Positions 1 through 36,781 of a stretch of 36,781 nucleotides of DNA are shown piece after piece. Numbering within the stretch: position 1 is the first letter of the stretch; every line of letters begins with the position of its first letter. The position numbers and the translations under genes were made by a program. The stretch is from Caldifarciminota bacterium (GTDB taxonomy: Bacteria > Hydrothermota > Tepidihabitantia > B36-G15): contig QNBE01000007.1 in NCBI GenBank assembly GCA_003645615.1, positions 1 to 36,781 on the forward strand, in the 5' to 3' direction. The notes under the pieces are model-generated. The model worked only from the letters and a program-made list of their open reading frames with translations. It did not search any database and was not told the DNA's origin.

Positions 1-789
1 GATGGTGGTGCGGGATGGAAATGACTTAAAGACCCCGGCCTTGGCCAGGACCCTGCAACCATCACCGATCCTAACCCCATCCCTAATCCCGGCCTGGCCA
101 CCGATCATAACCCCCTCCCCAATAACGGCACTCCCGGCAATGCCGGCCTGGGCGACGATGAGACAGTCCCTTCCGATCCGGACATTGTGGCCGATATGGA
201 CTGCAGCATCGATCTTGGTTCCCGCTCCGATGATGGTATCGGAGAATGTTCCCCGATCGATCGTGCAGTTGGCACCAAGCTCAACCCCATCCCCGATCAC
301 CACCCTGCCGATATGGGGAATCCTACGATAGCCATGGACGGTCCTGATAAAACCATAGCCAGGCCAGCCGATCACACAGCCCGGACCGATCAGGGCCCCC
401 CTTCCGATCCGGACCGATGTCAGGAGAGCACCGGCTCCGATGACCGAACCGGATCCGATCTCAACATCCCTGCAGATGATGGCACCGGGTCCGATCACCA
501 CCTTCTCCCCGATTATGATTTTAGAAGGGGGTGGCTCCAGTGCCCTGAGCAGAAGGTAGAGGCCATATCTGGGATCGGGGACAATGATCTGGGTGGCGGG
601 ATGATCGAGCTTCTTCTTTACCACCAGACACGAGGCATTACCCTGATAACCTTTCTCTTGGAAGAGGAAGATAATCTTGCCCTGGCCATCCTCATCAGGA
701 CGGCCGATACCAGAAATCTTAAGATCAGGGCCCAGACGCTCTCCGTTAATGATCTGGGCGATCCTTGCCGCCGTGGTCGGAAATCTCAC
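1..789 (-). CDS. lpxD: UDP-3-O-acylglucosamine N-acyltransferase LpxD (3' end cut by window edge)
   Basis: LpxD adds the second 3-hydroxyacyl chain (N-linked) to UDP-3-O-acylglucosamine in lipid A synthesis, in the cytoplasm. Read from a GTG at 789, the frame is open to base 1 (263 codons) with no stop, so the C-terminus is outside the window; E. coli LpxD has 341 residues. Residues 1-85 form the uridine-binding N-terminal domain, and from about residue 92 there is a left-handed parallel beta-helix of hexapeptide repeats (IGxGxxI type). The segment GANCTIDRGTFSDT and the HIGHN motif, with the presumed catalytic His near residue 201, are diagnostic. The start overlaps the stop of the OmpH-like gene by 4 bases (GTGA), so translation is probably coupled. 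The order bamA-ompH-lpxD is the usual envelope-biogenesis arrangement. LpxA is the main alternative, but the N-terminal domain and the GQAGI segment favour LpxD. Confidence 0.95.
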   Translation of the reverse strand, partial: MRFPTTAARIAQIINGERLGPDLKISGIGRPDEDGQGKIIFLFQEKGYQGNASCLVVKKKLDHPATQIIVPDPRYGLYLLLRALEPPPSKIIIGEKVVIGPGAIICRDVEIGSGSVIGAGALLTSVRIGRGALIGPGCVIGWPGYGFIRTVHGYRRIPHIGRVVIGDGVELGANCTIDRGTFSDTIIGAGTKIDAAVHIGHNVRIGRDCLIVAQAGIAGSAVIGEGVMIGGQAGIRDGVRIGDGCRVLAKAGVFKSFPSRTTI

Positions 790-1697
790 TCTTCTGGTAT
801 CGATTTTAGGATCTCGGCCAAGCTGGTGGCAAGATGCTCCTGGAGCTCCTCTTTTCTGGTGGTGGATCCCTTGGAGGAAGAGAGGATCTTCTCCCCTTTC
901 ACCTCGCCCAGCCTCATCTCAAACTCATAACGGTCGATCTTCTTGGTGATTGTCCCCAGAATGAGGTAGTGGGCATTGAGCCCCCGGGCAACATCGAAGG
1001 CATCCCGATCCTCAATATTCCTGGTAATGCCCCGTTTGGACATCGCCTGACGGACGGCAAAGTGTTCTAAGAAGCGGAACCGGGTAAACCGGCTCCGGAT
1101 GATGTTGATCACGGTCCGCTGGCAGTAGGTGCCCAGCTCCTCCTCCTGGGCCTCACGATTACCTTCATAGAAGGGGAAGGTGCAGAGGATCTTCCTGGTC
1201 TCGATCTCGGGTAGAGAGGGTTCATACTCCCGATTCAACTCCTCGATAACCAGATCGGTGATATCCATCCCCTCCCTGGCATAGGCAATATCATTACCGG
1301 CAATATCGAAGACGATCGTCAGATCCTCGGACTCGGCGATCTTCTCGATCGCCTTATTGATCTTATCCACGATCGGCCCCATAAGTTCCTGATACTTCTT
1401 TTCCGCCAGACCACCAGCACCATAGACCTCTTTCAGATAACGGCTCAGTTCCTCCTCAAGATCGCTGATCTCCTTCAGTTTGGCTGCCTTGGCCGTCTCC
1501 GAGAGCATCAACTTCTGTGACTCATACTCCCGCTTGGCCGTCTCGATCTTCTGACGTAACTCAAGGGCCTTCGATTTGAACTTATCGATCTCAACCTCAA
1601 CCTGGGATTTCATCTCCCTTGCTCCAAGATACTCATTCAGGATCCGATCGGAATCGATGATGCCGATCTTGATCGCGGCGATGAGAAAGAGAATCAT
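786..1697 (-). CDS. OmpH/Skp-like periplasmic chaperone fused to a CsgG/LpoB-like C-terminal domain
   Basis: 303 residues. A short hydrophobic start (MILFLIAAIKIGIID) leads into the Skp/OmpH pattern: a beta strand, then long charged helices (about residues 28-110) that would form the coiled-coil tentacles, then a second strand region (LTIVFDIAGNDIAYAREGMDIT) typical of the family's end. Ordinary OmpH proteins stop near 160-180 residues. This one goes on for about 135 more: a strand (ILCTFPFY), helices, then DVARGLNAHYLILGTITKKIDRYEFEMRL written in part here as motifs GLNAHYLILG and YEFEMRL. That resembles the CsgG/FlgT/LpoB-type fold that detects 'lipoprotein synergist' proteins (AxYxIxGxV followed by xYxxxxRL). 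ATG at 1697 has an AAGGAGG site 4 bases upstream. It sits between bamA (9 bases) and lpxD (4-base overlap), which supports a role in outer-membrane protein delivery. The C-terminal assignment is by pattern only. Confidence 0.8.
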   Translation of the reverse strand: MILFLIAAIKIGIIDSDRILNEYLGAREMKSQVEVEIDKFKSKALELRQKIETAKREYESQKLMLSETAKAAKLKEISDLEEELSRYLKEVYGAGGLAEKKYQELMGPIVDKINKAIEKIAESEDLTIVFDIAGNDIAYAREGMDITDLVIEELNREYEPSLPEIETRKILCTFPFYEGNREAQEEELGTYCQRTVINIIRSRFTRFRFLEHFAVRQAMSKRGITRNIEDRDAFDVARGLNAHYLILGTITKKIDRYEFEMRLGEVKGEKILSSSKGSTTRKEELQEHLATSLAEILKSIPEE

Positions 1698-1706
1698 CGT
1701 GCCTCC

Positions 1707-3902
1707 TTAAAAAGGCCTCCCGAACTGGAAGTGGGGCTGGAAGCCGCCCTTCCGACCCGGTTGATACTCATCGAGTCCATAGCCGAGGTCGAACCCCAAG
1801 AGGCCGAGCATCGGGATCTCTATCCTCACCCCGATCCCCACCCCCCGCTTCAAGTTAGCTGGATTATACTCTTTGAGGTTGGCCCAGGCATTACCCAGAT
1901 CGAAGAAAGCGAGTAGTGAGATCATATTCGATGCCTTCAGTTTGAGTTCTAAGTTGTAGATGTTCACCACCCGGCCGCCAATCGGATAGCTTCCCTTCCA
2001 GGGGCCAAGGGAGCGATCATCATAACCCCTCACCCCATCATCTCCGATCCCACCCGGGAAGAAGAGTTCATAGACCGGGACCTTATCAACACTAAAGACA
2101 TGGCCGAATCTGGTCCGGCCGAAGAGGATCAGTTTCCAGAAGAGGGGGATATAGATCCGATACTCAAGGATCTCCTTGGTGAAGTCGACATCAAAACCCA
2201 GGAATTTGGCCGCTTTTTCCAGGGTGAGGTTGAGATAGGTTCCCGATGACGGGTTGAAGATATAATCACGGGAATCCCGGATCTGGGAGAAGGTGAGGGC
2301 AAAGGTCTGCTTGGGCCATTTCTCCTCCCGGAGGTCATAACCGTATGATGGGCGATAGTTGGGAGAGATGTTGGTAATATCGGTCTCTTCGATCTTCAAT
2401 GTGGTGTAGCCCTTGGTATAATCGAGCGGGAGAGGAAAGGAGAAGCGGATATCACCACCCTTATCCTTCTTATCATAGTAGTCCCAGAGGTGGGTGGAGT
2501 GGTAGAGATCGAAACCGCCCGAGATCGGGGTGTCGAAGAGCCAGGGTTCGGTAAATCCGAGCTCGATATTCTGCTTCCTCCCCCCCTTCTCAAGTTTGAT
2601 ATGGATCGACTGGGCCCGGCCAAAGAGGTTGGGCTGGGTCAGCTCAATATAACCCGCAATACCCTCCTGGGCTGCATAGGTGATCCCGGCCCCGATCGTT
2701 CCGACCAGTTTCTCCTTCACCTCATAGATGAGATCGATATCACCGGAGTCATTGACCGTCCGGGAATCGACCTTGACATCCTCAAAAAAGCCGAGATTGA
2801 AGATCTCACGCTGGCTCCGGATAACCTCCGACCTCCGGAAGATCGAGCCCGGGATGGTGTGGATCATCCGCCGGATCACGATCTCATTGGTCGACTCATT
2901 CCCCTTGATGATCACCCGACGGATATGGGCCGGGATCCCCTCCTCAAGGTAGTAGGTAATGTCGATCGTATCCCCTTTCACATCCTCCTTGGGGATAATC
3001 TTGAGGTAGATATAACCCTCATCGTAATAGAGGGCCTGGATGTTGGCGATCGATTCCGAGATCTTCTTCATATTGTAGATATCGCCCCTCTTCATCTTAA
3101 AGGCCCTCTTGAGCCTTCTGGTTTCGATCTTCTCATTGCCGACAAACGCCACCTCACCAAGCCGATACCGCTTCCCTTCCTCAACCGTGATGGTGATCTC
3201 AACCCAGCCCTCCTTCCAGTTGAGATCATAGTCGGCAACCCGGGCATCGATGAAGCCATTCTCCCGATAGAACTCAACGATCGCCTTCAGATCCTCATCG
3301 AACTTCTTGCCATCAAACCATCCCTTCCGATACCAGGCCTTCTCCCGATTCTTCATCCGCTTCTCGATCGCCTCGTCGGAGAAGTGATCATTACCCTCAA
3401 TCTCAATCCGCCGGATCTTGGCCCGACCCGCCTCTTTAATGAGATAGTAGAGCTCAACCTCCCGCTCAGCAACCTTTCTCGTCGAATCCCGGACCGAGAC
3501 CGAATAAAAGCCCTTCTTCCGATAGTAGTTGATCACCCTGGCACGACCATTGAAGATCTTCCGATCCGAAAGGACCTCACCCTCCTTAAGTCCGACCTCC
3601 TTGCGGAGATCCTTGGTCTTAACCTTCCGATTGCCGATGAACTTCACCTCCCCCTTCAACCTCGGAAACTCCTCGACATTGATAATTACCTTCACCCCAT
3701 CCTTGACGATCTCGGTATCAACCTCGATCTGATGGAAGAGGTCGAGTCGATAGAGCTCCTCAATACCCTGCCGGACTGCACCCGGATCGAACTCATCCAT
3801 CGGGCGGAGCCCCATCGTCGAGACGATAAGGGCAGAATCGACCTCAACCGAATTGACTTCAATCTCAGTTATAATAAGACCGAGGCCAAGTAATAGGATC
3901 AC
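1707..3902 (-). CDS. bamA: Outer membrane protein assembly factor BamA (Omp85)
   Basis: BamA inserts beta-barrel proteins into the outer membrane. The 731 residues begin with a hydrophobic signal-like stretch (MILLLGLGLIITEI), then five POTRA repeats in roughly residues 17-370. POTRA signatures include RLKGEVKFIGNRKVK, ARIRRIEIEGNDHF-like and YRLGEVAFVGNEKI segments. The rest is the 16-strand barrel, with FPGGIGDDGVRGYDDRSLGP as the conserved loop-6 region (VRGY/F motif) and a terminal aromatic residue (FQFGRPF) expected of barrel proteins. GTG at 3902 lies 7 bases after the clpC stop, with a weak GAGCGG upstream. It is the fourth gene of a co-directional run and is followed by the ompH-like gene and lpxD. 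The family normally spans 750-800 residues, so it is slightly short but looks complete. Confidence 0.95.
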   Translation of the reverse strand: MILLLGLGLIITEIEVNSVEVDSALIVSTMGLRPMDEFDPGAVRQGIEELYRLDLFHQIEVDTEIVKDGVKVIINVEEFPRLKGEVKFIGNRKVKTKDLRKEVGLKEGEVLSDRKIFNGRARVINYYRKKGFYSVSVRDSTRKVAEREVELYYLIKEAGRAKIRRIEIEGNDHFSDEAIEKRMKNREKAWYRKGWFDGKKFDEDLKAIVEFYRENGFIDARVADYDLNWKEGWVEITITVEEGKRYRLGEVAFVGNEKIETRRLKRAFKMKRGDIYNMKKISESIANIQALYYDEGYIYLKIIPKEDVKGDTIDITYYLEEGIPAHIRRVIIKGNESTNEIVIRRMIHTIPGSIFRRSEVIRSQREIFNLGFFEDVKVDSRTVNDSGDIDLIYEVKEKLVGTIGAGITYAAQEGIAGYIELTQPNLFGRAQSIHIKLEKGGRKQNIELGFTEPWLFDTPISGGFDLYHSTHLWDYYDKKDKGGDIRFSFPLPLDYTKGYTTLKIEETDITNISPNYRPSYGYDLREEKWPKQTFALTFSQIRDSRDYIFNPSSGTYLNLTLEKAAKFLGFDVDFTKEILEYRIYIPLFWKLILFGRTRFGHVFSVDKVPVYELFFPGGIGDDGVRGYDDRSLGPWKGSYPIGGRVVNIYNLELKLKASNMISLLAFFDLGNAWANLKEYNPANLKRGVGIGVRIEIPMLGLLGFDLGYGLDEYQPGRKGGFQPHFQFGRPF

Positions 3903-3909
3903 CGCTCAG

Positions 3910-6324
3910 TCACTTCTCACAGACAAACTCGAGACGATCTCCGGTCCGGGTAATCTTCACCACCGAACCGCTCTTGAATTTGCCTTTCAGGATCTCCTCA
4001 GATAGGGGATCTTCGATCAGTCTCCGGATCGCCCGTTTGATCGGCCGGGCACCATATTCGGGATCGAACCCCTCCTCAACCAGGAGTTCCTTACCCGCCT
4101 GATCGATACTGATTCGCAGCTTCTTCTCCTTGAGCCGCTCCTCAATGTCTTTAAGCTGGATATCCACGATCTTCTCCATATCCTCTTTGCTTAGTGGATT
4201 GAAGACGATGATCTCATCAACCCGGTTGAGGAATTCCGGGTTGAATACCTTCTTCACCTCCTCCAGTAGTTTCTCCTTCATCCGCTCATAATTGATCTGC
4301 CCCTCATCGAGTTTAAATCCAAGCCCGGCCGACTTCCTGATCTGAGCGGTGCCGATGTTTGAGGTCATGATGATGACCGTATTCTTGAAGTTGACCTTAC
4401 GGCCAAAGGAGTCGGTGAGCAGGCCGTCCTCCAAGATCTGGAGCAGGATGTTGAAGACATCGGGATGGGCCTTCTCGATCTCATCGAAGAGGACAACCGA
4501 ATAGGGGCGGCGCCGGACCTTCTCGGTGAGCTGTCCACCCTCCTCATAACCGACATATCCGGGTGGGGCGCCGACCAGTCGGGAGACATTGAACTTCTCC
4601 ATATACTCCGACATATCGAGCCGGACTAAGGCAGCCTCATCGTCGAAGAGGAAGCGGGCTAAGCACCGGGCCAGCTCGGTCTTTCCCACCCCGGTCGGGC
4701 CGAGAAAGATGAAGGAGCCGATCGGTCGCCGCGGATCCTTCACCCCGGCCCGGGAACGGCGGATCGCCTTGGCAATAGCGCTGATCGCCTGATCCTGACC
4801 GACGATCCGCCTCTTGATCTCATCCTCCATCCGGAGGAGCCGTTCCGATTCCTTCTCCTCAATCCTGGAGACCGGTATCCCGGTCCAGCGGGAGACGATA
4901 TAGGCAACATCCTCCCTGGTCACGGTCGGATACTGTTCCCGCTTCTCATACTCCCGTTTCTGTTTGGAGAGCTCCCGCTCCAGCCGCTTCTGCTCATCCC
5001 TCAGTTTGGCCGCCTTCTCATACTCCTGGTTCCGGACCGCGGTCTCCTTTTTCGATTTGATCTCCGATAGTTTGGCCTCCAATTCTAAGACCTCGGGAGG
5101 ATGGGGTGGGGTGGAGAGCTTCACCTTGGCCCCGGCCTCATCGATCACATCGATCGCCTTATCAGGGAGATAGCGATCCGAGATGTAGCGATCGGAGAGG
5201 GTGACCGCTGCCTCGAGCGCCTCCTGGGTATATCTCACCCGGTGGTGCTCCTCATACTTCTCCTTAAGCCCTTCTAAGATCTTGATCGACTCCTCGACCG
5301 TGGAAGGGTTGACAATGATCGGCTGGAACCTACGCTCTAAGGCCGAATTCTTCTCAATATATCTCCGATACTCCTCCATCGTTGTCGCACCAATACACTG
5401 GAGCTCACCACGGGCCAAGGCCGGTTTGAGCATATTGGAGGCATCGATCGCCCCTTCGGCCGCACCAGCCCCAACGATGGTGTGGAGCTCATCGATAAAG
5501 ATAATTATATCACCACTCTCAATGATCTCGTTGATAAGGGCCTTAAGTCGCTCCTCAAACTGACCCCGATATTTGGTGCCGGCCACGATCGCCGCCATAT
5601 CGAGGGCGAGCACCTTCTTGTTCTTGAGCTGGGCAGGAACCTCACCACGGACAATCCTCTGGGAAAGCCCCTCGACGATGGCGGTCTTGCCGACCCCGGC
5701 CTCCCCGATCAGAACCGGGTTGTTCTTCTTTCTTCGGGAGAGGATCTGGATCACCCGTTCGATCTCCTGCTCCCGACCGATGATCGGATCGAGCTTCCCC
5801 TCCTGGGCCATCTTGACCAGATTCCGGGTGAAGAATTCGAGCACCGACCCCTTGGTCCTCCCCTTTGTTGATGATGATGGGGCTGGCTCGGGATGGAGGA
5901 GCTTCATGATCTCATTCTTGACCATGTCATAGTCGACCCCATTCTCATTCAGGACCTGGGCGGCAATTGAGTCTTCGGTCTTCAGCAGTCCCAAGAGGAG
6001 ATGTTCGGTGCCGACATAGGAGTGGTTGAAACTCCTCGCCTCCTCGACCGAATTGCTGAGGGCGATCCGTGCCTCATTGTTGAGTGGCATATCACCATAG
6101 CTGACCTTCCCCTGTCCCGGGGTCAACCGCTCCTCCAAACTCTTTCTGATCTGTTCCGGGTCGATACCGAGGTTGGCCAGAACCATCAGGGCAACCCCTT
6201 CCCCTTCCCGGATAATGCCCAGGAGGATATGCTCGGTGCCGATATAGTTATGGCGGTACTGGGAGGCCTCCTCCCGCGCCAGATGGAGAACCTTCCTTAC
6301 CCGCTCGGTAAAACGTTCATACAA
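3910..6324 (-). CDS. clpC: ATP-dependent Clp protease ATP-binding subunit ClpC
   Basis: A Hsp100 unfoldase that feeds proteins to ClpP. About 804 residues. Two Clp_N repeats (residues about 3-140) carry the paired [13 protein letters not shown] and [13 protein letters not shown] motifs. AAA domain 1 has Walker A GEAGVGKT near residue 205 and Walker [14 protein letters not shown]-type middle segment ([16 protein letters not shown]) marks ClpC rather than ClpA or ClpB. AAA domain 2 has GPTGVGKTE near residue 540 and [11 protein letters not shown], then the ClpB D2-small domain. I chose the TTG at 6324 because it gives the family N-terminus [13 protein letters not shown] and has GGAGG five bases upstream; a TTG four codons earlier (6336) is also open. 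A promoter lies at 6364-6391. No clpP is in the window. Confidence 0.95.
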
Positions 6325-6363
6325 GATAACCTCCAAAAGGATTGGACAACCATGCTCATAGTT

Positions 6364-6391
6364 AGTTTAGCCGATAGAAGCCTCCTGTCAA
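6364..6391 (-). promoter_or_regulatory. Promoter of clpC
   Basis: On the minus strand, TTGACA (6391-6386), a 16-base spacer and TAAACT (6369-6364). The predicted start near 6357 gives a leader of about 33 bases containing the GGAGG site of clpC. The TGA inside TTGACA is the stop codon of the MFS gene (6390-6388). Confidence 0.75.
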
Positions 6392-7647
6392 GCCCCCGAT
6401 TGCCAGAGCCGAAGGGCAACCAGGGCCAAGATGATGAGCCCCACACCGGCACTCATCAAGACCTTAAGATACCCGATATAATCGGCCAGATAGCCAAATG
6501 TGAAGGCGGAGATGATAAAGGATAGATTGACGATGAACTCCTTGGTGGCAAATATCCTTCCGGTGATTGTCTTCTTAACATCCTCCTGGAGCATGGTATC
6601 CTGAGTGATGGAGAGGAGGGAGAAGGCCACCCCCACCAGAACCGCGATGATACCAAGGAGGATCTTGAGAGAGATGGTGATCAGAAACTGGCCGATGATC
6701 AGAAGGAGGGCAAAGAAGATGATTACCCCGACAATCACACTACCCCGGTTGAATCTCTTCTTTAGTAGCCCGAGGATGAGGGCGCCAATGAGCATCCCGC
6801 CCCCGATCAGACCACCCATCCAGCCGACCCCGGTCGTTCCGAGATCGAGCTCCTGCTGGACGATATAGATCATGATCGTATAGGCTAAGGCCGAGGTGGC
6901 CGGGATGACAATCACCGTCAGCATGACAAAGGCGACGAGCCGATCCTTTATTACCAAAAGGATGAGTTCCTTGAGATCGGAGAAGAATTTCCGGGCATTC
7001 TCCTTCAGGGCCTGATGGAGCGAGATCCCGAGGCGCTGCTTGGGCTCAAACAGCTCCTTCCTCCCCATCCCCAGAATAAAGGTTCCGGCGGAGAAGTGGC
7101 TGAGGGCATTGATGGTGAATGGGATCATGAAGATGAGAAAACCAACCTCGAGCCGGATCATCTGGGCCAGATAGCCCCCACCGATCATACCGGCAAAGGT
7201 GGCAACCCGGGCAAAGGCGATGATGAGTGAGTTTGCCCCCATCAGCTTCTCACGCTCGACAACCTCGGGGGTTATCGCCAGACGGGAGACATTGTTAAAG
7301 AGATCTAAGGAGAAGAAGATCGTAATGGTAACGAAGACCGGCCAGAGGGCGTGGAAATACCAGACAAAGAGGGGGGTGATGATGATAAGGAAGGACTGGA
7401 TCCAGTGGCAGCGGATCATAATATTCCGCTTGTTCCAGTGATCGATGAGGACACCGGCAAATGGCGAAAGGATGATGATCGGGAGGGAGAAGGTGGTGGC
7501 GAATTCTGAGAAGGCCCCGACCCTTCCCGGACTCAAAAGTCCGATCAGACCAACGACAACCATGTGGGTGAGGCGGTCGCCAAACTGGGAGATCGTATTG
7601 GAGAAGACGAGAAAACGGAGTGGTTTATTGGCCAGTAGCTTAAACAC
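6388..7647 (-). CDS. Major facilitator superfamily transporter
   Basis: 419 residues with about 12 hydrophobic segments and little else. The start (MFKLLANKPLRFLVFSNTIS, then QFGDRL) and the loop-2/3 region (GVLIDHWNKRNIMI, matching the MFS G-xxx-D-R/K-xG-R/K-R/K motif in relaxed form) place it in the MFS, in the subgroup of poorly characterised multidrug-efflux or macrolide-efflux-like carriers. Substrate cannot be named. The central loop (about residues 195-230: ELFEPKQRLGISLHQALKEN) links the two six-helix halves. GTG at 7647 is chosen because it follows a promoter-like pattern with no room for a ribosome site. The downstream clpC promoter is built over its stop codon. Confidence 0.85.
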   Translation of the reverse strand: MFKLLANKPLRFLVFSNTISQFGDRLTHMVVVGLIGLLSPGRVGAFSEFATTFSLPIIILSPFAGVLIDHWNKRNIMIRCHWIQSFLIIITPLFVWYFHALWPVFVTITIFFSLDLFNNVSRLAITPEVVEREKLMGANSLIIAFARVATFAGMIGGGYLAQMIRLEVGFLIFMIPFTINALSHFSAGTFILGMGRKELFEPKQRLGISLHQALKENARKFFSDLKELILLVIKDRLVAFVMLTVIVIPATSALAYTIMIYIVQQELDLGTTGVGWMGGLIGGGMLIGALILGLLKKRFNRGSVIVGVIIFFALLLIIGQFLITISLKILLGIIAVLVGVAFSLLSITQDTMLQEDVKKTITGRIFATKEFIVNLSFIISAFTFGYLADYIGYLKVLMSAGVGLIILALVALRLWQSGA

Positions 7648-7653
7648 GGCTTA

Positions 7654-7681
7654 GGATAATCAGCGGTTGAGATGGTGTCAA
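7654..7681 (-). promoter_or_regulatory. Possible promoter of the MFS gene (leaderless geometry)
   Basis: TTGACA at 7681-7676 on the minus strand contains the TGA stop of the DUF401 gene. A 16-base spacer leads to TTATCC, a poor -10, followed by 6 bases and the GTG start. The -35 and the geometry match the better promoters here, but the -10 does not, so this is tentative. Confidence 0.35.
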
Positions 7682-8856
7682 CGGTAGAGGGTTAGGGAGA
7701 GGATGAGGGTCGAAGCGAAGACGATCAGAACCGGTGGGGCCAGTTTTAAGAGGAGTCGGCGGATCGGGACATGAAAGTATTCCCCACTGACAACGAGACA
7801 GGGATGGACCGGCGAGGTGACATAACCGAAGAAGATGGCGATATAGATTACCGCAAAGATCTCCGGCCTTATCCCCTCCACGGTTGCCAAGTAGACCGGA
7901 AAGATGATCGAGGCCGGAAGCTGGACCCTTCCGGTGAGGAGGCCGAGGAGAAATCCTCCAACTACAGCGAGAAGAAGCGGGGGGAGGGGGAGCTGGCCGA
8001 TCAGGTTCCGGACCGGGGAGCGCTGGAAGATAAAAAGATAGATGAACATCCCGATCAGAATCAGGGTGAAGTTCCAGGGTCTCGCCTCCCCGATTATTCT
8101 GATGAGTTCGATGGCGCGCCTCTTCAATTGGAGGGCAAGGATGAGGGCGACTAAGACACCGATCAGGGTTGCTGAAGAGCCGAGCAGAAGTGTCCGTTTG
8201 AGGGTGAAGTCCAGAATCGGGGCGGTGATGATGATAAGGATCGGCAGGAGCAGACCGGATAAGCGGAAGCGTTCTTTATACTCGATCCGGCCTTTGACCT
8301 GAGAGAGAAAAAAGAAGTTGCCCAGAACCAAGGCGAGCAGGAAGCCGGGGAGGAGATAGATAATTGCGGTATAGACATCGAGTCCGCAGATCCTGACCGA
8401 GGCGATCAGGGCGGGGCTTAAAGGGTAGACGAGGATGAAGAGATGGCGAAACCAGTTGTTTATTGCCGCCTTGAGATCATCGGCAACACCTCTCCCCGCC
8501 TCAGCCAGGATGGGAGCGGAAAGGAGGGCACCACCGGGCATCGGGAGCAGGCCCATCATTGCCGCCGATAAGGCGAGAAGGTATTTTCTCTTGATCCTCA
8601 GGTTGTTGATCAGATTCCCGATCTGACCGCTCTCCTTCATCACCCCCCCGATGATCGGGATGACACCCATGGCCAAGGAGAGGATAACAATGGATGGGTC
8701 GGTTAACACTGCGATGATCTGGTGGAGGACAAGGGCCAGGGTCATGGTGATCAGACCCAGTGCCACCGCTCCGGTGGTTATTGCCAGGGCGAGATTCCAC
8801 CGGGAGATGAGGAGAATGATAAAGAGTGAGATCAGAAATCCGAGCCAGATGAGCAT
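7678..8856 (-). CDS. DUF401 family integral membrane protein (putative permease)
   Basis: 392 residues, almost wholly hydrophobic, with some 10-12 membrane segments. The pattern fits the DUF401 family (related to the ion-transporter/ArsB-NhaD-type superfamily): MKESGQIGNLINNLRIKRK, then GLLPMPGGALLSAPI (a re-entrant-like proline/glycine loop), NNWFRHLFILVYPLSPALI, and near the end GYVTSPVHPCLVVSGEYF. The two proline/glycine loops, in the first and second halves, look like the inverted-repeat hairpins of this transporter fold. The substrate of DUF401 is not known to me. ATG at 8856 lies 6 bases after a -10 box and has no ribosome site, so it is probably translated from a leaderless transcript. 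It is the first gene of the minus-strand run. Confidence 0.85.
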   Translation of the reverse strand: MLIWLGFLISLFIILLISRWNLALAITTGAVALGLITMTLALVLHQIIAVLTDPSIVILSLAMGVIPIIGGVMKESGQIGNLINNLRIKRKYLLALSAAMMGLLPMPGGALLSAPILAEAGRGVADDLKAAINNWFRHLFILVYPLSPALIASVRICGLDVYTAIIYLLPGFLLALVLGNFFFLSQVKGRIEYKERFRLSGLLLPILIIITAPILDFTLKRTLLLGSSATLIGVLVALILALQLKRRAIELIRIIGEARPWNFTLILIGMFIYLFIFQRSPVRNLIGQLPLPPLLLAVVGGFLLGLLTGRVQLPASIIFPVYLATVEGIRPEIFAVIYIAIFFGYVTSPVHPCLVVSGEYFHVPIRRLLLKLAPPVLIVFASTLILSLTLYR

Positions 8857-8862
8857 CGCTCA

Positions 8863-8890
8863 ATGATACCGGTTTATCCCCTAATCGCAA
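8863..8890 (-). promoter_or_regulatory. Leaderless promoter of the DUF401 gene
   Basis: On the minus strand: TTGCGA (8890-8885), 16 bases, TATCAT (8868-8863), 6 bases (TGAGCG), then ATG at 8856. The expected transcription start coincides with the start codon. Confidence 0.65.
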
Positions 8891-8970
8891 GCTGATCCTT
8901 TCCAGCTTCGGGATCAAATTCAACCCCTTGACTGGAAAAATAAGTGGAGAGGAGTCAGGGTGGAGAATGG

Positions 8971-8998
8971 TTGACTTGTTCCGAAAGATGGATATTAT
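8971..8998 (+). promoter_or_regulatory. Leaderless promoter of the FG-GAP/AmmeMemo operon
   Basis: TTGACT (8971-8976), 16 bases, TATTAT (8993-8998), 6 bases (TTTCCT), then ATG at 9005. There is no room for a ribosome binding site. It is divergent to the DUF401 promoter; the 148-base gap 8857-9004 holds only these two promoters. Confidence 0.75.
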
Positions 8999-9004
8999 TT
9001 TCCT

Positions 9005-10573
9005 ATGTTAATTGCCTGGATCATTTATTTGGTTATACCCTATCCTAACAATCCCTCTTGGGAATCTACCGATGGTGGCTATACCACCGGTGGGGTCCTG
9101 ATCGATGTCGATATGGATGGCGACCTCGATCTGGTCGTCTCCAATGGCAATGATATGGCCACCCAGACCAATCGATGTTATAAGAATACCGGCAATGCCC
9201 TGCCAACAACTGCAAGCTGGAACTCAGCCGATCGGGATTATCATGGCCATTGCGCCTGCGGCGATATCGATAACGATGGCTATCCAGAGCTGGCGGTTTC
9301 CAATTATGGCTCATTCGCACCGAATTATGATAAGCTCTACCGGAATCAGAATGGGAACTTCGAATCCTCACCCTCCTGGCATCCCACCAGCACCACCAAC
9401 TCCTTTGCCTGCGCCTTCGGCGATGTCGATAATGATGGTGACTTGGATCTTGCCTTTGCCTGCGGTGAGAGATATACGAGTAACCCCCAGCGGGTCAAGC
9501 TCTTTTTAAATATCAACGGCAATATCAGCACCACCCCGAGCTGGGAATCGAATGTCCAGTCCTATTTTTATGATGTGGAATGGGTCGATATCGATAACGA
9601 TGGCGATCTCGATCTTGCCTGCGCTGCAGATGGCGCCCCAAATCTGATCTACGAGAATATCGGTGGCAAGCTCGGCTCCACCCCCTACTGGCAGTCGAGT
9701 GATAGCCAGGGGACCTTAGAGATCGCCTTCGGTGATTTCGATTCCGACGGCGATCTCGATATGGCCGCAGCCAACAATGCCCAGCTCGGTGGTGAGAGCC
9801 GGCTCGTCCTCTACCGTAATCTCGGCACCACCTTGGAGCAATCGCCATCCTGGCAATCGAATGATAACCGGACCTACTACTCCTGCTGTGCCTTCGGTGA
9901 TGTCGATATGGATGGCGATCTCGATCTTGCCGGCGGTGGCTGGTGGGAACCGGTGGTCGTCTTTGAGAATCGGAATGGCAATTATAATCCAACCCCGGAC
10001 TGGTCCTGGTCTCCTCCCAACAATCGCGATCTCGTCTGTGAGGAGATAGCCTTTGGTGATATCGACAACCGTTGTTCTCCAACCGTCAACTCCGAATCCC
10101 ATCCGGTAGCACCAGACCACCGGTTGATCTATCTCAATCACCGATACATCCGGAAGATTATCAGGATTACCCATTCCGGTGGCAATGTTAACCCGTCGTC
10201 TTATTGTTATGACCATGTCAACGGCTGGGTCTCATTTGATAGCATCTTCTCAGGACCGGACACGGTCCGTGTGACCTACCGGTATTCCAAGGACATCGAT
10301 CTTCTGGTCACCAACTGGGTCAACAGCCGGGGGAACTTCTACTTCCTCAATGAAGGACCGGCAATAAGAGAAGTCGCCTCCAAGAAGCACCGTTTGCTGC
10401 CCGCCATTGTCCTTGGCCCTCTCTCCATCCCGAAGGAGATCGGCCCCTATCGCCTTTTTGATATCTCCGGAAGATTAATCTGCCGGGATCGATTCGATCT
10501 GATCCCTCTCCAGACCGGTGTATATTTCTTAAAAGCCGATGGATATCATCAGAAGTTGGTGGTGATTAAATGA
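9005..10573 (+). CDS. Secreted FG-GAP/VCBS-repeat protein with C-terminal sorting domain
   Basis: 522 residues. A short hydrophobic N-terminus ([14 protein letters not shown]) is a likely signal peptide. Six calcium-loop repeats follow at roughly 60-residue spacing, each of the form (F/I)GD(V/I/F)D-x-DGD-x-(D/E)[86 protein letters not shown] seventh ([12 protein letters not shown]) has lost the loop. This gives an integrin-alpha-like beta-propeller. The last ~80 residues ([14 protein letters not shown], then GVYFLKADG and LVVIK) form a Por/T9SS-type C-terminal domain, so the protein is probably exported and anchored at the surface. It is the first gene of a five-gene operon, which is odd because the next genes look cytoplasmic. 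Ligand unknown. Confidence 0.9.
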
Positions 10574-11208
10574 GCGAGAACTACTACACCATCCTCGGTG
10601 TCTCCAAGAATGCCACGATGGCAGAGATAAGGAGGGCCTATCTCAAACTGGCCCGGGAGCTCCATCCGGATCGGGTCCTCGATCCCGAGAAGAAGGCCGA
10701 GGCCCAGGAACGCTTCTCCCGGATCACCATGGCCTATCGGGTCCTCTCCGATCCCGAGAAGCGGAAGGAGTATGATCGGAAGCTCACCACCAAGAAGACC
10801 GAGGTCCAGGAGTCCCGTGAGGTCCAGGCCAAGAATGCCTTCCAGCGCGGCCTCCTCTATCTCAAACGGGGCGATCCCTGGCGGGCCCTCTCCCTTCTCC
10901 GGATCGCCTACCGGTATCAGCCCCAGAAGGCGATCTATCTCAGCTATCTCGGTCTGGCCCTGGTAAAGACCAGACAGTTCAAGGAGGAGGGGATTGAGAA
11001 GCTGATCGAGGCCTCGAAGATGGAGCTCTTCAATCCGATCGTCCATGTCAACCTCGGCCTCGGCTACAAGGCGATCGGTGAGGTCGATAAGGCCAATGCC
11101 GCATTTAAGGAGGCCCTCCACTGGGATCCCAACAATCTGATTGCCCTAAAGGAGCTGGGGAAGATCGAGAAGAAGAAGGGGTTTTTCGGTAAACTATTTG
11201 GCCGATGA
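10570..11208 (+). CDS. DnaJ-domain protein with TPR repeats
   Basis: 212 residues. Residues 1-68 are a J domain: [20 protein letters not shown], the HPD motif at residues 32-34 needed to stimulate Hsp70 ATPase, and [15 protein letters not shown] lysine-rich linker leads to two or three TPR units (about 92-200; e.g. [21 protein letters not shown] and [20 protein letters not shown]). It lacks the zinc-finger and substrate domains of true DnaJ, so it is a specialised J-protein that would bring DnaK to a TPR-bound partner. The ATG overlaps the previous stop (ATGA), and its own stop overlaps the Memo gene start, so it should be made together with the AmmeMemo proteins. The partner is unknown. Confidence 0.9.
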
Positions 11209-12014
11209 TGGAGAAGAGACCACCAGCCTATGCCGGCTCTTTCTATCCCGACGATCCGGATCGGATTAAAAGGATGGTCGAGGACTTCCTCACCCAGCCG
11301 GTCGAGATTCCGAAAGGGGAGATCATCGGCGCTGTCTCCCCCCATGCCGGTTATCAGTATTCCGGTGCGATCGCCACCCTCGCCCATCTCTGCCACCGGG
11401 ATGGGAAGTGGGATCGGATCGTCATCATCGGTCCCTCCCACCATGCCTATTTCAAGGATCCGGTTGTTGAGGGTCGGGATTTCTGGATCACCCCTCTTGG
11501 TGAGGTTGAGATCGATGGGGAGGGGAGGTCGATCCTGATTGGTAGCGGCATCGGGGCCGATCACCGCCCCTTCGATCCCGAACACTCCCTTGAGGTCCAG
11601 GTTCCCTTCATCCAGATCTTCAGCCCGGGGGTGAAGATCCTCCCCATTATGATAGGGGATCAGAGTCTCGAAAGCGGGGAGAGGGTCGCCCAGGCCCTGA
11701 GTCAACTCCCCGGTTCAACCTTCATCCTCGCCTCTTCTGATCTCTATCATGGCTATTCTTATGAGGTTTGTAAAAAGACCGATACCCATACCATCGAGAT
11801 GATCCTCACCCTCGATCCCGGAAGATTTCAGGAGGAGCTCTCAACCGGGCGAGCAATGGCCTGTGGTGGTGGACCGATCATCGCCCTGCTCAGCTACGGC
11901 CGGAAGATCGGCGTCACCAAGGCCGAGGTGCTCCGCTATACCAATTCCAACGATGTTACCGGCACCAAGGGTGGATATTGTGTCGGCTATGTTGCAATCG
12001 CATTCTTGAGATGA
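11205..12014 (+). CDS. amrB: AmmeMemoRadiSam system protein B (MEMO1 family)
   Basis: 269 residues over the full length of the Memo family, whose fold resembles class III extradiol dioxygenases (LigB). Start: [15 protein letters not shown]. Probable metal or active-site residues are His47 in [12 protein letters not shown], His79 in [10 protein letters not shown], the His in [11 protein letters not shown] and the Cys in AMACGGGPI, matching the conserved His/His/His/Cys set of human MEMO1. ATG at 11205 overlaps the DnaJ-TPR stop; a second ATG follows directly at 11208 and either could be used. Its stop overlaps the AMMECR1 start (ATGA). The pairing of B with A is the hallmark of the AmmeMemoRadiSam system, but the radical SAM member is not in this window. 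The biochemical role of the system is not settled. Confidence 0.93.
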
Positions 12015-12541
12015 CCTTTACCGAAGCGGCAAAAAATAAGCTCTTCCAGATTGCCAAGAGCTCGATTGAGGCGGGACTGGAGGGGAAGAAGTATAATCCA
12101 GAACCAGACCCTGAGCTGGAGGGGAAATACGGTGTCTTTGTCACCCTCAAGATCAACGATCAGCTCCGGGGTTGTATCGGTTATATCCAGCCGATCAAAC
12201 CGCTCTATCAGGCGGTTAGCGAGATGGCCTATGCCGCTGCCTTCAGTGACCCCCGTTTCCCGCCGGTTACTAAGGAGGAGGTGAAACGGCTCAGGTTTGA
12301 AATCACCATCCTCTCCCCCTTGGAGCGGATCCACGATATCAACCAGATCGAGGTTGGTAAGCACGGTCTCTTCATCAAAAAGGGTGTCTTCCAGGGACTG
12401 CTCCTCCCTCAGGTAGCAATTGAGGAGAACTGGGACCGGATGACCTTTCTCAGGCATACCTGCCTCAAGGCCGGTCTTCCTGAGGATGGCTGGCATGATG
12501 CCGAGATCTACACCTTTACCGGAACCATACTAAAAGAGTGA
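12011..12541 (+). CDS. amrA: AmmeMemoRadiSam system protein A (AMMECR1 domain)
   Basis: 176 residues, the usual length for a stand-alone AMMECR1 domain. The strictly conserved core LRGCIGYIQP is present near residues 52-61, followed by SEMAYAAAFSDPRFPPVT and FEITILSPLERI. The end (GVFQGLLLPQVAIEENWDRM, then HTCLKAGLPEDGW) is also typical. I start it at ATG 12011, which overlaps the Memo stop by 4 bases (ATGA); an in-frame upstream start would lie inside the Memo gene. The conserved cysteine in RGCIG is intact. Its stop overlaps the next gene's GTG by 4 bases. Function of the family is unproven; its companion here is protein B directly upstream. Confidence 0.93.
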   Translation: MTFTEAAKNKLFQIAKSSIEAGLEGKKYNPEPDPELEGKYGVFVTLKINDQLRGCIGYIQPIKPLYQAVSEMAYAAAFSDPRFPPVTKEEVKRLRFEITILSPLERIHDINQIEVGKHGLFIKKGVFQGLLLPQVAIEENWDRMTFLRHTCLKAGLPEDGWHDAEIYTFTGTILKE

Positions 12542-12804
12542 AGAAATCGAGAATCCTTAAGGAGCTGGAGGGGCTGGCCCAGGATCTCTCGATCTCGGTA
12601 ATCTATGATCGGATCAATGGTCAGGGCGGTTACTGCCGGTTAAAAGAGAAGCATTACATCATCATCAATAGTTCCCTATCCTTAGAAAGGAAGATCGAGA
12701 TCCTGGCTGAGGGGCTCAAGACATTTCCACTGGATCGGATTTATCTGAAGCCGAGACTCCGCGAGATTATTGAGGGGAAATTCTCCCGCTCAGAAGGAAG
12801 GTGA
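12538..12804 (+). CDS. Small conserved-looking protein of unknown function, coupled to AMMECR1
   Basis: 88 residues starting at GTG 12538, which overlaps the AMMECR1 stop (GTGA), so translational coupling is likely. Basic N-terminal helix (KKSRILKELEGLAQDL), then strand-rich VIYDRINGQGGYCRL, KEKHYIIINSSLSL, and a helix ERKIEILAEGLKTF followed by RIYLKPRLREIIE. The GGYCRL...INxxLSLERKIEILAE pattern looks like a small alpha/beta domain I have a vague memory of in other uncharacterised bacterial proteins, but I cannot name it. It ends the five-gene operon; its last 38 bases overlap the convergent barrel gene. No signal peptide or membrane segment. Confidence 0.75.
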   Translation: MKKSRILKELEGLAQDLSISVIYDRINGQGGYCRLKEKHYIIINSSLSLERKIEILAEGLKTFPLDRIYLKPRLREIIEGKFSRSEGR

Positions 12805-13915
12805 TCCGCTGTTTCAGGCGGTAACCGGGATAGATTTCAGCCAAGGGAGAGGAATAACTCAACCCGAGCTTCAACCGTCTGAACCGGAAAAAGATGGTCG
12901 GGCTGACCACCGAACCGGAAGGATAGCGGAGATAGGAGATATCCCCTCCCAAGTTCCAGATCAGAAGACTACTCCCCACCACCCATCTGGGTCCATAGCG
13001 GATATCAGACCTGCGGAAGAAGAAGGTGAGGGAATCGGTCGGGAAAGGGAGGGAGAGGGAGCCAGAGTGGTAACAGACCGGATCCATTCTCCCACGGAAG
13101 TTATCCGGTCCTGGAACCGGTAAGGAGTCCCACTCTTGGATATCGAATCGGACTGTTATCGGTCCGATCTTAAGCCGACCGGCAACACCATAGCTGAGGA
13201 AACCCGTTTTGATGGAATCGGAGAAACGGATCGGGGGATGGGAATAGAGGTAGGTGAAAGGGGTGGGGATCATCCCCCGCTGGAATCTGAGGTTTAGCCC
13301 AAAGACGGCGGGTGTAAACCCGACCTGGAAGGCGGGCTTTGTCCCCGCATAACCGAGTCGGAGCAGGAAGGGGGAAGGGATGAGGCCGAACCAGAAACCC
13401 TTCAGCTCACCAAAAGCGGTCTTCTTCAAACCGATTCTAAAATGGGGGATGAGGCTAACCTTGGGAAGAAGGACCTTTTGGGAGATGGAGTAGCCCCTGA
13501 TCCGTCGTGTGCCTACCTGATGATAGGAGACTCCACCCTCACCCTGAAGGATAACCTTAGTACCGGTGGTGATCGTTACCTGAGAAAAGAAGGAACTGGG
13601 AGAGTCGAGGCGGGCCGATCGGTGGTATCCACCACCGATCTCGGCAATGGTGGTGGTGATCGGCAGGATCACCTTCCCCTCTGCCTGGCGGGACTCATAC
13701 CTGATCCAGTCTTCACCCCGTTCATACCCAAGATTGAAATCGGCATAGAGCGAGTAATAGTCTATCTTGATTCCGATCGGATCCCCCAGCTTAAGATCAG
13801 CCCCCATGTTCTGTCTCGGCGTAACGATACCGGGAAGAATGGTCAGCTCTGGTTCGAATTGGAAGGGATCCGGGATCAGGAGGGTGTCGAGAATCCCGAA
13901 AAGGAGAAGGATCAT
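12767..13915 (-). CDS. Putative outer-membrane beta-barrel protein, no recognised family
   Basis: 382 residues. A hydrophobic start (MILLLFGILDTLLIP) is a possible signal peptide without a clear cleavage site. The rest is dominated by alternating hydrophobic/polar strands rich in aromatic residues and glycine (e.g. GFWFGLIPSPFLLRLGY, LTFFFRRSDIRYGPRW), as in transmembrane barrels. I do not recognise the family. The ATG at 13915 overlaps the mtnA stop (ATGA), so it is the second gene of the mtnA operon, although a functional link to methionine salvage is not obvious. The 3' end overlaps the convergent 88-aa gene by 38 bases. The last residue is not aromatic (ISPQ), but a penultimate strand RITFLLSGRI would serve as the closing strand. 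Confidence 0.7.
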   Translation of the reverse strand: MILLLFGILDTLLIPDPFQFEPELTILPGIVTPRQNMGADLKLGDPIGIKIDYYSLYADFNLGYERGEDWIRYESRQAEGKVILPITTTIAEIGGGYHRSARLDSPSSFFSQVTITTGTKVILQGEGGVSYHQVGTRRIRGYSISQKVLLPKVSLIPHFRIGLKKTAFGELKGFWFGLIPSPFLLRLGYAGTKPAFQVGFTPAVFGLNLRFQRGMIPTPFTYLYSHPPIRFSDSIKTGFLSYGVAGRLKIGPITVRFDIQEWDSLPVPGPDNFRGRMDPVCYHSGSLSLPFPTDSLTFFFRRSDIRYGPRWVVGSSLLIWNLGGDISYLRYPSGSVVSPTIFFRFRRLKLGLSYSSPLAEIYPGYRLKQRITFLLSGRISPQ

Positions 13916-14910
13916 AACAGCTTCGGGATCGTCTTATCGAAGGGTGGACGGGCGATCCCTCGTTCGGTCACAATCGCGGTGATATATCTTGCCGGGGTCA
14001 CATCGAAGGAAGGGTTGAGGACCTCAATACCCTCGGTCGCCACCCTCATCCCCCGGAAGGTTGTGATCTCATCTGGAGCCCGATATTCGATCGGGATTGA
14101 GCCACCATCTCTCAGCTTCGGATCGATCGATGAGATCGGAGCGACGACGATGAAGGGAACCTTATGGATATGGGCAACAATGGCGATCGTTTTGGTCCCG
14201 ATCTTATTGGCGGTATCACCATTTGTGGCGATCCGATCACCACCAACGATGACCAGATCGATCTGGGGCATGAGTGAGGCAACTGCAGAATCGCAGATCA
14301 AGGTCGGGGTGATCCCATTCTTCTTGAGCTCCCATGAGGTGAGTCTCGCCCCCTGGAGATAGGGCCTCGTCTCAGTGCAGAAGACCTGAAACCGCTTCCC
14401 CTCTTCTTTTGCGGTGTAGATGACACCGAGGGCGGTCCCGATCCCGGTTGTCGCCAAGGCGCCGGCATTACAGTGGACCAGGATCCGGGCACCATCTCTG
14501 ATCAGTCGGGCCCCATACCGACCCATGGCGATACAGGCCTCCTGATCCTCCTTTTCGATCTTCCTCGCCTCGGCCAACAGTCTGCTGGGAAGGTCCTTCC
14601 TGCCCTGGATGATCCTGGCCATCCGATCTAAGGCCCAGTTGAGGTTGACCGCGGTCGGACGGGCCGATCTTAAGAGCTCGATCGTCCTTCGGAGATGATC
14701 GGGATTATGGTTGCGGAAGGACTCGACCACAACCCCATAAGCGGCTGCCACACCGATAAGAGGTGCTCCCCTTAAGTTCATCTCCTTTATCGCACGGTAG
14801 ACCGCCTTCCCACTTCGGGCTTTAAGATAGACCTCCTCGTGAGGAAGGCGGAGCTGATCGAGGATATATAAAGTCTTGCCCTTTAGAAAGATGGTCTTAA
14901 ATCCAGCCAT
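13912..14910 (-). CDS. mtnA: S-methyl-5-thioribose-1-phosphate isomerase MtnA
   Basis: Converts 5-methylthioribose 1-phosphate to 5-methylthioribulose 1-phosphate in methionine salvage. 332 residues, close to the family's 340-350. The eIF2B-like fold shows RGAPLIGVAAAYG near residue 47, LVHCNAGALATTGIGTALGV with the catalytic Cys at about 147, FCTETRPYLQGARLTSWEL, and VGGDRIATNGDTANKIGT with the catalytic Asp at about 225. RGAP, HCNAG and GDRI distinguish it from eIF2B subunits; ribose-1,5-bisphosphate isomerase is the main alternative. ATG at 14910 follows a TATAAT box by 5 bases and has no ribosome site. No other salvage genes are in the window, though a SAM hydrolase gene lies at 28232. 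Confidence 0.95.
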   Translation of the reverse strand: MAGFKTIFLKGKTLYILDQLRLPHEEVYLKARSGKAVYRAIKEMNLRGAPLIGVAAAYGVVVESFRNHNPDHLRRTIELLRSARPTAVNLNWALDRMARIIQGRKDLPSRLLAEARKIEKEDQEACIAMGRYGARLIRDGARILVHCNAGALATTGIGTALGVIYTAKEEGKRFQVFCTETRPYLQGARLTSWELKKNGITPTLICDSAVASLMPQIDLVIVGGDRIATNGDTANKIGTKTIAIVAHIHKVPFIVVAPISSIDPKLRDGGSIPIEYRAPDEITTFRGMRVATEGIEVLNPSFDVTPARYITAIVTERGIARPPFDKTIPKLL

Positions 14911-14915
14911 AGCGG

Positions 14916-14944
14916 ATTATAGCCAGCTCTCTCTTCGGGATCAA
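14916..14944 (-). promoter_or_regulatory. Leaderless promoter of mtnA
   Basis: Minus strand: TTGATC (14944-14939), 17 bases, TATAAT (14921-14916), 5 bases (CCGCT), ATG at 14910. It has a perfect -10 and leaves no room for a leader with a ribosome site. Confidence 0.7.
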
Positions 14945-15017
14945 GCTTGTCAATAAAGCAGTGGCGTCCGTCTTTCCTCAAAATTAAATGTTACCAAAAT
15001 CCCTCGATCTGGAATGG

Positions 15018-15589
15018 TTAACCCACACCCAACTCAAGCCTATATTTCTCTTGATACTCCTGGCCAATATAAGACCGCACCAAGGTCCACCGCCGACTCT
15101 CCACATAAGGCACCGAGTTGACAGTCCAGACCCGGGCCCGATTCCGCAAGACCCGCAGTTCGATCCAGCCGGTGAGGGTATGGCAGTAGTCACCCCGGGT
15201 GGAAGCAGTGGTTTTTCCTCCAGTAGTTGGGGATTATTGCGGATGAAGTAGACTAAGTAGATTGAGGCCCGGAAATTGGTCAATTCCCAGATGATTTCCA
15301 GGTAGGGGATTAATGCCTCGGTATAGATTTTCTTTCGGCCTCGCCGATGGAGATGGGTCACCGTGGGGTCTCCTATTAGCTTCTCACCCTTAGCAGTGTG
15401 GTAGACCTTACCGGTCTGGTTGAGGAGATGGATCAGATATTTCCGATGGAAGGAGAAGATTTGGGTGAGCTCATTCAGCATCTGGGTCTTCTGTTTCTTT
15501 GATGCCCGGCGATACCTGGGGGCATTCTTCTCAACTATTGACCGTTTGGCGGCCATGGTGTATACTCCTGGAGGAAAGTTTATGATCAT
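15018..15589 (-). pseudogene. Transposase remnant (HTH plus fragments of a DDE/rve integrase domain)
   Basis: From ATG 15589 the first ~110 residues look like the N-terminal HTH region of ISNCY/IS481-like integrase-type transposases: RRASKKQKTQMLNELTQIFS, HRKYLIHLL, RRGRKKIYTEALIPYLEIIW. After NNPQLLEEKPLLPPG the frame degenerates into a Gly/Ser/Cys-rich tail. Sense resumes in another minus-strand frame that ends at a TAA (15020-15018): GDYCHTLTGWIELRVLRNRA resembles the strand region after the first catalytic Asp ('TGWxExxAxRNRA'), and then PYVESRRWTLVRSYIGQEYQ resembles the end of the domain ('VExxNxxxVRxxxGY'). The parts between, including the catalytic Asp-Glu residues, are missing. So at least one frameshift and two or three internal deletions have occurred. 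ATG 15589 has AAAGGAGG four bases upstream; ATG 15556 (AGGAG upstream) is an alternative start. Confidence 0.75.
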
Positions 15590-15593
15590 GAGT

Positions 15594-15626
15594 CCTCCTT
15601 TCGGGTATCTTATACCCGGGAGGAGG
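15594..15626 (-). promoter_or_regulatory. Hairpin over the transposase ribosome binding site
   Basis: Two 15-base arms (15612-15626 and 15594-15608) separated by a 3-base loop; 13 of 15 positions pair in the minus-strand RNA. The 3' arm contains AAAGGAGG, the Shine-Dalgarno site of ATG 15589. On the plus strand the same hairpin is followed by a run of six T (15629-15634), so it could also act as a plus-strand terminator, although no plus-strand gene ends nearby. Confidence 0.65.
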
Positions 15627-15637
15627 CATTTTTTCCA
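15609..15637 (-). promoter_or_regulatory. Possible internal promoter of the transposase gene
   Basis: Minus strand TGGAAA (15637-15632), 17 bases, TATAAG (15614-15609). The -10 lies across the hairpin loop, so a start 6-7 bases on (about 15602) would omit the 5' arm and begin just before the ribosome site. The -35 matches only 4 of 6, so this is tentative. Confidence 0.4.
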
Positions 15638-15712
15638 CCCTGAATCTCAAAGGACTAATTTTGAGTAACCAACCCCATTTCGGTAAGATTATTTTTGAGG
15701 AAAATCGCCACC

Positions 15713-15740
15713 TTGACCCCTCTCAAGTAGAGGATATAAT
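15713..15740 (+). promoter_or_regulatory. Leaderless promoter of htrA
   Basis: TTGACC (15713-15718), 16 bases, TATAAT (15735-15740), 6 bases (TTAAGA), then GTG at 15747. The spacer holds a 5-bp inverted repeat, CCTCT (15719-15723) and AGAGG (15729-15733), which could be an operator half-site pair. Confidence 0.8.
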
Positions 15741-15746
15741 TTAAGA

Positions 15747-17726
15747 GTGTTGAGTTACTTCTTTATCCTTTATTTTCTTGCTATCACCGGGTTGAGAGAC
15801 CGCGTCCTCTCTGCAATCGAGAAGGTAAAGCCGGCTCTGATCCGCATCCATGTTGTTTCGGTTGTCCACCGGAGTGGAAGAGAGATCAAACGGGAGAGTG
15901 CCGGCTCCGGGGTGATCATCACTTCTGATGGCTATGCCATCACCAACCACCATGTTGCCGGTCGGGCCAAACGGATCATCTGCACCCTTGCCAATCAAGA
16001 GGAGGTGGAGGCGGATCTGATCGGGACCGATCCTCTGACCGATATATCGGTGATAAAGCTAAAAGGGGATAGTTTCTCCTTTGCCCGATTCGGTAACTCT
16101 GATGAGATCCAGGTTGGTGACTATGTCCTGGCAATGGGATCGCCGATGGCCCTCTCCCAATCGGTAACGATGGGTATTGTCAGCAATACCGAGATGGTCC
16201 TCCCCGGCCTCTTCTGGCCCTTCAATCGATTTACGATCGAAGGGGAGGATGTCGGCTCGATTGTCCGCTGGATCGGTCATGATGCCCCGATCTATGGTGG
16301 TAATTCCGGCGGCCCTCTGGTCAATCTCGATGGTGAGATCATCGGGATCAATGAGATCAGACTCGGTATCGGTGGCGCGATCCCATCCAATCTTGTGAAG
16401 GAGATCGCCCAGCGTCTAATCCAGTCCGGCCGGATCGATCGGGCCTGGCTGGGGCTTGAAATCCAGCCCCGACTCAAGGGTATGAAGCGAGGGGTCTTGG
16501 TGAGCGGGGCAATTGAGGGTTCACCAGCAGCAAGGGCGGGTTTTCAACCCGGCGACCTTTTGATCCGATTGGGGGGTAGAGAGGTCAATGTCAACTATGA
16601 TGAGGAGATCCCGGTCTTCAATCGTTATGTGATGGGATTGCCAATTGGGAAGGAGGTCGAGGCGGTGGTTCTCCGGGATGGTAAAGAGGTCCGTCTCAGG
16701 GTAAAGCCGACAAGGCGGGAATATCGGAGGGGTAAGACCTATGAGTTTAAGGATTGGGGGATGACCGGCCAGAATCTTACCTTCCTTTTGGCCAAAGAAC
16801 TGAAACGGAAAAAAAGGGGCGGGGTCCTGGTCACCTCAATCCGACCCGGAGGTCCGGCCCAGGAGGCCCGTCCTCCGATTGAGGTAATGGATATCATCGT
16901 GGAGGTTGACAATAGGGAGGTTAGGTGTGTCGCCGATCTGGAGGAGATCACCAAGGATATCCTTAGGGGAAAAGACGAACCGGTTCCGGTCCTGGTGAAG
17001 TTCGAACGGAGGGGGGAGGAGTATCTCACTGTGGTGAGGGTTGGGATAGCGGAGTTCATCGATCCGGGGCGGGAGGCGAAGAAGGCCTGGCTACCGGTTG
17101 CCTTCCAGGTCTTAACGCGAGATATCGCTGAGGCCCTCGGAATACCGGAAGTGACTGGAGTTAGGATCACCCGGGTCTATGAGAATACCACCGCGGCTGA
17201 GGCCGGACTTAAGGTCGGTGATATCATTACCGCCATCAATGGTGAAGAGGTTCCTGCCTCACTACCAGAGGATTTCGAGATCTTCCCCGAGATGATCCGT
17301 GAACATGAGATCGGTGAGGAGGTCCTCCTGACTATCCTGAGGGAGAAGAGGAGATTCGAGCGGAAGGTAAAACTGGTTGCTGCACCAAAACTGGCCCGAG
17401 AGATGAAGCGGTATCGGGATAAGAACTTTGAGTTTTCGGCCCGGGATATCACCTTCTACGATAGGGCAGAGGAAAGGTGGGACCACAATCAAGGTGGGGT
17501 CCTGGTTACGGGTGTCTCTCCAGGAGGCTGGGCCTCATTGGCCCACCTCGCGGTAGGCGATCTCATCATAGAAGTCGATGGTCATCCGATCAGAGATGTC
17601 GAGGAGTTCGAGAGGGTGATGAGGAGGATCGCTGATACCAAGCCGGATCATGTTGTCTTCCGGGTCCTGCGGGGGATCCACAACCTATTTATCGAGATCG
17701 AACCAAAGTGGAGCAAGGGGGAGTGA
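15747..17726 (+). CDS. HtrA/Deg-type serine protease with four PDZ domains
   Basis: 659 residues. After a short hydrophobic start (MLSYFFILYFLAITGL) that should target it to the periplasm, the trypsin-like domain (about 25-230) has a full triad: His69 in AITNHHVAG, Asp99 in DPLTDISVI, Ser187 in YGGNSGGPL. Four PDZ domains follow, at about 235-320, 335-430, 448-545 and 565-652, each with a GVLVT/GVRIT strand and a GD-(L/I)-I turn (GFQPGDLLIRLGG, GLKVGDIITAING, LAVGDLIIEVDG; the second is looser, EVMDIIVEVDN). DegP has two PDZ and DegS one, so four is unusual. GTG at 15747 is fixed by the promoter, where it falls at the expected transcription start. The next gene begins on its stop codon (TGATG) and encodes an inactive protease-like protein. 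Probably envelope quality control; substrates unknown. Confidence 0.92.
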   Translation: MLSYFFILYFLAITGLRDRVLSAIEKVKPALIRIHVVSVVHRSGREIKRESAGSGVIITSDGYAITNHHVAGRAKRIICTLANQEEVEADLIGTDPLTDISVIKLKGDSFSFARFGNSDEIQVGDYVLAMGSPMALSQSVTMGIVSNTEMVLPGLFWPFNRFTIEGEDVGSIVRWIGHDAPIYGGNSGGPLVNLDGEIIGINEIRLGIGGAIPSNLVKEIAQRLIQSGRIDRAWLGLEIQPRLKGMKRGVLVSGAIEGSPAARAGFQPGDLLIRLGGREVNVNYDEEIPVFNRYVMGLPIGKEVEAVVLRDGKEVRLRVKPTRREYRRGKTYEFKDWGMTGQNLTFLLAKELKRKKRGGVLVTSIRPGGPAQEARPPIEVMDIIVEVDNREVRCVADLEEITKDILRGKDEPVPVLVKFERRGEEYLTVVRVGIAEFIDPGREAKKAWLPVAFQVLTRDIAEALGIPEVTGVRITRVYENTTAAEAGLKVGDIITAINGEEVPASLPEDFEIFPEMIREHEIGEEVLLTILREKRRFERKVKLVAAPKLAREMKRYRDKNFEFSARDITFYDRAEERWDHNQGGVLVTGVSPGGWASLAHLAVGDLIIEVDGHPIRDVEEFERVMRRIADTKPDHVVFRVLRGIHNLFIEIEPKWSKGE

Positions 17727-18496
17727 TGTCTTTCCTCTTAATCTTTATTCTCTTAGGGAATAATGAGATTACCGAAGCCCAGCAGATTGTGAGTCAGTTT
17801 CAGGAATCGGTGATCACCGCCAAGATTACCACCCGTTATCAGATGGAGATCGGTGGCCGAGAGATGTTTAAGACCGAGAATCTCCTGGAGGTGACTGCGG
17901 TAATCATTGATGAGTCGGGTCTTTCCGTCCTTTCACTCTCCAATACCGATCCAACACGACTCTTTTCCAGCTTCTCTCCGACTCCGGATCTCCCAAGGAG
18001 ATCCTGGGAGAGTAGTATCTCGGATGTTAAGATGATCTTAGCCGATGGAGAGGAGATCCCGGCCGATGTCGTCCTCCGGGATAAGGATCTCGACCTCATC
18101 TTTATCCGTCCTAAGAGAAGTGGTCGAAAATATTGCCATATCGATCTTACTAAAGATGCTCGACCCCAGTTGATGGAGAAGATCTATGTCCTCTCCCGAC
18201 TTGGTCGGGTTGCTGATCGTGCTCCGTTCATCTCCTTGGCCCGGATCCAGGCGATTGTTACCAAACCGAGGACCTTCTATATCTGTGGACTCAGCGGGAT
18301 GGAGAATGGGCTTGGGGCACCGGTCTTTACCGCTGATGGCAAGGTGATCGGTATTCTGGTCCTGAAGATTCAGAAACAGCGTAGTTTTATGTCGCGGAGC
18401 CTCTTTGGAGGAACCGGAAGCACCGGTATCCTGCCGATTATCCTCCCTGCAGAAGAGGTCCTCAAGGTCGCCCAACAGGCCCGGGAGATAGAGTAA
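17726..18496 (+). CDS. Catalytically inactive trypsin-fold (HtrA-like) partner protein
   Basis: 256 residues starting at ATG 17726, which overlaps the htrA stop by one base and has GGGGGAG upstream. MSFLLIFILLGNNEITEA is a likely signal peptide. The layout follows the HtrA protease domain: VIIDESGLSVLSLSN aligns with VIITSDGYAITNHHV of the upstream protein, DKDLDLIFI with the Asp region, and ENGLGAPVFTADGKVIGI with GGNSGGPLVNLDGEIIGI. In this alignment the catalytic His becomes Ser72, Asp is kept (Asp123) and the nucleophile Ser becomes Leu196. It should therefore not be a protease. It has no PDZ domain. Translational coupling to the active HtrA suggests a regulatory or substrate-binding subunit; that is inference. 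The alternative is a divergent unrelated chymotrypsin-fold scaffold. Confidence 0.8.
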   Translation: MSFLLIFILLGNNEITEAQQIVSQFQESVITAKITTRYQMEIGGREMFKTENLLEVTAVIIDESGLSVLSLSNTDPTRLFSSFSPTPDLPRRSWESSISDVKMILADGEEIPADVVLRDKDLDLIFIRPKRSGRKYCHIDLTKDARPQLMEKIYVLSRLGRVADRAPFISLARIQAIVTKPRTFYICGLSGMENGLGAPVFTADGKVIGILVLKIQKQRSFMSRSLFGGTGSTGILPIILPAEEVLKVAQQAREIE

Positions 18497-18538
18497 TAAA
18501 TCGATCCCGGTCCGTTCTCAATAGCTTACAGATTATGA

Positions 18539-18567
18539 TTGCCAATCAGGTTCCTGCTGAGTAAACT
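18539..18567 (+). promoter_or_regulatory. Possible promoter of the alpha/beta hydrolase gene
   Basis: TTGCCA (18539-18544), 17 bases, TAAACT (18562-18567), 10 bases, ATG at 18578. This supports the ATG over the TTG at 18539, which would lie in the -35 box. No ribosome site is visible before the ATG. Confidence 0.5.
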
Positions 18568-18577
18568 GCTTGGGTTG

Positions 18578-19417
18578 ATGATTGTAAGATCGTGGCTGAT
18601 AATTTTTCTTCTTGCTATTGCGGTCATCTATCTTGCCATCGGAGTCTATCTCTATTTTACCCAGGAACGGCTGGTCTATTTCCCCAACTTCCCCACCCGT
18701 GCCATAACCCGGACTCCAGAGGATATCGGGGTTCAGTATGAGGATGTCTGGATCACAACCGAGGATGGAATCAGACTCCATGGTTGGTTCATACCCGGCC
18801 AATCCGATCGGCCGGTTCTCCTCTTCTGTCATGGTAATGCTGGCAATATCTCCCACCGGCTCGATGCAATCAGGATCTTCCACGAGCTCGGGGTTTCGGT
18901 TTTGATCTTCGATTACCGGGGCTATGGTCAGAGTGGAGGTTCTCCCTCAGAGCTCGGTACCTATCAGGATGGAGAGGCGGTGTGGGAGTATCTACGGAGG
19001 CGTGGTTTCTCAGCCGATCAGATCATCATCTATGGCCGTTCCCTTGGTGGTGGTATTGCCACCGAACTTGCCCGAAGGAGAAATCCGGCTGCCCTCATCT
19101 TGGAGGCGACCTTCACCTCAATCCCCGATCTCGGTCAGAAACTATATCCTTATCTTCCGATTCGACTCTTTGCCCGGATCCGTTACGACAATCTTAAAAA
19201 GCTGAAAGGGATCAATGTTCCGGTCCTCATCATCCACAGTCAGGATGATGAGCTGGTTCCGATCGAACACGGGAAGAAGCTCTATGCGGCTGCACCTGAG
19301 CCCAAGCAGTTTGTTGTCTTGAGAGGTGGCCATGACGACTGTTTTCTCGTTTCCGAGGATGAATATCGGAGGGCCCTTGCCAATTTCCTCCGGGCAGGGT
19401 TGGATCTGCGGTCTTGA
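18578..19417 (+). CDS. Membrane-anchored alpha/beta hydrolase (BEM46/ABHD13-like)
   Basis: About 279 residues from ATG 18578. One N-terminal membrane helix (about residues 5-28: WLIIFLLAIAVIYLAIGVYL), then FTQERLVYFPNFP, the typical opening of the BEM46/YfhR serine-hydrolase family. The hydrolase core has VLLFCHGNAGNISHR (oxyanion region), DYRGYGQSGG, the nucleophile elbow IIYGRSLGGG (Ser in GRSLGG), the acid in VLIIHSQDDELVPI and the base in RGGHDDCF. All three catalytic residues are present. The active domain is probably in the periplasm, anchored to the inner membrane. Substrate unknown; these enzymes are often annotated as peptidase- or lipase-like. Its stop overlaps the next small gene (TGATG). 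Confidence 0.87.
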   Translation: MIVRSWLIIFLLAIAVIYLAIGVYLYFTQERLVYFPNFPTRAITRTPEDIGVQYEDVWITTEDGIRLHGWFIPGQSDRPVLLFCHGNAGNISHRLDAIRIFHELGVSVLIFDYRGYGQSGGSPSELGTYQDGEAVWEYLRRRGFSADQIIIYGRSLGGGIATELARRRNPAALILEATFTSIPDLGQKLYPYLPIRLFARIRYDNLKKLKGINVPVLIIHSQDDELVPIEHGKKLYAAAPEPKQFVVLRGGHDDCFLVSEDEYRRALANFLRAGLDLRS

Positions 19418-19677
19418 TGTTCAGACTTTACCTCTCCTTATGGGCCCTGCCCGAGTTTGATCATTCGATTATGGGAGATAAGGATAAGTCGAGATTTCTT
19501 GCTGAGCGGTATCGGAAGCTTAGCCGTGTGGCACCGGTCATCCTGGTGAGAGGAGAGGTGAAAGGGGTCTGGGGTTACAAGCGATCGGATCACTCCTTCC
19601 GGATTGACCTCTTTTCCAGGGTTGAGGAGGATGTTAAGAAGAAGGCAGAACCGCTACGGAGATTTCTGGAAAATTAA
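19417..19677 (+). CDS. Short stand-alone protein resembling the C-terminal end of HTH_42 (YcaQ/AlkZ-type) proteins
   Basis: 86 residues from ATG 19417, whose A is the last base of the previous stop. The sequence LPEFDHSIMGDKDKSRFL, then APVILVRGEVKGVWGYKR, matches my memory of the C-terminal part of winged-helix DNA-binding domain proteins (HTH_42: 'LLPxFDxxLLGxRDRS...PVxLVxGxVVGxW'). The winged helices that should come first are absent, so this is either a domain that became independent or the surviving end of a larger gene. No frameshifted upstream part is visible, since the hydrolase gene ends right before it. Function unknown. The similarity should be treated as a hypothesis. Confidence 0.65.
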   Translation: MFRLYLSLWALPEFDHSIMGDKDKSRFLAERYRKLSRVAPVILVRGEVKGVWGYKRSDHSFRIDLFSRVEEDVKKKAEPLRRFLEN

Positions 19678-19694
19678 CTTCCTCAATCGCACTC

Positions 19695-19722
19695 TTGACG
19701 GAGAGATTATCCAGATTAAAAT
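19695..19722 (+). promoter_or_regulatory. Promoter of thrS (leader 0-3 bases)
   Basis: TTGACG (19695-19700), 16 bases, TAAAAT (19717-19722), 9 bases, ATG at 19732. The expected start falls 0-3 bases before the ATG, so there is no ribosome site and no T-box or threonine leader. Confidence 0.75.
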
Positions 19723-19731
19723 CAAATTCTA

Positions 19732-21627
19732 ATGCCGATTATTACCATTAATGGTAAGCGGTTTGAGGTTGCGAAAGGAACGAGGATTATCGATTTCGCA
19801 ACCGATCAGGAGATTGCTGCCCGCCTCAATGGCAGACTGGTCGATCTGGCCACTGTGGTGGAGGAGGATTGCGAGGTTGAGCTGATCAGTTTCAGCTCCG
19901 ATGAAGGGAAGGAGGTCTACTGGCATTCGACCGCCCACCTCCTTGCCCATGCGGTGAAGGAGCTCTTCCCAGAGGTGAAACTGGCAATTGGTCCTCCGAT
20001 CGCCGAAGGGTTTTATTATGATTTCGACTTCAAACGTCCCTTCACCGATGAGGACCTCGTCCTGATCCAGGAAAGGATGTATGAGATTAAGAACCGGAAC
20101 CTTCCGATTGAACGGTTGGTTATGAAACGGCCGGTGGCGATCGAACTATTCCGGAAACTGGGTGAGATCTACAAAGTAGAGCTATTAGAGGAGATTGAGG
20201 AACCTGAAGTTACCCTTTACAAACAGGGTGATTTTATCGATCTCTGTCGCGGTCCCCACCTCCCCTCCACGGGCAAAATTGGCTCCTTCAAGCTCCTCTC
20301 GGTTGCCGGTGCCTACTGGAGGGGGGATGAGAGCCGACCAATGCTCTCCCGAATCTATGGTATCTCCTTCCCTACCGCTGAGGAGCTGGATCGGTTCCTG
20401 GTGATGAGGGAAGAGGCAAGGAATCGTGACCACCGTGTCCTTGGGCCCAGATTGGGTATCTTCCGGATGTTTGAGGAGGCCGGACCAGGTCTTGTTGTCT
20501 GGCTGCCCAATGGGATGGTAATCCGGAGATTGATTGAGGAGTATTGGATTGAAGAGCATAAGAAGGCGGGTTACCGGTTTATCCTCTCCCCCCATATCGG
20601 TCGGGCCTGCCTCTGGCAGAAGTCTGGACATCTTGACTATTACCGGGAGAATATGTTCATCTTCCCTTATGGGGAAGAGGAGTATGTGATCAAGCCGATG
20701 AACTGCCCTTTCCATCTTCTGGTCTACAAATCGGAGACGAGGAGCTATCGTGATCTCCCCCTACGTCTGGCTGAGCTGGGCACGGTCTATCGGGATGAGC
20801 GATCCGGCGTTCTCCATGGCCTGCTCCGGGTCAAAGGGTTTACCCAGGATGATGCTCACATCTTCTGCACCAAGGAGCAGGTTGTTGACGAGGTGACCGG
20901 CGTCGTCGAACTGGCTCTCAGGTTCCTCAAATGCTACGGTTTTGAGCGTTACCGGGTCGATCTCTCGGTTCGTGATCCCCATCATAAGGAACGCTACCTG
21001 GGTGATGATCAGATCTGGGAGATGGCGGAGTCGGGACTGATTGAGGCCTTAAACCGGCTCGACCTCAAGTATCGGGAGGCACCTGGTGAGGCGGTCTTCT
21101 ACGGTCCCAAGATCGATATCCATGCCTATGATGCCTTGGGCCGTTCCCACCAGCTCACCACCGTCCAGTTCGATTTCAATCTTCCCCACCGATTTGGTGC
21201 GGTTTATATCAATCGTGCTGGAGAATCAGAAGAGGTGGTGATGATCCACCGTGCCATCTACGGATCCATCGAGCGGTTCATCGGTATCCTCATCGAACAC
21301 TACGGTGGTGACTTTCCCCTCTGGCTTGCTCCAGTTCAGGTTGCTATCCTACCGGTCTCCAGAAATCAGGCCCAGTATGGCCGGCGGATTCTCTCCCGTC
21401 TCCGTCGATCGAATCTGAGGGTCTTCCTCGATCTCCGGAATGAACGGCTCAATTATCGGATCCGTGATGCCGAGACCAGAAAGATCCCCTATATGCTCAT
21501 TATCGGTGATCGGGAGCAGAAGGAGAAGAAGGTCTCGGTCCGGAAGAGGAAAGAGGGGGATTTGGGGAGTATGCCGATCAAGGAATTTCTCCGCCGAATT
21601 CGGGATGAAATCAAGAAGAAAGCGTAG
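19732..21627 (+). CDS. thrS: Threonyl-tRNA synthetase
   Basis: Charges tRNA-Thr. 631 residues, full length. TGS domain at 1-60 (MPIITINGKRFEVAKGT), editing domain at about 62-225 with the HSTAHLLAHAV zinc-like motif and DLCRGPHLPSTGKIGSFKL, then GAYWRGDESRPMLSRIYG. The class II core holds MNCPFHLLVYKSETRSYRDL (zinc-ligand Cys), motif 2 as YRDERSGVLHGLLRVKGFTQ, QDDAHIFC, and motif 3 with MIHRAIYGSIERFIGILIEH. The anticodon-binding domain is C-terminal (about 530-631: PVQVAILPVS). It starts an operon whose next gene, infC, begins 23 bases before its stop. With infC, rpmI, rplT and pheST following, this is the classic order also found in E. coli. Confidence 0.98.
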   Translation: MPIITINGKRFEVAKGTRIIDFATDQEIAARLNGRLVDLATVVEEDCEVELISFSSDEGKEVYWHSTAHLLAHAVKELFPEVKLAIGPPIAEGFYYDFDFKRPFTDEDLVLIQERMYEIKNRNLPIERLVMKRPVAIELFRKLGEIYKVELLEEIEEPEVTLYKQGDFIDLCRGPHLPSTGKIGSFKLLSVAGAYWRGDESRPMLSRIYGISFPTAEELDRFLVMREEARNRDHRVLGPRLGIFRMFEEAGPGLVVWLPNGMVIRRLIEEYWIEEHKKAGYRFILSPHIGRACLWQKSGHLDYYRENMFIFPYGEEEYVIKPMNCPFHLLVYKSETRSYRDLPLRLAELGTVYRDERSGVLHGLLRVKGFTQDDAHIFCTKEQVVDEVTGVVELALRFLKCYGFERYRVDLSVRDPHHKERYLGDDQIWEMAESGLIEALNRLDLKYREAPGEAVFYGPKIDIHAYDALGRSHQLTTVQFDFNLPHRFGAVYINRAGESEEVVMIHRAIYGSIERFIGILIEHYGGDFPLWLAPVQVAILPVSRNQAQYGRRILSRLRRSNLRVFLDLRNERLNYRIRDAETRKIPYMLIIGDREQKEKKVSVRKRKEGDLGSMPIKEFLRRIRDEIKKKA

Positions 21628-22144
21628 CAAGGTAGAAGCGGTCAAATACCGGGCGAACTATCAGATTGAGGCACCCGTAGTCAAGGTTGTGGATGAGAAT
21701 AAGAGGATGATCGGTGAGATGCCGACCAAGGAGGCGATCAGGTTGGCAAAAAGTAAGGGGCTGGATCTGATCGAGGTTGCCCCCACCGCAACCCCTCCGG
21801 TCTGCCGGATCCTCGATTATGGCAAGTTCATCTATGAGAAGAAAAGGAAGGAGAGGGAGTCACGCAAACGTCAACATCAGGTCGATGTGCGGCAGATGAG
21901 GTTTACGCTCAAGATTTCAGACCACGACTACCAGGTAAAATTGAAAAAGATCCGAAAATTCCTCACCGCAGGTAATAGGGTTCGGATCATGGTTCGACTA
22001 CGGGGGAGGGAAATAACGAGAAAGAACCTTGCCCTCGATCTGATCAATCAGATCCTGAAGGATGTTACCGATCTTGGATCCTTGGAAGGAAACTACAAGA
22101 TCGAAGAGCGGAATGTGACTGGATTAATCATCCCGAGGAGGTAA
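21605..22144 (+). CDS. infC: Translation initiation factor IF-3
   Basis: IF-3 binds the 30S subunit and checks start-codon and initiator-tRNA pairing. 179 residues: N-domain with YRANYQIEAPVVKVVDENKR and ATPPVCRILDYGKFIYEKKRK, linker, and C-domain with VRQMRFTLKISDHDYQVKLK and FLTAGNRVRIMVRLRGREI. I start it at ATG 21605 (MKSRRKRSKVE), inside the last 23 bases of thrS; a longer frame upstream is not IF-3-like. The start is a normal ATG, so the autoregulation through an AUU start known in E. coli is not available here. A basic N-terminal extension of about 10 residues precedes the family start. The last codons carry the GAGGAGG site for rpmI. Confidence 0.96.
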   Translation: MKSRRKRSKVEAVKYRANYQIEAPVVKVVDENKRMIGEMPTKEAIRLAKSKGLDLIEVAPTATPPVCRILDYGKFIYEKKRKERESRKRQHQVDVRQMRFTLKISDHDYQVKLKKIRKFLTAGNRVRIMVRLRGREITRKNLALDLINQILKDVTDLGSLEGNYKIEERNVTGLIIPRR

Positions 22145-22145
22145 G

Positions 22146-22340
22146 ATGCCCAAGAAGAAGACCAAGAAGTCGTTGGCCAAAAGGATAAAGATTACCAAGA
22201 AAGGCAAGATTACCAGGAGGAAAGCCGGGGTTAGCCACCTCTTGAGCAAGAAGAAGAAGAAACGGAAACGCCACCTTAGAAAGAAGAAGGTGCTTGAGGG
22301 AGGTTCGCTCGGCCGGCTGAGACGCCTCTTGACATCGTAG
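22146..22340 (+). CDS. rpmI: 50S ribosomal protein L35
   Basis: 64 residues, very rich in Lys and Arg, the usual length. MPKKKTKKSLAKRIKITKKG and the HLLSKK...KRHLRKKK segments are typical of bL35. ATG 22146 follows the infC stop by one base and has GAGGAGG (22135-22141) upstream. Its last codons hold the -35 box of a second promoter that serves rplT. Confidence 0.96.
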   Translation: MPKKKTKKSLAKRIKITKKGKITRRKAGVSHLLSKKKKKRKRHLRKKKVLEGGSLGRLRRLLTS

Positions 22341-22356
22341 TATCCTCTGGTAAAAT
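22329..22356 (+). promoter_or_regulatory. Internal promoter for rplT-pheS-pheT
   Basis: TTGACA (22329-22334), 16 bases, TAAAAT (22351-22356). The -35 lies in the last codons of rpmI. The predicted start near 22363 leaves a leader of about 9 bases that is essentially the GGAGGT ribosome site of rplT. Confidence 0.8.
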
Positions 22357-22371
22357 CTAAGCGGAGGTCTG

Positions 22372-22725
22372 ATGGCACGGGTTAAATCTTCAGTTGTCAC
22401 GCACCATCGTCACAAGAGGTGGTTGAAACGGGCCAAGGGCTACTACGGCGGTCGACATCGCCTCTACCGGACCGCGAGGGTTGCGGTGATGAGATCCTTG
22501 GCCTATGCCTATCGGGATCGGAGGAAGAAGAAACGGGTCTTCCGCTCCCTCTGGATCACCCGGATCGGTATCGCCTTGCGCCGTTTCGACATCAACTATT
22601 CCACCTTCATCGGCGGATTGAAGAAGGCGGGGATTACCATCAACCGGAAGGTCTTAGCCGAGCTTGCCTACTCCGATCCAGATCAGTTGAGGAGTCTGGT
22701 GATGATCGCCAAGGAAAATGCTTGA
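22372..22725 (+). CDS. rplT: 50S ribosomal protein L20
   Basis: 117 residues, full length. MARVKSSVVTHHRHKRWLKR, then AKGYYGGRHRLYRTARVAVMRSL, YAYRDRRKKKRVFRSLWITR and IGIALRRFDINYSTFIGGLK are characteristic of bL20. ATG 22372 has GGAGGT 4-5 bases upstream. It overlaps pheS by 8 bases. The short leader from the internal promoter leaves no space for the L20-binding autoregulatory structure known in other bacteria, so if that control exists it must act on the longer thrS-initiated mRNA. Confidence 0.97.
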   Translation: MARVKSSVVTHHRHKRWLKRAKGYYGGRHRLYRTARVAVMRSLAYAYRDRRKKKRVFRSLWITRIGIALRRFDINYSTFIGGLKKAGITINRKVLAELAYSDPDQLRSLVMIAKENA

Positions 22726-23722
22726 GGAGCTGAAGCGATTTGAGGCCGAGGTCGATACCGCCCTCAAAGGGGTTAAGGACCCGGAAGGTCTGGAGCAGCT
22801 CCGACTCCGCTTTCTGGGAAGAAAAGGCCGAATCAACGAGTTTTTTAAGCGCTTAGGCCGGCTTCCGGTTGAGGAGCGACCCAAGGTTGGCAAGATCCTC
22901 AACCAGCTAAAGGCCCGTATCGAATCGACCATCGCCTCAAGACGTTCCGAGCTAAAAGAGCAGGAGGTACCCAGGATCGATCTCACCCTTCCGGGCCGAA
23001 TGGGATGGGTTGGCCATCCCAATCCGCTCTCCCTGGTAATAGACGAGATCATCGACTTCTTTGTCGGTCTCGGTTTCACCGTCGAATTTGGACCCGAGAT
23101 TGAGACCGATTGGTATAACTTTGAAGCACTGAATATCCCGCCCTATCATCCATCCCGGGAGATGTTCTCCAGTTTCTATCTTGGCGATGAGCTCCTCCTC
23201 CGCTCCCACACCTCACCGGTCCAGATCCGGGTGATGGAAAGGAAGGGGGTTCCGATCCGATTCATTGCTCCAGGCCCGGTCTATCGGGTCGATAAGTTTG
23301 ACGCCACCCACTCCCCCTTCTTCTATCAGATCGAGGGGCTATATGTCGATCAGGAGGTCTCCTTTGCCGAGCTCAAAGGCGATCTTGAGGCCTTTGCCAA
23401 ACATATCTTTGGCGAATCGGTCCGGGTCAGATTCTTCCCCTCTTATTTCCCTTTTACCGAGCCGAGTGCTGAGATGTCGATCTCCTGTCCGATCTGCCAG
23501 GGTAAAGGTTGCCGGGTCTGTGGCGATTCGGGCTGGCTTGAGATTTTGGGTTGCGGTATGGTCCATCCCAATGTCTTTAAGAGCGTTGGGATTGATCCGG
23601 ATCGGTATCAGGGCTATGCCTTTGGACTCGGTGCCGAGCGGATTGCGATGATCAAGTATATTATCGGTGATATCAGGCTCTTTTATGAGAATGATTTTCG
23701 ATTCTTGGATCAGTTCCGATGA
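22718..23722 (+). CDS. pheS: Phenylalanyl-tRNA synthetase alpha subunit
   Basis: 334 residues. N-terminal coiled coil (about 1-85) with RLRFLGRKGRINEFFKRLG, then the class II core: HPNPLSLVIDEIIDFFVGLGF, the phenylalanine pocket with NFEALNIPPYHPSREM, LLRSHTSPVQIRVM (motif 2), DATHSPFFYQIEGLYVD, and GLGAERIAMIKYIIGDIRLF (motif 3). A CPICQGKGCRVCGDSGW segment holds four cysteines and resembles a zinc-binding insertion; in most PheS this region reads ExxxxCxxCxGxGC, so it is normal. It forms an alpha2-beta2 enzyme with PheT, whose ATG overlaps its stop (ATGA). Confidence 0.98.
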   Translation: MLEELKRFEAEVDTALKGVKDPEGLEQLRLRFLGRKGRINEFFKRLGRLPVEERPKVGKILNQLKARIESTIASRRSELKEQEVPRIDLTLPGRMGWVGHPNPLSLVIDEIIDFFVGLGFTVEFGPEIETDWYNFEALNIPPYHPSREMFSSFYLGDELLLRSHTSPVQIRVMERKGVPIRFIAPGPVYRVDKFDATHSPFFYQIEGLYVDQEVSFAELKGDLEAFAKHIFGESVRVRFFPSYFPFTEPSAEMSISCPICQGKGCRVCGDSGWLEILGCGMVHPNVFKSVGIDPDRYQGYAFGLGAERIAMIKYIIGDIRLFYENDFRFLDQFR

Positions 23723-26082
23723 GGTTATCATTTGAGTGGCTCAAGGAGCTCCTGCCCGATCTATCCTTGGATCAGACCCTCGATCTCCTCCCCCGGCTCG
23801 GGTTCGGGGTGGAGGAGGTTATCGATGTCGGGATCGATCGGGTGATCAGTGCCAGGATCAAAAAGATCACCCCCCATCCAAGGCGTGAGGGTCTCCTTGT
23901 TCTTGAACTCAGGGCTGACCAGGACTATCGGGTTGTGACTGGGGCCAAGAATCTGAGTCCTGATGATAATGTCCTCCTTGCCCTACCCGGTGCCCTCATC
24001 AAAGGGAGGGAGATCGGGGTGGAGGATTTTGATGGGATAAAATCGGAAGGGATGCTCCTCTCCGAGGCTGAGCTGGGTATCGTTGATGAGGCCGAGGGGG
24101 TGATCCGTCTCCCCCCCAAGGTCGAACCGGGCCAGTGGTTCAACGACCTCTTCGATACCAAGATCATCGATCTCGAGATCACCCCAAACCGGGGCGACTG
24201 TGAGAGTATCCTCGGCATCAGCCGGGAATTGGCTGCCGTCACCAGGGGTAACTTTTCCCCACCCAAGCTCCGTCCTCCCCGGCTTAAATCTGGCCCTCGA
24301 ATCGGGATCGAGGATCCCGATGACTGTCCCCGTTACACCGGGATGGTAATCGAGGGGGTTGAGGTTGGTGATTCTCCATTTCCGATCAAGTGGCGCCTCT
24401 TCCATCATGGGATCCGACCGATCAACTCCTTGGTCGACATCACCAACTATGTGATGCTCCTCTTAGGCCAACCCCTCCATGCCTTTGATCTCGATCGGAT
24501 TCGGGGTGGTATCCGGGTTCGGCGGGCACGAGATGGTGAGGAGATAGTGACCCTGGATCGGACCCGGATCGGGTTGAATCGGGAGCACCTTATCATTGCC
24601 GATCGGGAAGGGCCGGTAGCGATTGCCGGTGTGATCGGAGGGATGAAGGCCGAGATCGATCGGAGCACCAGGAGGATACTCTTAGAGAGTGCTACCTTCA
24701 ATCCAGAGGTGGTGAGACGGGCGACCAGAGGGCTTCTGATCGATACCCAATCCGGAAGGAGGTTTGAGCGGGGATGCGATTTTGCGATGCCACCCTTGGC
24801 TGCTGAATATGCTCAGAGGATGATCAAGGGACGACCGGAGTCATTTACCGATTTGAAGGTCCCTCTTCGGCGGAAACGGGTCAGTTTTGATCCGAAACGG
24901 ATCGGTCGGTATCTTGGTATCCCGATCAAGAAGCGGGAGATTACTACCATCCTCTCAGCGCTCAACTTTAGAGTTAGGGAAGTAAATCATAGGTTGGTTG
25001 CCACCGTTCCTTCCTACCGGCGGGATATCGATTCCGAGTGTGACATTGCCGAGGAGGTGGCGCGGATCTACGGTTATGATCGAATCCCTTCCCGGCTGAG
25101 TCGAGGGGCACAGGTCGGCACCATCCCTCAAGAGCTGAGGATGATCCGGAGGCTCCGCTCCATACTCATCGGATTGGGCTTTTATGAATGCCGCTGTTTC
25201 ACCCCGATCTCAAAGGATGCGTTGGAGACCTTCGGGATCGGTCCAGGGGTTGTGATCAAGAATCCGCTCAACGAGCGGTTTACCCACTTACGGACCTCCT
25301 TGGCCCCAAGTCTGGTTGAGGTCCTATCAACTAACTATCGGAACGGTAATCTTGATGTCCGGATCTTCACGATCGGAAAGGTCTTCCAGCCCGATTCCCC
25401 CCGTCCCAAGGAGGAAGATTTCTTGGGGCTTCTGGTCGGAGGGCGAACCTCCCCACCCCACTGGAGTGGAGATGAGAGACGCTGGGATTTCTTCTCCCTG
25501 AAAGGGGTGCTGGAGCTGATCGCCCGCCATCTCACCGCTGAGGAGCTCCAGATCGCAGACGACCCCATCCCGATGTTCGACCACTACTCGGCCCGGATCG
25601 TCCTCGGAGGTAAGAAAGTGGGTATCATCGGCCAGCTGGCCCAGAGGATCTTGACCCGATTTGGGATTAAGGAACCCTATTATTTCTTTGAAGTTGATCT
25701 CGGTAGATTCCTCCTCCGGATGGAGGAACCGATCTATATCCCCTACCCGAGATTTCCCAAGGTCCGCCGGGACCTCGCCTTTATCGTTGATGAGTCAATA
25801 TCCGCCCAGGATATTATCAAGGCGATAAGGCAGCTTGGCGGTCCCCTGCTGGCCGAGGTTATCATCTTCGATCGTTATCAAGGGGGAGGTATTCCAGCGG
25901 GTAAGGTGAGTCTCGCTTTTCGGCTCACCTTCCAACCTCAGGAGCGGACCTTAACCGATCCGGAGATCAAGGAGTTGACCGAGAAGATTTCATCCGGGAT
26001 TGAACTCAGGTTTAGGGCGAAGCTTCGTGACAAGGAGGTAGATGTTGGAAGAACTCAGGATTTTGGAGGAGAAGATCGATAG
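23719..26082 (+). CDS. pheT: Phenylalanyl-tRNA synthetase beta subunit
   Basis: 787 residues. The N-terminal part (MRLSFEWLKELLPDLSL) leads into the EMAP-like tRNA-binding domain (about 40-150: ARIKKITPHP, VVTGAKNLSPDD). B3/B4 editing domain at about 200-380 (ITPNRGDCESILGISRELAA, INSLVDITNYVMLLLGQPLHAFD), B5 domain, catalytic-like core (about 460-680), and the C-terminal anticodon-binding FDX-ACB domain with YPRFPKVRRDLAFIVDE. The gene order pheS-pheT with a 4-base overlap is standard. The tail (DVGRTQDFGGEDR) runs 41 bases past the start of a small coiled-coil gene, a long overlap that may be a recent extension. Confidence 0.97.
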   Translation: MRLSFEWLKELLPDLSLDQTLDLLPRLGFGVEEVIDVGIDRVISARIKKITPHPRREGLLVLELRADQDYRVVTGAKNLSPDDNVLLALPGALIKGREIGVEDFDGIKSEGMLLSEAELGIVDEAEGVIRLPPKVEPGQWFNDLFDTKIIDLEITPNRGDCESILGISRELAAVTRGNFSPPKLRPPRLKSGPRIGIEDPDDCPRYTGMVIEGVEVGDSPFPIKWRLFHHGIRPINSLVDITNYVMLLLGQPLHAFDLDRIRGGIRVRRARDGEEIVTLDRTRIGLNREHLIIADREGPVAIAGVIGGMKAEIDRSTRRILLESATFNPEVVRRATRGLLIDTQSGRRFERGCDFAMPPLAAEYAQRMIKGRPESFTDLKVPLRRKRVSFDPKRIGRYLGIPIKKREITTILSALNFRVREVNHRLVATVPSYRRDIDSECDIAEEVARIYGYDRIPSRLSRGAQVGTIPQELRMIRRLRSILIGLGFYECRCFTPISKDALETFGIGPGVVIKNPLNERFTHLRTSLAPSLVEVLSTNYRNGNLDVRIFTIGKVFQPDSPRPKEEDFLGLLVGGRTSPPHWSGDERRWDFFSLKGVLELIARHLTAEELQIADDPIPMFDHYSARIVLGGKKVGIIGQLAQRILTRFGIKEPYYFFEVDLGRFLLRMEEPIYIPYPRFPKVRRDLAFIVDESISAQDIIKAIRQLGGPLLAEVIIFDRYQGGGIPAGKVSLAFRLTFQPQERTLTDPEIKELTEKISSGIELRFRAKLRDKEVDVGRTQDFGGEDR

Positions 26083-26224
26083 GGCGATCTCCCTCATAAA
26101 TTCGCTCAAAGAGAAGGTTAGGGTATTAGAGGAGGAGAATGCTCGACTCAAGGAGGTGAAAAAGGAGGTTGCGGACAAGATCGGGAGTATGATCGACCGA
26201 TTGACCCAGCTTGAGGGACCATGA
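26042..26224 (+). CDS. Small coiled-coil protein, ZapB-like
   Basis: 60 residues, nearly one long helix with heptad leucines/isoleucines (LEELRILEEKIDRAISLINS, then LKEKVRVLEEENARLKEVKK). This resembles the ZapB-type coiled coils that act with ZapA at the division ring, and the next gene is zapA. ATG 26042 starts 41 bases before the pheT stop; TTG 26045 would be equal in effect. It ends by overlapping the zapA start (ATGA). Its size and simplicity do not allow a firm family call; position is the main argument. Confidence 0.7.
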   Translation: MLEELRILEEKIDRAISLINSLKEKVRVLEEENARLKEVKKEVADKIGSMIDRLTQLEGP

Positions 26225-26511
26225 GTGATCAGAACGAGGCGATTGTCACCATCTTTGGGAGTGAATACCGCATCAAGACCGATGTCGACCTCGATCGGCT
26301 CAAGCATCTGGCCGATCTGGTCGATGAGAAGATGCGGGAGATCCATAAGAGCATGAGCCTCCCTTCCACCACCAAGATTGCGGTGATCGCCTGTCTCAAC
26401 TTCCTCGATGAGTATCTTACCAGGATCGAGGAACTTGAGGGAAGGGAGGAGGAGCTCAAGGGCCGGCTTCGTGAGCTTATCGACCGGCTCGATGTTGCTT
26501 TGGAGATTTAG
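26221..26511 (+). CDS. zapA: Cell division protein ZapA
   Basis: 96 residues, typical size. VTIFGSEYRIKTDVDLDRLKHLADLVDEKM is the ZapA head (residues about 9-38), followed by a long helix LNFLDEYLTRIEELEGREEELKG for dimerisation. ZapA crosslinks FtsZ filaments. ATG 26221 overlaps the stop of the coiled-coil gene. Immediately downstream is a 6S RNA, an arrangement (zapA-ssrS) well known in gammaproteobacteria. Confidence 0.9.
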   Translation: MSDQNEAIVTIFGSEYRIKTDVDLDRLKHLADLVDEKMREIHKSMSLPSTTKIAVIACLNFLDEYLTRIEELEGREEELKGRLRELIDRLDVALEI

Positions 26512-26512
26512 A

Positions 26513-26680
26513 CTCCCTGGGGTGCCCGTGATAGATGTTTGAAGTCTTGAGCCAACACCGGACCGATGGAGGCAGGGTTTGGTGCCGGTGGTGCCCTGTA
26601 GGGCAGTCATGCCGGCATCAACATGCCACCGCTCTTAGTTCGGGTTCAGAGACTTTGATCTACACGGCACCTTCAGGGAG
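26513..26680 (+). ncRNA. ssrS: 6S RNA (RNA polymerase regulator)
   Basis: A 168-base region begins two bases after the zapA stop and ends before rny. Its two ends pair almost continuously: 26513-26553 with 26643-26680, starting CTCCCTGG/...CAGGGAG, continuing GTGCC/GGCAC, CGTG/CACG, TAGAT/ATCTA, AAGTCT/AGACTT and TGAGCC/GGGTTCA, with only single-base bulges and some G-U pairs. The middle (about 26554-26642) is a less paired region carrying an inner stem GGTGCCGG/CCGGCATC and an apical hairpin TGCCC/GGGCA. The long two-armed helix with a central open bubble mimics an open promoter, which is how 6S RNA binds sigma-70 RNA polymerase. The segments TTGAGCC and GGGTTCA also match the 6S consensus as I remember it, and zapA-6S synteny supports the call. 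A run of T (26684-26688) follows. No clear promoter is seen just upstream, so it may be processed from the operon mRNA. Confidence 0.83.
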
Positions 26681-26700
26681 CCATTTTTCTGGAGGTCGTG

Positions 26701-28248
26701 ATGTTTATCCTTCTACCGATTTTTGCAGTTATCGCCTTCTTCCTCGGGCTCTTGGTTCAGCGAATTCTGATCGAGAGGAAGATCGGCTCGGTCAGGGGAT
26801 ATGTGGCCCGGATCAAGGAGGAGGCGAGAAAGAACTGGATAAGGGAGCGTAATGAGGAGCTGAAGCGGTTTAAGGAGGAGCTGGATCGGGAAAGGGATCG
26901 GGTCGAGAAGGAGAATCGGGAAAAGCTGAAGGTTTTAAAAAGACTGGAAAGAAAGCTTACCGATAAAGAGATCTCCTTGGATCGGAAGGTGAAACTCCTT
27001 TCCGAAAGGGAGAAGGAGCTCATCCGGAGAGAGAAGGATGTCCTGGCCAAGGAGAAGATCGTTCGGGCCAAGACCGAACGGGTTGACCAGTTGATCCGGG
27101 AGGAGAATCGGAGGTTGGAGCAGATTGCCAAGATGACCATCACCGAGGCAAAGGCTGCCCTCTTCGAGAATCTAAAAAAGGAGGCGAAACTGGAGGCGGC
27201 CAAGATCGTGAAGGAGATTAAAGAGAAGGCGATGCAGGATGCAAAAAGGATCGCCCGTTCGATCATCGCCGATGCGATCCAGCGCTGTTCGGTTGATGTC
27301 GTTGCCGATACCACTGTCTCCGTTGTCCCATTACCCTCCGATGATATGAAGGGGAGGATCATCGGGAGGGAAGGTCGGAACATCCGGACCTTCGAGAACC
27401 TGACCGGGGTTGAGGTGATCATCGATGATACCCCTGGTGTGGTTACCCTCTCCTCCTTCGATCCGATGCGAAGGGAGATCGCCCGCTTAGCGATGGAGAA
27501 GCTCGTCTCCGATGGTCGGATTCAGCCCACCAAGATCGAACAGGTTGTAAATAAGGTGAAGGAGAATTTTGATGAGACCCTAAGATCGATTGGTGAGGAG
27601 GTGGCCTTGGAGCTCGGGATCATCGGTATCGATCCCGAGATCCTGAGCAAGATCGGGATGATGAAATTCCGGACCAGCTATGGTCAGAACCTCCTCCAGC
27701 ACTCGAAGGAGGTGGCCTATCTTGCCGGACTCATGGCCGGTGAGCTGGAGCTTGATACCATGCTCGCCCGGAGGGCCGGTCTGCTCCATGATATTGGTAA
27801 GGTGATCGGGTCCGGTTTTGAAGGGACCCATGCCAAGATCGGAGCCGAGTTCGCCTCCAAGCATAACGAACCCGAGGTTGTCGTCAATGCGATCGCCTCT
27901 CACCATGAGGAGGATGAATTCGCCTCACCCCTGGCGGTCCTGGTCCATGCGGCTGATACGATCTCAAGCTCGAGGCCGGGAGCAAGGAGGGAGAGCGTTG
28001 AGGCCTACATCAAGCGTCTTGAGAACTTAGAAGAGATCGCTTCCTCCTTCGATGGGGTGGAACGGAGCTTTGCGATCCAGGCGGGAAGAGAGGTGAGGGT
28101 TATGGTAGTTCCGGAGAAGGTGAGCGATTTCCAGGCCAAGGAGCTGGCAAACGAAATCGCCCGGAAGATCGAACAGAAGCTCCAGTATCCGGGCCAGATC
28201 CGGGTTACGGTGATCAGAGAGGTGCGGGCGATTGAGGTCGCCAAGTAG
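26701..28248 (+). CDS. rny: Ribonuclease Y
   Basis: Membrane-anchored endoribonuclease that starts mRNA decay. 515 residues from ATG 26701, which has GGAGGT five bases upstream; the GTG just before it is less well placed. One N-terminal membrane helix (MFILLPIFAVIAFFLGLLVQ), a long charged coiled coil (about 30-200), a KH domain (about 205-270; DDMKGRIIGREGRNIRTFE has the GRxGR-type loop), then an HD domain (about 335-430) with LLHDIGKVI and SHHEEDEFASPLAVLVHAAD. The tail RVTVIREVRAIEVAK is typical. It lies right after 6S RNA in the pheST-zapA block and overlaps the SAM hydrolase gene by 17 bases. Confidence 0.97.
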   Translation: MFILLPIFAVIAFFLGLLVQRILIERKIGSVRGYVARIKEEARKNWIRERNEELKRFKEELDRERDRVEKENREKLKVLKRLERKLTDKEISLDRKVKLLSEREKELIRREKDVLAKEKIVRAKTERVDQLIREENRRLEQIAKMTITEAKAALFENLKKEAKLEAAKIVKEIKEKAMQDAKRIARSIIADAIQRCSVDVVADTTVSVVPLPSDDMKGRIIGREGRNIRTFENLTGVEVIIDDTPGVVTLSSFDPMRREIARLAMEKLVSDGRIQPTKIEQVVNKVKENFDETLRSIGEEVALELGIIGIDPEILSKIGMMKFRTSYGQNLLQHSKEVAYLAGLMAGELELDTMLARRAGLLHDIGKVIGSGFEGTHAKIGAEFASKHNEPEVVVNAIASHHEEDEFASPLAVLVHAADTISSSRPGARRESVEAYIKRLENLEEIASSFDGVERSFAIQAGREVRVMVVPEKVSDFQAKELANEIARKIEQKLQYPGQIRVTVIREVRAIEVAK

Positions 28249-28954
28249 TATCATCACCTTCCTCTCCGATTTCGGCACCCAGGACTATTTCGTCGGAGCG
28301 GTGAAAGGGGAGATACTCAAGATCAACCCCGAGGCCAAGATTGTTGACATTGGACACGACCTGGTGCCATTTGATATTGAAGGTGCCGCCTATCTCCTTG
28401 AATCTTATTATGAGAACTTTCCACCGGGGACAATCCACTTGGTTGTCGTCGATCCCAATGTCTCGGGTCGGGATCCGGTGATCCTGGTTGGATCCGACTA
28501 CTTCTTCGTTGGCCCGGACAACGGTATCTTCGATCCAATTCTGATAAGGCTAAAGCCGGCACGCTATCGGATCAATATCACCGGTCCGATTTCCAACACC
28601 TTCCACGGCCGTGATCTCTTCGGACCGGTTGCCGCCCGACTCAGCCTCGGTATCTCCCCTTCCGAACTTGGGATCTTGGCACCACGGGAAGTAAGAGAAA
28701 GAGAGGGACCGCCCAGGATTATCCACATCGATCGGTTCGGTAATCTCATCACCAATCTGAGAAGGGATAAGGGTAAGATCGGAATCAAAGGGAGGATCAT
28801 CCCGATCGTTTCCAGCTATCTCGATGTCGAGCGGGGAGAGCTCCTCGCGATTGTCGGATCGAGTGGTAGGATTGAGATCGCCTGCCGGGAGGGGAATGCC
28901 CAGGAGATCTTAAAGGTGGTCAAGGGGGATGAGATCGAGTATCTCGAGGGATGA
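28232..28954 (+). CDS. SAM hydrolase / SAM hydroxide adenosyltransferase (DUF62 family)
   Basis: 240 residues. Members of this family split S-adenosylmethionine to adenosine and methionine with water. ITFLSDFGTQDYFVGAVKGE is the signature N-terminus; HLVVVDPNVSGRDPVI carries the Asp and Arg of the usual Asp-Arg-His set (the canonical motif is VVDPGVG..R), GPDNGIFDP and FHGRDLFGPVAARL (His) follow. The substitution of Asn-Val-Ser for Gly-Val-Gly after VVDP is unusual, but the key residues remain. The start is a TTG at 28232 within the end of rny; no better start is in reach. Its stop lies inside the next gene (26-base overlap). Fluorinase/chlorinase are related, but a hydrolase is the default reading. 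Confidence 0.85.
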   Translation: MRSPSSIITFLSDFGTQDYFVGAVKGEILKINPEAKIVDIGHDLVPFDIEGAAYLLESYYENFPPGTIHLVVVDPNVSGRDPVILVGSDYFFVGPDNGIFDPILIRLKPARYRINITGPISNTFHGRDLFGPVAARLSLGISPSELGILAPREVREREGPPRIIHIDRFGNLITNLRRDKGKIGIKGRIIPIVSSYLDVERGELLAIVGSSGRIEIACREGNAQEILKVVKGDEIEYLEG

Positions 28955-30035
28955 GCTGAGGGCCGAGTTTCCGATCCTGCGACGCTATATCTATCTCGAT
29001 CATGCTGCCACTGGTCCACTCCCCCTCCGATCGGTGGCGAAGATGACCCAACTCTTGGAGCGGATGACCACAGGGGTCATCCCTCCGGATGAGGCATTTG
29101 GATTGATCGAAGCAACGAGACGGGAGCTGGCCCGACTGGTCGGCTGCTCGGTTGAGGAGATCGCACTCATTAAGAATACCACCGCCGGACTTCTGATTGC
29201 GATCGGTTCGATCGAATTCCAGCCCGGTGATAATGTTATCCTCCAGCAGGGTGGTTTTCCAGCCAACCAGTATCCCTGGCACTATCTCCTCCCCCAGGTA
29301 GAAAAACGGTATCTCGATCCGGGTCAACCAATCCCAGAACAGTTGGATCGACTGATTGATGGGAGGACCAGAGCGGTATCGGTGGACCTGGTTGACTACC
29401 TTACCGGAATCAGGATCGATCTTGAGGAGATTCGGGAGCTACTACCGGATGAGGTCTATCTCATCACCGATGGGATCCAGGCCATCGGAGCGGTAGCGGT
29501 CGATCTCGGGCCGGTTGATTTCCTCACCTGTGGCAGTGGTAAATGGCTCCTCTCACCACAGGGGACTGGGTTTCTTTATGTGAAACGGGAGAAGCTCGAT
29601 CGGCTCCGGCTCACCAATATCGGCTGGCTATCATCGGAGTGGAAGGGGTTCACCGAGCTTAAGATCAGGCCAATCCGTACAACTGCAGCCCGATTTGAGG
29701 AGGGGACACCCAATCTGGTCGGTCTGGCCGGGATGGGGGAGAGCGTCCGGATGTTGAATTCGATCGGGATCGAGGTGATCGAATCGAGTATCCGTCAACT
29801 CACCAGACTGATAAAAGATGGGGTGGATCGGGAGGAGTTTGAGGTGGTAACCCCAAGGCTGGAAAGCGGAATCGTCACCCTCCGACCGAAAAGAGAGATC
29901 AAGGGCTATAAGGAGAGGTTGGATGGGGCAGGGATTATTGTCTCGGAGCGGATGGGATGCCTGCGGATATCACCCCATTTCTACAATACCGAAGCCGAGA
30001 TCGAGAGGTTGATTGAGGTTTTGAATCGAAAATGA
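28929..30035 (+). CDS. Class V aminotransferase / cysteine desulfurase-like PLP enzyme
   Basis: 368 residues. RRYIYLDHAATGPLPLRSVA is the N-terminal class V signature (YLDHAAxGP). ALIKNTTAGLLIAIGSI corresponds to the phosphate-loop strand, DGIQAIGAVAVDLGPVDFL holds the Asp and Gln that contact PLP, and CGSGKWLLSPQGTGFLYV carries the Schiff-base Lys. The residue before Lys is Gly rather than the His of true cysteine desulfurases, and the overall text is nearer the isopenicillin-N-epimerase-like subgroup. No active-site Cys loop of IscS/SufS is seen. So a sulfur-transfer role is unlikely and the substrate is open. ATG 28929 lies 26 bases inside the SAM hydrolase gene. It ends the block; a new promoter lies right after it. 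Confidence 0.85.
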   Translation: MRSSISRDELRAEFPILRRYIYLDHAATGPLPLRSVAKMTQLLERMTTGVIPPDEAFGLIEATRRELARLVGCSVEEIALIKNTTAGLLIAIGSIEFQPGDNVILQQGGFPANQYPWHYLLPQVEKRYLDPGQPIPEQLDRLIDGRTRAVSVDLVDYLTGIRIDLEEIRELLPDEVYLITDGIQAIGAVAVDLGPVDFLTCGSGKWLLSPQGTGFLYVKREKLDRLRLTNIGWLSSEWKGFTELKIRPIRTTAARFEEGTPNLVGLAGMGESVRMLNSIGIEVIESSIRQLTRLIKDGVDREEFEVVTPRLESGIVTLRPKREIKGYKERLDGAGIIVSERMGCLRISPHFYNTEAEIERLIEVLNRK

Positions 30036-30056
30036 GAAGGCTTAGACACTCAACAG

Positions 30057-30084
30057 TTGACGAGAAGCTGAATCGGCCTATACT
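30057..30084 (+). promoter_or_regulatory. Promoter of the M14 carboxypeptidase gene
   Basis: TTGACG (30057-30062), 16 bases, TATACT (30079-30084). The expected start near 30091 precedes a strong AAGGAGGT (30093-30100) and ATG 30104. A leadered gene, in contrast to its neighbours. Confidence 0.75.
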
Positions 30085-30103
30085 TAGATTGTAAGGAGGT
30101 GTT

Positions 30104-32272
30104 ATGAGGTTGCTGATTGTCGCCCTCATCATCCCCACTTTATGGGGAGAGATGCTGGTAAGGAGTTATGTTTCTGATCTTGGAATACTTAAGTCTGTCT
30201 TAGGTAAGGGCAATCTCGATCTCGCCTCCGGGAGGAGGGGAGAGTATTACGACCTCGTCCTTTATCCTCACCAGTACCATCGGTTACGGACAGCCGGGAT
30301 CAAGACCAAGGTCTTGATCCCGGACCTCGTTGCTGAGAAGGAGAAATACCGGCGGGGCTATCACAGTTATAGCGAGGTGGTCCAGATCCTGAGAAACCAT
30401 GCCGCTAATCATCCCGATATCTGCCGTCTCGATTCTCTGGGTAAGAGCTATCAAGGGAGATGGATCTACTGCCTCAAGATCTCAGACAATCCCGAGGTTG
30501 AGGATCCGACCGAACCGGACATCCTCTTCGATGCCCTCCACCACTCCCGGGAGTGGGCGACAATAGAGGTGGTTCTCTTCTATGCGGATACCCTCCTTTC
30601 CGGCTATAATGTCGATCCGGTGATAACCGACCTCATCAATAATAACGAGATCTGGCTTGTTCCCATCGTCAATGTCGATGGTTATGTCTACGACTATCCT
30701 TCACAGAACTGGTGGCGGAAGACGAGGGAGCCCTTTGGTGGTGCCATCGGCACCGATGCCAATCGGAACTACCCCGGTGTCTGCGGTCCGGATAAGGTCG
30801 ATGCCTGGGGTTACATTCCACGCAATGCCTCAGTGACCCACCGCCCTTCATCTCAGGTATTCTGTGGTGCCTATGGCCTATCCGCCGACTGTGATGAGGC
30901 CCTGGCCAATCTTATCCGTTCCCACAACTTTATCGTCCACATCACCTACCACTCCTATGCCGAGGAGATCCTCTGGCCCTGGGCCCACAAGACTCCACAC
31001 TCCACCCCGGATGCTACTCTCTATCAACAGCTTGCCAACACCATGGCATCGAAGATCCAGAAACTTTCCGGGGGGAACTATGACCCCACCCAGTTTATGT
31101 ATCCGCTCTCAGGATCGACCGATGGCTGGGCCTATGGTTACAACCATTATATCGGTGGTGAGAAATGCCTCTCCTATACGATCGAGGTCGGAACAACCTT
31201 CTATCAGCCGACTTCAGATCTACCCAAGCTTGTCCGTGAGAACTGGGATGGGGCACTCTTCCTCGCCCGGATGGCCGACTCGATCCGGACCCATGTGACC
31301 ACTGAGGTGCCACCCGCAAAGATTGCGCCGATGGATACCATCCACACCCCCAATTATTTCATCTACTGGTCACCAGAATCGGATGAATATAATCATCCCG
31401 ATTACTGGCAGCTGGATGAACTGGAGGACTATTCGGAGAAAACCGATGATTTAGAGTCGGGAACCGACCTCTGGATCCTGGATGGCTTTTCCCTCTCCAC
31501 CTCCCGTTACCACTCCCCCTCCCACTCCCTCTATTCGGGAAGGTCGAACAACATCTCCAACTATGCCCAGACCAAATATCCCTACCTGGTCAAGCCCGGT
31601 GATCGGCTCCGGTTCTGGTGCTGGTATAGCCTGGAGAGCAATTATGATGTTGCGGTCGCTGAAGTCTCACCCAACAATCGGGAGTGGTTCTCATTGGGGG
31701 AGCGGCTCACCGGCTCCTCAGGAGGCTGGGTCGAGAAGAGCTATTCACTTGCTAAGTGGGAAGGGAAGTGGATCTACATAAGGTTCCGGTGTATGACCGA
31801 TGATAACACCCTGAATGAGGGGTTCTATGTTGATGATATCAGTCCGGTCCCAGAATTCGGTTCGGTTACTACGATCTCCAGTTCGATTCCCGATACTTTC
31901 TATCAGATCACCAACCAGACCAATGGGCACTACTACTACCGCGTCCGGGGCCATAATAATCGGGGCTGGGGAAGGTTCTCCCAGCTTGAGGACTGCGAGG
32001 TCCTCCTCGGAGTGGTGGAAGGGAGGTCGTCGGTTCGATATGGCTATGAGGTGATCCGGAGCCCTTCGGCACAACCGTCGATCCGGTTTACCATCCCAGC
32101 CGGTGAACTGGCCCGGATTCGGGTCTGTGATGTCCTCGGCCGGAAGGTCGGAGAGGCTTCCTTTTCTCAGAGCACCCTCTACCGCCTTGCTAATCTACCA
32201 ACCGGCATCTACTTCATCGAGATCGAACATGATCAGGAGGTGAACCGGGAGAAGGTGGTGGTGGTCCGTTAA
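30104..32272 (+). CDS. Secreted zinc carboxypeptidase (peptidase M14) with C-terminal sorting domain
   Basis: 722 residues. Signal peptide (MRLLIVALIIPTLWG), propeptide to about 85, M14 domain at about 85-400 with zinc ligands His147 and Glu150 (HHSREW), His283 (HITYHSY), substrate-binding Asn220-Arg221 (GTDANRNYP), and catalytic Glu361 (YTIEVGTTF). Thus the active site is complete. A jelly-roll/MAM-like part (about 430-590; ESGTDLWILDGFSLST, FYVDDISPV) and an FN3-like stretch (YYYRVRGHNNRGWG) follow. The final ~75 residues (IRVCDVLGRKVGEASF, then LPTGIYFIEIE and EKVVVVR) form a Por/T9SS-type C-terminal domain. It should be exported and held at the surface or released, to trim peptides. Convergent with the MNT gene; the two stops share TTAA. 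Confidence 0.93.
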   Translation: MRLLIVALIIPTLWGEMLVRSYVSDLGILKSVLGKGNLDLASGRRGEYYDLVLYPHQYHRLRTAGIKTKVLIPDLVAEKEKYRRGYHSYSEVVQILRNHAANHPDICRLDSLGKSYQGRWIYCLKISDNPEVEDPTEPDILFDALHHSREWATIEVVLFYADTLLSGYNVDPVITDLINNNEIWLVPIVNVDGYVYDYPSQNWWRKTREPFGGAIGTDANRNYPGVCGPDKVDAWGYIPRNASVTHRPSSQVFCGAYGLSADCDEALANLIRSHNFIVHITYHSYAEEILWPWAHKTPHSTPDATLYQQLANTMASKIQKLSGGNYDPTQFMYPLSGSTDGWAYGYNHYIGGEKCLSYTIEVGTTFYQPTSDLPKLVRENWDGALFLARMADSIRTHVTTEVPPAKIAPMDTIHTPNYFIYWSPESDEYNHPDYWQLDELEDYSEKTDDLESGTDLWILDGFSLSTSRYHSPSHSLYSGRSNNISNYAQTKYPYLVKPGDRLRFWCWYSLESNYDVAVAEVSPNNREWFSLGERLTGSSGGWVEKSYSLAKWEGKWIYIRFRCMTDDNTLNEGFYVDDISPVPEFGSVTTISSSIPDTFYQITNQTNGHYYYRVRGHNNRGWGRFSQLEDCEVLLGVVEGRSSVRYGYEVIRSPSAQPSIRFTIPAGELARIRVCDVLGRKVGEASFSQSTLYRLANLPTGIYFIEIEHDQEVNREKVVVVR

Positions 32273-32562
32273 TCCTTTCTTTCGGCGAGAGTAATTGCGG
32301 TTTTGAGGATGCGGTTGAAGAAAGGTTTTCTATTCTCTTCTAAAATCTCTTGAGAAGTAAAAGGGAATATGTCAATGCTGATCCCGGCGGGTAGGAAGTG
32401 TAAAAGATATTCCGGGATTCGATCCATCGGCCTTCTCTTGTCCCCGGTAATTATGATGAGAAGATCGGCATCGCTGTGTGGGGAATAGCTTCCTTCAGCC
32501 AAGGAACCGAAGAGGATAACCTTTAATACTCGCTCATCCTTCAAAATCAGCTTATGGGCCAA
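32269..32562 (-). CDS. MNT-type nucleotidyltransferase (antitoxin-like, MntA family)
   Basis: 97 residues. ILFGSLAEGSYSPHSDADLL has the exact GSx10DxD motif of minimal nucleotidyltransferases (Gly19-Ser20, Asp31, Asp33). The rest (SIDIFPFTSQEILEENRKPF) fits this family. In the MNT-HEPN systems the MNT protein is the antitoxin that AMPylates the HEPN toxin. TTG 32562 is the first usable start; upstream in frame are GKIQKKLTE codons reaching back to the HEPN stop, so a non-standard start a few codons earlier is possible. The gene lies 27 bases after the HEPN gene. GATC is rarer here than in the resident genes, which suggests recent arrival. Confidence 0.85.
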   Translation of the reverse strand: MAHKLILKDERVLKVILFGSLAEGSYSPHSDADLLIIITGDKRRPMDRIPEYLLHFLPAGISIDIFPFTSQEILEENRKPFFNRILKTAITLAERKD

Positions 32563-32589
32563 CTCTGTCAGTTTTTTCTGGATTTTTCC

Positions 32590-32925
32590 CTATCCAGTGA
32601 GTAAACCTTCACAGTACTTGATGATCTCCTCAGCATGCTGAATTGCCTCCTTTGGTGCACCAGTCTCAAAACTGTTAGCATATCTGGTTGGGATATAGAA
32701 CCGATCCAAGCGTGCCCCTATCTCCAGGAGATGCATCAGAAGTCCACTTACTGAGTGACCCCAGGCCTCCATATTTCGGAAAAGGTAGACTGCTTTTACC
32801 GCCTTCTCTGCAGCCTGCTGGGCGCTGAAACATGCCCACTCATAGAACTCATCTTCAAGATCTCTGCGGGCATGAGCCAAGTCTCGCTTGGCCTGTCTCA
32901 GCCAGTCATTCCAGCGATTCCTCAT
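32590..32925 (-). CDS. HEPN domain protein (toxin-like partner of MNT)
   Basis: 111 residues, all helical. The pattern WLRQAKRDLAHARRDLEDEF, then YEWACFSAQQAAEKAVKAVY and FYIPTRYANSF matches the PF05168-type HEPN domain. A canonical RxxxxH ribonuclease motif is not seen, so activity as an RNase is uncertain. ATG 32925 follows an A/T-rich stretch. It precedes the MNT gene, as in most MNT-HEPN pairs, and its promoter region is shared with the divergent tRNA-Glu gene. Either a toxin-antitoxin module or a housekeeping modification pair; the former is favoured by the context. Confidence 0.85.
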   Translation of the reverse strand: MRNRWNDWLRQAKRDLAHARRDLEDEFYEWACFSAQQAAEKAVKAVYLFRNMEAWGHSVSGLLMHLLEIGARLDRFYIPTRYANSFETGAPKEAIQHAEEIIKYCEGLLTG

Positions 32926-32930
32926 ATTTA

Positions 32931-32956
32931 AAAATAATCTCTCTCCAGACTGTCAA
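32931..32956 (-). promoter_or_regulatory. Possible promoter of the HEPN-MNT pair
   Basis: TTGACA on the minus strand (32956-32951); the best -10 is TATTTT (32936-32931) at a short 14-base spacing, 5 bases before ATG 32925. The spacing is off the local rule, so activity may be weak or need a factor. Confidence 0.4.
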
Positions 32957-32980
32957 TCTTCTTCTTTCAACAAGATTGAC
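32952..32980. repeat. 9-bp inverted repeat between the HEPN and tRNA-Glu promoters
   Basis: GTCAATCTT (32952-32960) and AAGATTGAC (32972-32980) are perfect inverted repeats with 11 bases between, so the arm centres are 20 bases apart, about two helix turns. Each arm contains most of a -35 box: TTGACA of the minus-strand promoter and TTGACG of the tRNA promoter. A dimeric repressor could cover both. Confidence 0.6.
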
Positions 32981-33003
32981 GGCGGTGGGTGGATAGTTAT
33001 AAT
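32976..33003 (+). promoter_or_regulatory. Promoter of tRNA-Glu and the DUF4139 operon
   Basis: TTGACG (32976-32981), 16 bases, TATAAT (32998-33003), then 10 bases to the mature tRNA 5' end. No other promoter is seen before the DUF4139 start. Confidence 0.8.
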
Positions 33004-33013
33004 CGAGAATCAC

Positions 33014-33088
33014 GGCGCCATCGTCTAGCCTGGCCAAGGATATCTGGTTCTCAGCCAGAAGACCCGGGTTCAAATCCCGGTGGCGCTA
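33014..33088 (+). tRNA. tRNA-Glu (anticodon CTC)
   Basis: 75 bases. Acceptor GGCGCCA pairs with TGGCGCT (a G-U pair at position 1-72), anticodon stem TCTGG/CCAGA (33043-33047, 33055-33059) with loop TTCTCAG and anticodon CTC at 33050-33052, T arm CCGGG-TTCAAAT-CCCGG (33064-33080). D arm GTCTAGCC...AAGGAT is like that of bacterial tRNA-Glu. Position 73 is A. CCA is not encoded; the next bases are TCA. The DUF4139 start codon lies only 9 bases after the 3' end. Confidence 0.97.
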
Positions 33089-33097
33089 TCAACTATT

Positions 33098-34621
33098 ATG
33101 ATCTTTTTGATTATATGCACCATCACATCTCAGGTTGTCAGTGCCACCTTCTATCCCGATCAGATCCTCATTCGTGAGGAGGTTAAGGTTCATCTTACCG
33201 GTAGTAAGAAGGTGACTATTACCGGTCTCCCTGGCAACCTCGATCCCACCTCCTTCCGGATCTCGGGAAGAAATCTCTCGATTGGTGAGGTGAGTCTGGT
33301 TGAGGTCTATCTTAAGGAGCCGAAGGATCCCAAGGTGAGAAGATTGGTGGCGAAGATCGATTCCTTGGAGGAGGAGATCAGAAGGATCGAGGATGGTATC
33401 GATGCGCTCAGGGCGAAAGAGGAGTTTCTCAAATCGATCCGGGTTTCGGTTCCCAAGAAGATCTCCGGTGAGCTCTACCGGGGTGGGGTCGATCCAGAGA
33501 ACTGGCGCAAGGTGATGGACTTCATCTTCGAGGGGGCGGTCGATATCAGGGCCGAGATTCGAGAGATGGAGCGGGATGGAGAGAAGAAGAAGGAGGCCTT
33601 AGCCGACTTGAGAGATAAGCTTTCCCGGATCGCACCATACTATCGGAGGCGATCTTATAATGCTGTGATTGAGGTGAGGGCTAAGAGGCCGGGAGAATTT
33701 CGACTGCAACTGGAATATCTCATCCGTTCCGGGGGCTGGCACCCCTACTACGAACTCCGTCCCAAGGGTGAGGGACTTGAGATCGGTGTCTTTGGCAAGG
33801 TGATCCAGAGATCCGGTCGGGACTGGAAAGGGGCGAAGGTTGAGCTCACCACCGCTCGCCCATCGATCGGCCCAAAACCACCACCTCTTATCGCATGGCA
33901 GCTGAGATTTGAGGAGGTCTGGGCCAAGGAGAAGGTGGGTCGGGTCTTAGCCCAACGGCCAGCGGTTCCGGCGAGGGATGAGGAGCAGAAAGTGATGATC
34001 GAAGAGGTGGGGAGGGCGGTCAGCTTCAAAATCCCTGGTCTCCAGACGATCAAGACCGGGGAGGAGAAGAAACTCCCGATCATAACCAGGACCTTCCCTG
34101 CCCGGATGATCCACTTCACCTCCCCCGGGGTTTCACCCTTTGTCTATCTCAAGGCGGAGGCTGAGAATGGCTTCGACTTCCCCCTCCTCCCCGGCGGTGG
34201 CAATGTCTACTCCGATGGCCTCTTCTCCGGTGTGATCGAGATCGGTCATACCGCTCCAGGGGAGTCGCTCCACCTCTTTATTGGTCCGGATGAGCAGATC
34301 AAGGTGAAGCGAGAGCTGGTTCGGAGATTCAAAGAGAAGAGGGGGATATTTAAGAAGCGGGAGGCGGTCTCCTACCACTTCCGAATTACGGTAAATAATT
34401 ACCGGAAGCGGAAGATCGATCTCATCCTCAAGGATCAGATCCCGATTTCTACCGATGCCGAGATCAAGGTTCGTGATGTCCAGATCGATCCCAAGACCGA
34501 GCCGGATGAGAAGGGGATCCTCACCTGGCCAATAACACTGAACCCCAATGAGGAGAGGGAGTTTAATATAAAGTTCACCGTTGAGTATCCCAAGGGGAGA
34601 AGGGTTATCGGACTTCCGTGA
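33098..34621 (+). CDS. DUF4139/DUF4140 domain protein (mucoidy inhibitor A family)
   Basis: About 507 residues from ATG 33098; frames that start further upstream begin inside the tRNA and are unlikely. MIFLIICTITSQVVSA is a good signal peptide. N-terminal DUF4140-like part (ATFYPDQILIREEVKVHLTG), a coiled-coil middle (about 80-180; LVAKIDSLEEEIRRIEDGID), then the DUF4139 domain with YLIRSGGWHPYYELRP and IQRSGRDWKGAKVELTTARP, which are the family hallmarks (SGxWxPxYELR, TGEDWxxVxLxLSTAxP). Function of the family is unknown. No ribosome site; only 9 bases separate it from tRNA-Glu. Its stop overlaps the Pit transporter start (GTGA). Confidence 0.88.
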   Translation: MIFLIICTITSQVVSATFYPDQILIREEVKVHLTGSKKVTITGLPGNLDPTSFRISGRNLSIGEVSLVEVYLKEPKDPKVRRLVAKIDSLEEEIRRIEDGIDALRAKEEFLKSIRVSVPKKISGELYRGGVDPENWRKVMDFIFEGAVDIRAEIREMERDGEKKKEALADLRDKLSRIAPYYRRRSYNAVIEVRAKRPGEFRLQLEYLIRSGGWHPYYELRPKGEGLEIGVFGKVIQRSGRDWKGAKVELTTARPSIGPKPPPLIAWQLRFEEVWAKEKVGRVLAQRPAVPARDEEQKVMIEEVGRAVSFKIPGLQTIKTGEEKKLPIITRTFPARMIHFTSPGVSPFVYLKAEAENGFDFPLLPGGGNVYSDGLFSGVIEIGHTAPGESLHLFIGPDEQIKVKRELVRRFKEKRGIFKKREAVSYHFRITVNNYRKRKIDLILKDQIPISTDAEIKVRDVQIDPKTEPDEKGILTWPITLNPNEEREFNIKFTVEYPKGRRVIGLP

Positions 34622-35835
34622 TCATCCTCTACGCCACCGCTATTGCCGGCTTCTATATGGCCTGGAATATTGGGGCCAATGATGTTGCCAATTCCATGTC
34701 TTCCGCAGTCGGGGCGAGGGCGATTACCTTAAGACAGGCGATCATTATTGCTGCGATCCTCAACATCGTTGGCGCCTCATTCGTCGGCGGTCATGTAACC
34801 GAAACAATCAGAAAGGGGATCGTGGCGGTCGATATGGTGGGCTGGCCCAGGGTGGTGATGTTTGGTTCCTTTGCTGCCCTACTTTCCGCCGCGATCTGGG
34901 TCTTCATCTCATCCTGGCGGGAGCTACCGGTCTCAACTACCCATTCGATTGTTGGCGCGATGATCGGTTTTGGCATCGTTGCCACCGGATTTGGTGGTAT
35001 CCGTTGGATCAAGGTGGTTGCAATTATTACCTCCTGGATCATCTCTCCCTTCTTCTCCGGGCTCATCGCCTTTCTCATCTTCTATCTCATTCGGAGGTGG
35101 ATCATCGCATCTGATGATCCCAGCCGCAATCTCCGACTGATCGGCCCTTTCTTGGTCGGCCTCACTTTCTTCATCGTCATCTTCTCACTCCTGGCCAAAA
35201 CCCCCTTGGGTGAGAAACTAACCCTTAATGATCTCGAAGTGGTTGGGTCCTCAATCATGGGTGGGATAGTCGCCTTCCTCTTAAGCCGCTTTCTGATTCG
35301 ACACTATCTTGCTAAGAGAAGGGGCGGTGATCATGTCGAGGAGATCTTCCGGAGACTGCAGATTATGACCTCCTGTTATGTCGCCTTTGCCCATGGTGCT
35401 AATGATGTTGCCAATGCGATTGGTCCGGTGGCATCGGTCTTCTCAATCGCCACTACTGGAGAGGTAAAGGCCCACATCCCGGTGCCGACACTACTACTCG
35501 TCTTTGGCGGTGTTGGTATCTCAATCGGTATCCTCACCTGGGGTTATCGGGTGATCAAGACGGTGGCTTTTCGGATCACCCGGCTTACCAATACGAGTGG
35601 GTTTTCCGTCGATTTTGGGACTGCAACCGCAGTCCTCTTGGCATCGAAACTGGGTCTGCCGGTATCGACCACCCATGCGGCAGTTGGAGCAATAGTCGGT
35701 GTCGGTCTTGCCCGTGGGGTTGAGGCGGTCGATTTCCGGGTGGTGAGGAGGATAATCCTCTTCTGGCTTCTGACCCTCCCCACTGCCGCCCTGACCGCAG
35801 TTTTGATCTTTCTCTTTCTAAACAAGCTTGGTTAA
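34618..35835 (+). CDS. pit: Low-affinity inorganic phosphate transporter, Pit family
   Basis: 405 residues with about 10-12 membrane helices and the duplicated signature of PiT/SLC20 carriers: NIGANDVANSMSSAVGARAI near residue 18 and HGANDVANAIGPVASVF near 260. Each half also has the phosphate motif PVSTTHSIVGA / PVSTTHAAVGAIVGVG. It moves phosphate (as metal-phosphate or with a cation) across the inner membrane. GTG 34618 overlaps the DUF4139 stop by 4 bases. The gene after it, a DUF47 protein, is the common partner of Pit transporters. Confidence 0.95.
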   Translation: MIILYATAIAGFYMAWNIGANDVANSMSSAVGARAITLRQAIIIAAILNIVGASFVGGHVTETIRKGIVAVDMVGWPRVVMFGSFAALLSAAIWVFISSWRELPVSTTHSIVGAMIGFGIVATGFGGIRWIKVVAIITSWIISPFFSGLIAFLIFYLIRRWIIASDDPSRNLRLIGPFLVGLTFFIVIFSLLAKTPLGEKLTLNDLEVVGSSIMGGIVAFLLSRFLIRHYLAKRRGGDHVEEIFRRLQIMTSCYVAFAHGANDVANAIGPVASVFSIATTGEVKAHIPVPTLLLVFGGVGISIGILTWGYRVIKTVAFRITRLTNTSGFSVDFGTATAVLLASKLGLPVSTTHAAVGAIVGVGLARGVEAVDFRVVRRIILFWLLTLPTAALTAVLIFLFLNKLG

Positions 35836-35844
35836 GGAGGGGTG

Positions 35845-36510
35845 ATGCGATTTTTAATCTTTAAACTCTTCCGTCGATCCCCCTTTGATGGCCTGATCAA
35901 ACATGCCCAGAAGATCAAGGAGTGCATCCGGGTCTTCCGGCAGGCGATTGAGGCCTATATGGAGGGTGATTTCGATCGGTTTGATGATCTCACCAAGGCG
36001 GTCTCGAGATTGGAACATGAGGCCGATCTGATCAAGGCCAACATCAGGGCCCATCTTCCGAAAGGGATCTTCATGCCCGTGGATAAGGCTCAGTTCCTGA
36101 TGCTCTTGAAAGAGCAGGATGCCATCCTCGATTTTGCTGAGGATGCCCTCATCTGGCTCTCATTCAAAAAGAGCGGGATACCGGATGAGATCAGAAAGGA
36201 TTTTGCTGAACATCTCGGCAAGGTCCTGGAGACGGTTGATGCCTTGGAGGTTGTCATCAATCATATCCACGAGATCATTACCGGACTGCCGAAGAAAGAG
36301 CGGAAGGAGCTGAAGGATCTGGTCAAGGAGATCCATCGGAAGGAATGGGAGGCGGATCAGATCGAGATGAGGCTGGCCAAAAAGCTCTTCAGTTTGGATC
36401 TTGATCCCCTAAGCATCTTCCATCTCTCCAAGGCCTTCGATCTCATCGATCAGATCGCCAACCATACCGAAAATGCGGGGGATTGGGTCCGGGCGATGAT
36501 GGCACGCTAA
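35845..36510 (+). CDS. DUF47 family PhoU-like Pit accessory protein
   Basis: 221 residues, all helical, of the DUF47/TIGR00153 family often encoded next to Pit. FRRSPFDGLIKHAQKIKECI, then VSRLEHEADLIKANIRAHLPKGIFMPV, with LEHEAD and the later HRKEWEADQIEMRLAK and IANHTENAGDWVR as PhoU-type metal-binding helices (E/DxxxD). Likely regulates or gates the transporter. I prefer ATG 35845, four bases after AAGGAGG (35834-35840); the GTG at 35842 is too close. Its stop (CTAA) overlaps the convergent Omp85 gene. Confidence 0.92.
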   Translation: MRFLIFKLFRRSPFDGLIKHAQKIKECIRVFRQAIEAYMEGDFDRFDDLTKAVSRLEHEADLIKANIRAHLPKGIFMPVDKAQFLMLLKEQDAILDFAEDALIWLSFKKSGIPDEIRKDFAEHLGKVLETVDALEVVINHIHEIITGLPKKERKELKDLVKEIHRKEWEADQIEMRLAKKLFSLDLDPLSIFHLSKAFDLIDQIANHTENAGDWVRAMMAR

Positions 36511-36781
36511 AAGGCCTCACCAATTGCGAAATGGAGCCTGCCTCCCCCCTCCAAAGTTCTACCATAATCCAATCTGATCGGACCGAGAGGGGTATAGAGA
36601 CGAAGACCGAAGCCGATCCCGGCATCGATCTTCAGTTCTTCATCATCCAATCTTTGAGAGAGACTGCCAAAATCGAAGAAGAAGGCACAACCAAGTTGCC
36701 AGATAATCGGGAGCCTCTCCTCCAATGAGATGAGGAGGTAACGCTCACCACCTAAGGGGTTACCCTCCCTATCCTTTGGAC
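36507..36781 (-). CDS. Omp85/BamA-family barrel C-terminus (5' part outside the window)
   Basis: The frame is open from the right edge to a TAG at 36507-36509. The visible ~91 residues end a 16-strand barrel: the segment GGERYLLISLEERLPII is the typical loop-6-to-strand-13 region of Omp85 proteins, FFFDFGSLSQRL follows, then GIGFGLRLYTPLGPIRLDYG (the conserved final-strand signature) and the terminal HFAIGEAF with a C-terminal Phe. It is not the same gene as the bamA at 1707; it could be a TamA-like or a second BamA-like protein, but the N-terminal POTRA domains needed to decide are not here. Confidence 0.85.
   Translation of the reverse strand, partial: PKDREGNPLGGERYLLISLEERLPIIWQLGCAFFFDFGSLSQRLDDEELKIDAGIGFGLRLYTPLGPIRLDYGRTLEGGGRLHFAIGEAF

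Follow-up and report, generated by a model that had tools for sequence, protein, structure and literature searches.

Genes of the genome examined here are very probably transcribed, judging from the DNA, from ordinary sigma70-type promoters with a dominant 16-bp spacer; start codons adjoining the -10 box would be leaderless, those 12–45 bases beyond it would be leadered and preceded by a Shine-Dalgarno (SD) site, and both modes would be used in one genome. The phylum is candidate division WOR-3 (current NCBI name Caldifarciminota). The window, i.e., the whole stretch of DNA that was analysed (36,781 nucleotides), is the complete contig C7 of this 2.23 Mb genome in 186 contigs. What is new is the phylum, together with the 16-bp spacer and strong -35; leaderless genes as such have been described in other bacteria.

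Promoters and start codons in the window

Five promoters within the window had been proposed to lie directly before start codons, and each was found at its position and with the spacing given for it. The htrA promoter TTGACC-16-TATAAT (15713–15740, forward strand) ends 6 bases before GTG15747, which is the first ATG, GTG or TTG of its open frame; the gene (15747–17726, forward strand) encodes an htrA-like serine protease with PDZ domains, a name with which Pfam agrees. The FG-GAP gene has TTGACT-16-TATTAT (8971–8998, forward strand) 6 bases from the ATG at 9005, and the DUF401 gene has promoter-like boxes TTGCGA-16-TATCAT (8863–8890, reverse strand) 6 bases from the ATG at 8856; the latter match the consensus at 9 of 12 positions and are weak taken alone, and Pfam agrees with both gene names. 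The thrS promoter TTGACG-16-TAAAAT (19695–19722, forward strand; Pfam agreeing again) lies 9 bases from the ATG at 19732 and is a weak example. The mtnA promoter TTGATC-17-TATAAT (14916–14944, reverse strand) has a spacer of 17, not 16, and lies 5 bases from the ATG at 14910; for its product Pfam gives only the broader IF-2B family. A further leaderless candidate, TTGACA-17-TATCCT (7653–7681, reverse strand), was found 5 bases from the GTG at 7647 of a 419-aa ORF.

Two genes served as leadered comparisons, and both have the 16-base spacer along with a clear SD, in agreement with what had been claimed for them. For rplT (22329–22372, forward strand, TTGACA-16-TAAAAT), the SD GGAGG is at 22363–22367 and the ATG at 22372, 15 bases past the -10; for the M14 carboxypeptidase (30057–30104, forward strand, TTGACG-16-TATACT), the SD AAGGAGG is at 30093–30099 and the ATG at 30104, 19 bases past the -10; Pfam agrees with both names. 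A tRNA gene (33014–33088) is preceded by TTGACG-16-TATAAT (32976–33003, forward strand), the same promoter type as seen for the protein genes.

Some other features of these regions were noted. The htrA promoter spacer contains an inverted repeat, CCTCTcaagtAGAGG (15719–15733), which may be an operator or may represent chance, and a strong terminator-like hairpin of 15 pairs (15594–15626) lies about 90 bases upstream of this promoter. The thrS ATG overlaps the stop (TAATG, 19730–19734) of a coding-looking upstream open frame that ends in NRYGDFWKINFLNRTLDGEIIQIKIKF before its stop codon, and because of this overlap the own-genome thrS may also be translationally coupled.

Spacer length and start-codon position across the genome

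We scanned the genome for TTGACN-16-TATAAT and obtained 94 matches, compared to 0 for the reversed motif and 12 for a spacer of 17; a scan of 1.6 Mb of the genome gave 2, 63, 11 and 1 matches for spacers of 15, 16, 17 and 18. Scans with a fixed TTGAC count strong -35 boxes only. The -35 played no part in the selection of divergently placed genes, which were picked by TANNNT 5–8 bases before ATG or GTG (126 of 220, or 57%); a -35 match of at least 4/6 was present at spacer 16–17 in 83% of these 126 genes, with 91 at spacer 16, 15 at spacer 17, and 0–9 at each of the others between 10 and 24. The preference for 16 was therefore not created by the search pattern. The canonical sigma70 housekeeping promoter combines TTGACA and TATAAT with a spacer optimum of 17 bp and an RNA start about 5–8 bases after the -10; the same hexamers are present here, whereas the preferred spacer is 16, favored over 17 by about 6:1.

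The position of the start codon was assessed from bare triplets following TTGACN-16-TANNNT, independent of gene calls. ATG was found 63, 57, 25 and 16 times at offsets 5, 6, 7 and 8 after the -10, against a background of about 6, and GTG formed a smaller peak at offsets 5 and 6 (10 and 9); neither TTG nor ATC was enriched at those offsets in the same count. An excess at 5–9 bases had been anticipated, and it was strong at 5–8. Genes were then called with a simple home-made coding model (1442 genes in 1.79 of the 2.23 Mb). In these calls the distances from -10 to start were bimodal, with 136 genes at 4–9 bases and 84 at 12–45 bases (mostly 17–19), and an SD core was present in 7 of the 136 (5%) compared to 56 of the 84 (67%; Fisher p 2e-23). 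The split is consistent with the original prediction that leaderless and SD initiation are mixed in one genome. The anti-SD CACCTCCTTT was intact in six class genomes, all relatives; the own-genome 16S was not found when sought. Start codons of the 136 genes were ATG in 113, GTG in 20 and TTG in 3. A sample of these genes was functionally mixed and included housekeeping functions (topA, serS, ftsK, cytidylate kinase, aconitase and histidine kinases). A functional split by N-terminal hydrophobicity was considered and was not supported (leaderless 38%, leadered 51%; Fisher p 0.07, rank test p 0.37).

The 5' end of RNase P RNA is the transcription start in well-studied bacteria and was used to calibrate these distances. 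In 30 genomes of the class, the own one included, the Rfam RNase P match was located and the best-scoring promoter before it was sought; in 23 of the 30 the match starts 4–9 bases past the -10 (TTGACG-16-TATACT-5 in the own genome), about half of these promoters have a spacer of 17 (chiefly in families f4 and f5), and in a few of the 30 no good promoter was present. The distance to the RNase P 5' end argues that the 136-gene group should be leaderless: a start codon 5–8 bases past the -10 should coincide with the transcript end or lie no more than about 3 bases from it, and offsets 7–9 would give leaders of 1–3 bases. We infer that the -10 of many genes standing first in a transcription unit is so near that RNA polymerase starts on, or 1–3 bases before, the A or G of the ATG or GTG. 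The resulting mRNA would have neither leader nor SD site, and its translation would presumably proceed via recognition of the 5'-terminal AUG or GUG by 70S ribosomes, which translate other leaderless mRNAs. The same promoter placed 12–45 bases upstream would yield ordinary leadered, SD-started messages.

It could be argued that the true promoter lies farther upstream, that the boxes just before the start codon are AT-rich stretches arising by chance, and that ribosomes start by means of S1 on AU-rich leaders; for other phyla, AT-rich signals located around -20 to -10 have been interpreted as possible S1 sites (PMC5397173). S1 binding would require neither the bipartite signal with its 16-base spacer (91 genes at 16 vs. 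15 at 17) nor its near one-base precision relative to the ATG, and the same kind of promoter at the same distance precedes RNase P RNA, which leaves this explanation extremely unlikely.

The sharp spacer and strong -35 of the leaderless genes might instead indicate a special sigma factor or regulon, with a 16-bp promoter dedicated to leaderless messages and distinct from the housekeeping promoter. We give this almost no credence: the ratio of spacer 16 to 17 is the same in leadered genes (76:13) as in leaderless genes (116:20), the tRNA gene and several RNase P promoters also use the 16-bp form, and the sampled leaderless genes have mixed functions, with housekeeping genes among them. The equal ratios therefore speak for one promoter at two distances and against a promoter class for leaderless genes; the housekeeping (sigma70-type) promoter with its dominant 16-bp spacer would serve both groups. 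Of the proposal that these genes belong to a promoter class with a fixed 16-bp spacer, the preference for 16 was borne out, but not the class, because the preference is found in leadered genes too and the spacer also occurs at some stable RNAs, and not the fixity, because 16 exceeds 17 only by about 6:1 and 17 is the spacer in other families of this phylum.

A third possibility is that the starts are misplaced, i.e., that the -10 yields a normal leader and translation begins at a later, SD-preceded codon in the same frame. The start calls, which are based on coding potential, are indeed imprecise. However, SD-preceded in-frame starts within the next 60 bases were as rare for the leaderless genes (13 of 136) as in an inside-gene control (83 of 1104), showing no clear excess, and TTG was nearly absent at the peak yet present elsewhere. 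Conserved domains begin at residues 1–7 in several leaderless ORFs (SerRS at 1, TopA at 5, cytidylate kinase at 6), and thrS N-termini align from residues 1–6 in nearly all class members compared. Misplacement thus seems very improbable. When starts were chosen by coding potential alone, 41.6% of divergently placed genes had the leaderless arrangement, compared to 0.6% of internal ATG or GTG codons.

Comparison with leaderless genes of other bacteria

Genes that lack an SD and have TANNNT some 12 bp before the start codon were predicted to be leaderless in 207 of 953 bacterial genomes by Zheng et al. 2011 (PMC3160421), and such TA-led genes make up about 20% in Actinobacteria and about 40% in Deinococcus-Thermus. 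The present genome is alike in having the -10 near the start, starts without an SD, and a mixture with SD genes in one genome; WOR-3 is absent from the phyla listed there, and a -35 at a set spacer is not discussed in the passages compared (PMC3160421). Three features of TA-led genes were found here: a -10 located 4–9 bases before the start above chance, SD-less starts, and AUG or GUG as start codon.

About one third of the genes of D. radiodurans are leaderless, with the -10 adjoining the ORF at a set distance from its start; Deinococcus leaderless genes have been tested experimentally, most have no classical -35, and when one was added it worked at 17 bp (PMC12340547). The adjacency of -10 and ORF at a set distance is shared with Deinococcus-Thermus, whereas most of the genes examined here have a strong TTGAC -35 at 16 bp (83% with at least 4/6), so that the lack of a -35 described for most Deinococcus genes (PMC12340547) does not extend to this genome. 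By analogy, leaderless starts here should work as in Deinococcus, with a strong bipartite promoter in place of the -10-only Deinococcus type. In mycobacteria many leaderless transcripts have been mapped experimentally beside leadered ones (PMC4633059, PMC3898074); both modes occur in one genome there as well, and the present case differs in phylum.

Within the collection of papers searched, none joined WOR-3 with leaderless. With these data an uncultured phylum would join the short list of bacteria making heavy use of leaderless messages. Gene callers that expect an SD may misplace starts in these genomes, for which the -10-adjacent ATG or GTG is a usable start signal.

Distribution in the class and the phylum

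We compared thrS from 30 loci, the own copy and 29 class relatives with 53–59% protein identity to it. Boxes resembling TTGACA-16-TATAAT end 5–6 bases before the ATG (GTG in family f10) in nearly all 29 relatives, being weak in G105, and the sequence farther upstream of the promoter differs across families. No such promoter was found at that position for thrS of 30 outgroups, which included two non-class WOR-3 genomes. The claim that an essential gene has the leaderless arrangement therefore extends, for thrS, to the class as a whole. We considered htrA as a second conserved leaderless gene and rejected it: the orthologues compared have other N-termini and are without such a promoter, leaving the arrangement in the own genome only. 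Since the htrA orthologues in the class are not leaderless, single cases turn over. The htrA orthologue matches in two genomes (G077, locus L310, and G081, locus L312) contained one in-frame TAG each.

The 16-spacer form TTGAC-N17-TANNNT-N5-8-ATG was present in all 65 class genomes, never fewer than 57 times per genome (reversed control at most 13), compared to at most 24 times in 48 genomes outside the class that were reached through thrS loci. In the rest of the phylum this form was near background in families f17–f27 and f37. The 17-spacer form was above control in several non-class families, among them f37 (84 vs. 9 in G142), f16 and f18, which indicates that leaderless-type starts extend past the class and that the spacer differs by family; f22 and f23 have neither form. 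The switch from 16 to 17 among families of one phylum constitutes a natural experiment on what sets promoter spacer.

We examined if sigma70 itself could be the cause of the 16-bp spacer. Alignment of RpoD regions 2–4 from families with 16- and 17-bp spacers revealed no separating indel, and this candidate was rejected. At one position in RpoD region 3.0 (loci L211–L233), taken here as the counterpart of the extended -10 contact E458 in E. coli sigma70, the class has Asp (examined in families f1–f10), and the phylum's other families examined have Glu. This is a lead only, because f11 and f33, 16-spacer families outside the class, also have Glu. In our judgement it is as likely as not that a change in the RNA polymerase holoenzyme moved the housekeeping promoter of the whole WOR-3 class from a spacer of 17 bp to one of 16 bp, and that leaderless initiation is the class's default for genes first in a transcription unit, having been retained at genes like thrS from before the class diversified.

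The strong promoter of family f37 has a spacer of 17, with 332 occurrences of TTGAC-17-TATAAT in G142 vs. 7 at 16. The five WOR-3 genomes G142–G146 of this family each contain about 190–330 copies of TTGAC-17-TATAAT and almost none at spacer 16.
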